DNA of 64,000 bases from assembly GCA_021325615.1 (NCBI GenBank), contig JAJPGU010000012.1:1-64000 (forward strand), read 5' to 3'. The position numbers and the translations under genes were made by a program. Below the pieces are notes generated by a model that was given only the letters and a program-made list of their open reading frames with translations, was not told the origin of the DNA and searched no databases. The DNA comes from Nitrososphaerota archaeon. GTDB taxonomy: Archaea > Thermoproteota > Nitrososphaeria > Nitrososphaerales > Nitrosopumilaceae. Shown one piece after another: positions 1 to 64,000 of this stretch (the first letter of the stretch is position 1; each line of letters begins with the position of its first letter).

Positions 1-2
1 AT

Positions 3-311
3 AGGGAACCGATCTTACACGCATGGGTTCCACATAGTAACGACGAACCTGTTATTGTATACGCACCTGTTTTTAACAATACCAATTCTATGTATCATCT
101 GAAAATCAAAATGGATTCAATAGATTATGATAGTAACCTTTTTGATGAAAGCACTATGCCTCAATTCAGTTTTAATCTTAACATGAAAGAACAGAATCAA
201 ACCCTTACAAGTCAAAATGTAGCAGTTCCAGAGTTTCCAGTAGCAATTCCGGTTTTATTAATGGGACTCACTTCATTAATCGTCTTTTCTAAGATGAAAA
301 TTCGTATTTAG
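3..311 (+). CDS. PEFG-CTERM surface protein, C-terminal fragment
   Basis: The reading frame is open from the first complete codon of the window, so this is the cut 3' end of a longer gene. The visible 102 residues are Asn/Pro-rich and extracellular in character. They end in VPEFPVAIP, a hydrophobic stretch of about 17 residues and a basic tail (KMKIRI). That tripartite layout is the PEF/PEFG-CTERM sorting signal of thaumarchaeal surface proteins, thought to be processed by an archaeosortase; a candidate enzyme is encoded at 11799-12749. The ATG at 90 is internal and need not be the real start. The function of the missing ectodomain cannot be judged. Confidence 0.7.
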   Translation, partial: REPILHAWVPHSNDEPVIVYAPVFNNTNSMYHLKIKMDSIDYDSNLFDESTMPQFSFNLNMKEQNQTLTSQNVAVPEFPVAIPVLLMGLTSLIVFSKMKIRI

Positions 312-376
312 ACTACAACATCGCAGTCAGCTACAATTCTGCATATTATAAAAACTGGATTGATCTACCTGTTCTC

Positions 377-385
377 TTTTTATTT
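377..385 (+). promoter_or_regulatory. TATA box of the tRNA gene
   Basis: The T-rich element TTTTTATTT is centred 26 nt before the first base of the tRNA acceptor stem at 407. This is the usual archaeal TATA-to-start distance and suggests the unusual tRNA is transcribed. Confidence 0.5.
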
Positions 386-406
386 CAAATTTGTAAGAAA
401 GATCCT

Positions 407-488
407 GTCAGGGTCGGCAAGTAAGGCATGCCGTGTATCTGAAAAATACAAGCCTTCGGGTACGTGGGTTCAAATCCCACCCCTGACG
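407..488 (+). tRNA. class II tRNA, Ser-like body with GAA anticodon
   Basis: All arms fold without mismatches. The acceptor GTCAGGG (407-413) pairs with CCCTGAC (481-487). The D stem is GGC/GCC (416-418/430-432). The anticodon stem is TGTAT/ATACA (434-438/446-450), and the T arm is GTGGG-TTCAAAT-CCCAC (464-480). The 7-nt loop CTGAAAA puts GAA (441-443) as the anticodon, which reads Phe codons. The variable arm is 13 nt (451-463, mini-hairpin GCC-TTCG-GGT), which is class II, and the discriminator base is G488. Known tRNA-Phe is class I with A73, while class II plus G73 is typical of tRNA-Ser; a Ser(GGA) loop would differ by one base. No CCA is encoded. The gene is convincing, its amino-acid identity is not. 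Confidence 0.75.
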
Positions 489-748
489 GGTCTACTTCCA
501 TATTGTTTCAGAGTCTAATTAAAGTGTCGTTACTCGAGATTCTTTTAAACAAGATTCTAATCTGTGTATGAATTGAGATGCCTTGTTTATTTGTGGAATG
601 TGGAAATGGACTACACATGGTCGGAACCCACCTGTCCGGGTTTAACGCATGATGTCTTTCTTGCCTGACAAATGCCGTCTGCCCCCGGAAAAGATTGCAT
701 CGCATTAATCGTGGCAACGGTTTTCTTGAGAAAAAGGCACTCGATGCT
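489..748. other. intergenic stretch, nothing recognised
   Basis: Between the tRNA and the zinc-finger gene there is AT-rich sequence followed by a short inverted repeat (AACCC/GGGTT around 627-645). I see no convincing coding frame, RNA fold or repeat family here. Confidence 0.4.
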
Positions 749-1117
749 TTACAGGTAGTGGATCTTCATGTGGTTGTTGTGAACCGTCTCAAACTGCGTG
801 ACATGCCCACAGTGGATGCAGGAGAAAAACTGGTCGGACTTGCCCTGCGGGACGGACTCGAGCTTGTATCCGTCAAGCGACACGATGGTGATTATGCTGC
901 CCTTCTGTACCACTGCAAAGTGCCTCTCGCAGCCAAGTGATGCAAGGTACATCTTGATTGCAGTAATGACGTCAGACGAGCTGATTTCCTCGTCGCCTAC
1001 GGGGGCAAGCATGAACTCGCGCTGCTTGAGTGCAGGCACTGCACCCACCTTGTCCGAAGTGTAGACCGCAAGCGGCGACTTGATTGTGAGCACGTCTCTG
1101 CAGTTTACTGTTATCAC
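749..1117 (-). CDS. hypothetical protein with C-terminal C2H2 finger
   Basis: A 122-residue protein starting at a GTG, with a TATA-like element (rev. AAATTAAATTAC, about 1139-1150) roughly 26 nt upstream, which suggests a leaderless start. The first 90 residues are a mixed alpha/beta domain I do not recognise. The tail carries C-x2-C followed 12 residues later by H-x4-H (CIHCGH...HNNHMKIH), a classical C2H2-type zinc finger at about residues 98-120. It is likely cytoplasmic, and DNA, RNA or protein binding is possible. It follows the winged-helix gene on the same strand with 31 nt between them. Confidence 0.7.
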   Translation of the reverse strand: MITVNCRDVLTIKSPLAVYTSDKVGAVPALKQREFMLAPVGDEEISSSDVITAIKMYLASLGCERHFAVVQKGSIITIVSLDGYKLESVPQGKSDQFFSCIHCGHVTQFETVHNNHMKIHYL

Positions 1118-1148
1118 GTCTGAATACAGCGGGGGGCGTAATTTAATT

Positions 1149-1442
1149 TCATTTGAGGGCCCTGCCGAGAACGAAGAGGTTGCACTTGTAGAGTATCTCC
1201 CTCTTGCCTGCCCCGTTTATCGTGCCAATTTTGCGTATTATCCTGCAGTCTGAGAGCTTTTGCATCTTCCTGTAGGCGGTGCTTGTTGGTATGTTGCACT
1301 CTTGGCAGATCTGGCTCGTGGATTTTGCGTCCTTCATGATACATTCAAGAATCATCCTGTTTGTGCCGTCGGAAAGGATCTCTTCGATGGCTTGCTTTTC
1401 ATCACTTACCTCTAGCATTGCTTCTTGTGTGATTCTAATCAT
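1149..1442 (-). CDS. winged-helix transcriptional regulator (ArsR-like fold)
   Basis: A 97-residue protein. Residues 18-90 have the pattern of a small winged helix: helix ILSDGTNRMILECIM, recognition-helix region STSQICQECNIPTSTAYRKMQKL, then a beta-wing with GKREILYKC. That is the size of a bare DNA-binding domain, so dimerisation or ligand sensing must use the same fold. Cys residues in QICQEC and at C89 could sense metal or redox, but no known metal site is complete. Start is ATG 1442. The target is unknown; neighbouring genes are the obvious candidates. Confidence 0.75.
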   Translation of the reverse strand: MIRITQEAMLEVSDEKQAIEEILSDGTNRMILECIMKDAKSTSQICQECNIPTSTAYRKMQKLSDCRIIRKIGTINGAGKREILYKCNLFVLGRALK

Positions 1443-1637
1443 TTAATGGATTGCTTAACTATGTTCCATGAGGTGGCGCCGGAGAACCACGGCCGATCAA
1501 ACATTATGCGGGCAGGTTATTTCTGCAACTGTACCACAACAGATTTTATCCCGACCAGACGGCACCAACGGGGATTGTAAAAAACCCGTGCCCCAGAGGG
1601 GCAAAGATTTACATAAATACGCCGCAGATTGCTGTCC

Positions 1638-2438
1638 GTGAACAACATCTACGCAAACGCCGCGGACGACTTTCTTGAGCTTGCCAGCGAGCAAAGACTG
1701 AACATAATATTCAAGCTGCTTGAGAAAAAGTCCAAGATCTCAAACATGGCAAAGGAACTGCATGCCACCGTGCAGGAGGTGCACAGGAACTTTGAGAGGC
1801 TTGCAGGGGCAGGGCTGATAATGAAGGACAAGGACGGCATGTATGACCTTACCACATATGGAAAGACGATGTGCACACAGGTCCCCTCGCTGCTTTTCCT
1901 GTCAAAGAACAGAAAATATTTCGAGGATCACGACTTTGGGGACGTCCCAATGAAGTTCATCCAGAGGATTGGGGCGCTTGCCGGCGGGCAGCAAATAAAG
2001 GGATTCGTTAAGGTCCTGGAGCAATGGAAGTCAATTTACAAGAACGCCGACGAGTTTGTCTACGAGATATTCACCGAAGTGCCGCTTGACCTCATAGAGC
2101 CACTCCTTACCAAGGTAAAGCAGGGAATGCACCTCCAGTACATCTTTGCCGAATCAGTAATAGTACCAAAGGGCAGGAAGGAACTGCTCAGCAAGCTCGG
2201 CATGAGTGAGCTCCTTGAGAAAGGCCTTGTGGAGAGAAGGATGAGGGCAGGCACAAACGTGGTAGTGGTCCTAAACGAGAAGGAGGCTTGCGTTGGCTTT
2301 CCTACGCTTGACGGCGTGGCAGACATGCGGGAGATGTTCTACAGCAGGGATACGCTATTCCACGAGTGGTGCCTGGACTACTTTAGGTACTGCTGGTACA
2401 ACTCGCAGCAGTTCCAGGAAAGCAAGATCCGCGAATAA
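1638..2438 (+). CDS. HTH regulator, FilR1/DUF1724-like
   Basis: Two parts are visible. An N-terminal winged helix (about residues 10-75: ASEQRLNIIFKLL, then SNMAKELHATVQEVHRNFERL, then a wing ending LTTYGK) is followed by a roughly 180-residue sensor domain containing EVPLDLIEPLL, FAESVIVP, ERRMRAGTNVVVVLNE and FPTLDGVADMREMF. This matches archaeal regulators with the middle domain once called DUF1724. I chose GTG 1638 over TTG 1629 because TTTACATAAAT (about 1608-1618) sits 25-26 nt upstream, as for a leaderless transcript. The ligand is unknown. It is a single gene, with 36 nt to the next. Confidence 0.75.
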   Translation: MNNIYANAADDFLELASEQRLNIIFKLLEKKSKISNMAKELHATVQEVHRNFERLAGAGLIMKDKDGMYDLTTYGKTMCTQVPSLLFLSKNRKYFEDHDFGDVPMKFIQRIGALAGGQQIKGFVKVLEQWKSIYKNADEFVYEIFTEVPLDLIEPLLTKVKQGMHLQYIFAESVIVPKGRKELLSKLGMSELLEKGLVERRMRAGTNVVVVLNEKEACVGFPTLDGVADMREMFYSRDTLFHEWCLDYFRYCWYNSQQFQESKIRE

Positions 2439-2474
2439 CGTTATGAATTTAATCCCGCCCGCCGCCTAGACCAC

Positions 2475-3350
2475 GTGCATGACTTTACCATTGAATATCT
2501 GAGGTGCCTAGACTGCAGGTCACGCCTTGATGTGGAGGCGCTTGCCAGCGAGTCAGAACTTGAGGAGGGATTCCTCCGCTGCAGGAGCTGCAGGTCAGCC
2601 TATCCCGTGATAATGAAGGTGCCAATTATCGTGCAAGACATATCTTCGTATTTTGCAATAAGGGCCTCGCTTGGAGGCCATCTGATGTTAAAATCTAGGA
2701 CTGGAAAGATGCGGTCTTTTGTAAGGAAGGCACTCTCAAAGGTCCGGCAGGCGTCGGATGATACTACGGCCCTTGAGAAAAAGTGGGTCAGGATATATCG
2801 TGACAGCGCGGGGTCGGAATTTTACTCCAGAGTTAGGTCCATACTTGCGGGCCTTGGCCCGTCAGACACAGTACTTGAGCACGGCTGCTCCATCGGACAG
2901 ATTGCAAACATGGCTGCCCAGAGGGCGGCAAGGGTGTTTGGCATAGACAAGTCGTTTTACGCAATTGCCGAGGCAAAAGGGGCGCGTGCAAAAAACTCCG
3001 ACTTTGTGGTGGCCGACTCGCTCAACCACCCATTTGGCCCGCAAAAGTTTGACATGGTCCTTGCACTGAACCTGCTTGATATTGTAGAGCCACAGAATCT
3101 TCTCAGGACTCTTGCCTCCCAGGCTAGGGGAACCCTAGTCCTGTCAGACCCATATGACTATGACAGGGGCAAGAGTTCCGTAAGGAAGAGGATGGGGCCG
3201 CGTGAGATACGGTCAACGCTTAGGAGGTCCGGGTTCAGGATTGTGGCGGGAACTGCAAGGGAGGCCCGCATACCGTGGAACCTCAAGGCAAATCCGAGGC
3301 TTGAACTGCACTACAAGGTGGACCTTGTGGTTGCAAAAAGGCTCGGCTAG
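2475..3350 (+). CDS. SAM-dependent methyltransferase with zinc-ribbon N-terminus
   Basis: A 291-residue protein. C11-x2-C14 and C36-x2-C39 form a Trm112/UPF0434-like zinc ribbon. After a linker, residues 115-285 are a class I Rossmann methyltransferase: motif I VLEHGCSIGQIA, acidic post-I VFGIDKSF, and motif IV DMVLALNLLDIV. The substrate is not evident. GTG 2475 has a TATA-like TTTAAT about 26 nt upstream. The stop overlaps the stop of the convergent radical SAM gene in a shared CTAG. Confidence 0.8.
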   Translation: MHDFTIEYLRCLDCRSRLDVEALASESELEEGFLRCRSCRSAYPVIMKVPIIVQDISSYFAIRASLGGHLMLKSRTGKMRSFVRKALSKVRQASDDTTALEKKWVRIYRDSAGSEFYSRVRSILAGLGPSDTVLEHGCSIGQIANMAAQRAARVFGIDKSFYAIAEAKGARAKNSDFVVADSLNHPFGPQKFDMVLALNLLDIVEPQNLLRTLASQARGTLVLSDPYDYDRGKSSVRKRMGPREIRSTLRRSGFRIVAGTAREARIPWNLKANPRLELHYKVDLVVAKRLG

Positions 3351-4420
3351 GATTGCTCCACTGCCTCGGGGGCTCGCTGGGATATCATCTTTGAAAGCCC
3401 CATCATGTAGTTCTGAGCAAATGTAGTGACTGGCTGGGACGAGTACCATATGCACCCAAGCACCTGGCAGTCATGGCAGGTCTTTGCAATCTCCCACTGG
3501 GGCGCAGACCAGATCTCCTCGACGCTCTTCTCAAGGAGGCTGTAGGTGTTCTGGGGACTGCTGTACTTCCAGCAGGGTACCATGACTGTCCCGTTGCCGT
3601 TGACAAAGATTGACTTCCATACGCCGCACTCGTCGTACATTCCACGGCCATGTTCTATTATCTGCTCAAAGTACTGCAGAGGTATCATGACCTGCGGGTC
3701 CTCCCTGCTCTGGATGTGTTCAAGGACGCTCTTGCAAACCTGCACGATTGTATCGCGGTCGGGCAGGAGGGTATAGTCAACGTCTGACCTGTCCTCCACG
3801 AAGGTAAGGGAGACAGAGTTTACCCCAAGATCCTTTGCCTTCCTAAAATATGACTTGTCGATGAACTCCCTTGTGTTAAACTTGGTAATTACAGAGTTGA
3901 AGGTATGCGGTACGCCATGCTCGTTGAGGATCTGAAGGTTCTGCATCACGCGCTGGTACGTTTGCGGCGTTACCCCGCGGACCTTGCAGTAGGACTCTTC
4001 AAAGACCGAGTCTATGCTGCAGGTGATGAACTGGATGTGGCGTTTCAGCTCGTCAAGGTCTATGGTGTGAAGAAGCGAGCAGTTTGTTATCAGCGTGATT
4101 GGAAGTTTCAGCGAGTCAAGATGCCTTACAAGCTCCATAAAGTCGGGCCTGCTGGTAGGCTCGCCTCCCTCTATGATGGACCAGATGCAGTATTTGGAAA
4201 CCTTGTCAAATATGGACTTCCACTGCTCGGTCGTAAGGTCGTTCTTTGATGCTAGCTTGATCTGCCCCTGCTTGTCGGAGTCGCCAAAGGGGCACATGGG
4301 GCAAAAGTAGTTGCAGTAGTGGGTGAGGCTGAATACCGCGATAAGGGGCCTCCTCCGCCCTACCGCCCTGTTGAGGGACCACTTGCCGACCCTGTCGATT
4401 GTCCTGATTACGTCTACCAC
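3347..4420 (-). CDS. radical SAM/SPASM-type protein
   Basis: A 357-residue protein with the radical SAM cluster motif C36-x3-C40-x2-C43 (HYCNYFCPMCPFG), which binds a 4Fe-4S cluster and SAM. It is followed by the TIM-barrel signatures EGGEPTSRPDF and ITNCSLL. The C-terminal Cys-rich part (CGVW, MVPCWKY, CHDCQVLGC) suggests an auxiliary-cluster SPASM or twitch domain. Such enzymes modify peptides, lipids or cofactors; no substrate can be deduced here, and no peptide precursor is visible beside it. It is convergent with a methyltransferase, sharing 4 bp of stop codon. Confidence 0.8.
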   Translation of the reverse strand: MVDVIRTIDRVGKWSLNRAVGRRRPLIAVFSLTHYCNYFCPMCPFGDSDKQGQIKLASKNDLTTEQWKSIFDKVSKYCIWSIIEGGEPTSRPDFMELVRHLDSLKLPITLITNCSLLHTIDLDELKRHIQFITCSIDSVFEESYCKVRGVTPQTYQRVMQNLQILNEHGVPHTFNSVITKFNTREFIDKSYFRKAKDLGVNSVSLTFVEDRSDVDYTLLPDRDTIVQVCKSVLEHIQSREDPQVMIPLQYFEQIIEHGRGMYDECGVWKSIFVNGNGTVMVPCWKYSSPQNTYSLLEKSVEEIWSAPQWEIAKTCHDCQVLGCIWYSSQPVTTFAQNYMMGLSKMISQRAPEAVEQS

Positions 4421-4487
4421 TATCTTGCTCCCTTGTCGATTCTATTAAAATTTTGAGCCCCTGCAACGGTGCATTTGCTGCAACCAG

Positions 4488-4494
4488 TTTATCT
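4488..4494 (+). promoter_or_regulatory. TATA box deciding the PEBP-gene start
   Basis: TTTATCT lies about 26 nt before GTG 4517. This supports a leaderless start there rather than at the longer upstream frame, and the shorter protein begins directly with a clean signal peptide. Confidence 0.45.
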
Positions 4495-4516
4495 GAAACT
4501 GTGCAGTATCCAATGC

Positions 4517-5302
4517 GTGAGGGTCCATCTAGTTGTGCTTGCGGCGGCCATTGCAATGGTCCCGTCGCTTGCAGCGGCTGACCAGATTCACGTGCCCTCA
4601 TGGGTGAAAAACAACGCCAAGTGGTGGTCGGAGGGTTTTGTGGGGGATGATGATTTCATCAAGGGAATCCAGTACCTTGTAGATCGGGGGCTGATGGTGA
4701 TACCGGGCGGTGTAAACGCGACTGCTTCGCCATCCCAGATACCTTCCTGGGTAAAGACCGACGCGGGATGGTGGGCCGATGGTAAGGTTTCCGACCGGGA
4801 CTTTGTAAGGGGCATGGAATACTTGGTAGGGTCGGGGATCATCAGGATGGGCAGCAGCGGCCCGTTTGTGATATCAAGCCCCGCATTTGAGGACAACGGG
4901 ACAATTCCCATGCGATATACATGCGACGGTGGGAGCACGCCACCGCCTATTGATGTTTCGGGAATCCCGCACAATGCGCGGACCCTAGCTATTACGGTGG
5001 TTGACATTGACGCACCGGCAGGCCCGTTCACTCACTGGGTGGCATGGAACATCCCACCAAACTCGACCTCGCTTGACACAGGGAACGCTAATGCCTTCTC
5101 CGAGGGTATGACAAGCGCGGGTACCGTGGGCTACCGCGGCCCCTGTCCTCCATCTGGAACCCATAGGTACTACTTTACAGTATACGCCCTTGACACGGCG
5201 CTTGATCTGGCACAGGGTGCGTCAAGGACAGACCTTGAAAATGCCATGGCAGGACATGTGGTGGGAAAGGCAGTCTTATTGGGGACCTATTCAAAGAATT
5301 GA
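4517..5302 (+). CDS. secreted PEBP (YbhB/YbcL) family protein with two W-repeats
   Basis: A 261-residue protein from GTG 4517. Residues 1-21 are a signal peptide (VVLAAAIAMVPSLAAA). Two tandem 35-residue repeats follow, at about 27-61 and 75-109, each built as [IV]PSWVK-x4-WW-x-G-x4-DF-x2-G-x-[QE]YLV. This repeat is common in secreted thaumarchaeal proteins. Residues 115-261 are a phosphatidylethanolamine-binding/Raf-kinase-inhibitor-like domain with DIDAPAGPFTHWVAWNIP and GPCPPSGTHRY. It is probably extracytoplasmic and ligand binding; its natural ligand is unknown. No membrane anchor or PEFG tail is present. Confidence 0.8.
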   Translation: MRVHLVVLAAAIAMVPSLAAADQIHVPSWVKNNAKWWSEGFVGDDDFIKGIQYLVDRGLMVIPGGVNATASPSQIPSWVKTDAGWWADGKVSDRDFVRGMEYLVGSGIIRMGSSGPFVISSPAFEDNGTIPMRYTCDGGSTPPPIDVSGIPHNARTLAITVVDIDAPAGPFTHWVAWNIPPNSTSLDTGNANAFSEGMTSAGTVGYRGPCPPSGTHRYYFTVYALDTALDLAQGASRTDLENAMAGHVVGKAVLLGTYSKN

Positions 5303-5524
5303 TCTTGTCCAATGCTTGGGAGAAACTACCTGGCAGGAATTAAACACCGATAATCAGCGCCTGATTTCTCGCTCACTGCACGACTTCGATGAAACTTTTA
5401 TGCGCCTACAGGAATTGTCATGTGCTGGCTGTACGTAAGGGAGGAGGTTTTACGAATTTGTTCAGGCATGGCTGGCGATCTTTTCCCAAGGCATCGGTGA
5501 TTCATCTCAAGGAGTATCGAACCT

Positions 5525-5731
5525 TTAGAATCCGATTACCTGGCCCGTCCTTGCGTTTATCTTCACTTGGAACTTTTTGAAACTGCTCGATGTCACCAAC
5601 ACCTCGACTGTCCATATGCCGTCATCAAGGAACGTCTTGAGTATCTTTACTACCGAGTGATACTGCTGCAAAAACCCCACGGCAATCTCATTCGCGGTCT
5701 TGCTGTCTATGATATAGAGGGACATACCCAC
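5525..5731 (-). CDS. small PepSY-like protein, paralogue 1
   Basis: A 68-residue protein from a GTG start with an AT-rich element (rev. TTAAATTTC, about 5748-5757) 26 nt upstream. It reads helix AVGFLQQYHSVVKIL, then two strands IWTVEVLV and FQVKINARTGQVIGF. The order of one helix and two strands ending in a DxxTG-like turn resembles a single PepSY domain. It is clearly related to the 66-residue protein at 21669-21869 (shared FLQ-x2-H-x-VV, D-x-IW-x-V-x-VLV and QV-x-I-x-A-x-TG). No signal peptide is present, so a cytoplasmic location is likely. Function unknown. Confidence 0.65.
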   Translation of the reverse strand: MGMSLYIIDSKTANEIAVGFLQQYHSVVKILKTFLDDGIWTVEVLVTSSSFKKFQVKINARTGQVIGF

Positions 5732-6010
5732 CCATACTATGGCAGAAATGAAATTTAATCATGTATGCAAGATTGTTCGGTAGAATTTCTAGGGTATTTT
5801 TTCACACAATGCTGCCATTGAGGTGGAGTGTTGCGGTGAGGCATGTTGGTACAACATCTCGTGATTTCAAATACGTCTCCATGGTGACTCTCCCAAGATC
5901 ATCTCCGCCTGGCCATCAAAAGACTTAAACATATTGCCCTCCTCACCCAAGGAATACGGCTATGACATTAGCCTGGGAGAAATCCTGAACCGCCCCGGAA
6001 GGAGCTGATA
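5732..6010. other. promoter-bearing intergenic region before the cupredoxin gene
   Basis: This AT-rich spacer holds a 6-bp inverted repeat ATGTTG-GTA-CAACAT (5843-5857) and a TATA-like ACTTAAACATATT (5923-5935). The predicted transcript start is near 5956, giving a leader of about 55 nt before the short frame at 6011. I found no other coding signal. Confidence 0.4.
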
Positions 6011-6103
6011 ATGTCTACCCAATGGAAATTAGGTAGACAAGATGAACAAAAAAAACAAGAACCAAACCGGGCAAAAAAAAGCCAGATTCTCAATCAACCG
6101 TGA
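6011..6103 (+). CDS. possible 30-residue leader ORF overlapping the cupredoxin gene
   Basis: ATG 6011 is preceded by GGAAGGAG, a good Shine-Dalgarno-like match ending about 7 nt before it. It opens a 30-codon frame (MSTQWKLGRQ...) that ends at TGA 6101-6103 after overlapping the start of the large frame at 6042 in another phase. An inverted repeat covers its first ten codons. Two A8 tracts lie in the overlap. It could be a leader peptide for translational coupling, an N-terminal part joined by slippage, or chance. Confidence 0.3.
   Translation: MSTQWKLGRQDEQKKQEPNRAKKSQILNQP
6012..6039. promoter_or_regulatory. inverted repeat over the cupredoxin translation start region
   Basis: TGTCTACC (6012-6019) and GGTAGACA (6032-6039) are perfect 8-bp arms around a 12-nt spacer, ending 2 nt before ATG 6042 and overlapping ATG 6011. 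It could be an operator or an RNA hairpin that hides the start codons. No regulator can be assigned. Confidence 0.4.
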
Positions 6104-7568
6104 TTCATTCCCATCCTTTGTCTTGAAAATGCCCAGGCCTGCAACGCTACTTGCACTGGGGCTTGCGACCCTGCGCTGCCTCATATTTCAGGGACATGCC
6201 CTTGCACAGTATTATCAGGACCAGCCAACATTTACGCAGGCAGGGTCTGGAAACTCCCTTGTCACGGCAAGCGGAACCTCTTCTGACGGCTCTGTACATG
6301 TAACAATAACCTCGACATCGATAACTGCAGACCAGCCACTTGCACTACAGATATCGTTCACAGACCAGGCTGGCAGGCCAATACCTTACGAACACTATGG
6401 CATCCGAGCCCAGCAAATGGTGGGCAACGGAGTGCTGCTGCTCTCCAACGAGTCCTCAATCGCAGTAAACGGCAAGGACATCCAAGTGACAGACTCACTG
6501 CAAAACGTAAGTCCTGTAAACTTCCAAGTGCAGTTGCAGGGATCAGGAGCTCCAGACACTAGCATAACAGAATGGAGGGGGCCAAACGAGATAGTCAGCA
6601 TAACCATAGGCCAGCAGTACAGCTCCCACACTGCAGTGTCCGAGGCCCCGCCGGACTCGGAGGAAGTGGTGACTATACCGTTTGGCGCATATGACCCCAA
6701 CTTCAATACCGCAGCCCCGAATTGGTACCAGCCGGCAGTTGTCACCATCCAGGTTAACCAGAGCGTTACATGGATAAACCAGGACAAGGAGGTCCACACA
6801 GTTACCAGCGGCGTGTCGGCGGGCAGGGCGGGGCTTATTGGAAACAGCGTGGGACGCCCCGACGGGATCTTTGACAGCAGCCAAATCGGAATAGGCAAGT
6901 CATGGACCCACAAGTTCACAAGGCCTGGAACGTTTGAGTATTTCTGCACCATTCATCCTTGGATGGAGGGATACGTGATAGTCAAGGAGGCGCAGCCTGT
7001 GCCTACCGATGCACAGGGAAACAAGATAACCAAGTTCCCGATCGTGCGGCTCACCCCGGACAGGGCGTACGAGCTTGACCTTGACTGGGAGCCTCACTAC
7101 ATCACGACGGGGCAGCAGATCACTTTCATTTACCAGGTATATGACAACATAAGGTTCGAAGCGATACCTGCCCACTATGTATTTACGATAAATCAAAACG
7201 GGCAGCAGCTGTACAAGGTAGACGACTCGACCCAGTTTGGCGGGGCGTACCAGTACTTTAGGTTTGACAATCCAGGACCGGTTACATTTGAATTTGACGA
7301 CATCGCACATACGGGACAATCGGCCCAATATTCCACCATTGTAGCCCCGGGTAATCCCTCCGACATGAACGACGATAACGCGCCGATGGTAGAGCCTGCG
7401 CGAAACCTTGAGCTGACATGGTGGCTCATGCCACTGTTCTTTGTCCCATGTGGCGGGGCTGTGGCTGCAATCTATATAATAAAGCGCAAGTCCAAACGGG
7501 AAGACCCGACCCGTCCAGTGCAAGAAAAACGCGGTGATGGCGGGTCGCAGAAGAGGACGCCTATATGA
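6042..7568 (+). CDS. membrane-anchored multi-domain cupredoxin (blue copper protein)
   Basis: The frame from 6042 gives 508 residues, but ATG 6129 (residue 30) starts a standard signal peptide (PATLLALGLATL...ALAQ) and may be the true start. A beta-sandwich of about 120 residues is followed by a plastocyanin-like domain (about 205-316) with copper ligands H252, C302, H305 and M308 in EVHTV and YFCTIHPWM. A further roughly 130-residue domain precedes one membrane helix (about 460-480) and a basic cytoplasmic tail. In ammonia oxidisers such proteins carry electrons at the outer face of the membrane; the exact partner is not shown. The leader is unusual (see the inverted repeat and short ORF). 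Confidence 0.85.
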   Translation: MNKKNKNQTGQKKARFSINRDSFPSFVLKMPRPATLLALGLATLRCLIFQGHALAQYYQDQPTFTQAGSGNSLVTASGTSSDGSVHVTITSTSITADQPLALQISFTDQAGRPIPYEHYGIRAQQMVGNGVLLLSNESSIAVNGKDIQVTDSLQNVSPVNFQVQLQGSGAPDTSITEWRGPNEIVSITIGQQYSSHTAVSEAPPDSEEVVTIPFGAYDPNFNTAAPNWYQPAVVTIQVNQSVTWINQDKEVHTVTSGVSAGRAGLIGNSVGRPDGIFDSSQIGIGKSWTHKFTRPGTFEYFCTIHPWMEGYVIVKEAQPVPTDAQGNKITKFPIVRLTPDRAYELDLDWEPHYITTGQQITFIYQVYDNIRFEAIPAHYVFTINQNGQQLYKVDDSTQFGGAYQYFRFDNPGPVTFEFDDIAHTGQSAQYSTIVAPGNPSDMNDDNAPMVEPARNLELTWWLMPLFFVPCGGAVAAIYIIKRKSKREDPTRPVQEKRGDGGSQKRTPI

Positions 7569-7689
7569 AGGGCACTTCAATCGTACATGGAACCTATCTG
7601 CAAGCCTGCAGCACAAATGGGAAAACAAAGGGCTTCTATCGCAGGGCAAAAATTGCATCTGATTTAAGCAACCTTTGCGCGGGAAAGGT

Positions 7690-8079
7690 ATGAAGATGAT
7701 TGAGCTGGCCTTGCTCGCGGCGGGCGGAGTACTAGGGGTCTTTCTCAGGTATGGGATAACCAAGTCGCCTCTGTTGCTTGGTGCACTTTCGGTAAACGTC
7801 CTAATGGTGAACGTCATAGGAAGTTTCATACTTGGGGCTTTTGCAGTTTTGTCCCAGCAGTGGAACCTTGACCAAAAATACGCGATGTTTGTGGCTATAG
7901 GCTTTTGCGGAGGGCTTACCACCATGTCTTCCTTTGCCCTTGAGACTGCAAACTTGGCTGACAACAAACAATATCTACTAATGGCCGCAAACATACTGAC
8001 AAACGTGGGACTCTCGATTGGCGCCATCTTTGGGGGAAGGGCAATAACATCAGTAATACTAGAAGGAGGACTAAAATGA
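7690..8079 (+). CDS. crcB: fluoride channel CrcB/Fluc
   Basis: About 129 residues with four membrane helices. Family motifs are GGVLGVFLRYGI near the N-terminus, VNVIGSFILGAF, and GFCGGLTTMSSFALE, whose Gly-Gly-Leu-Thr-Thr-x-Ser-Ser-Phe stretch lines the channel. Fluc proteins form antiparallel dimers that export fluoride passively. ATG 7690 is preferred because GATTTAAG (7661-7668) lies 25 nt upstream; ATG 7696 is possible. The stop overlaps the start of the DUF190 gene in ATGA. I see no fluoride riboswitch upstream. Confidence 0.9.
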   Translation: MKMIELALLAAGGVLGVFLRYGITKSPLLLGALSVNVLMVNVIGSFILGAFAVLSQQWNLDQKYAMFVAIGFCGGLTTMSSFALETANLADNKQYLLMAANILTNVGLSIGAIFGGRAITSVILEGGLK

Positions 8080-8390
8080 GGATGCATGAAATGTGGTGCC
8101 TTGTGATAAGGATGAAGCGCAATGACAACTTTAAGGGAAAGCGCCTCCACAACGTGGTGCTCGATATCCTCAAGAAAGAAAAGATATCAGGCGCAACGGT
8201 TTGGACAGGCGTCGCAGGGTACGGCAAGAGGGGCAAGTCAAACTTCCAAGTGGAAGGAATCTCGGTCAACATGCCTCTGATGATCGAGGTCATAGACGAA
8301 CTGCAGAAAATCGAGACAATTCTCCCAGAAATAAAGGAGGCAATTGGGGATAACGGCCTTGTGACCCTCCACAAGGTCGGAGTGGTCTAG
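8076..8390 (+). CDS. DUF190 family protein
   Basis: A 104-residue protein with the DUF190 pattern: GKRLHNVVLDILKKEKISGATVW, a glycine loop VAGYGKRGKS, and VIDELQKIETILPEIKE. The family has a ferredoxin-like, PII-like fold, and its genes are very often next to crcB, as here with a 4-bp ATGA overlap. A regulatory or accessory role in fluoride export is inferred from that context only. Confidence 0.85.
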   Translation: MRMHEMWCLVIRMKRNDNFKGKRLHNVVLDILKKEKISGATVWTGVAGYGKRGKSNFQVEGISVNMPLMIEVIDELQKIETILPEIKEAIGDNGLVTLHKVGVV

Positions 8391-8471
8391 GCAACGCCTG
8401 CCGTGCTGCAGCCAAAGTTTTCAGAGGGCCATCCACAAGATATTTTACTGGTCTGAATGACCGACAGGTAG

Positions 8472-9392
8472 TTGAACTCCGTCAACTATACGCTGCTTGG
8501 AGACGAATCAGTAGCAAAGGACCTTGGAAAGAAGGGAACGGCCACCGACCTTACGATATATGACAGAAAGGATGCGGGGGTGGTCAAGACCTGGACCATG
8601 CCAAACGGCTTTCCTGAAAAGATTCCGCCGCTGCTCCAGGCGATTAACATGGGCGAATACGTAATTTTTCATGTTTCCAAGCTTGACAAGTTTACAGGCG
8701 AGCAGATAGTGGCGCTTGACGTCCTCAAAAAGACAAGGGGGATAATTACCCACACCTATGATGTTGACAGGGACAAGCTGCTCACGATGATAAAGGGAAC
8801 GGTGGTGGAGCAGTACAAAATGGTGGATGTCGGCGACCTGAAAAAGGAGATGGACCTACTAGAGCCTGTCTCGCAGGAGGGGCCAGTCAGGATACCGATA
8901 GACCACTGCTTTGACGTAAAGGGAGTGGGCACTGTCATACTTGGCAAGGTTGCACAGGGCAAGGTTAAGGCATACGACAAGCTCAAGCTCCTGCCAAGGG
9001 GCGACGAGGTTCTGGTAAAATCGATCCAGATGCACGACGACCCGGTAGAAGAGGCGTCGTCACCTGCAAGGGTAGGCCTTGCAGTAAAAGGCGTAGTCTC
9101 AGACGACGTCCAAAGGGGCGACCATCTCTCGCTTGGGGAGGGAATCACGGTGGCCCAGGAAATTGCGCTTGACTATGTCCAAAACAAGTTCTTCAAGGAC
9201 AAGATAGCAGAGGGCCAGACATTCCTCGTAAACATAGGCCTCCAGACTAGGGCGGCCAAGATCACCTCGCTTAGCCCAATGAAGATCTCGCTGAACAAGC
9301 CAGCGGCCTTTGTCAAAAACGAGATATGCGTAATACTCAAACCCGAGTCGCAGACGATACGGATTGTTGGCAGCGGCCATATTGTAGGCTAG
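8472..9392 (+). CDS. SelB/EF-Tu-like protein without GTPase motifs
   Basis: A 306-residue protein from TTG 8472, supported by TATTTTACT 27 nt upstream. Residues 1-130 occupy the place of a translational GTPase G domain and keep a similar strand-helix rhythm (YTLLGDESVAKDLGKKGTATD). The Walker A GKT/S and NKxD motifs are absent (HVSKLDKF stands near the NKxD position). Residues 139-222 are an EF-Tu domain-2 barrel (IPIDHCFDVKGVGTVILGKV, VGLAVKGV...VQRGD) and 230-306 a domain-3-like barrel. It probably binds RNA, ribosome or tRNA without hydrolysing GTP. Its role is unknown. Confidence 0.75.
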   Translation: MNSVNYTLLGDESVAKDLGKKGTATDLTIYDRKDAGVVKTWTMPNGFPEKIPPLLQAINMGEYVIFHVSKLDKFTGEQIVALDVLKKTRGIITHTYDVDRDKLLTMIKGTVVEQYKMVDVGDLKKEMDLLEPVSQEGPVRIPIDHCFDVKGVGTVILGKVAQGKVKAYDKLKLLPRGDEVLVKSIQMHDDPVEEASSPARVGLAVKGVVSDDVQRGDHLSLGEGITVAQEIALDYVQNKFFKDKIAEGQTFLVNIGLQTRAAKITSLSPMKISLNKPAAFVKNEICVILKPESQTIRIVGSGHIVG

Positions 9393-9447
9393 TGCAGCCT
9401 CGTGGTAAATCCCTTGGACTAAAATAGCACGCGGTACACTGTCCTGC

Positions 9448-9573
9448 ATGGTATCCTTTGACACGGTTGCATTTGCCACGTGGTGCTCAATTACAGCTGT
9501 CTTTATCGCGGTTACCTCGCTTGTCTACAAAAGGATTGCAAGAAGAAGGTCAGATGGCGCACATCCACCTTGA
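9448..9573 (+). CDS. 41-residue single-pass membrane peptide
   Basis: ATG 9448 opens a 41-codon frame ending at TGA 9571. The peptide has one hydrophobic helix (about residues 7-27, ATWCSITAVFIAVTSLVY) and then a basic stretch KRIARRR, so the N-terminus probably faces out. ACTAAAATAG (9418-9427) lies 26 nt upstream, as expected for a leaderless transcript. The frame runs 20 nt into the DUF99 gene, whose ATG 9554 would then be reached by coupling. No family recognised. Confidence 0.5.
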   Translation: MVSFDTVAFATWCSITAVFIAVTSLVYKRIARRRSDGAHPP

Positions 9574-10126
9574 GAAGAAGGGCCTGCGGGGCCTTGCCGT
9601 CGCCGAGTCCTTCCGAGAGGGCGATATCACGTCAAGACTTGCAGGGGTTGTAATGAGGAGGGATCTTGTAATAGACGGCTTTGCCTTTGGCAGGGCTACC
9701 ATAGAAGGCGACGACGCGACTGATGCGGTCGTCTCGATGTTTATGGGGCTTGGCCGTCAGGACATAAGCTTCGTCCTGCTCTCGGGGCTTATAATCTCCA
9801 TGTACAATATAATCGACATCAAGAGGGTGTGGTCGGCACTGAAAATCCCGATAATTGGAGTCACATATGAAGAGTCCGAGGGCATAGAGGCCGCAATCAT
9901 GCACCACTTTCCCGACTCGCATCAAGAAAAGATTGAGAAATACAATCGCCTCGGCCCGAGGTCAAAGGTCTCACTTCATACCGGACAGGACCTCTTCCTG
10001 AGGGTTGAGGGATGCGACCTGGCTGAGGCAACGAAACTTCTTGACGCCTTTACATTGCAAGGTGCAGTTCCCGAACCGCTGAGGGTGGCCCAACTTCTTG
10101 CAAAGGCCAGGCTCGACAACCCTTGA
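9554..10126 (+). CDS. DUF99 (UPF0215) family protein
   Basis: About 190 residues from ATG 9554 (MAHIHLEKKGLRGLAVAESF). It carries the DUF99 pattern GLAVAESF, then VMRRDLVIDGFAFG, then LLSGLIISMYNIIDI and IPIIGVTYEE. Members resemble endonuclease-V-like folds in archaea, but no activity is established that I can cite. The longer upstream frame is not favoured because that DNA encodes the membrane peptide at 9448-9573. Confidence 0.8.
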   Translation: MAHIHLEKKGLRGLAVAESFREGDITSRLAGVVMRRDLVIDGFAFGRATIEGDDATDAVVSMFMGLGRQDISFVLLSGLIISMYNIIDIKRVWSALKIPIIGVTYEESEGIEAAIMHHFPDSHQEKIEKYNRLGPRSKVSLHTGQDLFLRVEGCDLAEATKLLDAFTLQGAVPEPLRVAQLLAKARLDNP

Positions 10127-10128
10127 AG

Positions 10129-10515
10129 TTACTTGCGCTCTTCCTTGGTGACCTGCCACTTGGATTGGCTGAGCCTGGAGGATGAGAACTCCACCTGGCC
10201 TATTATGCGGTCCCCCCTTCTTACCATGCCGTACTCGTTCCGTACGGTTTTCATTATGAACTGCCGGGTCTTGAATCCTCCCTCGATGACCTTTACCTTG
10301 AACCTGCGACTTGCCCTGGTGACAAGGTCACGTGCTGCCTTGGCATCGCCCATCCATGAGTACATCTCAAAGGCTCCAAAGTTCTTGGTCTCGATCTCGT
10401 GGCCGTAAAGCCTTGCCTCGAATTTCCAGCCCATCTTCCTTGCCTCCTCGTTCATCCAGTCTACCGCCTCCGCGCCGTGCCCCCTCTCTATGCCAAAGGA
10501 TTCCGAGTCTGCCAA
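10129..10515 (-). CDS. hypothetical protein, thaumarchaeal
   Basis: A 128-residue, charged, soluble protein from TTG 10515 (MADSESFGIERG...). It has an alternating helix-strand pattern (GAEAVDWMNEEARKMGWKFEARLYG, AARDLVTRASRRFKVKVIEGG, RQFIMKTVRN) and a lysine-rich tail. I do not recognise a family or catalytic motif. It is divergent from the Nre gene across an 83-nt AT-rich spacer and convergent with DUF99. Coding is supported by length and composition, function is open. Confidence 0.65.
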   Translation of the reverse strand: MADSESFGIERGHGAEAVDWMNEEARKMGWKFEARLYGHEIETKNFGAFEMYSWMGDAKAARDLVTRASRRFKVKVIEGGFKTRQFIMKTVRNEYGMVRRGDRIIGQVEFSSSRLSQSKWQVTKEERK

Positions 10516-10568
10516 GTGCTACCGATCTGCAACCTGTAGGTCATTCAATAAATAAGTTGCATGCTGGA

Positions 10569-10575
10569 TTTATTA
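10569..10575 (+). promoter_or_regulatory. TATA box deciding the Nre-gene start
   Basis: TTTATTA lies 27 nt before GTG 10599 and supports that start over the much longer open frame, which reads back through the divergent gene at 10129-10515. A second AT-rich element, AATAAATAA (10547-10555), could serve the divergent gene. Confidence 0.4.
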
Positions 10576-10598
10576 GCGCAGACCGCGCATGCATTCAA

Positions 10599-11759
10599 GT
10601 GGCAAGGACGGCGGCTGAAATCCGCAAGGCAATAGAGTCAAACTGGAACGACTATCTCTCAAGATATGCCAACCTTTTCTCATCAAACTACGTCGAGGGC
10701 TCAAGCCCGCCGTCGGTATTTGTGGGGACGTCCGGCTATCCAAAGGTGCTTGTGGGCCCTATGGTGCCCCCGGTCCACGGCAATACGGAGGTAATGGACA
10801 AGCCCGAGTCATGGGTGGGAAGGGGCCTTGAGGATATTGTAAACTACAGGCTCTCGCTTGTAAGGGGGATCCAGTCTGTAAGGGTGCAGGAACCCGGGGG
10901 GAGGTACATCGAAAACCTCCAGGACCTTGCCATGTCGACGCACTCGACAGATTCGGAAATAGAGTTTGTCAAGAACGCAAGGGCCCATTCTTTTGTTGAT
11001 TCTGAAGCCGCGCCATTTGGACCAGTCGGGGAGATAAAGACGGCCAGGTTCTCATCCTCTTCTTCCGACAGGAACATACAAAAATTCTATTATGACCGGG
11101 ACCTGACTGCCCAGAACGCAGTGCTTGAGTTGTACAACAGGGGCATCGAAGTAAGCAGAATACAAAAGTGCCTAAGCATAGGGATGTTTGGCAAGGCAAG
11201 AAGACTTGTCCCGACTCGCTGGAGCATAACTGCAACGGATGATATCATATCAAAATCCCTTGTCAGGGAAATCTTGACCCTTGGGGAGATTGACAGCTGC
11301 AGGGTGCACAGTTTTGAGCACCTTGGAAACCTTTATGCCGTGATACTTTTCCCGTCCCGGTGGATGTTTGAAATGCAGGAGGCGTGGTACGACCAAGAGG
11401 GAAACGTCGGCTTTGGCTCTGCATTTGAGGACGCAAACGGCCTTGCACAATATCCCGAGACTGCGGGTGCGCATTTTGCCTCACGGCTTGCCGTCGCAGA
11501 ACACCTTTTGAAAATAGGCTTCCAGGCAGGAGCCCTTGTCCTAAGGGAGATCAGGCCCGAATACGCAGTCCCTGTAGGTGTCTGGCAGGTACGCGAGGGA
11601 GTAAGGATGGCGCTAAGGCAGGAACCGGTAATCGTCCCGAGCTTTGGCGGTGGTCTTGACCTGGCGTGCAGGGCCCTTTCCGTGGACAAGAGGGAGTGGC
11701 TCGCAAGGAGCAGGATGAAGGACGCAAGGAAGCAGAAATCTATTAGGGACTACTTTTAA
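10599..11759 (+). CDS. Nre-family DNA repair protein with C-terminal PIP box
   Basis: 386 residues from GTG 10599. The body has conserved Nre blocks: PPSVFVGTSGYPKVLVGPMVPP, RLVPTRWSITATDD, and HSFEHLGNLYAVILFP with WMFEMQEAWY. The very end reads QKSIRDYF, which fits the PCNA-interacting peptide Q-x2-[ILM]-x2-[FY]-F/Y. Nre proteins are archaeal DNA-damage response proteins that bind PCNA through this tail. TTG 10557 is an alternative start giving a longer N-terminus, which I find less likely. The DinB polymerase nearby also ends in a PIP box. Confidence 0.85.
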   Translation: MARTAAEIRKAIESNWNDYLSRYANLFSSNYVEGSSPPSVFVGTSGYPKVLVGPMVPPVHGNTEVMDKPESWVGRGLEDIVNYRLSLVRGIQSVRVQEPGGRYIENLQDLAMSTHSTDSEIEFVKNARAHSFVDSEAAPFGPVGEIKTARFSSSSSDRNIQKFYYDRDLTAQNAVLELYNRGIEVSRIQKCLSIGMFGKARRLVPTRWSITATDDIISKSLVREILTLGEIDSCRVHSFEHLGNLYAVILFPSRWMFEMQEAWYDQEGNVGFGSAFEDANGLAQYPETAGAHFASRLAVAEHLLKIGFQAGALVLREIRPEYAVPVGVWQVREGVRMALRQEPVIVPSFGGGLDLACRALSVDKREWLARSRMKDARKQKSIRDYF

Positions 11760-11798
11760 TCAATACGATTTTTATTGAAGGCGTTTTGGTGTAGATCA

Positions 11799-12749
11799 TT
11801 GCAGAATAGAAGCGTGCTTATTGCAATTGCAATAATTGCGTCTCCGATAATGTTTGCACTGGCCGTATACCCAGACTCGTTCAGCCTTGGATGGAACCAG
11901 GGTAGAGGAGGGTTCCTTTTTGCACTCGCATTCATAGCGGCAGAGATCATTGGCCTCAAGCTTGAGATTCCAAAGCGGAGGCTTTATGCGGCGATCCCTC
12001 TCGCAGTCGCAGTTATCGCATACCTTGTTGGCCTCGAGTACGGCCTTAGGGAATACCTTGTTTCGATTGCCCCCCAGTTCCACGTCCTGCTCAAGGACTC
12101 GTGGACTTGGATGTGGGACTTTATCGTCATTGCAGCCTTCTTCATGGGAACGCTCACGATACTTTTCGGCAAGAGGTGGGTGCGAATCTCTCCTGCAGGC
12201 CCGATATATTCCGCAGGAACCGCGATAATTCTCTCCCTTGACGCGTTCTTCCCATATGACTCGCTTGGCCCGCTGCAGTATGTCGTCCCGTACCTTGTGA
12301 GGCTTGATGTTTTCCTCATAAACGTGTTCCACTTTGGAACGGCAACCGCTAGCGGAAACATCATGTTCCTCAACGGAGAACACGGCCCGTTTGCCCTTCA
12401 GGTATTCTGGCCTTCGGCAGGCGTCCACAGCATGATAATCTACTCGCTTGTAATGATGGCGTTCCTGCTGAAAATGAACATAAAGCGCAACAGGAAGGCG
12501 GCGTACTTTGCCATGGGGGTCATAGGCACCATCGGCGTAAACGTAATCAGGATTCTCTCGCTCTCGCTCTTTGTCCTGAAGGTCTCGACTGACGTGAACG
12601 AGTTCCAGTCATTCCACGGGATAGCAGGAGAGATAATGTTTCTGCCCTGGCTCTTTGTATTCCTACTCATCGTCACCTATGTGGAGACAAAAAGGCTGAA
12701 AAAGAGTGAACTTGAGGTTGCGGGGCATGGACTCGATAAGAATCAATAG
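11799..12749 (+). CDS. archaeosortase/exosortase family, thaumarchaeosortase-like
   Basis: About 316 residues with eight or so membrane helices. The expected catalytic triad positions can be aligned: WPSAGVHS (S206) where archaeosortases usually have a Cys-x-Gly motif, then R251 in VNVIRILSL, then H273 in SFHGIAGE. The usual nucleophilic Cys is therefore Ser here. The family removes or transfers C-terminal sorting signals, and PEFG-CTERM proteins occur at 3-311 and 51905-52477. I chose TTG 11799 because TTTTATT (about 11768-11774) is about 28 nt upstream; TTG 11775 is possible. It overlaps the HExxH gene by 23 bp. Confidence 0.8.
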   Translation: MQNRSVLIAIAIIASPIMFALAVYPDSFSLGWNQGRGGFLFALAFIAAEIIGLKLEIPKRRLYAAIPLAVAVIAYLVGLEYGLREYLVSIAPQFHVLLKDSWTWMWDFIVIAAFFMGTLTILFGKRWVRISPAGPIYSAGTAIILSLDAFFPYDSLGPLQYVVPYLVRLDVFLINVFHFGTATASGNIMFLNGEHGPFALQVFWPSAGVHSMIIYSLVMMAFLLKMNIKRNRKAAYFAMGVIGTIGVNVIRILSLSLFVLKVSTDVNEFQSFHGIAGEIMFLPWLFVFLLIVTYVETKRLKKSELEVAGHGLDKNQ

Positions 12750-13212
12750 GGACCTAAGCCCTGGCACCTATCGGATCGAGGACGTTTTTGCCGGCCTGAG
12801 GGATGCCGAGGTACTTCACAGCATTTTCGGATCAAGGACCGCAGTCGATGACGTTTTTTTCAACATAAAGCTTGAGGTGGATACAAACAAGCACTACATG
12901 CACGTGAAAAACGAGGACGCGACAATAGTGGTGTCGCTTGACCACCTGAAAAACTCTGACGAGCTGACTCTTTACCTTGACATTGTACACGAGCTTGTGC
13001 ACGTCAAGCAGCAGCGACAGGGCCTTGACCTGTATGACAAATCATACCCATATGTCGACAGACCCACCGAGATAGAAGCCTACGTAATTGCGGTGGAGGA
13101 GGCAAGAAGGCTTGGGCTGTCCCATGAAAGGATACTTGACTACCTGCAGGTGGATTGGATCACGCCAGACGAGCATAGGAGACTTGCAGGCCATGTCGGA
13201 ATCAAGCACTAG
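12727..13212 (+). CDS. putative zinc metallopeptidase-fold protein (HExxH)
   Basis: 161 residues from ATG 12727. HELVH (88-92) in LYLDIVHELVHVKQQ is a gluzincin-type zinc motif, and DRPTEIEAYVIAVEEA (about 111-126) supplies a downstream Glu as likely third ligand. No signal peptide or membrane segment is present, so it acts in the cytoplasm or at the inner face of the membrane. The start lies inside the 3' end of the archaeosortase gene, which suggests co-translation. Substrate unknown. Its stop overlaps the dinB stop in CTAG. Confidence 0.75.
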   Translation: MDSIRINRDLSPGTYRIEDVFAGLRDAEVLHSIFGSRTAVDDVFFNIKLEVDTNKHYMHVKNEDATIVVSLDHLKNSDELTLYLDIVHELVHVKQQRQGLDLYDKSYPYVDRPTEIEAYVIAVEEARRLGLSHERILDYLQVDWITPDEHRRLAGHVGIKH

Positions 13213-14312
13213 AAGAACCTCGTAATATCGGCCTGCCCGGAGGTCTCGATAAAATCTGCCACCTTTACCCCCAGCCTCCTTACCTGAAGGCGCTGGTCCG
13301 CTAGAAGCTCCCGGAGGAGCAGGAGCGCAGTTCTTTTCAACTCGTCAAGGTTTGCAGTGTGGTTCTTGAGGGTCCTGGACTTTGTCCTGCTTGAGAGGTC
13401 GTCCTGAACGAACTGGATGCCGATGGACTTGAAGACCAGGTCGTCCCGCACCACTGCCCGGTGCACGTCCTCGCACAGGGCCTCTAGGTCCCTTGACAGG
13501 TAGTCGTAGTCCTTCGAGTCCTGCTTGAGCGTCACTATTCTGCTGTACTGTACCGGATCACCCCGGGGTGAGACGGGAGACTCGTCTATTCCACGGGCCG
13601 CATTGTAAATGTAGGTGCCAGTCTTCCTTCCGAACATCCCGTTTAGCGCAAACACGTCAAGCCTCTTGAGGTCAGAAATGGTGGACATGCCGAGGTCGCG
13701 GAATATCTGTTCCGTCTTTGATCCTATGCCCGGAATCTCCTTTATCGGTAATGGGTCAAGGAAGGATGAGATGCCGTCGGGCGGCACCACCGTGAGGCCG
13801 TCAGGCTTTCTATACCCTGAGGCTATCTTTGCAACAAGCTTGTTTGCCGAGACTCCGACCGTGGATGAGAGCCTGACAGAGCTCCTGAGGGCGTTTTTTA
13901 GCTGCTGGGCAAGGTGGGAGGCGCTGGCGTAGTCGCCGCCGGTCCTTTTTGTAACGTCGAGGTACGCCTCGTCCCTTCCGACATACTCGAATACGTCTGC
14001 ATAGCCCCTTATTACCGCCATCGCAGAATCGGATACCTCGGAGTAGTAGTCAAAGTCAGTCGGCAGGAATACTGCATCATGGGAATCTGCAAGCCTCTTC
14101 TTTGCAAATTTGATGGGGATGCCGGACTTGACGCCGAACTTGCGGGCGTGGTAATTGGCGGTAGCCACGGCACCGCTGTCCCCTCCCCTGTCCGAGAAGA
14201 CGCACACCACTACAGGCTTTGCCCTCAATTCGGGTCTCCTCATCTCCTCGCACTGGGCGTAAAAATAATCAAAATCGATGTGAAACACTACCCTTGGGAT
14301 CACGAGTCTCAT
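13209..14312 (-). CDS. dinB: Y-family DNA polymerase IV (DinB/Dpo4)
   Basis: 367 residues from ATG 14312, aligned with the family N-terminus HIDFDYFYAQ, whose Asp is a metal ligand and whose Tyr-Phe region contains the steric gate. Other motifs are VATANYHARKFGVKSGIP, the second catalytic acidic pair in GRDEAYLDVT, a thumb helix-hairpin-helix IKEIPGIGSKTEQIFRDLG, and a little-finger domain. The last residues QADITRFF form a PCNA-interacting peptide. The enzyme performs translesion synthesis. The longer frame upstream to 14456 is not conserved-looking. Confidence 0.92.
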   Translation of the reverse strand: MRLVIPRVVFHIDFDYFYAQCEEMRRPELRAKPVVVCVFSDRGGDSGAVATANYHARKFGVKSGIPIKFAKKRLADSHDAVFLPTDFDYYSEVSDSAMAVIRGYADVFEYVGRDEAYLDVTKRTGGDYASASHLAQQLKNALRSSVRLSSTVGVSANKLVAKIASGYRKPDGLTVVPPDGISSFLDPLPIKEIPGIGSKTEQIFRDLGMSTISDLKRLDVFALNGMFGRKTGTYIYNAARGIDESPVSPRGDPVQYSRIVTLKQDSKDYDYLSRDLEALCEDVHRAVVRDDLVFKSIGIQFVQDDLSSRTKSRTLKNHTANLDELKRTALLLLRELLADQRLQVRRLGVKVADFIETSGQADITRFF

Positions 14313-14388
14313 CTTGGCCCGTTTGCTTATTATGTTTTGGAACATGGTGCAAAACACATCTAAATATCCTGCCTGCAGAGGAGGAAGC

Positions 14389-14634
14389 GTGGAGTACCCC
14401 GTTACTGTCGAAAAGGATGGAATCAAGCTAAGGACCGAGATGATGGATGTGGACAAGCTGTACTACTGCCTCTATCAGGAAAAGGTGATGCTGTTTTTCA
14501 AGGACAAGAACGATCTGTTGAACTGTTATGAAATCGAGGAGAAGGAAATCGTTGATGAGGTGAGACAGTCGCAGGCGCCAGACATTGACAGCATCCTTGA
14601 AAAATTTATCGAAAAAAAGAAACTCAACCATTAA
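14389..14634 (+). CDS. hypothetical 81-residue acidic protein
   Basis: From GTG 14389 (MEYPVTVEKDGIKLRTEM...), with TAAATAT (14361-14367) 25 nt upstream. The sequence predicts a small beta-rich domain (LYYCLYQEKVMLFFKDKNDLLNCYEI) and a C-terminal charged helix (DIDSILEKFIEKKK). No known family. It lies between the divergent dinB and alba, and shares the AT-rich promoter spacer upstream of alba. Confidence 0.65.
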   Translation: MEYPVTVEKDGIKLRTEMMDVDKLYYCLYQEKVMLFFKDKNDLLNCYEIEEKEIVDEVRQSQAPDIDSILEKFIEKKKLNH

Positions 14635-14658
14635 ATAAAACACTTTAAGACCTCCGTT

Positions 14659-14946
14659 GTGACAAGACCGCCCAACATTGTCTTCATCGGCAAGAAACCT
14701 ATTCTCACCTACGTTAACGCGACCCTCACGCTGCTTGCAAACGAGCCCACTGTCACAATCAAGGCCAGGGGGAAGAGCATAACCACGGCAGTGGACGTTT
14801 CACAGATGATAGTAAAGAGGATGAACGCAGTCGGTTACAAGGTCAGCGGCGTAAGGATATTCTCTGAAAGGATGGAATCAAAGGACGGAAAGGAGCGGAA
14901 TGTCTCCACAATTGAAGTAGACGTCTCAAAACCCGAAAATGTCTAG
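14659..14946 (+). CDS. albA: Alba chromatin protein
   Basis: 95 residues from GTG 14659, preceded by TTAAATAAAAC about 22-26 nt upstream. The sequence has the Alba core: VFIGKKPILTYVNATLTLL, then VTIKARGKSITTAVDVSQMIVKRM with the nucleic-acid binding Lys (IGKKP), and VRIFSERMESKDGKERNVSTIEV with the basic beta-hairpin. Alba dimers coat DNA and also bind RNA. The stop overlaps the next start by 8 bp. Confidence 0.93.
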   Translation: MTRPPNIVFIGKKPILTYVNATLTLLANEPTVTIKARGKSITTAVDVSQMIVKRMNAVGYKVSGVRIFSERMESKDGKERNVSTIEVDVSKPENV

Positions 14947-15172
14947 AAGGGCAAGGTACGGGGTTGTTGGAGCAGCATGCTGTGCCACAGTGATTCTCCT
15001 CTTCGTGGCGGGACATGGGGGTGCATGCGCGGTGCAGCGGTTTGGGATTGACCAGGACACGAAAAAATACGGGAGAAGCATGGATCCAGAGTTTTGTGCG
15101 GCCCTAAACGAGAGGATATCAAGCTATGATGCCAGTTGTGGGTCGCAACTAGAGACGGCCGACTGCGGCTAG
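14939..15172 (+). CDS. small membrane-anchored or secreted Cys-containing protein
   Basis: 77 residues. Residues 7-27 are a hydrophobic signal or anchor (YGVVGAACCATVILLFVAG). The rest is hydrophilic with Cys at about 53, 66 and 76, which could form disulfides outside the cell. It overlaps alba by 8 bp and its stop shares CTAG with the convergent LysE-type gene. No family recognised; coding is supported by the signal-like N-terminus and tight packing. Confidence 0.55.
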   Translation: MSRRARYGVVGAACCATVILLFVAGHGGACAVQRFGIDQDTKKYGRSMDPEFCAALNERISSYDASCGSQLETADCG

Positions 15173-15792
15173 TGTAATGAACTTGCAAGAAACTGGGACC
15201 CAAAGTAGACCATCACGCCTGCAAGCGCGATCATGAAGATCCTGTAATATCTTTCAGAAAGCACGGACCTTCCGCGCGCAGAGAGGAACCCGACTGTCCC
15301 AAGCCAAGCATAGTCCATCCAGATGTGGAAGCCAAACACTATGCCTATGCCGACAAGAGAATAGAGCGCAATCGCGTCGGATATCAACTTGAACCCTATT
15401 GAGAGCCACCACACAAGGAAGAAGGGGTTGAGGGCGCTCAGGGCAACGCCTGCTATCAGTGGCCCATGAGAGTGCCCGCCAGAAAGGGAACGTCTTGCAA
15501 GGGCCGACCTTATCTGCAGTATGGAAAATCCAAAGAGCGAGATGGCCCCAAGTATGGATATGAGGTGGCTGAATTGGGGGAAGGACCCCAAGGATACTGC
15601 GCCAACGCCTATTAGCACCACGAGGGGGCCCTCGACAATCGTATGTCCTAAAGCCATTCGTAACCCTGATTTCCAGCCTCCTTTTGCCCCGTAATACACG
15701 TTCGATGCAAAGAGCGGGCCTGGGGCCATCACGCCTGAAACTGAGACAGCAATCACGGTTGCCGCAAATTCAGGCAGTGTTGCTGCTGGCAT
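15169..15792 (-). CDS. LysE/RhtB-family amino-acid exporter
   Basis: 207 residues from ATG 15792 with about six membrane helices. Family signatures are the N-terminal VIAVSVSGVMAPGPLFASNVYYGAKGGWKSG, whose APGP motif is typical of LysE exporters, and later LSALNPFFLVWWLSIG. It probably exports an amino acid or a small related solute. The frame upstream of 15792 is not membrane-like and belongs to intergenic DNA next to the 82-residue hypothetical gene. Confidence 0.8.
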   Translation of the reverse strand: MPAATLPEFAATVIAVSVSGVMAPGPLFASNVYYGAKGGWKSGLRMALGHTIVEGPLVVLIGVGAVSLGSFPQFSHLISILGAISLFGFSILQIRSALARRSLSGGHSHGPLIAGVALSALNPFFLVWWLSIGFKLISDAIALYSLVGIGIVFGFHIWMDYAWLGTVGFLSARGRSVLSERYYRIFMIALAGVMVYFGSQFLASSLH

Positions 15793-15797
15793 CTTTA

Positions 15798-16046
15798 CTA
15801 GTACGCGAAAATTTTCGAGCCGGCTTCGAGCCTTCCCGAAAGGAACTTGAGCACCTCGTGGGCCTTGGCAATGTAGAAAAACTCGTCCTTCCCATCCTTT
15901 GATATGCCGAGACAATATCTCTTGGATGTCCTGTTTATGAACACAAGTTCCCCCGCAGACTCTACCCTTATCCCTTCGTCAGAATCAAGTACATCCAGAT
16001 GCCTTTCAAGGGAGGCATGTGGAATCTCGCGTTCTTGGTAGGTCAT
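15798..16046 (-). CDS. hypothetical 82-residue protein coupled to PAC2 gene
   Basis: A short soluble protein (MTYQEREIPHASLERHLDVL...) with a probable five-stranded beta fold (IRVESAGELVFINRTSKRYCLGISKD) and a C-terminal helix. Its start overlaps the PAC2 gene stop by 4 bp, so the two are probably translated together. No known domain. Confidence 0.65.
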   Translation of the reverse strand: MTYQEREIPHASLERHLDVLDSDEGIRVESAGELVFINRTSKRYCLGISKDGKDEFFYIAKAHEVLKFLSGRLEAGSKIFAY

Positions 16047-16756
16047 CCGTAGATTGCATCCCGGAGCGGCCCTGCCTCTTCCTCAGCCGCCTTCATCTGC
16101 TGCTCCACCATCTCCGCTTCGTTCATGAGGTTTCGCAGGTCACATGAAGCGCCGGGTACAAGCTTTGATACTGCCATGCAAATCTCTGCCCCGGCCCTAA
16201 AGTCAGGCCCGGTGTCCTTTCCCTTGTACAGCAGGACGATGACGTTGGTGTTTGTTATTGATCCTTCATTGAGCAGAATTCCTGGAATTCCTGGCACTGT
16301 GCCATTCTTGAGTATTGGTATCCCGGCCTCTGCAAGGCGCTTCCTTGCCTCGTCCGTTGTGGCAACCCCTATGACTGATGGCTCCTCATCGCTCTTTACA
16401 GCCGAGGCGCTTACGAGAAGAGCGCACTTGTGCTCGTTTGCCCAATTTAGCATGCACCTTGCGACCTCGCGGTGGAGGGACTCGTGGGGCGTAAGATAAG
16501 ACGAAAAGACCGCAACCTTCAGGGTCTCGTTAACAAAGATCCTTGCAGGAAAGCCAGGCTTCTCATCCCTGATGATGCTGATTGGCGGAAAAAGTTCTGA
16601 ATCGAGCACTCCTGCAAGGTCAAACTGGCTCATGGTGTTTATCATGGATTCAGTGGCTATGGCATTTGCAAGGCCGGCATATGGAAAGCCGTCAATAACA
16701 AAACCTCCCTCGATGTTTACCCTCTTTATCTCTCGGACGGCAACCTCATTGTTCAT
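16043..16756 (-). CDS. PAC2-family protein (proteasome assembly chaperone-like)
   Basis: 237 residues matching the archaeal PAC2 family: GGFVIDGFPYAGLANAIATESMI near the N-terminus, FPPISIIRDEKPGFPARIF, and GIPGILLNEGSI...VIVLLY. Eukaryotic relatives help assemble the 20S proteasome; archaeal members form homotrimers and their client is less certain. The C-terminal segment (LMNEAEMVEQQMKAAEEEAGP) is helical and charged. It is the first gene of a two-gene unit with the 82-residue protein. Confidence 0.85.
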   Translation of the reverse strand: MNNEVAVREIKRVNIEGGFVIDGFPYAGLANAIATESMINTMSQFDLAGVLDSELFPPISIIRDEKPGFPARIFVNETLKVAVFSSYLTPHESLHREVARCMLNWANEHKCALLVSASAVKSDEEPSVIGVATTDEARKRLAEAGIPILKNGTVPGIPGILLNEGSITNTNVIVLLYKGKDTGPDFRAGAEICMAVSKLVPGASCDLRNLMNEAEMVEQQMKAAEEEAGPLRDAIYG

Positions 16757-16808
16757 GAGTTCTCATATTTGGTACATCCTTTTAAATTAAGACACTGTGC
16801 TCGGGGTC

Positions 16809-18353
16809 CTACTCTGTGGCTACTCGAATGAGTTCGGCAATCTGTTTTCCCTTGCCCTGTGAAATTGCGGATATCCCGCCAGTCAGGCTCTCGGAGGCAA
16901 TGCCTTTTTCCGACAGAACCTTTACGGCGTTGAGGGACGTATATCCTGCCATGCAAACAAGCAGTGACTTGTGGGATCCCTCCAGGGCCTTGCCCAGCGA
17001 TTCTGGAACCTTCTGGGTCATCAGGAGCTGTTCTGCCTCCCTTGCGGTTGGTACCACTACCTTGGACCTGTCTATGCCCAGGGTCTTTGCAATGATCTCT
17101 ATCCCTTCCTCCTTTGGGGTATACTGGGTGTGAATCCAGACAACCTTGTCATAATCGCCTATGCTGGACTGGGCCTCCTCGAGTGAGACCTGCGTCTTTG
17201 TCTGCTTATTTGGCATGCTCTCGAGGTTCTTCCTGTACTTTTGGATGCCGTCGGCAATTACGACTACAAACTTTTTGCCGGTCCCAAAGTTTGCCAGCTG
17301 CACCATTGCATATAGGGCAAGGGCACTGCTCTCTCCCATGTCATGGCCCTTGTCTACAAAGAACTTCAAAAGTTTCCTGGCCTGGTTAAAATCCACCTCG
17401 TGCTGGCCTGCATACCTCTCCGGCTCGTAAAATTTGAGGCCTGCGGCCTTGGATTTTGTTCTTATTCCGGCAACGTCTTGGTCTCCCTGCGGGAATACGA
17501 CATGGAGTGACTTTTTCCCGTATTTCTCCGACACGTACCTGCTCAGGCCTCCCGACGTACCTCCGGTCCCAAAGGTGCATACTATCTCGTAGTCGCCAAG
17601 GGATTCGCCCTCCTCGTGAAGCTGTTGGTCTATTTCGGGGCCCGTCACAGTCCTATGTACGTCAGTATTCAACTCATTGTCATATTGCTCCGGGCAGAAC
17701 CCGCCGTAGACCTTTGCAATCAGTTTTGCAAGGCTGATAATGTCCTGTTTTGCCAAGACTGCGTGGGCCTCGTCTATCGCACCGTCAAATTTGGCTGGGT
17801 CAAATCCGAGTTCCGAAAGCTGCGAGCGGATGTTTGCCGCAGTGGCCTTGGCGGCAAGTACATTGGGGCTATCTTTCATGCCTGGGGCAGGGCAAATGTC
17901 CATGTCCAGATTGATTATCCTTATCTTCTCATTCCTCAGCTCCTCAAAGACCCCCTCCTGAAGCTTCCTTGAAACTAGGGCGACAACATCAAGTCCTAGC
18001 CTTGAGAGCTGGCCTAGCGCAATGCCAAAGTTCCCAGAGGTCGCCTCAAAAATAGTTCTGCCGTTCTTGATCTTTCCCTTTGCTATCCCGTCATGAATAA
18101 TGTGCACTGCGGGCCTCACCTTTATCGATCCCCCAGGAAGTCTCGAGTCGAACTTTCCAAAAACCCTGATTGGTTTGTCATCAAGGTTTATGTTGAATTC
18201 TTTTTTTACACACTCCTTCAAATCGGCAGTGATGTCGACAAGAGGGGTGGGATTTACGACCCTGGAGCCATCCGCCCTTTCAAGGTGCGGCACCTTGCTC
18301 CAGATCTCATCTTCGAATTTTTTTAGCAATACCGTGTCTGCATCTGTGCTCAT
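16809..18353 (-). CDS. PLP-dependent cysteine-synthase-family enzyme fused to rhodanese-like domain
   Basis: 514 residues. Residues 1-390 are a fold-type II PLP enzyme: the Schiff-base Lys78 in GGSIKVRPA, substrate loop ATSGNFGIAL, and phosphate-binding GTGGTSGG. Residues about 400-514 form a rhodanese-like domain with Cys467 in LLVCMAGYTSLNA, the expected catalytic loop position. A cysteine or sulfur-transfer role is likely, for instance synthesis plus sulfide or persulfide handling. The acceptor substrate cannot be read from sequence. It is divergent from the RAM-domain and cysS genes, which also points to cysteine metabolism. Confidence 0.82.
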   Translation of the reverse strand: MSTDADTVLLKKFEDEIWSKVPHLERADGSRVVNPTPLVDITADLKECVKKEFNINLDDKPIRVFGKFDSRLPGGSIKVRPAVHIIHDGIAKGKIKNGRTIFEATSGNFGIALGQLSRLGLDVVALVSRKLQEGVFEELRNEKIRIINLDMDICPAPGMKDSPNVLAAKATAANIRSQLSELGFDPAKFDGAIDEAHAVLAKQDIISLAKLIAKVYGGFCPEQYDNELNTDVHRTVTGPEIDQQLHEEGESLGDYEIVCTFGTGGTSGGLSRYVSEKYGKKSLHVVFPQGDQDVAGIRTKSKAAGLKFYEPERYAGQHEVDFNQARKLLKFFVDKGHDMGESSALALYAMVQLANFGTGKKFVVVIADGIQKYRKNLESMPNKQTKTQVSLEEAQSSIGDYDKVVWIHTQYTPKEEGIEIIAKTLGIDRSKVVVPTAREAEQLLMTQKVPESLGKALEGSHKSLLVCMAGYTSLNAVKVLSEKGIASESLTGGISAISQGKGKQIAELIRVATE

Positions 18354-18497
18354 TTTGTCCTACGTATTAATTTTGGATAGGATGATCTTATAAAACATAC
18401 TCCCATCGTATGGTAAAGTTGGGGGTTAAAAATTGCCGAACCATGCCCATCATGCCACCGCAGATATCTTTTTCTTACCTGACTTTTAACAGAAGTC

Positions 18498-18743
18498 ATG
18501 GATACCCTGTATATTTTAATAAACTGTGATCTCGGTGCTGAAACCCAGATAATAAGCGAGCTTGCAAAAATTCCGGAGATAATGGAAGTGAGAGGAACCT
18601 ATGGCGTCTATGACATTTTCGTCAAGGTGCAGGCACCAACAAGCGGGGTGCTTGAGGAGATTGTAACAAACAAGATAAGGCGGATCCCGCGAGTCCGCTC
18701 CACGGTAACTCTCACACCTATCATGTCCCAAGGCGGACGATAG
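18498..18743 (+). CDS. stand-alone Lrp/AsnC ligand-binding (RAM) domain protein
   Basis: 81 residues covering only the RAM fold: LYILINCDLGAETQIISELAKIPEIMEVRGTYG, then YDIFVKVQAPT, then IRRIPRVRSTVTLTPI. No DNA-binding helix-turn-helix is present. Such domains bind amino acids and form beta-sandwich dimers or octamers. The cysS start is 7 nt downstream, so the pair is probably one transcript, and an amino-acid-sensing role linked to aminoacylation is an inference. Confidence 0.85.
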   Translation: MDTLYILINCDLGAETQIISELAKIPEIMEVRGTYGVYDIFVKVQAPTSGVLEEIVTNKIRRIPRVRSTVTLTPIMSQGGR

Positions 18744-18749
18744 ACCTGC

Positions 18750-19910
18750 ATGATGTTGCTGTTCAATTCCGCCTCGTCAAGGAAGGAAGAGTTTAAGCCA
18801 TTCCAAAAGGAAACTGTGCGGATCTTCATCTGCGGCCCGACGCTCTATGACTATACCCATCTTGGCCATGCCAGAATCTTCCTGACATACGACCTGCTGT
18901 GCAGGCATCTCAATGACAGGGGCTTTGGAACTGATGTCCTTGTCAACATGACTGACATTAACCAGAACGTGTTTGAACGGGCAAGGTCAGAATCGGTGGG
19001 GTGCAGGGAGGTTGCTAGGTTTTATGCCGAGAGGTTTGAGGAGGATCTTGAGCTTCTCAATATACGGACCATCTCAAGGCTTGCGTATGTTTCCGACTAT
19101 GTGGAGAGCATGGAGGGCCATATTGCCAGGCTCCTCGAGTCGGGACTTGCCTATGTCGCAAACGGAAACATTTACCTTGACTCCGAAAAGGACAAGGATT
19201 ACGGGCGCCTCTCGGGCCAGTCTCAAAAGGAACTTGCCATGCACAGGCTTGACATTGGCCCAAATAAGAGGAGCCAGAACGACATCATGCTGTGGAACTG
19301 TTCTGAGGAGTTTGATTTTTCCTGGAAGAGCAGGTTCGGGGTGGGAGTTCCATGGTGGCACATGCAGGATACCACGGTGGCAATTGAAAACTTTGGCGAG
19401 AACTACGACATACATGGCGGGGCAAGCGAACTTCTTTATCCACACCATGAGGCACATCTTGCGCAGTACAGGGCACTCTCAGGTTCCAATCTGCCAGTAA
19501 GGACATGGATGCACATAGGTCTGCTGTTTGCAGGGGGCGAAAAAATGTCAAAATCGCTTGGAAACGTAGCATGGGCACGGGACATGGTGGAAAAATATGG
19601 CCAAAACCTCCTGCGTCTGTACATCTTCTCTACGCACTACCGAGACGCGATTGATTTCAAAGATTCCGATATTGCCGACAAAAAAGAGATGCTAAACAGG
19701 ATATGCCTAGCCGGACTGAAGGTATCGGACCGTACAGAAGAGGGTGCGTCTGGTCTTGTCAAGAGCTTTCATGCCTCGCTTGACGATGACCTTGACTCAC
19801 CAAGGGCAATCAAAATACTTGATGACCTTTGCTCAAGGATGATTGGGGGTACAAGTGTCGCCGCTGAAGACTTTGAAAGGATATGTCGAGTACTTGGCCT
19901 GAGGATCTGA
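18750..19910 (+). CDS. cysS: cysteinyl-tRNA synthetase
   Basis: 386 residues. It has the class I HIGH-type signature in CGPTLYDYTHLGHARIF, KMSKSLGN as KMSKS loop, and YDIHGGASELLYPHHEAHLAQ. The zinc site keeps the first Cys (FICGP) and the His/Glu of PHHE, but where many bacterial enzymes have Cys (WHIEC) this protein has Asp (WHMQD). The C-terminal anticodon region is shorter than in E. coli. ATG 18750 follows the RAM gene closely. Confidence 0.92.
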   Translation: MMLLFNSASSRKEEFKPFQKETVRIFICGPTLYDYTHLGHARIFLTYDLLCRHLNDRGFGTDVLVNMTDINQNVFERARSESVGCREVARFYAERFEEDLELLNIRTISRLAYVSDYVESMEGHIARLLESGLAYVANGNIYLDSEKDKDYGRLSGQSQKELAMHRLDIGPNKRSQNDIMLWNCSEEFDFSWKSRFGVGVPWWHMQDTTVAIENFGENYDIHGGASELLYPHHEAHLAQYRALSGSNLPVRTWMHIGLLFAGGEKMSKSLGNVAWARDMVEKYGQNLLRLYIFSTHYRDAIDFKDSDIADKKEMLNRICLAGLKVSDRTEEGASGLVKSFHASLDDDLDSPRAIKILDDLCSRMIGGTSVAAEDFERICRVLGLRI

Positions 19911-20605
19911 TATCTAGGATAGAGGACCTGGATCTGGTCTTTACGGGCATGTGGAGCCAGCCATCAAGGGTTGGGTATGGCATTTTTTTTTACACCCCAG
20001 ATATGCCAAATGACATCTTCTTTGACAAGCTTGCAGGAATTACGAGTCTTGATGCAAAGGCACTTGAGGACGCCCTGTGCATGTTTGCAAAATTCAATAC
20101 CATCCCGTACATTTACGTACTTCCAAGGCCTGACCTTGAAAGGACCTTGCTGGAAGGGGGCATGAAAATGCATGACGTCCAGAGGGTCCTTTGCAAAAAA
20201 CCGGGCGGCCAAGCCCAGGCGCCCAGGCGCGTAGGGAAACAAGAGTCGATTGCATGGTCGGAGGTTTTTTGCAAATCCTATGACTGCATGGAGTGGAAGG
20301 ACGCCGTGACAAGAGTAGTGCAAAGTACTTTGAACGAGATAGAATACTACCTTGACGAGTCGGGTACTTCATGCGTTGCACTGTACGCTAAAAACTCCCT
20401 CCTCGGACTGTACTGTCTAGGTACCGTGCCAGAGGCAAGGCGGGAGGGACATGCACAAGCCCTTGTAGATTTTGCGACATCAGAGGCGGGAAAAAGAGGC
20501 CTTGATCTACTTGTCCTTGAGACGTACGAGCGGGACGGGCTTGGAACCTTTTACGCAAGGCTTGGGTTTGATGAGGTATATAGGAAAAAGGTTTACACTA
20601 CTTGA
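19883..20605 (+). CDS. GNAT-family N-acetyltransferase
   Basis: 240 residues, start overlapping cysS by 28 bp. The C-terminal half is a GNAT domain with the acetyl-CoA loop GTVPEARREGHAQALVDFATSEA and the late motif TFYARLGFDEVYRK. The N-terminal half (ISRIEDLDLVFTG..., LERTLLEGGMKMHDV) looks like a degenerate second GNAT repeat. Substrate unknown. Convergent with dys (8-bp overlap). Confidence 0.82.
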   Translation: MSSTWPEDLISRIEDLDLVFTGMWSQPSRVGYGIFFYTPDMPNDIFFDKLAGITSLDAKALEDALCMFAKFNTIPYIYVLPRPDLERTLLEGGMKMHDVQRVLCKKPGGQAQAPRRVGKQESIAWSEVFCKSYDCMEWKDAVTRVVQSTLNEIEYYLDESGTSCVALYAKNSLLGLYCLGTVPEARREGHAQALVDFATSEAGKRGLDLLVLETYERDGLGTFYARLGFDEVYRKKVYTT

Positions 20606-21536
20606 GCCGTGCCAGCAGGGCCGAGTAGAGGAACGGAAGGATGGTGGTTGCCTCGGCATGAATGGTGGTTTGCTTGGCGTTCTGCGTCACCTTGCCCCAT
20701 GATATCGCTTCGCGAACCAAGGCACCGCTGAGGCTTCCGTCAAACTCTTGGGCCGTCGTGATGTATACTGCATAGTCTAGTCCCTCTCGGTACTGGTTCC
20801 ACCAGAGTGTATGGTGCTTTGATATTCCGCCGCCAATCATCAGGGCGCCGGATTTTTTTGCCTTGAATATCAGGCCGGAGAGCAGGTCGCCGTCTGCAGC
20901 TACGTTGACTCTAAAGTCGTTGTGTTTCTGACCGAACATCCAAATCTGGCTGCCCACCGCACCATCCATTATTCCTGGGACCACGACTGGGATGCCGTTC
21001 TTGTGGGCCCAGTATAGAAACGAGTCTTCGCCAAGGTTGGCACCTATGGACTTGCAAACCTCGTGGGTTGACATTTCTTTCTTGCCGCCCTGGTACTCCT
21101 TCTGCAAAAAGGCCTGCACCTTCTCCTCTATCAGCGGACCGTAGTTTTCAAGCGGGACTAGCACATTGCCGAGCCTGTGGATTCCCTCGTCTGCAAGTTT
21201 GCTGTCGTCCAGAGTAAATGATCCTTCAAGATAGTTTGAAAAATGTCTTGCAATGTCGTGGTCAAGTGCGCCACAGGTAGTAATTACCACATCGCACATC
21301 TTGTTCTTTACCATGTCGGTAATGATTCCGCGGAGACCCGTCGATACGACGGCCCCTACAAAGGACAGGAACTTGAGGCACTGCTTGTCCTCGATCATGG
21401 TCGAGAGTATGTTGAGGCCTTCTGCCAGATTCCTTGACTCAAAGCCGCCTGACTTGGACATTGCGTCAAAAATCTCCGAGACCCCGTCCCCTTTTTTTAT
21501 TGAGATGTCTTTTACTGGTCTTCCGGAATCGGCCAC
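20598..21536 (-). CDS. dys: deoxyhypusine synthase
   Basis: 312 residues from GTG 21536. Canonical DHS features are SFVGAVVSTGLRGIITDMV, ITTCGALDHDIAR, an NAD-binding GGGISKHHTLWWNQ, and the active-site block AQEFDGSLSGALVREAISWGKV containing the catalytic Lys. It transfers an aminobutyl group from spermidine, or another polyamine, to a Lys of aIF5A. A second, divergent family member is at 50814-51887. Confidence 0.93.
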   Translation of the reverse strand: MADSGRPVKDISIKKGDGVSEIFDAMSKSGGFESRNLAEGLNILSTMIEDKQCLKFLSFVGAVVSTGLRGIITDMVKNKMCDVVITTCGALDHDIARHFSNYLEGSFTLDDSKLADEGIHRLGNVLVPLENYGPLIEEKVQAFLQKEYQGGKKEMSTHEVCKSIGANLGEDSFLYWAHKNGIPVVVPGIMDGAVGSQIWMFGQKHNDFRVNVAADGDLLSGLIFKAKKSGALMIGGGISKHHTLWWNQYREGLDYAVYITTAQEFDGSLSGALVREAISWGKVTQNAKQTTIHAEATTILPFLYSALLARLK

Positions 21537-21668
21537 ATCTCACAAATCCTAGCCGGGGGTATAAAATCTTGTGAGAGTGCCTCGAAAACATGTGGATTGT
21601 TCGCACAAAAAAGCGTGGCTGTTTGCCCAAATGGGGCAAGGCCTGCATGGGCTGGGGCCTCGGAGAAT

Positions 21669-21869
21669 CTAGAAACAGATTATGCTTCCCGTTGAGGCAT
21701 CGATCTCAACCTGCAGCCTCCTCCTGGTCGGGGTGGAAACTAGCACATCTACCTGCCATATCCTGTCCACCAAGACAGTTCTTTCCACCCTTACTACCGT
21801 GTGGTGCCGCTGCAGAAATCTTATTGCGGCTTCCCTTGCCCTGTTCTTATCGACAAACTGACTGAGCAT
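21669..21869 (-). CDS. small PepSY-like protein, paralogue 2
   Basis: 66 residues (MLSQFVDKNRAREAAIRFLQRHHTVV...). It predicts one helix and two strands, ending in VEIDASTGSIICF like a PepSY unit. Strongly similar to the protein at 5525-5731. An AT-rich element (rev. ATAAAAATG, about 21891-21900) lies some 26-28 nt before ATG 21869. Probably cytoplasmic; function unknown. Confidence 0.65.
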   Translation of the reverse strand: MLSQFVDKNRAREAAIRFLQRHHTVVRVERTVLVDRIWQVDVLVSTPTRRRLQVEIDASTGSIICF

Positions 21870-21944
21870 GATATTGCTTGGTAAAAATCATTTTTATCAT
21901 TGTATGATAGATTGTAACCTGAAATTTTTCAAGACCGGTCTATA

Positions 21945-22034
21945 ATGTCACGCTTCCAGAAGGGCGACCCAGTTTTTGAAATCTCCAAAGGCGAGACCCT
22001 CAGTTGGGCGCACCAGGACGCTAGACACGATTAA
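21945..22034 (+). CDS. possible 29-residue microprotein
   Basis: ATG 21945 opens 29 codons (MSRFQKGDPVFEISKG...) ending at TAA 22032, 33 nt before the inositol-phosphate synthase start. Codon choice looks like that of neighbouring genes (AAG, GGC, GAC, GAG, ACC). No clear TATA at the leaderless distance and no family, so this is tentative. Confidence 0.3.
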   Translation: MSRFQKGDPVFEISKGETLSWAHQDARHD

Positions 22035-22067
22035 TATGTAGGTGTAATTTGGAATTTATCGATAAAG

Positions 22068-23135
22068 GTGGGCAAGAAGATCAAGATTGCCGTCGCTGGC
22101 GTGGGGAACTGCGCATCGGCGCTGATTCAGGGTTCAAAATACTACAAGGATAATCCAAAGGATACCGTGGGGCTTACGGCTTACAACCTGGGAGGATACG
22201 AGCCCGGGGACATCGAGGTCGTTGCAGCATTTGATGTCGCGGACACCAAGGTAGGAAAGGATCTCGCGGAGGCAATTTACGCAAGACCGAACAACACAAT
22301 CACGGTAGCGGAAGTCCCAAAGACAGGCGTGCTGGTGCAACGAGGTCCAACAAAGGACGGGATTGGGAGACACCTCAGCCGCATAGTAACCCCGTCGACC
22401 GAGCCTGAGGTCAACGTCAAGAAGATACTGCAGGACACGGGAGCGGAAATGCTTGTAAACTATCTCCCGGTAGGAAGCACCGAGGCGGTAAGGTTCTACG
22501 CAAGCCAGGCACTAGAGGCAGGTATTGGCTTTCTCAACGCAATTCCAGTTTTTATCGCATCCGAGCCCAAGTGGCAGCAGATGTATGCCGAGAAAAAAAT
22601 CCCGCTTGCAGGTGACGATGTGATGAGCCAGCTCGGGGCCACCGTGGTGCACAAGACGCTAGTAAAACTCTTCGTGGACAGGGGCGTCCTAGTCGACGGC
22701 ACATACCAGCTGAACATAGGTGGAGACATGGACTTTTACAATATGCTCGACGAGGAGAGGCTTGAGGACAAGAGGATAAGCAAGACCAGCGCCGTAAAGG
22801 CAATGGCAGACTATGAGATCCCGATGAGAATAGGCCCAAGCGATTATGTGGACTTTATCGACAACGAGAAGATCTGTTACATCAACATCGAGGGCAAGTA
22901 TTTTGGAAAGATACCGATCAAGCTTGACTTGAAGCTAAAGGTAATTGATGCCTACAACAGTGCCGGCATAATGATCGACGCGATCAGGGGGCTGAAGATC
23001 GCGCTAGACAGGAAGCTCTCAGGGCCGATGACAAGCATCTCATCATACTGCTTCAAGCACCCTCCGATACAGATGCCTTACACCGAGGCGAAGAACGCCT
23101 TCAAAGAGTTTGTTGATGGAAAACGAGACCAGTAG
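22068..23135 (+). CDS. ino1: myo-inositol-1-phosphate synthase
   Basis: 355 residues from GTG 22068. The Rossmann NAD site is VAGVGNCASALIQG at the N-terminus. Family blocks include VNYLPVGSTEAVRFYASQAL, FINAIPVFIAS-like LNAIPVFIASEP, and GDDVMSQLGATVVHKTLV with the conserved Lys. It converts glucose-6-phosphate to inositol-1-phosphate. With the archaetidylinositol-phosphate synthase at 52849 it supports synthesis of inositol-headed archaeal lipids. Confidence 0.93.
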   Translation: MGKKIKIAVAGVGNCASALIQGSKYYKDNPKDTVGLTAYNLGGYEPGDIEVVAAFDVADTKVGKDLAEAIYARPNNTITVAEVPKTGVLVQRGPTKDGIGRHLSRIVTPSTEPEVNVKKILQDTGAEMLVNYLPVGSTEAVRFYASQALEAGIGFLNAIPVFIASEPKWQQMYAEKKIPLAGDDVMSQLGATVVHKTLVKLFVDRGVLVDGTYQLNIGGDMDFYNMLDEERLEDKRISKTSAVKAMADYEIPMRIGPSDYVDFIDNEKICYINIEGKYFGKIPIKLDLKLKVIDAYNSAGIMIDAIRGLKIALDRKLSGPMTSISSYCFKHPPIQMPYTEAKNAFKEFVDGKRDQ

Positions 23136-23217
23136 GTAACACATTGCAATTATTGTTATCAAGGTCAACGAAACTTGTCAACTATCTGTTATCTCAGACG
23201 CGAGGTCACCGATTACA

Positions 23218-26200
23218 TTGGTCCATATACGCAAGCTAGAGATCTTTGGCTTCAAGTCGTTTGGATACAAGAACACCATTGTAAACTTTGAGTCTGGGCT
23301 GATCGCGATCTCGGGTGCAAACGGGTCTGGAAAAAGCAACATACTTGACGCCATCTCCTTCGCGCTTGGTGAAAACTCACCAAAGGTGATGAGGGTTGAC
23401 AAGCTTCGCTCGCTGCTGCATGATGTGGACAACACGCGACACGGCGCCAAGATTGCCCGTGTGAGTTGCCACTTTGACAATACCGACCGCAAGATTCCTG
23501 TGGACTCTGGCACTGTGACCATAACGAGAGAGATGGACGAGTCGGGCGAGAACATCTATTATCTCAACCAGAAGAAGGTTTTGCGAAACCACATACTTGA
23601 CCTGCTTGAAATCGCAAACTGCGGTATACACAAGCTGAACATAGTGCAACAGGGAACAATCACAAGGATCTCGGAGTTCAACTCCGAGGAAAGGAGGAGG
23701 ATTATAGAGGATATCATAGGCCTTGCCTATTTTGACGAGAAAAAAACCGAGGCCCTCAAGCAGCTTGACGAGGCGGACAGGAGGCTTGAGATTGCGCTTG
23801 CAAGGATGGATGAGATCAAAAAGAGGATTGACGAGCTCGAAGTGGAGAGGAACTACCAGATAAGGTACGACTTTGTGGACCGGGAGCTCAAACGCCTCTA
23901 TGCCATCCAAGCATCCAACAAGCTTAGGGACATAGACGCCCAGAAGGTCTCAAAGGAGCGAAACCTCAACGCAATCCAGTCCGAGTACAAGAGGTTTGAC
24001 GAGCAGCGCGCCCAGCTCAGGGATGAGATAAAGAAACTGGAGGAGGAAAAGCAGAAGTTCATGGAGGAGGTCAGCGCATACAACACAGCCAAGGCCTCGA
24101 TAGACTCGGAACTCTCAAGCGCCATGCACCAGTCCGAGGCGGCAAACAGCAAGATTGCGACGGGAGCAAGGAGGGTGGTGCAGATTGAATCTAGGCTGCC
24201 TGAAATCGAGGCCGAGCTTGGGGACCTACACACAAGGCGCGCTGCACTCGAGTCGCAGATTGTAGATCTGAAAAATTCAATTCAAACAATAAACGAGTCA
24301 AGGAGGGCTTCGAACGTAGAGCTTGCCCAGGTAGAGTCGGAAATAAACCAGACTATGAGGCAGCAGTCGCAGGTTACTTCCAACAAGCTAAAGGTGGACG
24401 AGAAGGTCAGGAACCTGACCGGAACCCTAAACGAGGCTAAACTCGGCCTCTCAAAACTAGAGCAGGAAAGGCTTGACATTCAAAACAAGGTGGAGCAAAA
24501 CACCACCCGTGCCGGTGCACTGGAGACCGAAAGAGAAAAGCTTGCAGACCTCGAGCAGAAGCTGAGGCGAGTAAGGTCAGGGCACGAGTCTGCAATCGGG
24601 GATCTCAAGTCTAGGCTGTCTGACCTGCGCGACAAGGGTACGAAGACAGAAAAAGACATCGAGGAGACGACGCTGATATTTGAGAAGGCCAGCAAGGCAG
24701 CGGCACAATACGAGGCGAAGATAAAGGTCGTAAAGGAAGTCATGCACGAGGACTATTCGATTGCAAAGCTAAAGGAGGACTCGAAGAGGCTTGGAATCCA
24801 GGGGCTCGTTTACGAACTGCTCTCCTGGGAAAAGAACTATGAGAGGGCTGTCCTTGCCGTTGGGTCAGACTGGCTCAAGGCCCTCGTGGTTAACGACTTT
24901 GCCACACTGCTAGGGATAGCGGAATTTGCCCAGCAGAAAAAACTGCCAAAAATTAGGATAATACCGCTTGATGCCGTGACAAACTCCAAGGCCAGCATAA
25001 AGCAGGAACGCGGCATACTGGGGGTGCTCTCAGACTTTGTACGGTGCGACGAAAGGCTAATTCCGCTGAAGAACTTTATCTTTGGAAACATAGGGCTTGC
25101 GGCATCAAAGGAGGCAGCATACGCCCTCTCGAAAAGGGGCTTCCGGGCGGTCACGATTGACGGGCAGTTCTTCGAGGCGGATGCAAACGCGGTAGTCGTG
25201 GACATAAACTCCAAGGTCTCAAACCTTACAAAGATAATCCTGCTCTCAACCTCTGTCGACGGCCTAGTCCAGTCGCTTGAACTGCTCAAAAAATTCATCC
25301 AGAACAAGAAAGCCCAGATGAAAAAGATAGAGCGCATCACGAAAAACCTAGTTGGAAGGTACAACGCCTCGGAGACTGGCCTTGCAAACGTGGACCTGAG
25401 CATTGCAGACGTTAGGGCAAAGCTCAAGGAAGTTACTGCCTCACTTGACCAGATATCTACAAGGGTGTCCCAACTGAAGAGGCGTGACGAGTCAATAACC
25501 GTGGATATGTCCAAGTCAGAGTCATACATCGCTTCGCTTGAGGAAAGGATTGCACTTACCAAGGAAAACTACGCCGAGGAGGAGCAGGCAAGGATAGCCT
25601 CCATGATATCGTCACTTAACGAAAAGCGCTCAACCCTCATGACTGCCCAGAGCTCCGTCTCGGCCCAGTTCAGGGACCTTTCCGCCAAGCTTACTGAGAT
25701 TACAAACGAGGAGAACGCCTACAAGGCCAACATGAGGCGGCTCAACGAGGAGCAGTCATCGCTCAACCACGAAAAGCATGAGATAGATGTCCAGTCCAGA
25801 GCCCTTGCAAAGGAGAAGGAAGTGGCGGACGCCCTCCTTGTCCAGCTCAGGGAGAAGGAGCAGCAACTCATATCGACATCCGGTACGTCAGTCACAACGC
25901 TCAAGGATTACGACCTGAAACTCAAGAACCTCTACGAGTCGGAACGATCCCTTACCAAGGAGATAAACGGACTCGAGAGGCAGTCTGACTCGATAACAAG
26001 GGACGTAAAGGACCTGTCGGAAAACGAGGAGAGGATCAGAAAGACGCTCACATCATATGGGTATACCGACCTGCTCGAATCGATTGACGTCGACCAGATC
26101 CTTTCGGAACTTGAGACCGAAAAGAAGGCCATGTCCGGCTCGCTCAACACAAGGGCTCCTGACACGTACGCCGAGGTCTCGACGGGCTACCGCTCCATGT

Positions 26201-26742
26201 CAACAAGGAAGAACGAGCTAGAGGCTGAGCGAAACTCCATTGTGAAGTTCATCGAGGAAATTGACAAGGACAAGCGACAAACCTTCCTAGAATCATACGA
26301 CAAGGTTGACAAGGACATACGCGAAATCTTCAGTAGGATGACGGGCGGGAACGCGTGGCTTGAGATACAGAACGAGGACGACATATTCTCCTCTGGGATC
26401 TCGTATCTCGTGCAGTTCCCCAACAAGCCAAAAAGGGAGTCCACCTCGATTAGCGGAGGCGAAAAGACCCTTGCCGCAATCACTTTCCTCCTGGCGCTTC
26501 AGAAGCTCAAGCCGTCTCCCTTTTACCTTCTCGACGAGGTAGACGCGCACCTTGACGCGCTCAACACGGAAAGGCTCTCGAAGATACTCGAGGAAAGGGC
26601 GTCGGGTAGTCAGATAATAATGGTATCGCTCAAGGATTCCGTGGTGCAAAAGGCCAGGCTTATCTACGGCGTCTTCCCAAGGAACGGCGTATCGCAGGTT
26701 GTATCCCACCGGATATCTGGTGCCCAGCAGGTGGCAAACTAG
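23218..26742 (+). CDS. smc: chromosome segregation protein SMC
   Basis: 1174 residues, full SMC length, from TTG 23218. Walker A is GANGSGKSN (33-41), and two long coiled coils (about 165-490 and 670-1010) flank a hinge domain at about 515-650. The ABC signature SISGGEKTLAAI starts at residue 1077 and Walker B YLLDEVDAHLD is near 1104. The dimer organises and segregates the chromosome. No scpA or scpB gene is adjacent, unlike some archaea. The stop overlaps that of the convergent ABC gene in CTAG. Confidence 0.95.
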   Translation: MVHIRKLEIFGFKSFGYKNTIVNFESGLIAISGANGSGKSNILDAISFALGENSPKVMRVDKLRSLLHDVDNTRHGAKIARVSCHFDNTDRKIPVDSGTVTITREMDESGENIYYLNQKKVLRNHILDLLEIANCGIHKLNIVQQGTITRISEFNSEERRRIIEDIIGLAYFDEKKTEALKQLDEADRRLEIALARMDEIKKRIDELEVERNYQIRYDFVDRELKRLYAIQASNKLRDIDAQKVSKERNLNAIQSEYKRFDEQRAQLRDEIKKLEEEKQKFMEEVSAYNTAKASIDSELSSAMHQSEAANSKIATGARRVVQIESRLPEIEAELGDLHTRRAALESQIVDLKNSIQTINESRRASNVELAQVESEINQTMRQQSQVTSNKLKVDEKVRNLTGTLNEAKLGLSKLEQERLDIQNKVEQNTTRAGALETEREKLADLEQKLRRVRSGHESAIGDLKSRLSDLRDKGTKTEKDIEETTLIFEKASKAAAQYEAKIKVVKEVMHEDYSIAKLKEDSKRLGIQGLVYELLSWEKNYERAVLAVGSDWLKALVVNDFATLLGIAEFAQQKKLPKIRIIPLDAVTNSKASIKQERGILGVLSDFVRCDERLIPLKNFIFGNIGLAASKEAAYALSKRGFRAVTIDGQFFEADANAVVVDINSKVSNLTKIILLSTSVDGLVQSLELLKKFIQNKKAQMKKIERITKNLVGRYNASETGLANVDLSIADVRAKLKEVTASLDQISTRVSQLKRRDESITVDMSKSESYIASLEERIALTKENYAEEEQARIASMISSLNEKRSTLMTAQSSVSAQFRDLSAKLTEITNEENAYKANMRRLNEEQSSLNHEKHEIDVQSRALAKEKEVADALLVQLREKEQQLISTSGTSVTTLKDYDLKLKNLYESERSLTKEINGLERQSDSITRDVKDLSENEERIRKTLTSYGYTDLLESIDVDQILSELETEKKAMSGSLNTRAPDTYAEVSTGYRSMSTRKNELEAERNSIVKFIEEIDKDKRQTFLESYDKVDKDIREIFSRMTGGNAWLEIQNEDDIFSSGISYLVQFPNKPKRESTSISGGEKTLAAITFLLALQKLKPSPFYLLDEVDAHLDALNTERLSKILEERASGSQIIMVSLKDSVVQKARLIYGVFPRNGVSQVVSHRISGAQQVAN

Positions 26743-27719
26743 TCCGGTTTTACAAAGCACGCAACAAACCTTCCACCACCAATGTCCTCAAGGGGGGGCT
26801 CATCACTGCACCTTTCTACCGCATATGGGCACCTCGCCCTAAACCTGCATCCTTGATATGGATTGATATCGAGGGTTGGGTTGACATGGATTTTTTTCTC
26901 GGTCGTCAGGTTGTCCGGGTCTGGCTCGGAAATTGCCTCAACAAGTGCCCTGGTATAGGGGTGGGCAGGGTGCAGCAGCACGTCATCAATCTTTCCATAC
27001 TCGACAATCTTTCCCATGTAAAGTATGACAATCTCATCCCCGACATATCTTGCAGTAGATAGGTCATGGGTGATGTAGAGGAAGGATATGCCGTCGCGTT
27101 CTTGAAGTTCCTTCATCAGCTCAAGGATGCCGACCCTTACCGAGACGTCAAGCATCGACACGGGCTCGTCTGCTATGATGACCTTCGGCTTGGGTGCAAT
27201 CGCCCTTGCAATTGCAACCCTCTGCCGCTGGCCCCCTGATAGCATGTGGGGGTATTTCAGGGCCACGTCATCGGCGTCAAGCTTTACGTCCCTTAGGGCT
27301 CCAAGGGCCATCTCCCTGCGCTCGGCGGGCCTGCCGATTCCGTGTATGTCAAGCGGCTCCCTGACGATGTCAATCACCCTCATCCTTGGATCAAGCGAAG
27401 CGTACGGATCCTGGTGGATCATCTGGCACTCCCTCCTTATCCTTGCGATGCTCTCGCGGTCTAGCCCAGTCATTTCCCCGGAAAAGGTTATCTTGCCCCA
27501 GTCTGGCTCAAGCGCTCCAAGGATTAGCCTTGCTATGGTGGTCTTTCCAGAACCAGACTCGCCTGCCAGAACTAGAGTCTGACCCGTGCCTATGGAGAAC
27601 GACACGCCATCGACTGCCCTTATGACCTCCAACCTGCGGAGGAAGGCCTTTTTTTCAAAGTACTTCCTAAGGTCGCTTACGGCTAGGATCTCTTCCACTT
27701 GGCTTTTTCTGTCCGCCAA
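26739..27719 (-). CDS. oligopeptide/dipeptide ABC transporter ATPase (DppF type)
   Basis: 326 residues. Walker A is GESGSGKTT, signature LSGGQRQRVAIARA and Walker B VIIADEPVSMLD. The C-terminal extension RFRARCPYAVERCSDEPP is the oligo_HPY region of Opp/Dpp/Nik ATPases, with Cys residues that can bind an Fe-S cluster. It should pair with the DppD-type protein at 28809-29750. No permease or binding-protein gene is in the window. Confidence 0.9.
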   Translation of the reverse strand: MADRKSQVEEILAVSDLRKYFEKKAFLRRLEVIRAVDGVSFSIGTGQTLVLAGESGSGKTTIARLILGALEPDWGKITFSGEMTGLDRESIARIRRECQMIHQDPYASLDPRMRVIDIVREPLDIHGIGRPAERREMALGALRDVKLDADDVALKYPHMLSGGQRQRVAIARAIAPKPKVIIADEPVSMLDVSVRVGILELMKELQERDGISFLYITHDLSTARYVGDEIVILYMGKIVEYGKIDDVLLHPAHPYTRALVEAISEPDPDNLTTEKKIHVNPTLDINPYQGCRFRARCPYAVERCSDEPPLEDIGGGRFVACFVKPD

Positions 27720-27880
27720 CTATATCAAGAGCACTGAGCGGGGGTTATTTCCAAAAACCAAAATGACCCACAAGGATCCCGTAATCAGGAACAGATCTAG
27801 GATTTACGGCCTTAGCCGATCACTTGGTCAATTTCTTACTATCGCAAAGTTTTAAAGGCTATGATATGTGATACTCAAAC

Positions 27881-28792
27881 GTGAACGTTAGACTCCTAGC
27901 CGCGGTAATGATTACCGGTTTAGTTCTAAGTGGCGGTTCAGTATACCTAAAAATGGTATTTGCCGACGATCAATGGTCTCAAATCGAGCAGAGACAGTTG
28001 ATGGCTCAAGAAAGGGCAGCGTTGGTTTACAGCACCAAGTATACCGAGACCGACATGAGCCAAGCACAGGCAACCTGGGCTGGTCTCAGCTACTCGACCA
28101 CTGATGAGACTACAAAGGGGAGAGATCTGAATGCCGCTGCAGAAGCATCTACACAGAATGCACTATCCGAGTTTGACAAGATCCACGTGAGGCAACTTGT
28201 ATCACTGCAGAACACTGGATACCAAGGACTCAACAGCACTACCACGGACGAGCAGGGAAGGGACAGGAACGCCCTGATTGAACAGGCCAAGGCCCAGTCG
28301 CTGAACAGTTCCCAGGCAATAGTGTCAGAACTTGCAATGATAGACCAGAATTACACGAATCTGCAGAACCTTGGTACAACAAACGAGCAGGCACCTGACA
28401 GACAGGCCCAGCTTCAAAAGACTTGGGATGACATGGAAACGCAGGCAACTGCACTTGTGAACCAAATCACAAAGATTGACACTGACTATGTTAACCTCCA
28501 AGCAGGACCTACTACCAACGAGAACACTGTAGGGCGACAACTAGATGCAGCACAGGCATATGCACTAAGCAAGGCAATCACTATATTCCAAGAGATTCAC
28601 GCGAAGCACTTGGCATATACCCAATCGACAGATTATGCAGGGCTGAACAGCTCCACCACGAACGAGAACGTCTACCAGAGTAGAAACTCAGCAATCGAGG
28701 ACGGAAGCCAGATGGCACTGCAGAACGCGATAAACACCTACAACTCGTACTATAACGGTGCAGGCATAAATCAGACACTCTATTCCCACTAG
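27881..28792 (+). CDS. secreted protein with five 45-48-residue repeats
   Basis: 303 residues from GTG 27881; GTTTTAAAG lies 26 nt upstream. Residues 1-28 are a signal peptide. The rest is Gln/Asn/Thr-rich and repeats the core TT[DN]E-x4-R at residues 73, 121, 166, 211 and 259, usually preceded by Y-x-[GN]L[NQ] and followed by an amphipathic helix. The helices suggest a helical-hairpin array outside the cell. No PEFG tail or membrane helix follows. It is inserted, in opposite orientation, between two ABC ATPase genes. Function unknown. Confidence 0.75.
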   Translation: MNVRLLAAVMITGLVLSGGSVYLKMVFADDQWSQIEQRQLMAQERAALVYSTKYTETDMSQAQATWAGLSYSTTDETTKGRDLNAAAEASTQNALSEFDKIHVRQLVSLQNTGYQGLNSTTTDEQGRDRNALIEQAKAQSLNSSQAIVSELAMIDQNYTNLQNLGTTNEQAPDRQAQLQKTWDDMETQATALVNQITKIDTDYVNLQAGPTTNENTVGRQLDAAQAYALSKAITIFQEIHAKHLAYTQSTDYAGLNSSTTNENVYQSRNSAIEDGSQMALQNAINTYNSYYNGAGINQTLYSH

Positions 28793-28808
28793 ATTAATTT
28801 TTTAATTT

Positions 28809-29750
28809 TTATTCCTCAAGCCAGCAGGCTACATACCCACTTTCCGTCCTGACAACTGGGGGATCGTTCCTGCATTTTTCCATCGCCTTGGGGCACCTGT
28901 CATAAAACCTGCACCCGGGCCCGACTGACGAAAGACTTGGCGGGGTCCCCTTGAGTGATGCAAGTTCCTTCTCCCCGCGGATCCTAGGCGTTGCCTTGAG
29001 CAGGGCCTGCGTGTAGGGGTGCCTCGGGTTTGAATACACGTCCCTGAGGGTGCCAAACTCCACAATCTTTCCGGCATACATTATTGCGACCATATCAGAT
29101 ATCTCGGAAACAATCCCGAGGTCGTGGGAAATTAGCATGACCGACATGCCTCCCTTCTTGAGCTCCTTTAGCAAACTCATTATCTGCGCTTGAACTAGCA
29201 CGTCAAGGGCGGTAGTGGGCTCGTCAGCAATGACAAGTTCCGGCCCAAGCAATAGGGCCATTGCAATCACAACGCGCTGCTTCATGCCCCCGCTAAGCTC
29301 ATGGGGAAAATTATCCAAAACGGAAAGGGGCAGGCTAACTGCGGCTAGGGCATCCTTGATGGCCTTTTGTGCGTCACCCGCATACTTGTGCTCCTTTAAG
29401 ACCTCGTAAAACTGCGCCTTTACTGAAAAAACGGGATCAAGGGAATTCATGGCGCCCTGGAAAACCATGGATATTTTCTTCCACCTCATGGTCTTGGAAA
29501 ATTCGTCATCTGAAATGCCAAGCAGGGGCTTGCCATCGAGAAACGCCTCGCCTGATTCGACGCTGCCACCTTGGATGGCCCTTATCAGTGCAAGGCCAAG
29601 GGTACTCTTGCCGCATCCGCTCTCGCCTACTATGCCTACAGATTTCCCATTGCCAAGATCAAATGAAACTCCGTCCACCGCACGGACAACCGCATCCTTT
29701 GACTTGTAATGGACACGTAGGTCCCTTACAGAAAGTGTTACCAATAACAT
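28809..29750 (-). CDS. oligopeptide/dipeptide ABC transporter ATPase (DppD type)
   Basis: About 313 residues from ATG 29750 (MLLVTLSVRDLRVHYKS), chosen because the family begins here; the frame extends to 29840. Walker A is GESGCGKST, signature HELSGGMKQRVVIAMAL, Walker B LVIADEPTTALD. The C-terminal CRFYDRCPKAMEKC is the oligo_HPY segment. Likely partner of the ATPase at 26739-27719 in peptide or metal-complex uptake; membrane subunits must be elsewhere. Confidence 0.88.
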   Translation of the reverse strand: MLLVTLSVRDLRVHYKSKDAVVRAVDGVSFDLGNGKSVGIVGESGCGKSTLGLALIRAIQGGSVESGEAFLDGKPLLGISDDEFSKTMRWKKISMVFQGAMNSLDPVFSVKAQFYEVLKEHKYAGDAQKAIKDALAAVSLPLSVLDNFPHELSGGMKQRVVIAMALLLGPELVIADEPTTALDVLVQAQIMSLLKELKKGGMSVMLISHDLGIVSEISDMVAIMYAGKIVEFGTLRDVYSNPRHPYTQALLKATPRIRGEKELASLKGTPPSLSSVGPGCRFYDRCPKAMEKCRNDPPVVRTESGYVACWLEE

Positions 29751-29869
29751 GGATCCAGAGCTCAGGTACATTTGCCTTTTGTAAAATTGATCGGTGGCAT
29801 TGAATCTATATAGTTCGCGTGTCCTATATACATCAGACATTTAACCATGTAAACTCAGAGAAGCTACAT

Positions 29870-30502
29870 ATGACACAGTGGATGACATGGATAAAGTCAA
29901 ACGAGAAAGAGATCCTGTCTCTTTTGAACGATCTTGCCTGCAAGGCAGAGGAGGCGGCCAAGCTCCTTGTGGGCATATTCGAGCATTTTGAAAAACTGGA
30001 GGAAAACCACGCCCAAATAAAGAAAATAGAGCGCGAGGCGGACAATCTGACCCACTCTGTCTTCGAGGAGCTAAACAAGACATTCATCACGCCATTTGAC
30101 AGGGAGGATATCTCACGCATCGCTTCAAAGGCTGATGATATCATAGATTATGTCGAGGGAATTTCGGGCAGGATAGTCAACTTTAAGATCAAGTCGCCGC
30201 CTCCATACATGCTTGAAATTGCACGTGAGCTTCATGCAGCGACCAAGGAGATAAATCTCATGATAACAAGCCTAAACAAGCTTAAGGTTAGCAAGTCCAT
30301 CATAGAGCATTGCAGGGCGGTGAGTGCCATAGAGCACAACGCCGACGACATATACAGGAAGGCGGTGGGCGAGTTGCTGGAGACTACGGACGTCATTAAC
30401 ATAATAAAATTAAAGGACATTTACGAGTCGCTCGAGGAGGCCTCAGATATGTGCCTTGACGTTGCAGATTCAATAGAGGACGTCGTCCTCAAGTATACCT
30501 AG
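29870..30502 (+). CDS. DUF47 (PhoU-like) phosphate transport regulator
   Basis: About 210 residues, almost all helical, from ATG 29870. TTTAAC (29839-29844) sits near -26 and favours this over GTG 29819. The family block DREDISRIASKADDIIDYVEGI and the repeated E-x2-AD-x-L motifs (IEREADNL, IEHNADDI) match DUF47 proteins with a PhoU-like metal-binding helical bundle. The PiT gene starts 9 nt downstream, the usual arrangement for control of phosphate uptake. Confidence 0.9.
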   Translation: MTQWMTWIKSNEKEILSLLNDLACKAEEAAKLLVGIFEHFEKLEENHAQIKKIEREADNLTHSVFEELNKTFITPFDREDISRIASKADDIIDYVEGISGRIVNFKIKSPPPYMLEIARELHAATKEINLMITSLNKLKVSKSIIEHCRAVSAIEHNADDIYRKAVGELLETTDVINIIKLKDIYESLEEASDMCLDVADSIEDVVLKYT

Positions 30503-30510
30503 GCCTGGCC

Positions 30511-31497
30511 ATGATAGGACTTGCGATAGGGGCAATAGCAGCGGCGCTAGTTTTTGACTTTCTAAACGGTTTCCACGATGCCGCAAATTCGATTGCCACG
30601 GTGGTCGGAACACGGGTGCTCAAGCCTCTGCCTGCTGTAGGCATAGCGGCATTTGCAAACTTTGTAGGTCCTTTCATGTTTGGGGTAGCGGTTGCGACCA
30701 CCATTGGAAAGGGCATCATAAACCCTGACTTTGTAACGCTTAACATCATCATAGGCGCACTATTGGGGGCCATAGTCTGGGACATAATAACATGGGTCCT
30801 TGGACTTCCGACATCAAGCAGCCATGCACTGGTGGGCGGCATTCTGGGGGCGGGAATCGCGGGAGCGGGAGTCAAGGCAGTCTACTTTGGGGGACTCTCT
30901 ACGGTGATTACGGGCATCATAGTCTCGCCAATTGCAGGTCTTGCAATAGCGTTTGCAGTGGCCCTGCTAGTGATGAAAATTTTTGCCAGGGTAAAACCGA
31001 ATACTGTAAACTCGATCTTCGGAAGACTCCAGCTGGTCTCGTCTACATATTTCTCACTAACCCATGGTGCAAACGACGGCCAGAAGACAATGGGAGTGAT
31101 TGCACTCATACTTCTGACTCAAGGGGTAATAACCAAGTTTTCCATCCCGCCGTATGTCATCATCATGGCGGCAACTGCAATGAGCCTTGGTACCTTCTTT
31201 GGAGGGTGGAGGATAGTAAAGACCATGGCGACCAAGATTACCGCGCTCAAACCATACCAGGGATTTTCAGCAGAGACCGGCTCTGCAACCATAATTGCCA
31301 TACTTGCCTGGGCGGGAATTCCGGCGAGCACCACGCATGCCATATCGGGCGGGATAATGGGCGTCGGCGCCGTGAGGCGGCTCTCCGCGGTACGGTGGGG
31401 CGTCGGCAAGAGAATAGTCTGGGCATGGATAATCACCATCCCGGCAGGCGCCGCAGTGTCGTTTGTCATCACCATGATAATTAATGGGTTCAGATAA
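30511..31497 (+). CDS. pit: inorganic phosphate transporter, PiT family
   Basis: 328 residues with about ten membrane helices. The two PiT signature repeats are visible: DFLNGFHDAANSIATVVGTR near the N-terminus and LTHGANDGQKTMGVIALIL in the second half. SSSHALVGGILGAG and ASTTHAISGGIMGVG are the paired re-entrant loops. It imports phosphate by cation symport, in one operon with DUF47. Confidence 0.93.
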   Translation: MIGLAIGAIAAALVFDFLNGFHDAANSIATVVGTRVLKPLPAVGIAAFANFVGPFMFGVAVATTIGKGIINPDFVTLNIIIGALLGAIVWDIITWVLGLPTSSSHALVGGILGAGIAGAGVKAVYFGGLSTVITGIIVSPIAGLAIAFAVALLVMKIFARVKPNTVNSIFGRLQLVSSTYFSLTHGANDGQKTMGVIALILLTQGVITKFSIPPYVIIMAATAMSLGTFFGGWRIVKTMATKITALKPYQGFSAETGSATIIAILAWAGIPASTTHAISGGIMGVGAVRRLSAVRWGVGKRIVWAWIITIPAGAAVSFVITMIINGFR

Positions 31498-31669
31498 CGC
31501 CGAACCTCCAAAGGGTTTGTTGAGTCAACATTGGCCTGCGTCCTGTCCTTGACAAACAAGTTGGGACTAGATTAGGAATTCTACAAAATACTATGACATT
31601 TGCCTCCAGTGAAATGTAACAGAATTTTTTACCGTGCGGATTAAATTCTACCAAGTTTGGATTTTCATC

Positions 31670-31915
31670 ATGACGGGCCTTGACGAACTTGAAAACGCGC
31701 CGCAGGTAAAGGAGTTCCTTCGAGAAACCATATCGTCTATGATAAACGATCTTGTAACTCAGGAAACCCAACTGATAAACACATATCATGACAACCGTAC
31801 CATGCCTTTTGACTTTTACAACCTGACCATAAGGGAAATCCATACGAAAATCGAGTGCAAGAGGGATGTCTACAAGCGGCTCACAGGCGAAGACTTGGAA
31901 CAAGCCATGGCCTGA
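31670..31915 (+). CDS. hypothetical helical protein, 81 residues
   Basis: From ATG 31670 (MTGLDELENAPQVKEFL...), with GATTAAATTC (about 31639-31648) near -26. Predicted as two or three helices, acidic, with conserved-looking LRETISSMINDLVTQETQLINTYHD and REIHTKIECKRDVYKRLTGEDLE. No family recognised. Single gene. Confidence 0.6.
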   Translation: MTGLDELENAPQVKEFLRETISSMINDLVTQETQLINTYHDNRTMPFDFYNLTIREIHTKIECKRDVYKRLTGEDLEQAMA

Positions 31916-32007
31916 AAAATGTTTATTCGTCAATACCCGGCATCTATACCACAAGTGATCCCATCTCGCTTTGAAAACCGGGAACAAGTGGAAGAGGGCA
32001 GGACTCG

Positions 32008-32127
32008 ATGATACACCAGTGTCCGCTGTGCCACATCAAGATGGACCTGGATTACCATTATCAATTCAGGTATTTCTGGTGTGACGACTGCAGGGAGAGG
32101 GTGCGCCAATACTGGAAACCATCATGA
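32008..32127 (+). CDS. 39-residue zinc-ribbon microprotein
   Basis: ATG 32008 opens 39 codons ending at TGA 32125. The peptide has C5-x2-C8 (CPLC) and C27-x2-C30 (CDDC) with aromatic residues between them (YHYQFRYFW), which is a complete small zinc ribbon. The frame is closed upstream by a stop at 31972. No strong TATA at the leaderless distance, so the start is uncertain. Likely nucleic-acid or protein binding. Confidence 0.5.
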   Translation: MIHQCPLCHIKMDLDYHYQFRYFWCDDCRERVRQYWKPS

Positions 32128-32505
32128 AAGAAACCGCTGGAGTTTGGAGTACAGTTACAAGATAGCAAATTCAACCTTCGAAATAGAGGCCCGTCATCTA
32201 TAGGAGGGGCAACGCACTCCCAGCCGTATGTGGCTTATTGTTCCCTGTGACGGACGGCTGCGCCTCTTGCTTTCCTGGACTAGTTTATGAAATGAAAAAT
32301 GAATTACAATTACCTGCAAACATCTACAAATATTTGCATATCCAGTACACGGGAAATTTCCAAAAATGAAAATCTGAATTCTATTTAGATAAGATTTATC
32401 TAGTAGATGCTTATCATCTGTTGCAATGAGTTGCCAGTTTTTCCTGTCAGACATGTTTGTAGTAAATCAGATTGTAAATCAAGAGTCGGCAGGGTGCCAA
32501 AGACA
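32128..32505. other. 378-nt AT-rich intergenic region
   Basis: No coding frame is supported. It contains the palindrome TAGATAA-GAT-TTATCTA (32386-32402), and an AT-rich TGTAAATC (about 32473-32480) that probably serves as the TATA element of the beta-helix gene. The rest shows no tRNA, box C/D or repeat that I can recognise. Confidence 0.4.
32386..32402. promoter_or_regulatory. palindrome upstream of the beta-helix gene
   Basis: TAGATAA and TTATCTA are perfect 7-bp arms around GAT, about 105 nt before the start of the secreted beta-helix gene. The size and symmetry suit a dimeric regulator; none can be assigned. Confidence 0.3.
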
Positions 32506-34173
32506 ATGGAGGTTGGACTTGCCATGATGACAGGGTTCAAGACATTGGCGATAATCGCAGCGTTGTTCATGACTGCATTTATGATAATTCCCCCTGCAGC
32601 TTTTGCCCAGCCAGCCCCTTCATGCTTCAGTCATGTTACCACCAGTACCACGCTCACTTCTGACCTCACCGGATGTGGGGCGATAGGGCTCTACCTGAAC
32701 GCCAATAACATAACCCTCGATTGCGCCGGGCACTGGATAAACGGTACAAATTCCCCCTTCAGCGCGGGTATAGATTCAGTAGGCTACACGGGTATAACCA
32801 TAAAGAACTGTAACGTGTCAGGATTTTACCAGGGCATTTATACGGACTTTTCCTCTAATGAAAACATCGCCAGCAACAATCTTGCCGGCAATTCCTTTGG
32901 CATCTTTGTACAGAGGTCTTCAGGGATTACAATGACTGGGAACACCGCCGATGGAAACAGCCAGGTGGGAGTCTTTCTGGGCGCTTCTGCCTCGGGAAAC
33001 AACCTGACTGGGAACACTGCAAACGGAAACAGCCAGGCAGGCTTTGAGGTATCTGGCAATTCAGGCAATAACGTTACCGCCAATACGGCCGACAATAATG
33101 GGTATTATGGCTATTGGGACACAACAACAGGGTCCGACACATCTGGCACGGCAAATACTTACTTGAGCAACGTGTGCATTGGCGACACGTCTGCAGGCTC
33201 ATACCCCGGCGGGCTTTGCGGATCTCCAACGTACAGCGTGACATTTGACCAAGGCGGGATTCCAAACTCGGGCGCAACATGGGGCGTCACGGTAGGCTCG
33301 GCCCATTACACTGGGACGGGGCCAAGTATCGCAGTCTCCGGGATTTCTGGCACATCCGCATATGCCTATGACTCGCCCGTAGCTGGCTCTGCAGGAACGC
33401 GCTATACCTGTAACACCGGATGCACGGGATCCGTTTCAGGCACCGGCGTGGAATCTGCAGGCTATTCCACCCAGTATCTCCTAACCGTTGCGACCAATCC
33501 TCCGGGGCTCACGCCAGCTCCAACGGCGTCACCGTCATCGTTATCGGGATATTATGACTCGGGGACGCCCGTGATGCTTACTGCGAACACGGTATCGGGA
33601 TACTCGTTCATCAACTGGAAGATTGATGGAACCGGTCAGCCTCTTTTGGCAAATACTACTGATGTGACGATGAATGGCCCGCATAATGGGACTGCTGTCT
33701 ACGTGCAGCCAACCAATGGGACGGTTACAGGCGGCGGAGCTATAGGCAATGGGACGGACTTTGGGTTTGAGGTGCATTCTGACCTTAACAGGGCAGACCC
33801 GATGCATGGTACATTCGAATACCATGACCGACACGTCAGGATGGACCTTGAGAGCAACAGCATCTCGTTCCTCTCAGTAGACCCGACTGAAACCCAGGCA
33901 ATGTTTGTTGGAGTAGGAACACATGACAGGCATGACAAGGATGGAGCACACGCCACCGCATACACATTCTTGGTATCCGTTACGGATCCCGACAAGAAAG
34001 GAGATCATGACACACTCTCCATCACCGTAACCAACAGCACTGGAAACGTCATATACCAGAATTCAGGAAACGTGCATGGCCACATCGAGATACATAATGT
34101 AGACCATGACACCCATGGGGGCCACAGTGACAACGACAACACATCCCATGATAACAACGACGGGAAGAACTAA
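32506..34173 (+). CDS. secreted parallel beta-helix protein with post-COAP-1-like domain
   Basis: 555 residues from ATG 32506. Residues 8-31 are a signal peptide. About 45-240 form right-handed parallel beta-helix rungs typical of PbH1/NosD proteins (GITIKNCNVSGF, GITMTGNTADGNSQVGVFLG, NNLTGNTANGNSQAGFEVSG). Fibre-like Gly/Thr modules follow (YSVTFDQGGIPNSGATWGVT, FINWKIDGTGQPLLANTTDV). The last roughly 140 residues start VTGGGAIGNGTDFGFEV and contain YTFLVSVTDPD, like the post-COAP-1 domain, and end in a His/Asp/Asn-rich tail. Probably a cell-surface or matrix glycoprotein; sugar binding or lyase activity is not shown. Confidence 0.8.
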   Translation: MEVGLAMMTGFKTLAIIAALFMTAFMIIPPAAFAQPAPSCFSHVTTSTTLTSDLTGCGAIGLYLNANNITLDCAGHWINGTNSPFSAGIDSVGYTGITIKNCNVSGFYQGIYTDFSSNENIASNNLAGNSFGIFVQRSSGITMTGNTADGNSQVGVFLGASASGNNLTGNTANGNSQAGFEVSGNSGNNVTANTADNNGYYGYWDTTTGSDTSGTANTYLSNVCIGDTSAGSYPGGLCGSPTYSVTFDQGGIPNSGATWGVTVGSAHYTGTGPSIAVSGISGTSAYAYDSPVAGSAGTRYTCNTGCTGSVSGTGVESAGYSTQYLLTVATNPPGLTPAPTASPSSLSGYYDSGTPVMLTANTVSGYSFINWKIDGTGQPLLANTTDVTMNGPHNGTAVYVQPTNGTVTGGGAIGNGTDFGFEVHSDLNRADPMHGTFEYHDRHVRMDLESNSISFLSVDPTETQAMFVGVGTHDRHDKDGAHATAYTFLVSVTDPDKKGDHDTLSITVTNSTGNVIYQNSGNVHGHIEIHNVDHDTHGGHSDNDNTSHDNNDGKN

Positions 34174-34328
34174 CCATCTGCGGCAATCTGATGCCACTCG
34201 CTTGACCTGCCATCTTTCATGCTAACCTGTAGAAGTTGCGCAATCAAGGCAGAGGACGCGGAATGCATGTTGCTTTATTTCAGAATGCAGTTAAAAATTA
34301 GCAACTAACCATATTCATTAGCTTCCTT

Positions 34329-34553
34329 TTGTCTAGTCCGCTCATGCTTAATTTGATGACAGACATAATTGTAAGAGTCTGTATTATTACTTCGATTTTC
34401 TCGATAATTTCGTTCTATTTGATGCGGAGATATGCTGCAACGCCTGGCAGGTTAAGCACGCGCATTCCGCTACTCTTCGTTGTTTTTGGAGTGGTAATCC
34501 TGATCAATATCCTCTATGTCCTAGGAAGATACGATGTTCTAAATCCCTCATGA
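34329..34553 (+). CDS. small two-helix membrane protein
   Basis: 74 residues from TTG 34329 (or ATG 34344). Two hydrophobic helices (about 12-31 and 46-66) are separated by a basic loop RRYAATPGRLSTR, so both ends lie on the same side. TTAAAAATTA (34291-34300) is a possible TATA element. No family recognised. Confidence 0.55.
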   Translation: MSSPLMLNLMTDIIVRVCIITSIFSIISFYLMRRYAATPGRLSTRIPLLFVVFGVVILINILYVLGRYDVLNPS

Positions 34554-34650
34554 TGGCGCCTGACCGTTTTTGATATCTGACAAAACAAGCCAAGGATTTG
34601 AAAGCCCAAACGCGGAACAACCTTTTATGCAATGATGGCATAAGTAGTTG

Positions 34651-34785
34651 GTGGGACGATACTGGCAGGGAAGCGATAACGGCTCAAAAATTCTCAAGGG
34701 GCTGAAGGTCGCGCTCAGGCATTTTGTCCTGGATTTTGAAGACCCCGCAAAGGACAAGGAACCAGAGTTCCGGCCGACAAAATAG
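34651..34785 (+). CDS. 44-residue soluble microprotein
   Basis: GTG 34651 opens MGRYWQGSDNGSKILKGLKV..., ending at TAG 34783. CTTTTATG (34622-34629) lies about 26 nt upstream, a good leaderless promoter. The peptide has an amphipathic helix and an acidic/basic tail. No known family. The frame stays open for 45 more codons after the TAG, which may be chance. Confidence 0.5.
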   Translation: MGRYWQGSDNGSKILKGLKVALRHFVLDFEDPAKDKEPEFRPTK

Positions 34786-35035
34786 GAAACCGGGACTGCA
34801 CGAAGCGGCTGGCCATGGATGGCGTTTGACTTGTTATCACACGGCGGCTTTCGATTTGGCTCCGTTGCAACCTTGCAGTTCGGGCCTGGCAAGTTCTGGG
34901 GCTTGATTGCGCATCCGATTTGAGGCAGGGGCAAGGACAGAGGATTATTCTATCTGATTCTTAGAATATCCGTAAATAGGAAAAAAGTCCCATTCAGTTG
35001 GTGTAGCCTTTGCGAGGGGTTGGTGGCCGTTAGAT
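34786..35035. other. 250-nt spacer before the receiver-domain gene
   Basis: A 34-codon frame (34819-34923) continues in phase with the preceding microprotein after its TAG, but it has no promoter of its own. I see no RNA structure or repeat. Confidence 0.3.
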
Positions 35036-35404
35036 TTGGTCAGAATCTTGGCGGTAGATGACGAGCCTGATATCACAGCTTCACTCAAGAGGGGACTTGA
35101 AAGGCAGGGCTTTGAAGTAGACACCTACAATGATCCTACAGAGGCGGCAAGCAAATTCCGCCCAAACACGTACAACCTGGCCCTAGTGGACGTTGGCATG
35201 CCTGGGATGGGAGGGTTTGACCTTTTTCGCGAGATCAGAAAGAGTGATGCCATGATAAAGGTCTGCTTCCTGACGGCCTTTGAGATTCAACGGGAAGGGA
35301 TCGCAGCCCCTGCCATGCCTGCAGCTGGACTATGCGTGATAAAAAAGCCGATTGGAATCCGCCCGCTTGTGGAGCATATCAAGCGCGAACTCTCCATGTC
35401 CTGA
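35036..35404 (+). CDS. stand-alone response-regulator receiver domain
   Basis: 122 residues, CheY size. Acidic pocket VDDEPD near the N-terminus, phospho-acceptor Asp51 in LALVDVGMPGMGG, FLTAFE switch Thr and the conserved Lys in CVIKKPIG. No output domain follows and no histidine kinase is nearby, so it must act through a partner encoded elsewhere. Start TTG 35036 fits the fold (MVRILAVDDEPD). Confidence 0.88.
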   Translation: MVRILAVDDEPDITASLKRGLERQGFEVDTYNDPTEAASKFRPNTYNLALVDVGMPGMGGFDLFREIRKSDAMIKVCFLTAFEIQREGIAAPAMPAAGLCVIKKPIGIRPLVEHIKRELSMS

Positions 35405-35570
35405 AATCCCTTCTTGCATGCGAGTACGGCACAGTGTGGATGCCGATCAGGCGGTATTGCATCCGCCAAGGTAATGGAAAAGGCCAACCCGGCATCGCAT
35501 GGTTTATCTTCCACTTCTATCAAGCAGAAAATCGATTTCCTTGAGGACGCCAATCTGTAGTTTTGACGCC

Positions 35571-36050
35571 ATGAATGGGATTCTCTGCCCCCAGTGCGAG
35601 TCCAAGCTCGACTCGGGTAAGCTCACAAAGGCAGACGTTGACGCTTCAATCAAGCTCATGCATCTATCCCAGAAGATACCGCAGATAGAAAAGTTCACGC
35701 TGAATTCCTGCCACGAATCAAACGGCGACTTTGTCCTCTACCTAAACCCGTCAGATATCATGACGGTTCGGCAGAGCAGGGAACTCTATAGGATACTCCA
35801 GGGCGAGTTCAACGGCAAGATCTGGCTGGTGGAGGAGGGCTCCGATGACAAGAAGTTTATCGAGGACATGTTCTTTCCAATCAAGATACTTGCAATCAAC
35901 CAGTTGTGGGCGCCGGGAGGAGTAAGGAAGACAAAGGTGATCGTCTCAGGCAGGCACACGCCGCGCTTCCCAATAGACGTAGAAAAAGTGGTCGCAATAT
36001 CGCACGACCTCCGAAAGATAGAACTAGTCGTGGAATTTGAGAGGAAGTGA
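35571..36050 (+). CDS. KH-domain RNA-binding protein, NusA-like, coupled to aspS
   Basis: About 159 residues from ATG 35571. An N-terminal CPQC knuckle (residues 6-9) is followed by two KH-like units: one with FVLYLNPSDIMTVRQSRELYRILQGEFNGKIWLVEEG, and one with GVRKTKVIVSGRHTPRFPIDVEKVVAISHDL. This matches archaeal proteins described as NusA-like or KH transcription factors. It overlaps aspS by 4 bp (GTGA), so the two are translationally coupled. RNA target unknown. Confidence 0.65.
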   Translation: MNGILCPQCESKLDSGKLTKADVDASIKLMHLSQKIPQIEKFTLNSCHESNGDFVLYLNPSDIMTVRQSRELYRILQGEFNGKIWLVEEGSDDKKFIEDMFFPIKILAINQLWAPGGVRKTKVIVSGRHTPRFPIDVEKVVAISHDLRKIELVVEFERK

Positions 36051-37348
36051 AAGCAGGCTTGGACTTGAAAAGAACCCACTACATCGGCGACCTTGCACCA
36101 TCACTCAAGGGACAGAAGGTGACGGTTGGAGGCTGGGTAGAGGACCTCCGCGAGCTTGGCAAGCTTACGTTTCTAACCCTCCGCGACGTGACGGGAGTGG
36201 CGCAGATAGTGGTGGTAGGTGAGGAGGCACTCAGGCAGGTAAAAGGCCTCAACAGGCAGAGCGTCGTAAGGGTTACGGGCACGGTTCAGGAGACAAAGGC
36301 GCGGGACTTTCCATTTGAGGTAAAATCCGAGAACGTGGAGATTCTTTCCAGGGCGGTACACCCCCTTCCAATAGATCCTATAGGCAGGCTTGAGAGCAAC
36401 ATCGACAACAGGCTCAACGCAAGGGCGCTTGACCTGAGAAACCAGCGGACCGCCTCGATATTCAAGATAAGGCACCATGTCCTCCAGTCTATACGTAAGA
36501 CGCTCATTGACCTTGGGTTCCTTGAGGTAAACACCCCGAAGATTATCGGCAGTGCAAGCGAGGGAGGGGCTAACCTGTTCTCGCTCAAGTATTTTGACAG
36601 GCAAGCCTACCTTGCTCAGAGCCCGCAGCTCTACAAAGAACAACTGACGCTCGGGCTTGAGAGGGTCTTTGAGATATCGTCATTTTACAGGGCCGAAAAG
36701 TCGCATACCGTGAGGCACCTCACCGAGTTTACATCGGTAGATGTTGAGGCCGATTTTGCAGATTACACCGACGTGATGGACATACTGGAGGCCGTCATTG
36801 CAAACGTATTTGATCATGTGGAGAAAAACTGCGTCCCAGAACAGAAGGCCCTTGGAATCGAAGTCAAGAGGCCAAAAACCCCATTTGCAAGGATCACCTA
36901 CAAGCAGGCGGTTGAGGATCTTGGAAAGGAAGGCATCATGCTCACACAAGGTGATGACCTGCAGGATGCCCACCTCAGAAAGCTTGGCGAGCTCCACCCG
37001 GGGTTCTATTTCCTTATTGACTGGCCCATGAAGCTCAAGCCCTTCTACATCCATGAAAAGGAAGAGGACCCAGAGACTTCAAAGTCCTTTGACCTCCAAT
37101 ACGGGTACCTCGAGCTCTCCTCGGGGGGAAGGAGGCTGCATGACCCTGCCAAGATAAGATCAAGGCTTGTCGAACAGGGCCTAAACCCTGACCAGTTTGA
37201 GGACCACTTGAGGGCCTTTGACTGGGGCATGCCGCCGCACTCGGGATGGGGGCTGGGCCTTGACAGGCTGATGGCGGTGCTAACCGGAATAGACAACGTA
37301 AGGGAGGTCGTCCTGTATCCGAGGGACCCAGAAAGGTTATCTCCTTAA
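36047..37348 (+). CDS. aspS: aspartyl-tRNA synthetase (archaeal type)
   Basis: 433 residues from GTG 36047. An N-terminal OB-fold anticodon domain (VTVGGWVEDLRELGKLTFLTLRDVTGVAQIV) precedes the class IIb catalytic core: motif 2 FEISSFYRAEKSHTVRHLTEFTSVDVE and motif 3 GWGLGLDRLMAVLTG. Length and lack of the bacterial insertion identify the archaeal/eukaryotic type. Whether it also charges tRNA-Asn cannot be told here. Confidence 0.95.
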   Translation: MKAGLDLKRTHYIGDLAPSLKGQKVTVGGWVEDLRELGKLTFLTLRDVTGVAQIVVVGEEALRQVKGLNRQSVVRVTGTVQETKARDFPFEVKSENVEILSRAVHPLPIDPIGRLESNIDNRLNARALDLRNQRTASIFKIRHHVLQSIRKTLIDLGFLEVNTPKIIGSASEGGANLFSLKYFDRQAYLAQSPQLYKEQLTLGLERVFEISSFYRAEKSHTVRHLTEFTSVDVEADFADYTDVMDILEAVIANVFDHVEKNCVPEQKALGIEVKRPKTPFARITYKQAVEDLGKEGIMLTQGDDLQDAHLRKLGELHPGFYFLIDWPMKLKPFYIHEKEEDPETSKSFDLQYGYLELSSGGRRLHDPAKIRSRLVEQGLNPDQFEDHLRAFDWGMPPHSGWGLGLDRLMAVLTGIDNVREVVLYPRDPERLSP

Positions 37349-37379
37349 GAGATAAATCTGGATTCAGAGACTGTTACCT

Positions 37380-37721
37380 GTGCAACAGTGCGAGTTTTGC
37401 GGCTCTGACTTTGGCGATCACACATGCTATTTCTGCGACAAGCACTGCTGCGATTCGTGCATGACAAACGACAGGACAAGGTGCAAGAAATGCTACGTCT
37501 CAAAGCGAAAGCTTGGCTGGAGGATCTTCAAGAAAAACAAGGTTCTGCTTGGCTTCCTAGGGTTTGTCTGGGCGTATACAGTCTTTCCGGTGCCGCTAAT
37601 CAAGGGAATCGACCCTACCTTCTACTGGGTCTGCTTCGGCGTGGCTATAATGATAATGATCCCCGTGAGCCTCGCCATGTTTTTCTGGTCAAGGGAGCCC
37701 CCCTCGTCAGACCTTAGGTGA
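37380..37721 (+). CDS. zinc-finger plus two-helix membrane protein
   Basis: 113 residues from GTG 37380; AGATAAATC is 26 nt upstream. The first 40 residues hold eight Cys and two His in paired knuckles (CEFCGSDFGDHTCYFC, HCCDSC, CKKC), like B-box or AN1-type fingers. Two membrane helices follow (about 55-73 and 81-103). The finger is probably cytoplasmic. Function unknown. Eight-base convergent overlap with leuB. Confidence 0.75.
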   Translation: MQQCEFCGSDFGDHTCYFCDKHCCDSCMTNDRTRCKKCYVSKRKLGWRIFKKNKVLLGFLGFVWAYTVFPVPLIKGIDPTFYWVCFGVAIMIMIPVSLAMFFWSREPPSSDLR

Positions 37722-38730
37722 GCCTCGATATTACCTGGCGAGTAAACTCGCCCGTTGTCTTGTCCCCGCCTATGTCGCGCGTCCTTATGCCGTCCCTTAC
37801 CACCCCGTAGACAGCCGCCTCTATCCTTGATGCGACCTCGAGAGACCTCGGGTCGCCCTTTTTCATGGCAAGCCACTCAAACATCATCTTTGCAGAGAGT
37901 ATGAAGGAGGAGGGGTTTGCGGCCTGCTTTCCTGCTATGTCAAACGCAGCCCCGTGGACCGGCTCAAAGAGTGCAAATTTGTCGCCAATGTTTGCAGCCG
38001 GCGCCATCCCGAGGCCGCCCACCACCTGTGCCGCCTCGTCTGAGAGTATGTCGCCAAAGAGGTTGGTCGTCACTATGACGTCAAATGCCTCGGGCTGCCT
38101 GATGAGGTTCATGGCACACGCGTCAACATACATCTGGTCAAGCGATATGTTCCCAAACTCTGCTGCTACCGCGGCACAGGATCTTGAAAACAGGCCGTCT
38201 GTCTTTCTCATGACATTAGACTTGTGGACGCATGTCACCCTCTTCTTGCCATCTCTCTGGGCCGCAGTCATGAAGGCATATCTTGCGATGCGCTTTGAGG
38301 CGCGTTCCGATATGGTTCTCAGGGCAACGGCCGAGTCGCCCACATCAAACTCCATGCCGGTGTAAAGGTCCTCGGTGTTCTCCCTTACTATGACAAGGTC
38401 GATGTTTTCCTTGAGGGCGGGCATGCCGGGGTATGACTTGGCGGGCCTGATGTTTGCGTAAAGGTCAAGCATGCGCCTTAGCACCACGATGACATCCGCC
38501 GCACTTTCCCCAACCGGGGCCTTGAGACACGCGTCGGATTTTTTGATGGCGTCTATCGTGGAATCGGGAAGGGCATGACCGGTCTTTTTGAGGGCGCCGT
38601 CCCCCGCCTCCACCGGCACCACCTCGAGCTTCACGCCCATCCTGTCGCTAATTGCATTGAGGACCTCTGTTGCAGACTGGGAGATCTCGGGCCCTACTCC
38701 GTCACCAGTTATCAGTGAAATGCGATACAT
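37714..38730 (-). CDS. leuB: 3-isopropylmalate/isocitrate dehydrogenase family, likely LeuB
   Basis: 338 residues of the decarboxylating beta-hydroxyacid dehydrogenase family: LITGDGVGPEIS, substrate-binding RENTEDLYTGMEF, KSNVMRKTDGLF, NLFGDILSDEAAQVVGGLGM and the NAD site GAAFDIAGKQAANPSSF. Position directly after leuA in the ilv-leu operon argues for 3-isopropylmalate dehydrogenase rather than homoisocitrate or isocitrate dehydrogenase. leuC and leuD are not in the window. Confidence 0.85.
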   Translation of the reverse strand: MYRISLITGDGVGPEISQSATEVLNAISDRMGVKLEVVPVEAGDGALKKTGHALPDSTIDAIKKSDACLKAPVGESAADVIVVLRRMLDLYANIRPAKSYPGMPALKENIDLVIVRENTEDLYTGMEFDVGDSAVALRTISERASKRIARYAFMTAAQRDGKKRVTCVHKSNVMRKTDGLFSRSCAAVAAEFGNISLDQMYVDACAMNLIRQPEAFDVIVTTNLFGDILSDEAAQVVGGLGMAPAANIGDKFALFEPVHGAAFDIAGKQAANPSSFILSAKMMFEWLAMKKGDPRSLEVASRIEAAVYGVVRDGIRTRDIGGDKTTGEFTRQVISRLT

Positions 38731-40248
38731 CTACTGTCCCATGTTTTTCTGCTTGAGGATTTTCTTCAGCATGATCCTGTTGATTCCGTCGATCATGGCC
38801 TGGACGCTTGTGATTACGATATCCTCGCCTATGGAGCGCGCCGAGGCCTGGTTGCCATACGCATCCTCTACCTTGATTGTCACCTCGCAGAGGGCCTCGG
38901 ACCCGCCGGAAATCGAGTCAAGCTTGTACTCCTTTATCCTCACCTTGGAAATCTCGCCTGTAATCTTTTGGACAGCGTTAATCGAGGCGTCAACCGGGCC
39001 TACACCGTAGTCGGTCCCTATGAAGTCCTTCCCTTCTATGTTTAGCTTTACAAAGGCATACGGCATGTTCCCAATGCCTGTGGATACGGAAAAGCCCGTG
39101 AGATGCACAAGCCTCCTCAAACCCTCTTGGTGCATCACCTCGCCTGTTATTGATAGCAACTCGACATCCGTTACGTGCTTGCCTTGGTCCCCCAGCTTCT
39201 TGACCCTTTCAAGTATCTCGTGGGTTTGCTCGCGCGAGGGCTTTATCCCATATTCCTCAAGCATTGCCGATATGCCGTGTGCACCCGCATGCTTGCCCAC
39301 TTGGAACCACCTTGTCCTGCCGACAAGCTCCGGGCTTATAGGCTCGTAGGTGAGGGGATTGCTTAGCACGCCGTGGGTGTGGATTCCCGACTCGTGACCG
39401 AACGCGTTCTCGCCTACTATTGCCTTGTTTGGCTGGACTTGGACCCCTGCGACCTTTGAGACGTACCGTGATGTCTCGTAAAGGAGTTTTGTGTTAATGT
39501 TGGTCTCGAACTTTTTGTCAAACTGTAGGCACTGGAGTGCCATGACAAACTCCTCAAGGGAGGCGTTGCCTGCCCTCTCGCCTATCCCGTTTATTGTAAC
39601 GTGCGCACACTGGGCACCTGCCTGGACTGCGGATATCGCATTTGCAACGGCAAGCCCAAAATCGTTATGGCAGTGGACGCTGACCGGGAGGTGTGTTGCC
39701 TCAACCGCGTCCTTGGTTATCGCGGCTATGTACTGCGGTGTGGAATACCCTACAGTGTCCGGGATATCGATTCTGTCTGCGCCCGCCTCTGTCACCGCCT
39801 TGAAGACCTTTCTTAGAAACTCTCGGTCGGTGCGAGTGGCATCCTCTGCAGAGAATTCTACCTGGAGGCCTCGGGACTTGGCATACTGGACCGATTCCAC
39901 CGCCTTTGCAAGGGCCTGCTCGCGGCTGAGGCTCAGCTTGTACTTTAGGTGAATGTCAGAGGTCGCAATGAATGTGTGGATGTAGTCAAGGCCAGCCTCT
40001 ACTGCCGCATCAATGTCCTTTCTCTCGGTCCTTGCAAGACCGCAGATCTCGGCCTTGAGTCCGGCATGTGCAATCTGCTTTACTGCGGCCTTTTCGCCGC
40101 TTGAGATGATGGGAAAGCCCGCCTCTATTGCATCAACGCCAAGCTCGTCAAGCTTTTGTGCTATGGCAAGCTTCTGGTCTGGCGTTAGGGCGACTCCGGG
40201 GGTCTGCTCCCCGTCCCTCAGGGTAGTGTCGAAAATCCTAACTTTCAC
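38731..40248 (-). CDS. leuA: 2-isopropylmalate synthase
   Basis: 505 residues. The TIM-barrel starts VRIFDTTLRDGEQTPGVALTPDQKL and has the HxH metal motif in VSVHCHNDFGLAVANA, then GERAGNASLEEFVMAL. Residues about 375-500 form the LeuA allosteric domain (GTDYGVGPVDASINAVQKI), the site of leucine feedback. Citramalate or homocitrate synthase is possible from sequence alone, but the leu/ilv context favours LeuA. Overlaps ilvN by 11 bp. Confidence 0.88.
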   Translation of the reverse strand: MKVRIFDTTLRDGEQTPGVALTPDQKLAIAQKLDELGVDAIEAGFPIISSGEKAAVKQIAHAGLKAEICGLARTERKDIDAAVEAGLDYIHTFIATSDIHLKYKLSLSREQALAKAVESVQYAKSRGLQVEFSAEDATRTDREFLRKVFKAVTEAGADRIDIPDTVGYSTPQYIAAITKDAVEATHLPVSVHCHNDFGLAVANAISAVQAGAQCAHVTINGIGERAGNASLEEFVMALQCLQFDKKFETNINTKLLYETSRYVSKVAGVQVQPNKAIVGENAFGHESGIHTHGVLSNPLTYEPISPELVGRTRWFQVGKHAGAHGISAMLEEYGIKPSREQTHEILERVKKLGDQGKHVTDVELLSITGEVMHQEGLRRLVHLTGFSVSTGIGNMPYAFVKLNIEGKDFIGTDYGVGPVDASINAVQKITGEISKVRIKEYKLDSISGGSEALCEVTIKVEDAYGNQASARSIGEDIVITSVQAMIDGINRIMLKKILKQKNMGQ

Positions 40249-40738
40249 TTGGAACCCCTCTCTCTAGAGCGCATATCCCAGTCCTTGCGATGTCTAGTAT
40301 CCCATACCCCCTGACAAGGTCCTCAAAGGCGTTTATCCTATCAGGCGTTGCCGTGATCTCAACTATGATTGAAGACTTTCTTACGTCGTGCACGTTGCAC
40401 TTGAAGGCGTTTGCAAGGTCGGTAATCTCCATGATGTCGGAAGGCTTGTTGATCTTGATCTTCATGAGCACCAGCTCACGGTATATGCTCTTCTTCTCTT
40501 CTAATAGTTTTACCTCAACAGTGTCTATCATCTTCTCAAGCTGCTTGATTATCTGGCTTAGCTGCTTCTCGTCAGCCACTGTGGTGATGGTCATCCTTGA
40601 GAACTCGGGGTTCTCGGTAACGCCTACAGCGATACTGTCAATATTGTAGTTTCTCGACCTGAAGAGGTGCGTCACCTTGAAGAGCACACCTGGCTTGTTT
40701 TCAACTAGAACCGAAATGATCGACCACATGGCACTCAC
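40238..40738 (-). CDS. ilvN: acetolactate synthase small subunit
   Basis: 166 residues. An N-terminal ACT domain (ISVLVENKPGVLFKVTHLFRSRNYNIDSIAVG) is followed by the ALS_ss C-terminal domain (LVLMKIKINKPSDIMEITDLANAF...RINAFEDLVRGYGILDIARTG). It regulates the IlvB catalytic subunit and carries the valine feedback site. GTG 40738 overlaps the ilvB TAG by one base; ATG 40729 is an alternative start. Confidence 0.92.
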   Translation of the reverse strand: MSAMWSIISVLVENKPGVLFKVTHLFRSRNYNIDSIAVGVTENPEFSRMTITTVADEKQLSQIIKQLEKMIDTVEVKLLEEKKSIYRELVLMKIKINKPSDIMEITDLANAFKCNVHDVRKSSIIVEITATPDRINAFEDLVRGYGILDIARTGICALERGVPSES

Positions 40739-42426
40739 TATGACGGTAGTATCATGTCCTTAAGCGAGGTTCCAGGCGCTACGAAGGGGAGGACGTCCTC
40801 CTGCGGGTCTATAGGTATGTCGATTACTGTGGCGATATTGCTCTTTAGGGCGGTCTGTACTGCCTTGCCTATCTCGTCTATGGACTCGGCCCTGATGCCT
40901 TGGGCGCCGTAGGACTCGGCAAGCTTGACATAGTCTGGGCAGTTCTTGAGGTCGATTCCAATCATGCGTCTGTCATAGAAGGTTCGCTGCCACTGGGCCA
41001 CCATTCCAAGAGAAAAGTTGTTTAGCAGAAATACTATGACCGGAAGGTCGTCAAGCACAGAAACTGCAAGCGAATTCTCAGTCATGTTGAAGCTTCCCTC
41101 CCCCGCGATATCTACTACCGGCACTTCGGGCTTGGCTGCCTTGGCGCCTATTGCGGCCGGAAATCCCCAACCCATTGTTCCAAGGCCCGTGGAGCTGAAA
41201 AATGTACCCGGGTGTATAACGTCAAAGAAGAGCGATGCCCACATCTGGTGCTGGCCAACCTCCGTTGTAACAATCGACTGCGCGGGAAGGACCTCTCGGA
41301 GCTTCCTCAATACCTTTGCAGCGCCTAGCGGGTGAGGATGTAGCTTAAGGTTCTGCCTGTAGTATTCGCGGGTCTCGTTTACCCTTTTCAACCACGGGTT
41401 GTCACCGCTTTTCTTGATTGCCTTTTGGATGAGCATCTTTGCCATTATCCTGAGGGACGACTTGAGGTCGCCTACCACGGCAACCTGCGTGGTCTGATTC
41501 TTTCCAATCTCTGCTGGGTCGACGTCCATGTGGATGATCTTGAGGTTTTTCTCAAACTCCTCGAAGGTTCCGACTGATCTATCGGAAAACCTCGATCCGC
41601 ATGCAAGGACGCAGTCTGCCTCCACCATTATCTTGTTTGCCTCCGCATGGCCATGCATGCCTATCGGGCCAAGCGAGAGCGGGTGGTTCTCTGGAAACGC
41701 TCCCTTGCCCTTGAAGGTTGTCACGACCGGGATCATGAGCAACTCGGCAATGGACTGGAGTTCTGCAAATGCCCCGGAAATTATGACTCCTCCACCTGCA
41801 AGTATCACCGGCCTCTCAGATGAGAGCAGCATTTCGATGGCCCTCTCTATCTTGCCCATGTCGGGGTCGACCCATGGGTGGTATCCCCGCACCTTTACCT
41901 CGGACGGGAACGTCATCTCGGCCTCGTTCTGCTGGACGTCCTTTGGGATGTCTATCAGGACGGGCCCTGGCCTGCCGGTGGCGGATATGTAAAACGCCTT
42001 CTTTACCACCTCAGGGATCTCGGCAGCGGTCATGGGCTGAAAGGCATACTTGACAATCGGATTTGTGATTCCTATGATATCTGATTCCTGAAATGCGTCC
42101 TTGCCTATCATCTTGGTCGGCACCTGTCCTGTGATGGCAATCATCGGAGCCGAGTCGGCTTGAGCGGTGGCAATCCCAGTTACGATGTTGGTGGCTCCGG
42201 GTCCAGAGGTTGCAAAGCACACGCCGGGCCTCCTGCTGACCCTTCCAAATCCATCTGCCATGTGCGACGCCGACTGCTCGTGCCTAACAAGGATGTGCCT
42301 TATGTTGCTCTTGTACAACTCATCGTAGATGGGAAGGTTTGCACCGCCGGGAAGTCCGAAGACTATGTTAGCACCCTCCTTCTCCAAGGCAACCATTAAT
42401 GATCTAGCACCTGACATTTTTTCCAT
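40738..42426 (-). CDS. ilvB: acetolactate synthase large subunit
   Basis: 562 residues of the TPP-dependent family. FGLPGGANLPIYDEL and VRHEQSASHMADGFGR carry the catalytic Glu. RPGPVLIDIPKDVQ and the TPP motif GEGSFNMTENSLAVSV...NNFSLGMVAQWQ follow, with a central FAD-binding domain. It condenses pyruvate to acetolactate. First gene of the ilvB-ilvN-leuA-leuB operon. ATG 42417 is an alternative start. Confidence 0.94.
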   Translation of the reverse strand: MEKMSGARSLMVALEKEGANIVFGLPGGANLPIYDELYKSNIRHILVRHEQSASHMADGFGRVSRRPGVCFATSGPGATNIVTGIATAQADSAPMIAITGQVPTKMIGKDAFQESDIIGITNPIVKYAFQPMTAAEIPEVVKKAFYISATGRPGPVLIDIPKDVQQNEAEMTFPSEVKVRGYHPWVDPDMGKIERAIEMLLSSERPVILAGGGVIISGAFAELQSIAELLMIPVVTTFKGKGAFPENHPLSLGPIGMHGHAEANKIMVEADCVLACGSRFSDRSVGTFEEFEKNLKIIHMDVDPAEIGKNQTTQVAVVGDLKSSLRIMAKMLIQKAIKKSGDNPWLKRVNETREYYRQNLKLHPHPLGAAKVLRKLREVLPAQSIVTTEVGQHQMWASLFFDVIHPGTFFSSTGLGTMGWGFPAAIGAKAAKPEVPVVDIAGEGSFNMTENSLAVSVLDDLPVIVFLLNNFSLGMVAQWQRTFYDRRMIGIDLKNCPDYVKLAESYGAQGIRAESIDEIGKAVQTALKSNIATVIDIPIDPQEDVLPFVAPGTSLKDMILPS

Positions 42427-42563
42427 AATTTTTAACTCCAGACAGATTCGCTGTATTCTACAGCAGCAGGTCGACTAGCAGCAGAATACGAGAAATGCTT
42501 GCCGAGCCTCCTAACTTCATTCCAGTCTACCAATTTGCATCATTTAGAATTTATAAATATTGC

Positions 42564-42586
42564 TCGAAAAATCGCACAATTTTCGA
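42564..42586. promoter_or_regulatory. inverted repeat in the ilvB upstream region
   Basis: TCGAAAA and TTTTCGA are 7-bp arms with a 9-nt spacer. They lie next to the symmetric AT element AATTTATAAATATT (about 42549-42562). The site is between the divergent ilvB operon and the NTF2-like gene and could control either. A second inverted repeat (GTATTCT/AGAATAC, about 42452-42489) lies closer to ilvB. Confidence 0.3.
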
Positions 42587-42688
42587 AAAAATGGAGCATC
42601 GCGGCCCGATGGCGTATCTGGAGGCCGGTCCGCACCGGTGCGCGTTCACAAGACTTAAAGTGGTTCCCACCTGCAGACAAAATCGATT

Positions 42689-43090
42689 TTGGGCGACAGG
42701 GACGACATACTTGAAATCATTTCGGTCTTCTTTAATGCCGGAAGGACAAAGGACCTTGCACCGCTTGGGGCAATCCAGCTTGACGACCCTAGGTTTTCAA
42801 GCTACGGCGAGGTGCCCCCATATGACCTCAAGGATTATGCTACCACCCTTGCTCTCCAGCAGCTCAGGTTTGTAAGCATCTCGGACTATTCATACGAGAT
42901 CAAAAACGAGCGGGTGGACCTCTTTGACAACTGCGCGGTTGTGACCTTCATGGTAAAGCAAACAGGGATGATAGTTGATAATTACAGCTTCCGCGGACAG
43001 CACATGTCTATGGACAGCAGGGGAACGTTTGTCCTTGTAAAATTCCAGAAATGGAAGATCGTGCATGTGCACTTGTCTAAGCTTTCTTAG
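42689..43090 (+). CDS. SnoaL/NTF2-like fold protein
   Basis: 133 residues from TTG 42689. An N-terminal helix pair (DDILEIISVFFNAGRTKDLAPLGAIQ) is followed by a curved sheet ending RGTFVLVKFQKWKIVHVHLS, the standard layout of DUF4440/SnoaL-like NTF2 folds. ACTTAAAG (about 42653-42660) is a possible TATA box. No catalytic residues can be assigned. It overlaps the convergent aldolase gene by 14 bp. Confidence 0.7.
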   Translation: MGDRDDILEIISVFFNAGRTKDLAPLGAIQLDDPRFSSYGEVPPYDLKDYATTLALQQLRFVSISDYSYEIKNERVDLFDNCAVVTFMVKQTGMIVDNYSFRGQHMSMDSRGTFVLVKFQKWKIVHVHLSKLS

Positions 43091-43919
43091 ATTTTATCAC
43101 GGGCTTGACTGTCTTCTCTGACGCCTTGAGCTTGTTGAAAATCTCGTGGGCCTCCTTGACCGTAGCGTTCTGGTGGACGATGGCTTTTACGGCCTTTATC
43201 ATGGGTACTGGATATTCCGACTGCCAGATGTTCCTTCCCATGTCCACTCCGGCAGCGCCTGCCTGGATGGCGTCATACGTAAGTTTGAGTGCGTCGAGTT
43301 CTGTTGCAAGTTTGGGCCCTCCGGCAATGATGACGGGAACGGGGCATGATCGTACTACCTTTTCAAAGTTCTCGCAGTAGTATGTCTTGACAAGGTGCGC
43401 GCCAAATTCTGCCGCAATCCTGCATGCTAGGCTGAGGTATCTTGCATCCCTCTTCTCAAGCTCCTTTCCTACGGCAGTCACCGCAAGTATCGGTATTCCG
43501 TATTCCTCACCCTCGTTTACAAGGTTGCCAAGGCTTACGAGAGACTCATGCTCGTACGGCGCGCCAACAAAGATTGACATTGCAAGGGCCGAGACGTTTA
43601 GTCTTATTGCCTCCTTTACGGACGTTGTTATCTTTTCATTTGACAGGTCCTTTCCTATGATGCTGCTTCCGCCCGAGACGCGTAGGACTACGGGTACCGG
43701 ATATGCGGCATCAACCGAAGTGCGAAGGACTCCACGTGTAAGCATGAGCGAGTCTGCATGGGGCAAGAGGGGAGCTATTGTCTTTCTCGGCTCCTCCAGC
43801 TTCTCCGTCGGTCCAAGGAAGTATCCGTGGTCCACGGCAAGCATTACGCCTCGCCTGTCGTACGGTTTTATTATTCTTGCAAGGCGGTTTTTGAGGCCCC
43901 AATCCATATCTTCTTCCAA
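43077..43919 (-). CDS. LsrF/DhnA-type class I aldolase family
   Basis: 280 residues from ATG 43919 (ATG 43904 also fits). The sequence follows E. coli LsrF closely as I remember it: DWGLKNRLARI, VMLAVDHGYFLGPTEKLE, ADSLMLTRGVLR, AVTAVGKE, LVKTYY with the Schiff-base Lys, and VIIAGGPKL, GVDMGRNIWQS. LsrF acts on a phosphorylated pentane-dione in AI-2 breakdown. Archaeal members may be fructose-bisphosphate or aminohexulose-type aldolases. The dehydrogenase gene upstream is 10 nt away, so they probably act on the same substrate class. Confidence 0.8.
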   Translation of the reverse strand: MEEDMDWGLKNRLARIIKPYDRRGVMLAVDHGYFLGPTEKLEEPRKTIAPLLPHADSLMLTRGVLRTSVDAAYPVPVVLRVSGGSSIIGKDLSNEKITTSVKEAIRLNVSALAMSIFVGAPYEHESLVSLGNLVNEGEEYGIPILAVTAVGKELEKRDARYLSLACRIAAEFGAHLVKTYYCENFEKVVRSCPVPVIIAGGPKLATELDALKLTYDAIQAGAAGVDMGRNIWQSEYPVPMIKAVKAIVHQNATVKEAHEIFNKLKASEKTVKPVIKSKKA

Positions 43920-43929
43920 AAATTCTGCC

Positions 43930-44973
43930 TTAGTTAAAAGTTTCTGAACTGGTTACAATTATCTTCATCGAGTCGTTTCCACGGTGTGCATACTCTAGCG
44001 CCTTTGCAGATTCCTCCAGCCCAAACCTGTGTGTGATAAGCCTCTTGACGTCCACCTTCTTTTCCTGAATGAGCTTGAAGGCTGCGTTGGTGTCCTCCTC
44101 GGAGGCCGCATAGCTTGGAGTGACCGTTATCTCCCTTGAGTAGACTTTGCTAATGTCAAGCGATAGCATGGCATCCTTTGATGGCACGCCAAAGAGCACG
44201 ACCGTCCCACCCTTCCTTACCATGTCGACAGCCTGAGAGATTGCACTCAGACTCCCCGTTGCAACTATTGCAACGTCCACGCCCCTGTTTCCAGTACTGG
44301 ACAAAACCTTCTGGACCGCCTCCGGGTCGGTCGATAGTATGGCCGACGTTACTCCAAGGCTTTTTGAAAAGCCAAGCCGGAACTCGTTGATATCCAAGCA
44401 GAAAATGTCGCTCATCCCAAAGGACTTTGCAAGCATCAAGTGCATCATTCCTGTAGGGCCTGCCCCCAAGATTGCGACCGAATCCCCTTTGCGGAACCTT
44501 GCCTTGTTCCACGCCCTCACGCAGCACGCTAGGGGTTCTATCATCGCGGCCTCTTCAAAGCTCATGCTGTCGGGCAGCTTTATCACTCCACCGTGGGCAA
44601 CGTTCCATTCCTCGACCAGAAATTCTTCGGCAAGGCCGCACGGGCTCAGGTTGGTCTCAGAGTACCTTTGACACATGGTTTCGTTTCCGTGAAGGCAGTA
44701 GTGGCAAGAGTAGCACGGGACATGGTGGTGTACAAACACCCTGTCCCCCGTCTTGAAACCCGTCGTCTCGGGACCAACCTCGGTGACCACACCTGATGGC
44801 TCGTGGCCGAGCCTCATCGAGGGCTGGCTGTACTTGCCGTAAATCTTCTCAAGGTCAGACCCGCATACACCGCAGGATCTCATCGAGACAACCAGGCCGC
44901 CCTTTACGACCTTTGGCCTCTCGACCTCCCTTATCTCTACGGCCGACGGCCCCTTGACATATGCAGCCTTCAT
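43930..44973 (-). CDS. zinc-dependent medium-chain alcohol dehydrogenase
   Basis: About 347 residues from ATG 44973 (MKAAYVKGPSAVEIREV). AAATAAC (about 45000-45006) is 26 nt upstream. The catalytic zinc site is in CGVCGSD and GHEPSG; the structural zinc Cys are in CYSCHYCLHGNETMC. The Rossmann NAD(P) site is ILGAGPTGMMHLMLAK. It resembles sorbitol, threonine or L-iditol dehydrogenases. Operon with the LsrF-like aldolase. Confidence 0.88.
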   Translation of the reverse strand: MKAAYVKGPSAVEIREVERPKVVKGGLVVSMRSCGVCGSDLEKIYGKYSQPSMRLGHEPSGVVTEVGPETTGFKTGDRVFVHHHVPCYSCHYCLHGNETMCQRYSETNLSPCGLAEEFLVEEWNVAHGGVIKLPDSMSFEEAAMIEPLACCVRAWNKARFRKGDSVAILGAGPTGMMHLMLAKSFGMSDIFCLDINEFRLGFSKSLGVTSAILSTDPEAVQKVLSSTGNRGVDVAIVATGSLSAISQAVDMVRKGGTVVLFGVPSKDAMLSLDISKVYSREITVTPSYAASEEDTNAAFKLIQEKKVDVKRLITHRFGLEESAKALEYAHRGNDSMKIIVTSSETFN

Positions 44974-45101
44974 ATCTGAAACCAAATCGGATTCCATGTT
45001 ATTTGTGTTCTCTGGTAGAACCCACCTGGGACGTCGCACGTGGAGCGGACAGCCCCCAAATGGATGGCAAATAAATAGGGCTGTTTTAGTGACAGTAAGT
45101 C

Positions 45102-45644
45102 ATGGATTTGTGGCACGACATCGAAACAGGACCGAAGGTCCCTTCGGTTGTCAATGTGATAGTCGAGATCCCAAAAGGTTCCCAGAACAAGTACGAGTAT
45201 GATAAGAAAAATAACGTCATCAAGCTGGACAGGGTGCTTTTCTCGCCATTTTATTATCCTGGAGATTATGGAATAATCCCGCAGACATATGCCGAGGACG
45301 GAGACCCTCTTGACGCCCTGGTGCTGGTTACAAACCCGACATACCCCGGAGTCCTGATAGAGGCCCGACCAATAGGCTTGCTGCGAATGAAGGATTCCAA
45401 CGAGATGGATTTCAAGGTTCTATGCGTGGCAAAGACAGATCCAAGGTATGACGACGTGAAGGATATCGGGGATGTGGAGAAACACCACCTTAAGGAAATA
45501 GCACACTTTTTTGAGACCTACAAGCAGCTTGAGGGCAAGAAGGTTGAGATTCTGGGGTGGAAGAACGCTGCGGCTGCAAAGACTGAGGTCCTAAAGTCCA
45601 TCAAACTGTACCAGAAGACCTTCAAAAAGTCATTTCTCATCTAG
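45102..45644 (+). CDS. ppa: inorganic pyrophosphatase, family I
   Basis: 180 residues. Signature [21 protein letters not shown] holds the metal-binding Asp residues; [17 protein letters not shown] and [15 protein letters not shown] complete the active site. The hexameric cytoplasmic enzyme removes pyrophosphate from biosynthetic reactions. AATAAATAGG is 26 nt upstream of ATG 45102. Confidence 0.95.
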
Positions 45645-45699
45645 AATACGAAAGCCCGATTCAAAATAGTCTTAAACCCATGAGCCACAGACTAATATC

Positions 45700-46158
45700 A
45701 TGAACGAAGGTGATACCGCGCCAGACTTTGAGCTTGCTGCAAGCGACGGAAGTACGGTGAGGCTTGGCTCCTTCAGGGGGCAAAAGAAGGTAGTCCTGTG
45801 CTTTTACCCGAAAAACCACCTGTTTGCATGCCCCTCGAAGAAAGTATTCAAGATGGCCGAGGCGACGATAAAGGCTTACCCAATGATTAAGGAGCGGGGC
45901 GCCGAACTCTTTGCCATCTCAGTCGACACTGTAGAGGACCAGAAGAAGTTTGTATCCGAATACGGCGTGCCATACCTGCACCTCAGCGACCCTACCAAGT
46001 CTGCCTGCAGGGCATATGCCGGCCTGAACATTGCAGGCCTTGCCAAGAGGTCCACGTTTGTAATCGGAAAGGATGGCAAGGTGGCAAAAATATTCCGTGA
46101 TGTCAACGTGGAGACACACGGTCAGGAAATAATGCAGGCCCTCCAAGACACTTGCTGA
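45700..46158 (+). CDS. peroxiredoxin, Bcp/PrxQ-like
   Basis: 152 residues with a thioredoxin fold: APDFELAASDGSTVRLGSFRG, VVLCFYPKNHLFACPSKKVF with peroxidatic Cys44, and a final Cys152. The usual P-x3-T-x2-C active-site motif is altered to NHLFACP, so Thr is not in its normal place. This suggests a divergent PrxQ subgroup. It reduces peroxides using thiols. Promoter AGTCTTAAAC at -26. Confidence 0.85.
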   Translation: MNEGDTAPDFELAASDGSTVRLGSFRGQKKVVLCFYPKNHLFACPSKKVFKMAEATIKAYPMIKERGAELFAISVDTVEDQKKFVSEYGVPYLHLSDPTKSACRAYAGLNIAGLAKRSTFVIGKDGKVAKIFRDVNVETHGQEIMQALQDTC

Positions 46159-46208
46159 TTCTTCCAAAATACAAAAAATTTTTAAAGATCCGAATTTAGA
46201 GTGGAACC

Positions 46209-46760
46209 GTGCTAGATCTAGTAGCGAAAAAATTGTTCCTTACGCGGGGCAAGGGCGTACACCAGGACAGGCTTACAAGCTTCGAGTACGCGTTACGCGA
46301 CGCCGGAATCGCAGGCACAAACATCGTGCTAATCTCTAGCATATTTCCGCCTGGAGCAAAACTGGTCTCAAGGGCAGAAGGGCTCAAGATGATAAGACCT
46401 GGTAGCGTCCAGTTCGTAATCTATGCAAGGAATGAGACAAATGAGCCTCACAGGCTCTGCGCGGCCTCAGTAGGCATCGCCGAGCCAAAGGACAAGACCA
46501 AATACGGATACCTTTCCGAATACCACTCGTTTGGAGAAACGGAAAAGGAGGCAGGTGAATACGCCGAGGACATTGCAGCCCAGATGCTTGCGTCGTCTCT
46601 TGGAATAGAGTTTGACGTTAACAAGAGTTGGGACGAAAAGAAACAACAATGGAAAATCTCGGGCCAGATTTACAAGACTAGGAACATCACTCAGAGTGCG
46701 GTTGGGGACCCGCAGGGAAGATGGACCACGGTCTTTGCGGCCGCAGTCCTTATCCTCTAG
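46209..46760 (+). CDS. pdaD: pyruvoyl-dependent arginine decarboxylase
   Basis: 183 residues from GTG 46209 (ATTTTTAAAG at about -26). VLISSIFPPGAK contains the Ser-Ser self-cleavage site that makes the pyruvoyl group; KLFLTRGKGVHQDRLTSFEYAL and GYLSEYHSFGETEKEAGEYAEDIA are family blocks. The enzyme makes agmatine, first step of archaeal polyamine synthesis, which feeds tRNA agmatidine modification and deoxyhypusine formation. Confidence 0.9.
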   Translation: MLDLVAKKLFLTRGKGVHQDRLTSFEYALRDAGIAGTNIVLISSIFPPGAKLVSRAEGLKMIRPGSVQFVIYARNETNEPHRLCAASVGIAEPKDKTKYGYLSEYHSFGETEKEAGEYAEDIAAQMLASSLGIEFDVNKSWDEKKQQWKISGQIYKTRNITQSAVGDPQGRWTTVFAAAVLIL

Positions 46761-47975
46761 CTATCTTCTTCTTGTAAAGAGGTATATCGCACCGCCCCCT
46801 GCAATGACAATCCCGATTATGATGTATACTGAATAGTCGGGGCTTGCGGTGGTGGGGCTTCCGGCAGATGTGTTGTTTGCGGGCGGCTGGCTTGACGGGC
46901 TCAGGGTTAGCCAAAGGCTGTTGTCGTCGACCGAGGTGGTCTTGCCAAAGAGGTATACTGAAAAAATCTGTTTTCCAAAGTCGGGGTCAAAAATCCATCC
47001 TGCCTGTGTGAGGTCGGTAGGCACCTTCTGGCCGTTCCTTTCCTCTGTTGGCAGCAAGCCCCCGCCATGAGACGTTACGGCTAGGGTATCGTGCGATACT
47101 GCAGAGACCTCCACCAGAGAGTTGAGGGGAAAGAATCCGACGTTAAAGTAGGACGACCTGTTAAGCTGGCTTACGCCGAAGAGATCAAGCGGCTTGATTG
47201 TCATCGAACCATTCTGGAGCGGGTAGAACCGCGCAACCTGCAGCTGGTAAAGCGAGGTGTTGTTGAACTGGGGCAGTATCTCAAAGGTAGTGGTAGAGTC
47301 GTTGTAGGTGGCCATCTGCTTTGCAGCATCGAAGAATCCTCCCCCTCCCCTTATCTGGTCCGGAAGCAGGATGGAAGATAGCGTGTCAAAAAGGTAGCTT
47401 GTCTTGGAATATGGAAAGGTGTAAACAACATTGATTGAGGCATTTGCATCCGGGGCCCTTGACGGACCGGGTGTAGCGGTAACCTCGTGCGGTGGAAGGG
47501 GCCTTACATATACCTGGAATGGCTGCGCGCTAATGCCAAAAGCGCTGTTTATCTTGCCAATCATCGAGTCTCCTATGGCCTGGCTTCTGTTCTCGATGTA
47601 GGAAAAATTGTGGGTATCTATCAACGACTGGTCGAGGATTGTTATGACCACGCATGATTGCCCCGGGGTGATTGCCTTGCCGTTAACGTAAAAGGCGGTG
47701 GACGCAAATACGCATTGGGGAGAATTTGTAATGCTAACCGCAGTAACGTTCTGTGCATTGTGTATGGCGTCGTCTACTGTGGTGGGCACCCGCATCTCAA
47801 GGTTGCTAACTGTTGAAAGTGTGACAAATGCACTCGTCTCATTCTGAAGGACTTTGTCGACCAACACGTGTGCTGTTTCCCGGTAGGTCGCAAGTTCGGG
47901 CTGCTGGGCGTGGGCCGGTGCCGGCACCGAAACCAAAATGCCAAGTGCCAAGACAAGGAGGAGGACATTTTTCAT
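46761..47975 (-). CDS. secreted single-anchor surface protein, unknown
   Basis: 404 residues. Signal peptide 1-23 (VLLLVLALGILVSVPAPAHA) and a C-terminal helix (about 378-400, YIIIGIVIAGGGAIYLF) followed by TRRR, so an extracellular domain held by one membrane anchor. The Asn/Thr/Ser-rich linker before the anchor (PANNTSAGSPTTASP) is probably glycosylated. The ectodomain has no family I recognise. The tail lacks the PEFG motif. Stop directly abuts the arginine decarboxylase stop. Confidence 0.75.
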   Translation of the reverse strand: MKNVLLLVLALGILVSVPAPAHAQQPELATYRETAHVLVDKVLQNETSAFVTLSTVSNLEMRVPTTVDDAIHNAQNVTAVSITNSPQCVFASTAFYVNGKAITPGQSCVVITILDQSLIDTHNFSYIENRSQAIGDSMIGKINSAFGISAQPFQVYVRPLPPHEVTATPGPSRAPDANASINVVYTFPYSKTSYLFDTLSSILLPDQIRGGGGFFDAAKQMATYNDSTTTFEILPQFNNTSLYQLQVARFYPLQNGSMTIKPLDLFGVSQLNRSSYFNVGFFPLNSLVEVSAVSHDTLAVTSHGGGLLPTEERNGQKVPTDLTQAGWIFDPDFGKQIFSVYLFGKTTSVDDNSLWLTLSPSSQPPANNTSAGSPTTASPDYSVYIIIGIVIAGGGAIYLFTRRR

Positions 47976-48007
47976 TGAATGCAGTCCTTGTTGCCGACCT
48001 ATTAAGT

Positions 48008-48163
48008 CTAACCACGTAGCTTCTCTATCTTTACGGCAAATCTCTGAAAAGGCTCCTCCTTAAAGTGCTCCTTGCAGACCAACATCGTTTCCTGGGGGTC
48101 TGGTCCACAGTCATATGTTATCAGATATTCTGGCTCGTTATTGCAGCACCTTGGGTATTTCAC
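48008..48163 (-). CDS. 51-residue zinc-binding microprotein (C-x-x-H tail)
   Basis: From GTG 48163, chosen because ATAAAATAAAATA (about 48183-48195) sits 25 nt upstream; the longer frame to 48292 reads through this promoter. Sequence MKYPRCCNNEPEYLITY... has an N-terminal Cys pair, C20 and LVCKEHFKEEPF. The C-x2-H tail is shared with 52550-52759 and, more loosely, 63333-63548. Zinc binding is inferred. Confidence 0.6.
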   Translation of the reverse strand: MKYPRCCNNEPEYLITYDCGPDPQETMLVCKEHFKEEPFQRFAVKIEKLRG

Positions 48164-48331
48164 TTGCGAAGTACTTGGGCAGATAAAATAAAATAGATTA
48201 TGGTAGGGGGTCCGGGTTTTGTTATTTGGTGTTGTCAGGTATGATATGTGGCGATTTCCGGGATCTGCGGGGCCGAAAATCGTACCGATCATTGTAACCT
48301 TTTAAATTATTGGATGACGCATTCGTAGGAC

Positions 48332-48538
48332 ATGACCACAAGACTGGCAAGCGTACTGCTAGGCATGGTTGCACTGGCAGCGATAACCGTTCTGGTTCCA
48401 CATGCTTTTGCCCAAGTCCAATATACCGACGCCGACAATCCGGTTGGCCCATTGCAGATGATGGGATGGGCTGCAGGTATTGCGACGCTCGGTGCAATGT
48501 CCGGAGTAGGTATCTGGTCTGCAGTCAGGCGCAGATAA
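48332..48538 (+). CDS. small secreted or membrane protein, 68 residues
   Basis: Signal peptide 1-27 (SVLLGMVALAAITVLVPHAFA), a short polar part VQYTDADNPVGP, then a second hydrophobic helix (about 41-64) and RRR at the end. The mature form would be a roughly 40-residue single-pass membrane peptide. CTTTTAAATTATT (about 48300-48312) is 26 nt upstream. Small subunits of membrane complexes look like this; no family recognised. Confidence 0.65.
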   Translation: MTTRLASVLLGMVALAAITVLVPHAFAQVQYTDADNPVGPLQMMGWAAGIATLGAMSGVGIWSAVRRR

Positions 48539-48625
48539 GACCATCTTTTGATCTTCTTTTTTTCTTTTTCTGGGGTGCAAGCCCGCTACCAATGGTTTAA
48601 ATTATAAGAATTTACTTCGGAAACT

Positions 48626-48691
48626 GACATCGGTTCAAACCGTAGGGGAACATGCCTGGCAGTCGAGGGCGCTTGACTGCCAGGCGCTTTT
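48626..48691 (+). ncRNA. candidate small structured RNA with terminator
   Basis: TTTAAATTATA (48596-48606) is a TATA element predicting a start near 48626. The following DNA has a small hairpin CGGT-TCAA-ACCG (48631-48642), then a perfect 11-bp stem (48654-48664 with 48675-48685) and TTTT. No coding frame fits. It could be a free small RNA of about 65 nt, or the stem may simply end flanking transcripts. Confidence 0.35.
48654..48691 (+). terminator. 11-bp stem-loop with T-run
   Basis: GCCTGGCAGTC (48654-48664) and GACTGCCAGGC (48675-48685) are exact complements with a 10-nt loop, followed by GCTTTTAA on the plus strand. It would end transcripts from the plus strand and overlaps the last codon of the convergent pepF gene. 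Confidence 0.5.
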
Positions 48692-50462
48692 AATCTAAAA
48701 CCTTTTCAAGCCTTCTTGTCTGTTCCCGGATGTAATCAAAGCCGCCTTTCCAGAACTTTTCAGTCCCTATGTCTATGCCGTGCTCCTTGAGTAGTTCCTC
48801 GGGCTTTTTAGATCCGCCAGCTGCCAATATGTCGATGTAGGTCGACGCAAAAGACTTTCCCTCCTGCTTGTACCGCTGATAGAGTGAAAGTGATAGGAGG
48901 TTCCCAAACGAGTAAGAATAGCAGTAAAAGGGAGAATGGAAAAAGTGCGGTATGCATGTCCACTCTACGCCGAAATCATGCGATACTGAAACGGATGAAC
49001 CAAACTGCTCCCTGAGGTTGCTGGCATACTGTTCTGAAATTTCCTGTACGGTGGCCCCATCGCCTATCTTCCTGTGAGCATCCATCTCAAACACAGTAAA
49101 GTATGCCTGTCTCCCAACAGTGGCGTAGAGGTCGTCCATGTGGTCAACCAATATGGTCTGCTGCTCGGGACCTGAAACCTGGTTTAGGATTTTGTCAAAA
49201 AGGAGCATCTCTGAAAAGGTGGAGGCCGTCTCTGCAAGCGGCAGCGGAGCCTCCTGGATGAAGACTGATTTGCCCGATGCCGCGATGCTGTGGATTGCAT
49301 GCCCAATCTCGTGGGCCATGGTGAAGACATCGTTTGTCCTTCCCTTGAAGTTGAGAAGGACATAGGGTGTAACTTTGGGAGAAATTGTGCTGCAAAAGGC
49401 ACCGCTCCTCTTTCCAGGACGGATCTCCGAGTCTACGTGGTTTTCAACAAAGACCCTCCTTGCAAACTCGCCCAGTTTCGGGCTGAAGTCCCCCAGGGTC
49501 TCAAGAACCATCCTTATGGCAGCGTCATACGAATAGCGTTTCTCTTCCTTCCTCTGGATTGGTGAGTAAAGGTCATACCTCCGCAGCCTCTTCATCTTCA
49601 AAAGGCTGGCCTTTAGGAGGAAAAACTTCCTGAACACGTCAGCATTTGTCCTGCAGACAGAGATGAGCGACTCGACTGTATTGTCGTCAACGTCATTCCC
49701 TATGTTCCTCACAGCGATGGGGGATGAATATCCTCTGATCTGGATGCATTCGTCCTTCCAGTTTAGCGCAATATTTTGATAAATTTCGCCGAGCACACCC
49801 TTGTTCTCATCAAACTTTGAAAGGAGAGTCTTGTAGGCTGCCTCCCTCGTAGCTGCTTTGGGGCTGCGCACAAGTAGGCTGAGCTCCTCCCTGTTGTAGG
49901 TGTGCACCCGACCGTCAATCTTTAACCTAAACTTGAACGCGTTTGTAATCTTGTCATAAATCTTGACAAGTGCAGAATGTCCTGTAACATCAAGGGTGTT
50001 TATTATCTTCTCCTCGGGCTCCGATAGGGAATACCTTGCAAGCTTCCTCTTGTGCCTGAGAAACTCTTGAAGGTCTCCCGACACCCGCATGAGCCTTGCC
50101 GCATTCCTGTCGTCCAGATGCTTCTTCCACCACTGGTCAAAGAAGAGCGTCCTGTTGTCAATCTCCGAGCCCATCTTCCTCATCCTCGTGAGAAGGGAGG
50201 TTATCTTATCTGACTGGGTGTCAGAAGAATATTCAAGCGACGCATATCCTGACACCGTGCTGAATCTCTCTATGATGTCCTCAAGGGACTGGAGCATTCC
50301 AAGAAAGTGCCTTTCAGAAACCTGCGGGGATAATCTGCTCTTGTTTTTTTCAAATGCTTCAACGCGGGACTCGATATCCTTCAGCTTTTTCCTAAAGGAT
50401 GGCGAGTCTGGGTCGGTTACAAGTTCCGTCAAATCCCACTTGCGTGGGCTGAAGCGCTGCAT
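48690..50462 (-). CDS. pepF: oligoendopeptidase F, M3 family
   Basis: 590 residues. The zinc motif HEIGHAIHS with downstream Glu in LAETASTFSEMLLFD gives the HExxH/E site of M3 peptidases. N-terminal helices (LKDIESRVEAFEKNKSRL, EYSSDTQSDKITSLLTRM) and the late block FGVEWTCIPHFFHSPFYCYSYSFGNLL match PepF. It cleaves short peptides in the cytoplasm. Start ATG 50462. Confidence 0.92.
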   Translation of the reverse strand: MQRFSPRKWDLTELVTDPDSPSFRKKLKDIESRVEAFEKNKSRLSPQVSERHFLGMLQSLEDIIERFSTVSGYASLEYSSDTQSDKITSLLTRMRKMGSEIDNRTLFFDQWWKKHLDDRNAARLMRVSGDLQEFLRHKRKLARYSLSEPEEKIINTLDVTGHSALVKIYDKITNAFKFRLKIDGRVHTYNREELSLLVRSPKAATREAAYKTLLSKFDENKGVLGEIYQNIALNWKDECIQIRGYSSPIAVRNIGNDVDDNTVESLISVCRTNADVFRKFFLLKASLLKMKRLRRYDLYSPIQRKEEKRYSYDAAIRMVLETLGDFSPKLGEFARRVFVENHVDSEIRPGKRSGAFCSTISPKVTPYVLLNFKGRTNDVFTMAHEIGHAIHSIAASGKSVFIQEAPLPLAETASTFSEMLLFDKILNQVSGPEQQTILVDHMDDLYATVGRQAYFTVFEMDAHRKIGDGATVQEISEQYASNLREQFGSSVSVSHDFGVEWTCIPHFFHSPFYCYSYSFGNLLSLSLYQRYKQEGKSFASTYIDILAAGGSKKPEELLKEHGIDIGTEKFWKGGFDYIREQTRRLEKVLD

Positions 50463-50620
50463 TTACCTCGGTTTCTAGATCCTCATTAAAATACTCTGTG
50501 GAAAAAGTCGGAGCCTACCCGTGGGAATTCTTTCAAGGATGTGATTTTCAGGACAGGTATCAAAAGTGGAAATCCTACGCGTCTCTTAAATATCAAAATC
50601 GCAAAATGTATCTGATAAGC

Positions 50621-50737
50621 ATGACAGGATGGAAGTGTTACCGTTGCAACTTGGTTTTCAAAGACAGGTCGCACGTCGAAATGCACAACGAGGTTTCACG
50701 CCACCATGCAATAGAAGTGAGGCTTGCCGAATCCTAG
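50621..50737 (+). CDS. 38-residue C2H2 zinc-finger microprotein
   Basis: From ATG 50621 (MTGWKCYRCNLVFKDRSHVEMHN...). C6-x2-C9 and H22...H28-H29 with the F/L core make one classical C2H2 finger. CTTAAATATC (50585-50594) predicts a transcript start just before 50621; ATG 50606 would add five residues. A single finger usually acts with partners. It resembles the finger at the end of the 749-1117 protein. Confidence 0.6.
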   Translation: MTGWKCYRCNLVFKDRSHVEMHNEVSRHHAIEVRLAES

Positions 50738-50813
50738 GACAAGGGATTCAATTTCGCTTTTTCGGTTCCCTTCTTTGCAAGTATTTATTTAGCCCAATTT
50801 CAGCTACCCGTTC

Positions 50814-51887
50814 GTGGATCATCATAACTTCCATGGGAAAGACATACCGCATCTTGAGATAAAGCCAAACATGGGCATCGACGACCTCGTCGAGATTTAT
50901 GCCAGCACGGGTTACAATGCCAGGCAGCTTGGCGAGGCGGCCAAACTCTTCCGAAAGATGATTGAGGACGACGCTACCATATGCCTTACGGTATCTGGGG
51001 CCATGACCCCGGTGGGGTTTGGAGGCTTGTTCAAAGCCCTGATTGAGCGCGGATTTGTTGACTGGATAATTTCTACCGGTGCAAACGTGTACCATGAGGA
51101 CCACTTTGCGTGGAACCTCCCAGTAAAGCAAGGCCATTTTGAGGTGGATGACATGGTACTTTATGAGAAGGATATTGTGAGGATTAGGGACGTTTACATC
51201 AAGGGCGAGGAAACGCTCAAGGCAGAGGACCAGATCGTACAAAAAATGTTTGAAAATTATCTTGTTGACAAGCCCTTTACCACCGCCGAGTTCTGCAACG
51301 CAATGGGGAGGTACTCAAAGACTCACTCCAAGAATCCGGAGCGCAGCTTTGTGGTAACAGCCTACGACTATGACGTGCCGGTTTACATCTCAACGCTAAA
51401 GGATTCATCGCTTGCGCTTGACCTTGCACCCCTGAGGCTTGCCAACAAGGCATACAACCTCGACTTTGTCCGGGAGATTGTGGAGCAGGCAGCAATAGTT
51501 TACAACTCAAAAAAGTCAGGAATAGTGGAGATTGGCGGGGGGGTGCCGAAGAACACGGCACAGCAGACGGGGCCACTCCTTGACCAGATACTCGGGCTTG
51601 GACACGGCGGTCAAAACTATATTATTCAGATCACTGACGCGCGTCCCGACACGGGCGGGCTTTCAGGGGCAACGCTGCAGGAGGGCAAGAGCTGGGGCAA
51701 GGTAAAGGACTCGCACGAGGATGTGATAATGGTATATACCGACGCTACGATTGCATTTCCAGTTCTCTGCCTTTATGCGCTTAGTACGGAAAAACCAAGA
51801 ACGCCCAAGCGACTCTACAAGAAGCTAGGGCAGTACTATGATGACCTGTCAAGGGCTTATTTTGCAAATAGAGAAAATAAAAAATAA
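50814..51887 (+). CDS. deoxyhypusine synthase-like protein, divergent
   Basis: 357 residues from GTG 50814, with TATTTATTTAG at -26. The DHS fold is recognisable: LTVSGAMTPVGFGGLFKALIERGFVDWIISTGANVYHED, IVEIGGGVPKNT, and the active-site Lys block TGGLSGATLQEGKSWGKV. It lacks the EFDGS of the canonical enzyme at 20598-21536. Related proteins include homospermidine-synthase-like and agmatine-using forms. The real substrate is open, but polyamine transfer to or from agmatine/spermidine is plausible. Confidence 0.82.
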   Translation: MDHHNFHGKDIPHLEIKPNMGIDDLVEIYASTGYNARQLGEAAKLFRKMIEDDATICLTVSGAMTPVGFGGLFKALIERGFVDWIISTGANVYHEDHFAWNLPVKQGHFEVDDMVLYEKDIVRIRDVYIKGEETLKAEDQIVQKMFENYLVDKPFTTAEFCNAMGRYSKTHSKNPERSFVVTAYDYDVPVYISTLKDSSLALDLAPLRLANKAYNLDFVREIVEQAAIVYNSKKSGIVEIGGGVPKNTAQQTGPLLDQILGLGHGGQNYIIQITDARPDTGGLSGATLQEGKSWGKVKDSHEDVIMVYTDATIAFPVLCLYALSTEKPRTPKRLYKKLGQYYDDLSRAYFANRENKK

Positions 51888-51904
51888 AAATGAAAATAGA
51901 GGAT

Positions 51905-52477
51905 CTAGAGTTTTAGTAGTCCTCTAGACTTTGAGGTGAAAATGACGACACTAATGATTGCTAGAACAAGGACTAGTGAAGCCACTGGACCAAATTCTGG
52001 AACTGTCTGGTTGCCAGTGCTGTTAGTGTTGTTCATTGGCATTCCAGTCATGTTGCCGGCACTCGTCGGAGGTGCTGCAGCTGCTGCTCCTACAATAATC
52101 TGCCCGGTCATCCAAGGATGTACCATGCAGAAGTAGTTGTATGTGCCCGCAGTTGTGAATGCGGGGCTCGTGAATGTACCACCTGCCTTGATCAGGCTGC
52201 TGTCCCAGACAGTACCTGTCTGGTTGTCTGATGGTTGTCCACTTGTTGCAGTGTGCCCAACAGTGTCAGCATTTGTCCATGTGACTGTGTCACCGACGGC
52301 AACGTGTGCCACGTCTGGATTGAAGCAATTGTTTGCAGCGGCACAAGCCTTGCTTGTATCGCTTGCACCCTTGCTAATCGTCACTTGGACGTTTGCTGCA
52401 AAGGCTGGTTGAGCCATTGCAAGGATAGCAACTATAGCCAAAACTCCAAATAGTGCGCCTATTGGTTTTGACATCAT
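51905..52477 (-). CDS. plastocyanin-like blue copper protein with PEFG-CTERM anchor
   Basis: 190 residues from ATG 52477; TTTATAAT on the minus strand (about 52501-52508) is 27 nt upstream, so TTG 52492 is less likely. Signal peptide 1-28. The copper site is H75 (VGHTA), C117, H120 and M123 in YFCMVHPWM. A Gly/Ala/Asn linker leads to VPEFGPVAS (PEFG 160-163), a hydrophobic helix and a basic end: a complete PEFG-CTERM signal. It is likely an extracellular electron carrier of ammonia oxidation, processed by the archaeosortase at 11799. Confidence 0.92.
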   Translation of the reverse strand: MMSKPIGALFGVLAIVAILAMAQPAFAANVQVTISKGASDTSKACAAANNCFNPDVAHVAVGDTVTWTNADTVGHTATSGQPSDNQTGTVWDSSLIKAGGTFTSPAFTTAGTYNYFCMVHPWMTGQIIVGAAAAAPPTSAGNMTGMPMNNTNSTGNQTVPEFGPVASLVLVLAIISVVIFTSKSRGLLKL

Positions 52478-52549
52478 CGGTTTTTTTGACAAGGCAGGGC
52501 ATTATAAAGGTGGCTCTGATAACTCTAGCGACCAAAAAAGGGAACTTGT

Positions 52550-52759
52550 CTAGAACCTGTCGTACCTTGCCCTTTCCACATCTCGGTCTTCCTTGGTGGC
52601 CTTCTTCCATTCCTTGTAGTGCTCCTTGCATAACACAGTCTTTTTTCCACCCGAGATGCTCAGTCCGGTGCCTTCCACCTTGGAGGTTGACAGGGATCGT
52701 ACCCCGTCCTTGTCGCAGCCAATTACGTTGCACTTGGCACCCTTTGCGATAATTCCCAT
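52550..52759 (-). CDS. 69-residue zinc-binding protein (C-x4-C ... CKEH)
   Basis: MGIIAKGAKCNVIGCDKDGVR... has C10, C15 and C-x2-H in TVLCKEHYKEW, separated by a basic loop with SGGKKT. That is a small treble-clef or mini zinc-finger layout. The C-terminal tail is charged (DRDVERARYDRF). An AT-rich element (about 52780-52788) lies near -26 from ATG 52759. Related in pattern to 48008-48163. Confidence 0.68.
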   Translation of the reverse strand: MGIIAKGAKCNVIGCDKDGVRSLSTSKVEGTGLSISGGKKTVLCKEHYKEWKKATKEDRDVERARYDRF

Positions 52760-52848
52760 GGGAGCCCTTCTACCTCATATTATTTGAGCATTTTCGGTCT
52801 TGGCAGGGCATAAACGCTTTAATCCCAAAGCGCGATTGTGAGTAAAAG

Positions 52849-53427
52849 ATGCTTAACAATTTCAGGGAATGGCTCAAGCCTGCATTGCAGAATCTCGGAA
52901 AGGCATTTGCGTCTACCGGGCTTTCAGCAAATTTTTGGACAGCAGTAGGACTCGCCTTTGCCTTTGCATCTGCAGTGGTATATGGGCTGCACCTCCAGTA
53001 TTCCTTTGTAATCGGCGGTGTCCTGCTCTTAGTCTCCGGGTTCTTTGACATGGTGGACGGACAAGTGGCTCGGGCACTGGGTACGACATCAAAAAAAGGC
53101 GCGTTCCTTGACTCTGTATTTGACAAGATATCTGAGGTGGCAATATTTCTCGGGATTCTTGTGGGCAATTACTCGCAGGGGTATCTTGTACTGCTTGCAA
53201 TAGGACTCTCGCTAATGGTGAGCTACACCAGGGCGCGTGCTGAATCGCTTGGGGTGCAACTGCAGGGAATCGGGATTGGAGAGAGGGCCGAGAGGCTGCT
53301 TGTCATCGCAATCCTCGGGATGGCGGGGGCTGCCTTTCTCAACTATGCCGTAATAATCGTGATTATAATTGCCGGAATAACGCTAGTTCAGAGAATAGTT
53401 GTAACTGCAAGAAAGATATCTGATTAG
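52849..53427 (+). CDS. CDP-alcohol phosphatidyltransferase, likely archaetidylinositol-phosphate synthase
   Basis: 192 residues, about six membrane helices. The catalytic motif D-x2-DG-x2-AR-x8-G-x3-D-x3-D is seen in FFDMVDGQVARALGTTSKKGAFLDSVFDKISE. Archaeal proteins of this length join CDP-archaeol to inositol-1-phosphate. The presence of inositol-phosphate synthase at 22068 supports that over glycerol or serine transferase. CTTTAATCC is 26 nt upstream. Confidence 0.85.
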   Translation: MLNNFREWLKPALQNLGKAFASTGLSANFWTAVGLAFAFASAVVYGLHLQYSFVIGGVLLLVSGFFDMVDGQVARALGTTSKKGAFLDSVFDKISEVAIFLGILVGNYSQGYLVLLAIGLSLMVSYTRARAESLGVQLQGIGIGERAERLLVIAILGMAGAAFLNYAVIIVIIIAGITLVQRIVVTARKISD

Positions 53428-53711
53428 CGCAGCCTGCCGGTCTGGTGCCTCGAGTCTGCCGACCTAATCTTGAGGATGCCAAAGTGAATTGCGCAGGAAA
53501 TGCAGTAGTACTTTAACACCGTCGGGGCGGCAATGTATGCTCCCTGGGCCCTCAGTTCCTTTGCAAGGCTGTGTTCTACAAGGTTGAGTCTTGACGTGAC
53601 CTTCTTTGCCTTGTCTCTGGGTACAGTGGCGCCACAGTTGGTACACTGGATGCGATCTGATGAGCCTTTTCCTCCCTTTCTCCTTCCCCTGCTCGCACGC
53701 TTTAATGGCAT
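53424..53711 (-). CDS. rps26e: ribosomal protein eS26
   Basis: 95 residues with the eS26 pattern: RRKGGKGSSDRIQCTNCGATVPRDKAKKVT, then APTVLKYYCISCAIHFGILKIRS with the second Cys pair of the zinc ribbon. It binds the 30S platform near the 3' end of 16S rRNA. eS26 is limited to eukaryotes and some archaea. TTATTTAG-type element (about 53734-53742) at -26. Convergent 4-bp overlap TTAG with the previous gene. Confidence 0.92.
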   Translation of the reverse strand: MPLKRASRGRRKGGKGSSDRIQCTNCGATVPRDKAKKVTSRLNLVEHSLAKELRAQGAYIAAPTVLKYYCISCAIHFGILKIRSADSRHQTGRLR

Positions 53712-53806
53712 AGATTACCTGTAACTAGCCTCTAAATAAACTCTTGACTGCTGTCCAAAAGAGCGGCTCCTAAAAAAATTTAAGGTACCGCCAAAATCAT
53801 TATCCT

Positions 53807-53917
53807 ATGCGGGGCCTTTGCCACGTATGCCTTGCCTCCAACGTGGAGGTCGTATTGGATAAAAGCAGGATTATCTGCCTTTCATGTCTCCAGAGCCAGA
53901 AGCAGAAAAAGGACTAA
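53807..53917 (+). CDS. 36-residue double-CxxC zinc microprotein
   Basis: ATG 53807 opens MRGLCHVCLASNVEVVL..., with C5-x2-C8 and C24-x2-C27 (CHVC, CLSC) and a Lys-rich tail, ending at TAA 53915. AATTTAAGG (about 53778-53786) is about 26 nt upstream, so a leaderless gene is likely. The PfkB-type kinase follows 25 nt later behind a GGGGG element, perhaps in the same transcript. Confidence 0.6.
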   Translation: MRGLCHVCLASNVEVVLDKSRIICLSCLQSQKQKKD

Positions 53918-53942
53918 ATGGAAAGGCATCAGGGGGTAAACG

Positions 53943-54818
53943 ATGAAGCTTACTATTCTATCACACTGCACCATCGACGAAATATCGCGGGACGGAATGG
54001 TCGTGGAAACTCCTGGAGGTCCTGCTGCATACTGCGGAATTACTGCAAAAAACATGAGGTTCGAGGCCGACCTGAGAACGAAGGTGGGTCCGGACTTTGC
54101 CTTCAGGCAGGAACTTGAAACCCGGGGGCTCTCCCTCTCGCAAAAGTCGTTCTGTTCCAGCCCAACTACCAGGTTCCTCCTCAAGATTCAAGGTGCAGAC
54201 CGGGAGCTTTTCCTCAAGGCAAAATGCGAGCCGGTGGATTTTGGGTCTTCTGATGCCGACGGCTTCATAGTAAGCCCAGTATTTGACGAGGTTCCGGAGG
54301 ATGCTCTTGACAGGATAAGGGAAGACTCGGACTTTTTACTTCTGGATCCGCAGGGATACCTCAGGCGGACGGATCAGTCGGGAAGAATTTATCTTGAGAA
54401 AACAATCCTCGACCTCGCAAGGGTCACTGCAATCAAGGTGGACCCAGAGGAGGCATTTTGCCTGACGGGACTCAGGGACAAGGAGGCAATGCTTGCACTG
54501 CAGAAAAAGGGAGTCAAACACGTGCTGTATACAGACAAGCAAAACATCACCATGCTTGTAAATGACAGGATGTACTTTCTCCGGATCCCAGACATGAAAA
54601 TTGGAGATACCACCGGAGTCGGGGATATCTTTTGTGCGGCATTTGCCTGCGCCCACCTCAAGGAGAAGGACTCGTTGTGGGCAATCTGCTTTGCAGTCGG
54701 AGCGGCACAGGCAGCACTTGAGACAAAGGCAACCGGCCTCTCAAAGGTCCCGATGTCTGGAGCAATTCAGCAGAATGCGGCCTACCTCTACAACCTAGTA
54801 AAGTTCTCGCAGGTTTAG
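53943..54818 (+). CDS. PfkB-family carbohydrate kinase
   Basis: 291 residues. The C-terminal signature DTTGVGDIFCAAFACAHL contains the anion hole GxGD and the catalytic Asp; VVETPGGPAAYCGI is the N-terminal substrate glycine motif. Substrate could be ribose, a nucleoside, inositol or another sugar. AGGGGG about 9 nt before ATG 53943 is a rare clear Shine-Dalgarno-like site here, fitting a second gene of a transcript. Confidence 0.85.
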   Translation: MKLTILSHCTIDEISRDGMVVETPGGPAAYCGITAKNMRFEADLRTKVGPDFAFRQELETRGLSLSQKSFCSSPTTRFLLKIQGADRELFLKAKCEPVDFGSSDADGFIVSPVFDEVPEDALDRIREDSDFLLLDPQGYLRRTDQSGRIYLEKTILDLARVTAIKVDPEEAFCLTGLRDKEAMLALQKKGVKHVLYTDKQNITMLVNDRMYFLRIPDMKIGDTTGVGDIFCAAFACAHLKEKDSLWAICFAVGAAQAALETKATGLSKVPMSGAIQQNAAYLYNLVKFSQV

Positions 54819-54849
54819 GCTTTTATTGTGCAAGGCCGAGATTCTTTGC

Positions 54850-55854
54850 ATGAAGGTGGCAGTCTACAGCCAGGATCAGGACCAGACGGTCAAGTCGGTC
54901 AGGCTTGGGCTCGAGTCCCACGGCATCGAGTCAGTCATCCTCACCAGCAAGGTGTTGGGAAAGGACATCGATTATGTGGTAGCAACTGGAGGCGACCGCG
55001 GCGTAAGATCATATTTTCATCGCTTCATGAACAGCACCATACCTGTGCTTGGAATTAACGAGTTTGAATCAAGCGGCTACATGGCCCAGACGGACCTCAA
55101 GGAATTTCCAACATACCTTAACCGCCTCAAAAAAGGCGACTTTACGGTGGAACATCTCACAAGAGTCGGAGTAAAAATTGACGGGAAGGCCCTCTACCCA
55201 GCGCTAAACGATGTTGCCATATTCTCCTCAAAGAGCGCCACGCTTGTCGAGCATGTTCTGCGCGTCAACGGCGAAGAATTCTGGCATGACAGCAGCGATG
55301 GCCTGATTGTTTCGACACCTATTGGATCGTCTGCATATTCCATGTCCGCAGGAGGCCCTGCCATATACCAAGGCTCCAAGGTGCTGTGCATCGTATCTGT
55401 GAACTCTCTTGACATAACAAGAAGACCCCTAATCGTGCCCGAGGAGAGCTTCATCGAGATCGACGATATATCGTCAAGCCTCCGCTGCGAGGTGGTGATG
55501 GACGGAAAGGAGAGGTTCAAGGTGGAAAAGATGGTAGAGTGTACCAAGTTCCCGCAGCCTGCAAACATAATTCGGATGAAGAAGGACTCTACCACGGTCT
55601 CGGCAATGGCAAAAAAGGTCAAGCTTGCTGATGAGCTCCTTAACATGCCACCAAGCTCAAAACTCCTGCTGAAGACGCTCGAATACGAGGGAGCGCTCAC
55701 CCAAAAGGAGCTTGCGGCAAAGACGCTCCTTCCCGACAGGACAGTAAGGCTTGCTCTGCGTCACTTACTGGACAAGGGGTATGTGAAAAGGCGTGTCTCG
55801 CTGCGTGACACAAGGCAAAGGATTTACGAGGTCCCAAAACAACTAGGCAGTTGA
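54850..55854 (+). CDS. nadK: NAD kinase with C-terminal winged-helix domain
   Basis: 334 residues from ATG 54850 (CTTTTATTG at -26). Residues 1-245 are the NAD kinase fold: the first motif reads TGGDRGVRS where GGDGT is usual, then PVLGINEFESSGYM, LNDVAIF and DGLIVSTPIGSSAYSMSAGGP. Residues about 270-330 form a MarR-like winged helix (ALTQKELAAKTLLPDRTVRLALRHLL...RRVSLRDTRQRIYEV). It should phosphorylate NAD to NADP; the DNA-binding-like tail is unusual and may regulate. Convergent 12-bp overlap with pyrG. Confidence 0.82.
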   Translation: MKVAVYSQDQDQTVKSVRLGLESHGIESVILTSKVLGKDIDYVVATGGDRGVRSYFHRFMNSTIPVLGINEFESSGYMAQTDLKEFPTYLNRLKKGDFTVEHLTRVGVKIDGKALYPALNDVAIFSSKSATLVEHVLRVNGEEFWHDSSDGLIVSTPIGSSAYSMSAGGPAIYQGSKVLCIVSVNSLDITRRPLIVPEESFIEIDDISSSLRCEVVMDGKERFKVEKMVECTKFPQPANIIRMKKDSTTVSAMAKKVKLADELLNMPPSSKLLLKTLEYEGALTQKELAAKTLLPDRTVRLALRHLLDKGYVKRRVSLRDTRQRIYEVPKQLGS

Positions 55855-57450
55855 CGAGGCACGTATGAATGCCTCGAACGACTCCTCGGGGTATCCGGGC
55901 CTGCTGTTAAACTCCGGGTGGAACTGGACGCCGAGGTAAAATTTGTGGCTTGGAATTTCCAAGATTTCCATGCGCTTCCTGCTGTCGCTGTATCCTGAAA
56001 AGAGCAGCCCGTGTTTGTTGAACATCTCTAGATATTTCTGATTGAACTCGTACCTGTGCCTGTGTCTCTTGAATATGGTGTTTGATTTGTAAAGCCTGAA
56101 CCCAAGCGTGTTGTCCTCGACTTTTATCTCATTTGCGCCAAGCCTCAGGGATCCGCCCTTGTTCTCGATAAACTTCTGTTCCGGCAGCAGGTCGATAACT
56201 GGATTCTGAGTGGACGGGTTTATCTCAGTCGAGTTTGCGTCGGCAAGGCCGCACACGTACCTTCCAAACGCCACTGCCGCGAGCTGGAACCCGAAACAAA
56301 TCCCTAGGTATGGTATGTTCTTCTCTCTTGCAAAGTTGGCAGTACTGATTATCCCTTCCGCCCCGCGCTCCCCAAAGCCCCCGGGAACTATGATTCCGTT
56401 GTACTGTGCAAGGTTGTCAAGGTTCCCATCTAGTTCCTCCGAATCTATCCAGTCTATCACCACGTTCTTTCCGATTTTTGCACCGGCGTGTTTGAGGGCC
56501 TGGTTTACGCTGACATAGCTATCCGCGAGCTTTACGTACTTGCCCACCATTGCTATTCTTACCTGATCATGCAGGTTGGAAAATGAGTTTACCACAGAGT
56601 TCCACTTGTCCCAGTTGGCAGACGTGTTTACAAGCCCCATCTTCCCGAACTTTTTGAAAATGACGTCGATTATTCCCTGGTCGTAAAGCATCTGCGGCAC
56701 CATCAGTATGGATTCGGCATCATGGCACGAGAAGACGTCTCTTTCCGAGACGTTGGAGAAAAGCGATATCTTCCTTTTTGCCGATGTCTCAAGGGGCCTG
56801 CTGCACCTTACCGCCATGAGGTCCGGCTGGATGCCTATCCTGCGGAGTTCCTGGACGCTATGCTGCGTGGGCTTGGTCTTTTGCTCTCCAACTACGTCGA
56901 GGGAGGGGGCAAGGGTTACATGAACAAATATTACGTTTGACGAGCCTTCCTCCAGCCTCATCTGCCTCAGCGCCTCAAGGAATGGGAGGCTTTCGATGTC
57001 TCCCACCGTTCCGCCACACTCCACCACGAGGACGTCGAGGCCCTCGCCCTTTGCAATCTTCCTAATCCTCTCCTTTATGGCATCCGTAACGTGGGGGATG
57101 ATCTGGACACATGCGCCCAGGTACTCGCCACGCCTTTCAGCCTCTATCACGGTTGAATAGATCTGTGCGGTGGTGATATTGTGGGTCCGGGGAATGCTTT
57201 GGTTGAGGAACCTCTCATAGTTGCCGATGTCCATGTCGCATTCGCCTCCGTCGTCGGTTACAAACACCTCGCCGTGGGCAATGGGATTCATGGTGCCGGC
57301 GTCATAATTTAAGTAGGGATCAATTTTTACGCATGAAACCTTTTGGTTAGAAAGTTGGAGGAGTTTTGCTATGGATGAGGATACGACGCCCTTCCCAAGG
57401 CCAGACATTACTCCGCCTGTCACAAAAATGTACTTTGTCTCCGTCTGCAT
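55843..57450 (-). CDS. pyrG: CTP synthase
   Basis: 535 residues. N-terminal synthetase domain: YIFVTGGVMSGLGKGVVSSSIAKLL and KIDPYLNYDAGTMNP. C-terminal glutaminase domain with the nucleophile in GICFGFQLAAVAF and catalytic His/Glu in GVQFHPEFNSRPG. It makes CTP from UTP. The TATA-like element AAATAAAAAT (about 57469-57478) is about 24 nt upstream of ATG 57450, so it has its own promoter downstream of the trp operon. Confidence 0.95.
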   Translation of the reverse strand: MQTETKYIFVTGGVMSGLGKGVVSSSIAKLLQLSNQKVSCVKIDPYLNYDAGTMNPIAHGEVFVTDDGGECDMDIGNYERFLNQSIPRTHNITTAQIYSTVIEAERRGEYLGACVQIIPHVTDAIKERIRKIAKGEGLDVLVVECGGTVGDIESLPFLEALRQMRLEEGSSNVIFVHVTLAPSLDVVGEQKTKPTQHSVQELRRIGIQPDLMAVRCSRPLETSAKRKISLFSNVSERDVFSCHDAESILMVPQMLYDQGIIDVIFKKFGKMGLVNTSANWDKWNSVVNSFSNLHDQVRIAMVGKYVKLADSYVSVNQALKHAGAKIGKNVVIDWIDSEELDGNLDNLAQYNGIIVPGGFGERGAEGIISTANFAREKNIPYLGICFGFQLAAVAFGRYVCGLADANSTEINPSTQNPVIDLLPEQKFIENKGGSLRLGANEIKVEDNTLGFRLYKSNTIFKRHRHRYEFNQKYLEMFNKHGLLFSGYSDSRKRMEILEIPSHKFYLGVQFHPEFNSRPGYPEESFEAFIRASSTA

Positions 57451-57481
57451 ATCAATGATGGATTTGACGCATTTTTATTTC

Positions 57482-58291
57482 TTATTCTGGCATCGTTGAT
57501 GCCTTTAGGCTCTTTGCAAAGGCTACGATCTTTGGATGCGACCTTGAGTTGGGGTTTTTTGCTATCAGGCGCAGAAAGGCGCTTGCAACAATGACGGCAT
57601 CTGCCCCGCTCTTGAGGAGGGATCTTGCCTGTTCCGCATTGTTGACACCAAATCCCACGCCGAGGGGTATTCTGCCCCCGAGGATCTTCTTGGCATTTCT
57701 TATCGCGTCAAGGGTATATTTCTGGAATTGTTTCTTGGTGCCGCCTGTTGTACCGTAGGTCGACACGAGGTAGACAAAACCAGACGACGCGCCTGAAATC
57801 CTCCTGATTCTCTCAGGGGAAGTGTTTGGCGAAATCAGAAATATGGCATCGAGATTGTTTTTGCGCACCGCCCGGAGGTATCCCTCCGACTCCTCTATTG
57901 CCATGTCTGGTATTATCACGCCGTCTATGCCTGCCTTCTTAATGGTGGAAAGGAATCTGTCGTAACCGCGGCTGTAAAGCAGGTTTGCATATGTCATGAG
58001 GACTAGTGGCACGTCAGTCTCCGCCCGTATCCTCCTTACTATCCTGAGGAACCTGTCAAGGTTCATTCCCTTCTGTAGCGCAAGAAAGCTTGCGTTCTGG
58101 ATGACTGGCCCGTCTGCTAGGGGATCTGAAAAGGGAAGGCCAATCTCAATGATATCTGCGCCCCCCCTTGCAAGGCTCCGGACGATGCCGATCGTCTCAG
58201 TGTCGCTTGGGTATCCTGCCATTGCATAGGCAATCAACGCCTTCTGGCCCTTTGACTTGAGATCCAGGAACTTGTCGCGGATTCTAGACAT
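57482..58291 (-). CDS. trpA: tryptophan synthase alpha chain
   Basis: 269 residues. Barrel blocks: [40 protein letters not shown] with catalytic Glu, [12 protein letters not shown] with catalytic Asp, and [12 protein letters not shown]. Last gene of the trp operon, overlapping trpB by 8 bp. The alpha chain releases indole for the beta chain. Confidence 0.94.
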
Positions 58292-59474
58292 GCTCCTCTA
58301 GGTACCTCTCTACGACCTCAACGTCCTTGTCGCCCCTCCCCGAAAGGGTGACTACGATGGTCTCGCGTCGGGTCATCTTCTTTGCGAGTTTCATTGCATA
58401 TGCTACAGCATGCGAGGATTCAAGCGCCGGTATGATTCCTTCTTGCTTTGAAAGTGTAAGGAAAGCATTCACTGCTTCTGCGTCGTTTACCGTGTCATAA
58501 TTTACCCTCTTCGAATCCTTCAGGTACGCGTGCTCTGGCCCAACACCGGGGTAGTCAAGGCCTGCTGCTATGCTGTGGGTGTCCTGGATCTGGCCATATC
58601 TGTCCTGTAACAGGTAGGTTAGCATGCCATGGAGTATGCCTTTTGAACCTGATGTCAGGGTCGCAGAATGGTGCTGTGTCCTAACTCCTATTCCGCCAGC
58701 CTCCACCCCGAACATTTGAGTGTCTTTGTCTACTAGGGGATAAAACGTCCCTATGGCATTTGACCCTCCGCCGACACAGGCTACCACCGAGTCGGGCGGG
58801 GATTTTTCCAAATGTCTCATCTGTATCAGTATCTCCTCTCCTATCACCGACTGAAAGTCCCGTACCATGACAGGGTATGGATGGGGGCCGACGGCGGAAC
58901 CCAGAAGGTAATATGTAGTATTAACGTTGGTAATCCAGTCGCGTATCGCTTCATTGATTGCATCCTTGAGAGTCTGGGTGCCCTCCTTTACAGGATGTAC
59001 GGTAGACCCCAACAGCTTCATCCTAAAGACGTTGAGCTTCTGTCTCTCTGTGTCCTTGAACCCCATGTAAACCTCTGACTTTATACCCAGAGCCGCGCAG
59101 GCCATGGCGGTAGCCACGCCGTGTTGCCCCGCACCCGTTTCTGCAATTATTCTCCTCTTGCCCATCCTTTTTGCCAGCAGTCCCTGGCCCAGTGTGTTGT
59201 TTATCTTGTGGGCGCCACCGTGCAGCAGATCCTCTCTCTTGAGGTAAATTTTTGCCCCGCCGATTGATTCCGTCAGGTTTTTTGCAAAGTAGAGGGGTGT
59301 TGGCCTGCCGGCATACTCCCTCAAGTAGTGATCCAATTCCTCCCGGAAGGCCTTGTCGTCCCTGAACTTTAGGTATGCCTCTTCGAGCTCCTCTACTGCG
59401 GGCACCAGGGTCTCAGGGATGAACCTCCCGCCAAATTCGCCAAACTTGCCGTTCTTTGGATATCCTAATCTCAT
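58284..59474 (-). CDS. trpB: tryptophan synthase beta chain (TrpB1 type)
   Basis: 396 residues. [21 protein letters not shown] at the start, PLP Lys in [32 protein letters not shown], and phosphate loop [13 protein letters not shown]. It is the TrpA-partnering type. Overlaps trpC by 4 bp, leaving no room for trpF. Confidence 0.95.
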
Positions 59475-60247
59475 ATTGCTAACACCAGGCTTGAAACTAA
59501 TCCCTTGATATCTTTACTCTTCATGATGCTGCTTCCAACAAGAAAGGCGTCTGCACCCGCCTTACTCAGGTATCGTATGTGATCGGGGGTCTCTATCCCG
59601 CTTTCTGAAATCACCGTCCTTCCGTCGCCCTCATGCCCTCTAAGTATGGCCTCGGTAGTCCCAAGGTTTATCTCCAAGGTGTCAAGGTTCCGGTTGTTTA
59701 TTCCTAGGATGTCTGCTTTTGTCTTTGACGCTTCGGCGAACTCGTCCTTGGTGTGGGATTCCAGCAGGACCAGAAGGTTCTTGCTGTGGGCATAATCAAC
59801 GAACTCGTCGATCTCTTTTGCAAATTTCTTGTCGAAGATGGACTGGATGAGCAGTATGATGTCTGCTCCTATCTTTTCCGCGGCATCTATCTGGACCTTG
59901 TCTATTATGATATCCTTCATCAACATCGGCACTGGGACGTTTTTCCTAATTTCGACAAAATACTCGGGCGACCCGTTGAAAAGGTATGGCTGGGTCAAGA
60001 CTGAAAGCCCAGTCGTTCCCCCCTCCGCCATCATCCTTGCTATTGCCACAGGATCAGATGCCTGCCTTATCTCCCCAAGTGATGGCGATGAGAACTTTAC
60101 CTCGGTAATAAGTGAGGCATGCGGGTTTCTTTTTATCTCGTCCACGATGTTTCTCCCCGACTTGGGTACCCTGTCCCCGACCTCATAAATGCCATCCTGT
60201 ACCGCCCTCTGCGAGTTGCTAGCAAGTTTTTCAAGCATGTTACTCAA
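59471..60247 (-). CDS. trpC: indole-3-glycerol-phosphate synthase
   Basis: 258 residues. [16 protein letters not shown] holds the first catalytic Lys. [41 protein letters not shown] and [16 protein letters not shown] complete the barrel. It is a single-function TrpC, not fused to phosphoribosylanthranilate isomerase. Overlaps trpD and trpB by 4 bp each. Confidence 0.93.
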
Positions 60248-61290
60248 TTCTTAGCCATCTCCTCAAGCTTACCAGTGTCACCACAGTGCCTGATAAAATC
60301 CCTTAAGAGGGAAAAGGACTTGCCACCGTTGATAGTCTCAAGCGCGACTCCAAGCCCGTCTCCTATGGTGTCTGCCATCCCTCCAACTACTAGTCCAGCT
60401 GCGGCGTTTAGCGCGGTAACCTCGATCATCGCCTTTTTCGCAGTGCCGTTTAGGACGCTGACAAAAGACCTGAATGATTCCTCCTTTGTGGATACCTGGA
60501 TCTCGGAAATCGGGGCCCTGTGAAGGCCGAGTTCTTCAGGGTCCAAGACAAATTCGCGTATCTTGCCACTGCTCATCTCGCAGACCTTGTTCTTGGATGT
60601 AGTTGAAAGCTCGTCTAGGCCGTCCCCGGATATGACGGTAATCGCGTTTTCTGATCCTCGCGACCTTAGTATGTTTATGACTCTCCGAAGATAGTCAGGC
60701 GAGAAGACCCCGACAAGCTGGTCTTTAACTCCGGCCGGGTTGCTCAGCGGCCCGAGGAGGTTGAAGGCGGTTCTTGTGCCGACGGCCTTTCTTGCCTCTG
60801 CCACGTTCCTCATTGAGGGGTGGAACTTCTGCGCAAACATGAACCCGATTCGGAACCGCTCTATTATATCCCGTACCTTTTCCGGATCCATGTTGAGGTC
60901 ATACCCGAAATACTCGAAAATGTCCGCACTTCCGCTAATGCCCGTGGTTGACCTGTTGCCGTGCTTTGCGACGTAAACCCCCGAGGCCGCAACCACGAAC
61001 GCTGCAGTGGTAGAAACATTGAATGTCCGCATCCTGTCGCCACCAGTCCCGCATACGTCGATCATCCTTCCACTGCAACGGGGCCTTATGCTGATGGCAT
61101 GTTCCTCCATGGATTCTAGCATGGCCAAGAGTTCGCAGTCCGACTCTCCTTTTGCGGTAAGGTCCCTCAGAAACTCGGTCGTATCCTCCACCCTGGTTCG
61201 TCCGTCAAATATCTCCGACATTGTCTCTCTCATCTCTTCGTGTGTTATGTCGTCTCCCTTTGCAAGTTTCTTGATGGTTTCTATGATCAT
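60244..61290 (-). CDS. trpD: anthranilate phosphoribosyltransferase
   Basis: 348 residues. IDVCGTGGDRMRTFNVSTTAAFVVAASGVYVAKHGNRSTT contains the PRPP-binding CGTGGD and the KHGN anthranilate site; GTRTAFNLLGPLSNPAG follows. Single-function enzyme. Overlaps trpG and trpC by 4 bp. Confidence 0.94.
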   Translation of the reverse strand: MIIETIKKLAKGDDITHEEMRETMSEIFDGRTRVEDTTEFLRDLTAKGESDCELLAMLESMEEHAISIRPRCSGRMIDVCGTGGDRMRTFNVSTTAAFVVAASGVYVAKHGNRSTTGISGSADIFEYFGYDLNMDPEKVRDIIERFRIGFMFAQKFHPSMRNVAEARKAVGTRTAFNLLGPLSNPAGVKDQLVGVFSPDYLRRVINILRSRGSENAITVISGDGLDELSTTSKNKVCEMSSGKIREFVLDPEELGLHRAPISEIQVSTKEESFRSFVSVLNGTAKKAMIEVTALNAAAGLVVGGMADTIGDGLGVALETINGGKSFSLLRDFIRHCGDTGKLEEMAKN

Positions 61291-61874
61291 TTCTTTATCA
61301 TCTTGATGAAGTTGGCAAGGATCTTCTTTCCCTCCAAGGTCATTACCGATTCTGGGTGGAACTGGACGCCCTCGATGAGGTATCTCTTGTGCCTTATGGC
61401 CATTATCTCATTGTCGTCCTTTGCTACCGCGGTGACAACCAAGTCATCTGGGATTACGGTTTTGTCGCCCACAAGCGAGTGGTACCTTGTAGCCTGGAAG
61501 GGATTCTGCACGCCCTCGAACAGCGGGTCGGTGACGTGCTCCACAGGGCTTGTCTTGCCATGCCTCACGTTCCCGGCGTTCACGACCTTGCCCCCGAAGG
61601 CGTGGATGATTCCCTGGTGTCCAAGACATACCCCTAGGATTGGCTTGGTGGGGCCTAACTCTCGTATCACTTTGGTGCAGATTCCAAAATATTTTTCATC
61701 CTCGGGTGTTCCGGGACCTGGCGATATGATTATGGCATCATAGTTTTTCGACTTTATCTCATCAAGTGTTATCTTGTCGTTCCTTACCACGTCCGAGTCC
61801 ACCCCAAGCTCACCTAGGATCTGGGCTATGTTGTAGACAAAGGAATCGTAGTTGTCGATAATCAGAAACCTCAT
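61287..61874 (-). CDS. trpG: anthranilate synthase glutaminase subunit
   Basis: 195 residues from ATG 61874 (MRFLIIDNYDSFVYNIAQ), overlapping the trpE stop by 4 bp, so the longer frame to 62039 is rejected. Class I glutamine amidotransferase: SPGPGTPEDEKYFG, nucleophile in GVCLGHQGIIHAFGG, and catalytic GVQFHPESVMT. It may also serve aminodeoxychorismate synthase. Confidence 0.93.
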   Translation of the reverse strand: MRFLIIDNYDSFVYNIAQILGELGVDSDVVRNDKITLDEIKSKNYDAIIISPGPGTPEDEKYFGICTKVIRELGPTKPILGVCLGHQGIIHAFGGKVVNAGNVRHGKTSPVEHVTDPLFEGVQNPFQATRYHSLVGDKTVIPDDLVVTAVAKDDNEIMAIRHKRYLIEGVQFHPESVMTLEGKKILANFIKMIKK

Positions 61875-63226
61875 TTCGCAGCCTCCTTCAACGCGGCTAT
61901 CATCGCATCTGATTTGTGCTTTGTCTCCATCCATTCGTTTTCTGCAATCGAATCGGACACAATTCCAGCCCCGGCCTGCACAAACCCACGCCTGCCGTCC
62001 ATGAAAATGGACCTTATCGCAATCGCAAAATCGCAACACCCGTTTAACGAGAAATATCCCACGGCGCCCGCATATGGCCCCCGTGCGTCCGGCTCAAGTT
62101 CGTCGATAATCTCCATCGCGCGAATCTTGGGCGCTCCCGAGACGGTACCTGCTGGAAACACGGCTCGCATGGCGTCATACATGTCGTATTTCTTGTCAAG
62201 GGTGCCCACTACGTGTGTGACGATGTGCTGGACATGGCTGAACCTTTTTACCGCCATCAATTCCCGGACACGAACCGAACCGTATTTGCAAACTCGTCCT
62301 ATGTCGTTGCGCCCTAGGTCTACAAGCATGGTATGCTCAGCTAGCTCCTTCTCGTCATGGAGCATCTCCTCCTTCATCTCCTGATTTTTTGTCTCATTGT
62401 CGGTTATGGGCCTTGTCCCCGCGATGGGGAATGTCTCGACATTGCTTCCGGTAATGCGGAGCAGCATCTCGGGGCTTGAACCTATGATTGCCCTCTCGCC
62501 TAGCCGCATGTGGTATAAGTAGGGCGACGGGTTGATCTGCCTCAGGTGCTTGTACACCCTAAGAAGCTCCCCGCTTGCCTCAAATCTGAACTTTCTTGAG
62601 AGTACTACCTGGAAGATGTCTCCGTCATGGATGTATCGTTTGGCCTTTGTAACCATTTTTTCAAAGGAATCCCTGTCGATGTTCTCAGATATCTCTGATA
62701 TGGTGAATGCTCCGAGAGGAGACTCGGTCTGGGATAAGGTCTGCAGCCTGTTGTTGTCATAATAGAAATAAAACGACTTTTTCTCTTTATTGTCGTAAAT
62801 TATCCCGTCATCGTATACCCCAAACTCCATGAGCGGCACACCACTGTCCCCGTGCGAATCGGGAATCTTTTCCCAGAGCCTGATGGCATCATAGTTGATA
62901 ACCCCGACTGCACCTCCTACATAACGGTACTTTTGATCTGGCACCTTGAGGATGAACTTTTTGATTTCTGAGAGCGGGTCCTCTGTTTTGATGGTGGTCG
63001 AAGTTCCGTTCTTGTAGTGGAGGGTCACCCTGTCCGCGTAGCCTCTGACCACGATGGGGGGGTCAAAACCCATTATCGAAGTTTCTGCAAGTTCCTCCGG
63101 TCCTGTGAGCGACTCGAAAAGGAACGAATACTCGTAATTCCTTGAAATCTTGGAATACAGGTCAAATTGGGAGCCAGAATAGTCTAGAGGTATTATCTTA
63201 AGGCTAGAATGCCCAAATGTGGCCAC
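61871..63226 (-). CDS. trpE: anthranilate synthase component I
   Basis: 451 residues from GTG 63226. Chorismate-binding core: EMLLRITGSNVETFPIAGTRPI, DLGRNDIGRVCKYGSV, HIVTHVVGTL, AVFPAGTVSGAPKIRAMEIIDELE and GPYAGAVGYFSLNG. First gene of trpEGDCBA. A TATA element on the minus strand (TTTAAATATG, about 63250-63259) lies about 28 nt upstream. The palindrome at 63277-63302 lies just beyond it. Confidence 0.94.
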   Translation of the reverse strand: MATFGHSSLKIIPLDYSGSQFDLYSKISRNYEYSFLFESLTGPEELAETSIMGFDPPIVVRGYADRVTLHYKNGTSTTIKTEDPLSEIKKFILKVPDQKYRYVGGAVGVINYDAIRLWEKIPDSHGDSGVPLMEFGVYDDGIIYDNKEKKSFYFYYDNNRLQTLSQTESPLGAFTISEISENIDRDSFEKMVTKAKRYIHDGDIFQVVLSRKFRFEASGELLRVYKHLRQINPSPYLYHMRLGERAIIGSSPEMLLRITGSNVETFPIAGTRPITDNETKNQEMKEEMLHDEKELAEHTMLVDLGRNDIGRVCKYGSVRVRELMAVKRFSHVQHIVTHVVGTLDKKYDMYDAMRAVFPAGTVSGAPKIRAMEIIDELEPDARGPYAGAVGYFSLNGCCDFAIAIRSIFMDGRRGFVQAGAGIVSDSIAENEWMETKHKSDAMIAALKEAAK

Positions 63227-63276
63227 CCATGCATGAACCTCCTTTCAGACCATATTTAAAACCATCACTGGGGAAG

Positions 63277-63302
63277 GGTATAATACCGTATCGTACGGTA
63301 CC
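63277..63302. promoter_or_regulatory. palindromic operator candidate between trpE and a zinc microprotein gene
   Basis: TACCGTA (63284-63290) and TACGGTA (63294-63300) are 7-bp arms around TCG. It overlaps a second small palindrome GGTAT-A-ATACC (63277-63287) and GGTACC (63297-63302). It lies between the trpE TATA element and the TATA element of the gene at 63333, a position suited to control both. Confidence 0.45.
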
Positions 63303-63332
63303 TTTATATGCGATCTGTCCGATCCATATGTC

Positions 63333-63548
63333 ATGTCACAGGTACTAGTAAGGAGAAAGGACCTGACAAACAAGGTCTTGCTTCAGGATCTCTATTTCCC
63401 AAGGAAAAAGACAGAGGTTGCATCCACAGTTAGGGAGGCATCGTGCGTTATATGCAGCAAAAGCCTTGGCGACGGGGTTTCTGTCACGGCAAAGAAAATT
63501 GGCCAGAGGATGAGGCTTTTCTGCCAGTATCATTTACCTGGCGAATAA
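63333..63548 (+). CDS. 71-residue zinc-binding protein (CxxC ... CxxH)
   Basis: ATG 63333 with TTTATATGC (63303-63311) 26 nt upstream. MSQVLVRRKDLTNKVLLQDLYFP is followed by C38-x2-C41 (CVICSKSLGDG) and C64-x2-H67 (LFCQYHLPGE), a complete mini zinc finger. The basic N-terminal part could contact nucleic acid. Divergent from the trp operon across a palindrome, so a link to its control is worth testing but not shown. Confidence 0.7.
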   Translation: MSQVLVRRKDLTNKVLLQDLYFPRKKTEVASTVREASCVICSKSLGDGVSVTAKKIGQRMRLFCQYHLPGE

Positions 63549-63552
63549 GGTT

Positions 63553-64000
63553 TTACCACTTGGGTTTAGTTATTGCCCCTTCTGCCGCAGAGGTTACTAG
63601 GGAGGCAAACTTTGCCAGTGCGCCCCTCTCATAATTTGGCTTCCTTGGATGCCACTGCTTCCTACGTTCCGCAAGCTCGTTCTCTGAAACCATCACGTCT
63701 ATGCTGTTCCTTGCAATGTTTATCCTAATCTCATCCCCGTCCTTTACCAATGCGATGTTTCCACCTATGGCCGCCTCTGGTGCGACATGGCCTATCATGA
63801 GGCCTCGGGTAGCGCCGGAAAACCTCCCGTCTGTGATGAGGGCGACCTTCTCCCCCAGTTTCTGTCCAACGAGCGCTGCGGTGACGCCGAGCATCTCCCG
63901 CATTCCAGGTCCGCCCTTGGGTCCCTCGTACCTGATAATGACGACGTCGTGCTCCTTTATCTCGCGCCTTGATATTGCACCAAAGGCGTCCTCCTCCCTG
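63553..64000 (-). CDS. ilvD: dihydroxy-acid dehydratase, C-terminal part (window edge)
   Basis: The frame is open to the window end, so only the last roughly 149 residues are seen. [42 protein letters not shown] and [13 protein letters not shown] are signature blocks of the IlvD/Edd C-terminal domain. With IlvBN at 40238-42426 it serves valine and isoleucine synthesis. 4 nt from the convergent zinc-protein stop. Confidence 0.93.

Follow-up and report, generated by a model that had tools for sequence, protein, structure and literature searches.

Class II tRNAs carrying foreign anticodons have previously been known from bacteria, as allo-tRNAs, and from nematodes, as nev-tRNAs. Allo-tRNAs (Mukai et al., 2017; PMC7609411) are defined by a 12-bp acceptor branch of the 8/4 or 9/3 form, and one allo-tRNA pseudogene overlaps a transposon-related gene (PMC7609411). 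Nev-tRNAs (PMC4033280; PMC4300185) are conserved, multicopy class II tRNAs that carry class I anticodons and exist beside ordinary tRNAs. A third system, tRNA-Sec, is a serylated class II tRNA dedicated to recoding. Our literature search found no report of foreign-anticodon class II tRNAs in archaea.

The window analyzed here, a stretch of 64,000 nucleotides, begins at the start of a 163.5-kb contig (C30) belonging to a 32-contig, 1.83-Mb archaeal genome that is ~96% complete and is presumed to come from an ammonia-oxidising member of the Nitrosopumilaceae. Close to that start lies a class II tRNA gene with the Phe anticodon GAA (Table 1). Like allo-tRNAs, this tRNA and its relatives are class II, show SerRS identity features (G73 and a long variable arm) together with a non-Ser anticodon, and are sporadic in distribution; allo-tRNAs, however, are bacterial, have 8/4 or 9/3 branches and correspond to 35 codons, whereas the archaeal family is 7/5 and almost entirely GAA. 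By prediction, therefore, the family is allo-tRNA-like in its working, but not in its structure. With nev-tRNAs it shares a class II body under a class I anticodon, multiple copies, conservation and coexistence with ordinary tRNAs. Nev-tRNAs are nevertheless eukaryotic, have Leu identity (A73 and a Leu-type variable arm) and mainly Gly/Ile anticodons, and the available portions of the two reports describe neither viral carriage nor T-loop introns; in the window tRNA, position 73 is G, and the D-arm and variable-arm spacer are of the Ser type. Archaeal tRNA-Sec differs in its UCA anticodon and 9/4 branch.

Table 1. Features of the tRNA locus in the window
Feature	Position	Strand	Remark
Upstream box, TGGATTGATCTACCTG, 16 bases	356..371	+	3 sites in the 1.83-Mb genome at <=2 mismatches
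TATA-like element, TTTTTAT	377..383	+	
Conserved AATTTGTA	388..395	+	between the TATA-like element and the gene
Class II tRNA gene, Ser-type body, G73, anticodon GAA	407..488	+	CCA not encoded
Anticodon GAA	441..443	+	within the 7-nt loop CTGAAAA
Variable arm, AGCCTTCGGGTAC, 13 nt	451..463	+	short stem; 2-nt 3' spacer (Ser-like; Leu 3-4)
Downstream motif GAGTCTAATTAAAGTGTCGT	511..530	+	identical at the C15 paralogue; possible 3' end/terminator element

ARAGORN calls a single tRNA in the window (406-489, plus strand, anticodon GAA), and 407-488 scores 52.9 bits with the Rfam model RF00005, whose gathering score is 29. A sequence-only reading of the window had described a perfect class II fold, a variable arm with a mini-hairpin, a G discriminator, an upstream TATA box and the GAA anticodon, and each of these holds. 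Pairing is complete in the acceptor stem (7/7), the anticodon stem (5/5) and the T-stem (5/5), and the canonical core bases (A14, G18G19 and TTCAAAT) are retained, so that the gene shows neither the broken stems nor the lost core bases of a pseudogene. The same reading erred in calling the D-loop shorter than usual: 20 nt lie in positions 8-26, the very length seen in the ordinary tRNA-Ser(GCT), (GGA) and (TGA) of Nitrosopumilaceae. An ORF with its stop at 311 ends upstream of the gene, on whose other side there is a region with a small ORF on the reverse strand.

Regarding the identity of this tRNA, a normal class I tRNA-Phe(GAA) is present in the same genome (C30:144639, loop CTGAAGA), and hence the window gene is not the genome's true Phe tRNA; the earlier description of a Ser-type body with a Phe anticodon, distinct from that tRNA, is thus upheld. 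Ordinary tRNA-Phe shares the anticodon, but has a class I variable loop, A73 and G37, in place of the 13-nt arm, G73 and A37 found here. The genome also encodes ordinary tRNA-Ser with GGA, GCT and CGA anticodons. Ordinary archaeal tRNA-Ser resembles the window tRNA in G73, D-arm length, variable-arm geometry and the 7/5 branch, while the GAA anticodon in place of a Ser one (NGA/GCT), the stem sequences and its own flanking elements set the window tRNA apart.

We compared 19 class II odd-anticodon members with the ordinary Ser and Leu tRNAs of Nitrosopumilaceae. In the latter, Ser tRNAs have G73, 18-20 nt across positions 8-26 and a variable-arm 3' spacer mostly of 1-2 nt, and Leu tRNAs have A73, 22 nt and a spacer of 3-4 nt; the window tRNA, with G73, 20 nt and a spacer of 2, follows the Ser pattern. 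Charging with Leu, by which Phe codons would be read as Leu in a mild change, finds some ground in GAA being one base away from Leu UAA/CAA, in members elsewhere with CAG (and CAA or TAA in Woesearchaeota) and in the A73 of one copy, G017b. Nevertheless, that copy is the lone exception to G73 (18/19 members), the 8-26 span is 20 nt in 14 of the 19 and 20-21 nt in 18, and the 3' spacer is short. Moreover, G73 acts in archaea as a strong determinant for SerRS and works against recognition by LeuRS as an antideterminant, and the anticodon has no role in serylation (PMC9976931). Leu charging is accordingly very improbable. Since archaeal SerRS reads G73 and the long arm rather than the anticodon, charging of the window tRNA with Ser by SerRS is the best prediction from its sequence. 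The 30-40 pair is A-U, not the G-C that aids serylation. SerRS and tRNA-Ser(TGA) were not found in the window genome assembly (~96% complete), where tRNA counts rest on Rfam and model searches that may miss intron-rich genes; both are probably assembly gaps. A second SerRS was sought in relatives and none was found, each having one full-length match and otherwise weak ones below the cut-off.

The window gene does not stand alone. The 82-nt gene served as query in a plain DNA search of 200 family genomes, in which ordinary T-arms formed the background; above that background, the search returned one paralogue in the window genome and genes in other genomes, all with GAA. It was extended by a pattern scan of contigs from GTDB r220, by scans of 250 genomes of the family and 400 of the class, and by searches with a covariance model, R1. 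By pattern, carriers amount to 10 of the 400 class genomes and 3 of 82 genera, all of them Nitrosopumilaceae, with 1-4 copies per genome. The window genome has four (the window copy on C30, C15:18230, C32:15122 and C6:41003), with mismatches in the acceptor of the C15 copy and a poor T-arm in the C6 copy, plus a decayed fifth at C7:528; genome G123 has four, and there are two in G017 (at 663374 and 800562) and two in G151. Of the 19 members compared, 17 bear GAA, the exceptions being one CAG and one GTC. The CAG copy, in G172, occupies the site that holds GAA in G123 and G151, beside the same upstream gene, and of the copies in G113 one bears GTC and another GAA. Broken or decayed copies also occur (L156, G161 and G113 C283). 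A member lacking the 5' acceptor strand, seen at L077:298-379 and L118 (G161:C14), is probably a dead copy.

These relatives bear on the origin of the anticodon. The sequence-only reading had placed the gene one base away from tRNA-Ser(GGA), and the loop difference is indeed a single base (CTGGAAA versus CTGAAAA), in keeping with a sequencing or assembly error or a one-off tRNA-Ser(GGA) mutation. However, an intact tRNA-Ser(GGA) is present at C15:58642, and independent genomes and a viral contig show the same anticodon in class II bodies, which refutes a base error at the anticodon; diverged relatives hold the same loop through compensating stem changes, which likewise disposes of a recent point mutation or a lone relic. 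The probability left to such an error or mutation is practically nil.

The stems of the family covary. In 13 aligned sequences, with the introns of three removed by hand, 94.9% of stem cells pair and 17 of 21 pairs show two-sided changes; none of 500 shuffles equalled this, with slid controls at 40-51%. The anticodon loop TGAAAA is invariant across this set, part of which came from a pattern that required the loop while the members from the plain DNA search did not, and TGAA(A/G)A is nearly fixed across the wider family while the stems covary.

The flanks of these genes are also shared. Three sites in the entire genome carry the box TGGATTSATCTACCTG, and every one of them lies upstream of a class II GAA gene; the core of the box, ATCTACCTG, also precedes a diverged member in G123. 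The tRNA bodies of the window and C15 copies are only ~75% alike, yet GAGTCTAATTAAAGTGTCGT is identical at both; these flanking elements were absent from the ordinary tRNA genes inspected. We take the flanks to be a shared, perhaps regulated, promoter and 3' element; the other explanation would be common descent of the unit. Pairing between leader and trailer is possible in some copies but not kept in all, and an extended acceptor stem or non-tRNA hairpin was therefore rejected. In one subfamily, seen at L169 (G172:C41) and L224 (G123:C16), the 3' trailer CTGTCTTGG shows complementarity to the beginning of the variable arm (CCAAGAC, CTCAAGGC) with a compensating difference, and an alternative pre-tRNA fold is possible. 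At L108:9930-9975, the leader TCCTACCAC is a repeat of the acceptor's 3' strand in G017b, and pairing of this leader with the 5' strand of the acceptor is possible.

Several observations indicate that the genes move. In G017, a complete genome in a single contig of 1,620,156 bp, the copy at 800562 lies within a clean ~210-bp stretch that all 12 readable genus members lack at the corresponding intergenic site, one of the empty-site relatives being 92% identical. No clear target duplication was seen at this site, and no integrase or transposase was found among the nine proteins of window 3-8079 or in the flanks of several other copies; cargo of a mobile element was accordingly rejected. In addition, the tailed-virus contig IMGVR_UViG_3300005607_000202 (35 kb) carries an intact class II GAA tRNA (L286:7471-7556) with all stems paired and G73, which scores 85 bits with R1 against 75.5 for an ordinary Ser-GCT. 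It is near terminase and MCM helicase genes on the same contig, the latter suggesting an archaeal host. The first pattern scan of viral contigs gave 27 hits, of which 26 failed the stem test and are apparently chance hits, and only L267 passed. Among the 84 hits of two wider scans there was a single intact tRNA; it is a phage tRNA-Phe with A73, lies in a tRNA array and falls outside the Ser-type GAA family. A phage-array tRNA-Phe(GAA) with a long variable arm and A73 was noted on the minus strand of L296 (1216-1298). Known phage genomes (50,697 records) yielded no match to the tRNA unit or the viral tRNA. Of the earlier suggestion of a mobile-element relic, the mobility stands, given the recent insertion in one relative, the varying copy number and location and the viral copy; the isolated relic does not.

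Sporadic presence, insertion polymorphism, decayed copies and the viral member would all suit selfish or decaying tRNA copies, a unit spreading by insertion or virus with no host function, conserved only in active copies. We regard this as quite unlikely, considering that stems covary and the anticodon is conserved at non-orthologous loci, that the promoter box is retained although the bodies diverge, and that the sites examined show neither transposase or integrase nor a clear target duplication.

Based on these sequences, the family most likely consists of missense tRNAs that are charged with Ser, dispersing and expressed conditionally, and would be the counterpart in archaea to allo-tRNAs and nev-tRNAs. 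The gene would be transcribed from its own archaeal promoter, with an upstream box common to paralogues in this genus, and the transcript would fold as a normal 7/5 class II tRNA, mature normally and be charged with Ser by the single SerRS. The resulting Ser-tRNA(GAA) would then compete with ordinary Phe-tRNA(Phe) at UUU/UUC, leading to the insertion of Ser, an action that is probably rare or conditional. The genes would spread horizontally and by insertion into intergenic sites, with archaeal viruses as possible carriers. Transcription, serylation, ribosomal use and a benefit to the carrier are steps that we infer. Phe codons make up 4% of codons in the long ORFs of the window; constant strong misreading would therefore be harmful, and either expression would have to be low or conditional or acceptance of the tRNA would have to be poor. 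The closest experimental precedent is the nev-tRNA, which matures and is mischarged in vitro with mistranslation undetectable (PMC4300185); allo-tRNAs represent the opposite case, some of them inserting Ser efficiently in E. coli (PMC7609411). The whole reading, in which Ser-type class II GAA tRNAs form a family dispersed in archaea, are Ser-charged, are used rarely or conditionally and spread horizontally, has in our judgment a roughly even chance of being right. Against it stand the decaying copies, the A-U at 30-40, the A73 of G017b and the CAG and GTC members.

A charged tRNA might instead have a non-ribosomal job, either as seryl donor to a ligase or transferase or as a regulatory or decoy RNA (an anticodon-nuclease sink), its odd anticodon keeping it off Ser codons. 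One study (PMC10264068) reportedly proposes that phage tRNAs serve to evade tRNA-targeting defences, and such a job would fit the better conservation of the flanking elements than of the tRNA body and the leader-acceptor inverted repeat in G017b. It would also be in line with the stability of nev-tRNAs, whose use in translation is undetectable (PMC4300185). On the other hand, the gene neighbourhoods show no pointer to such an enzyme, a non-decoding RNA would not require GAA in nearly all copies, and a tRNA-Phe decoy would be expected to copy a class I body instead. A non-ribosomal job is thus unlikely, though a serious contender.

A parallel set exists in Woesearchaeota. The genomes behind L079, L089 and L092 encode class II, G73 tRNAs with GAA; GTC, CAA, TAA or GAT anticodons also occur in some cases. 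Each odd-anticodon copy is interrupted within the T loop, directly behind position 58, by an insert of 14-61 nt. Many of these inserts fold as a bulge-helix-bulge, with TTCAA:TTGAA between two 3-nt bulges, which identifies them as putative introns with splicing motifs; ordinary tRNA-Ser genes of G251 have no insert at this site. Two Woesearchaeota genomes, G250 and G251, hold many odd-anticodon class II tRNAs, each with a T-loop intron (L121, L122, L125, L139 and L141; further ones are L144, L145, L147, L151 and L152), whereas their ordinary tRNA-Ser genes lack an intron at that position.

If charged and used, Ser-type GAA tRNAs would break the normal genetic code. The archaeal case offers one dominant conserved anticodon, a shared promoter box, insertion between close relatives, a viral carrier and DPANN T-loop introns, and for this reason it becomes directly testable whether tRNAs of this kind are used, tolerated or selfish. 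In a bolder and rather unlikely form of the proposal, archaea and their viruses would exchange a dedicated, regulated class of tRNAs that are charged with Ser and recode Phe codons to Ser on demand, in stress, defence or virus-host conflict, with the Woesearchaeota set as a second, separately elaborated branch.

Elsewhere in the window, a fluoride riboswitch (5949-6024, 40.1 bits) lies upstream of genes for a cupredoxin-domain protein (6042-7568) and a CrcB-like protein (7675-8079).
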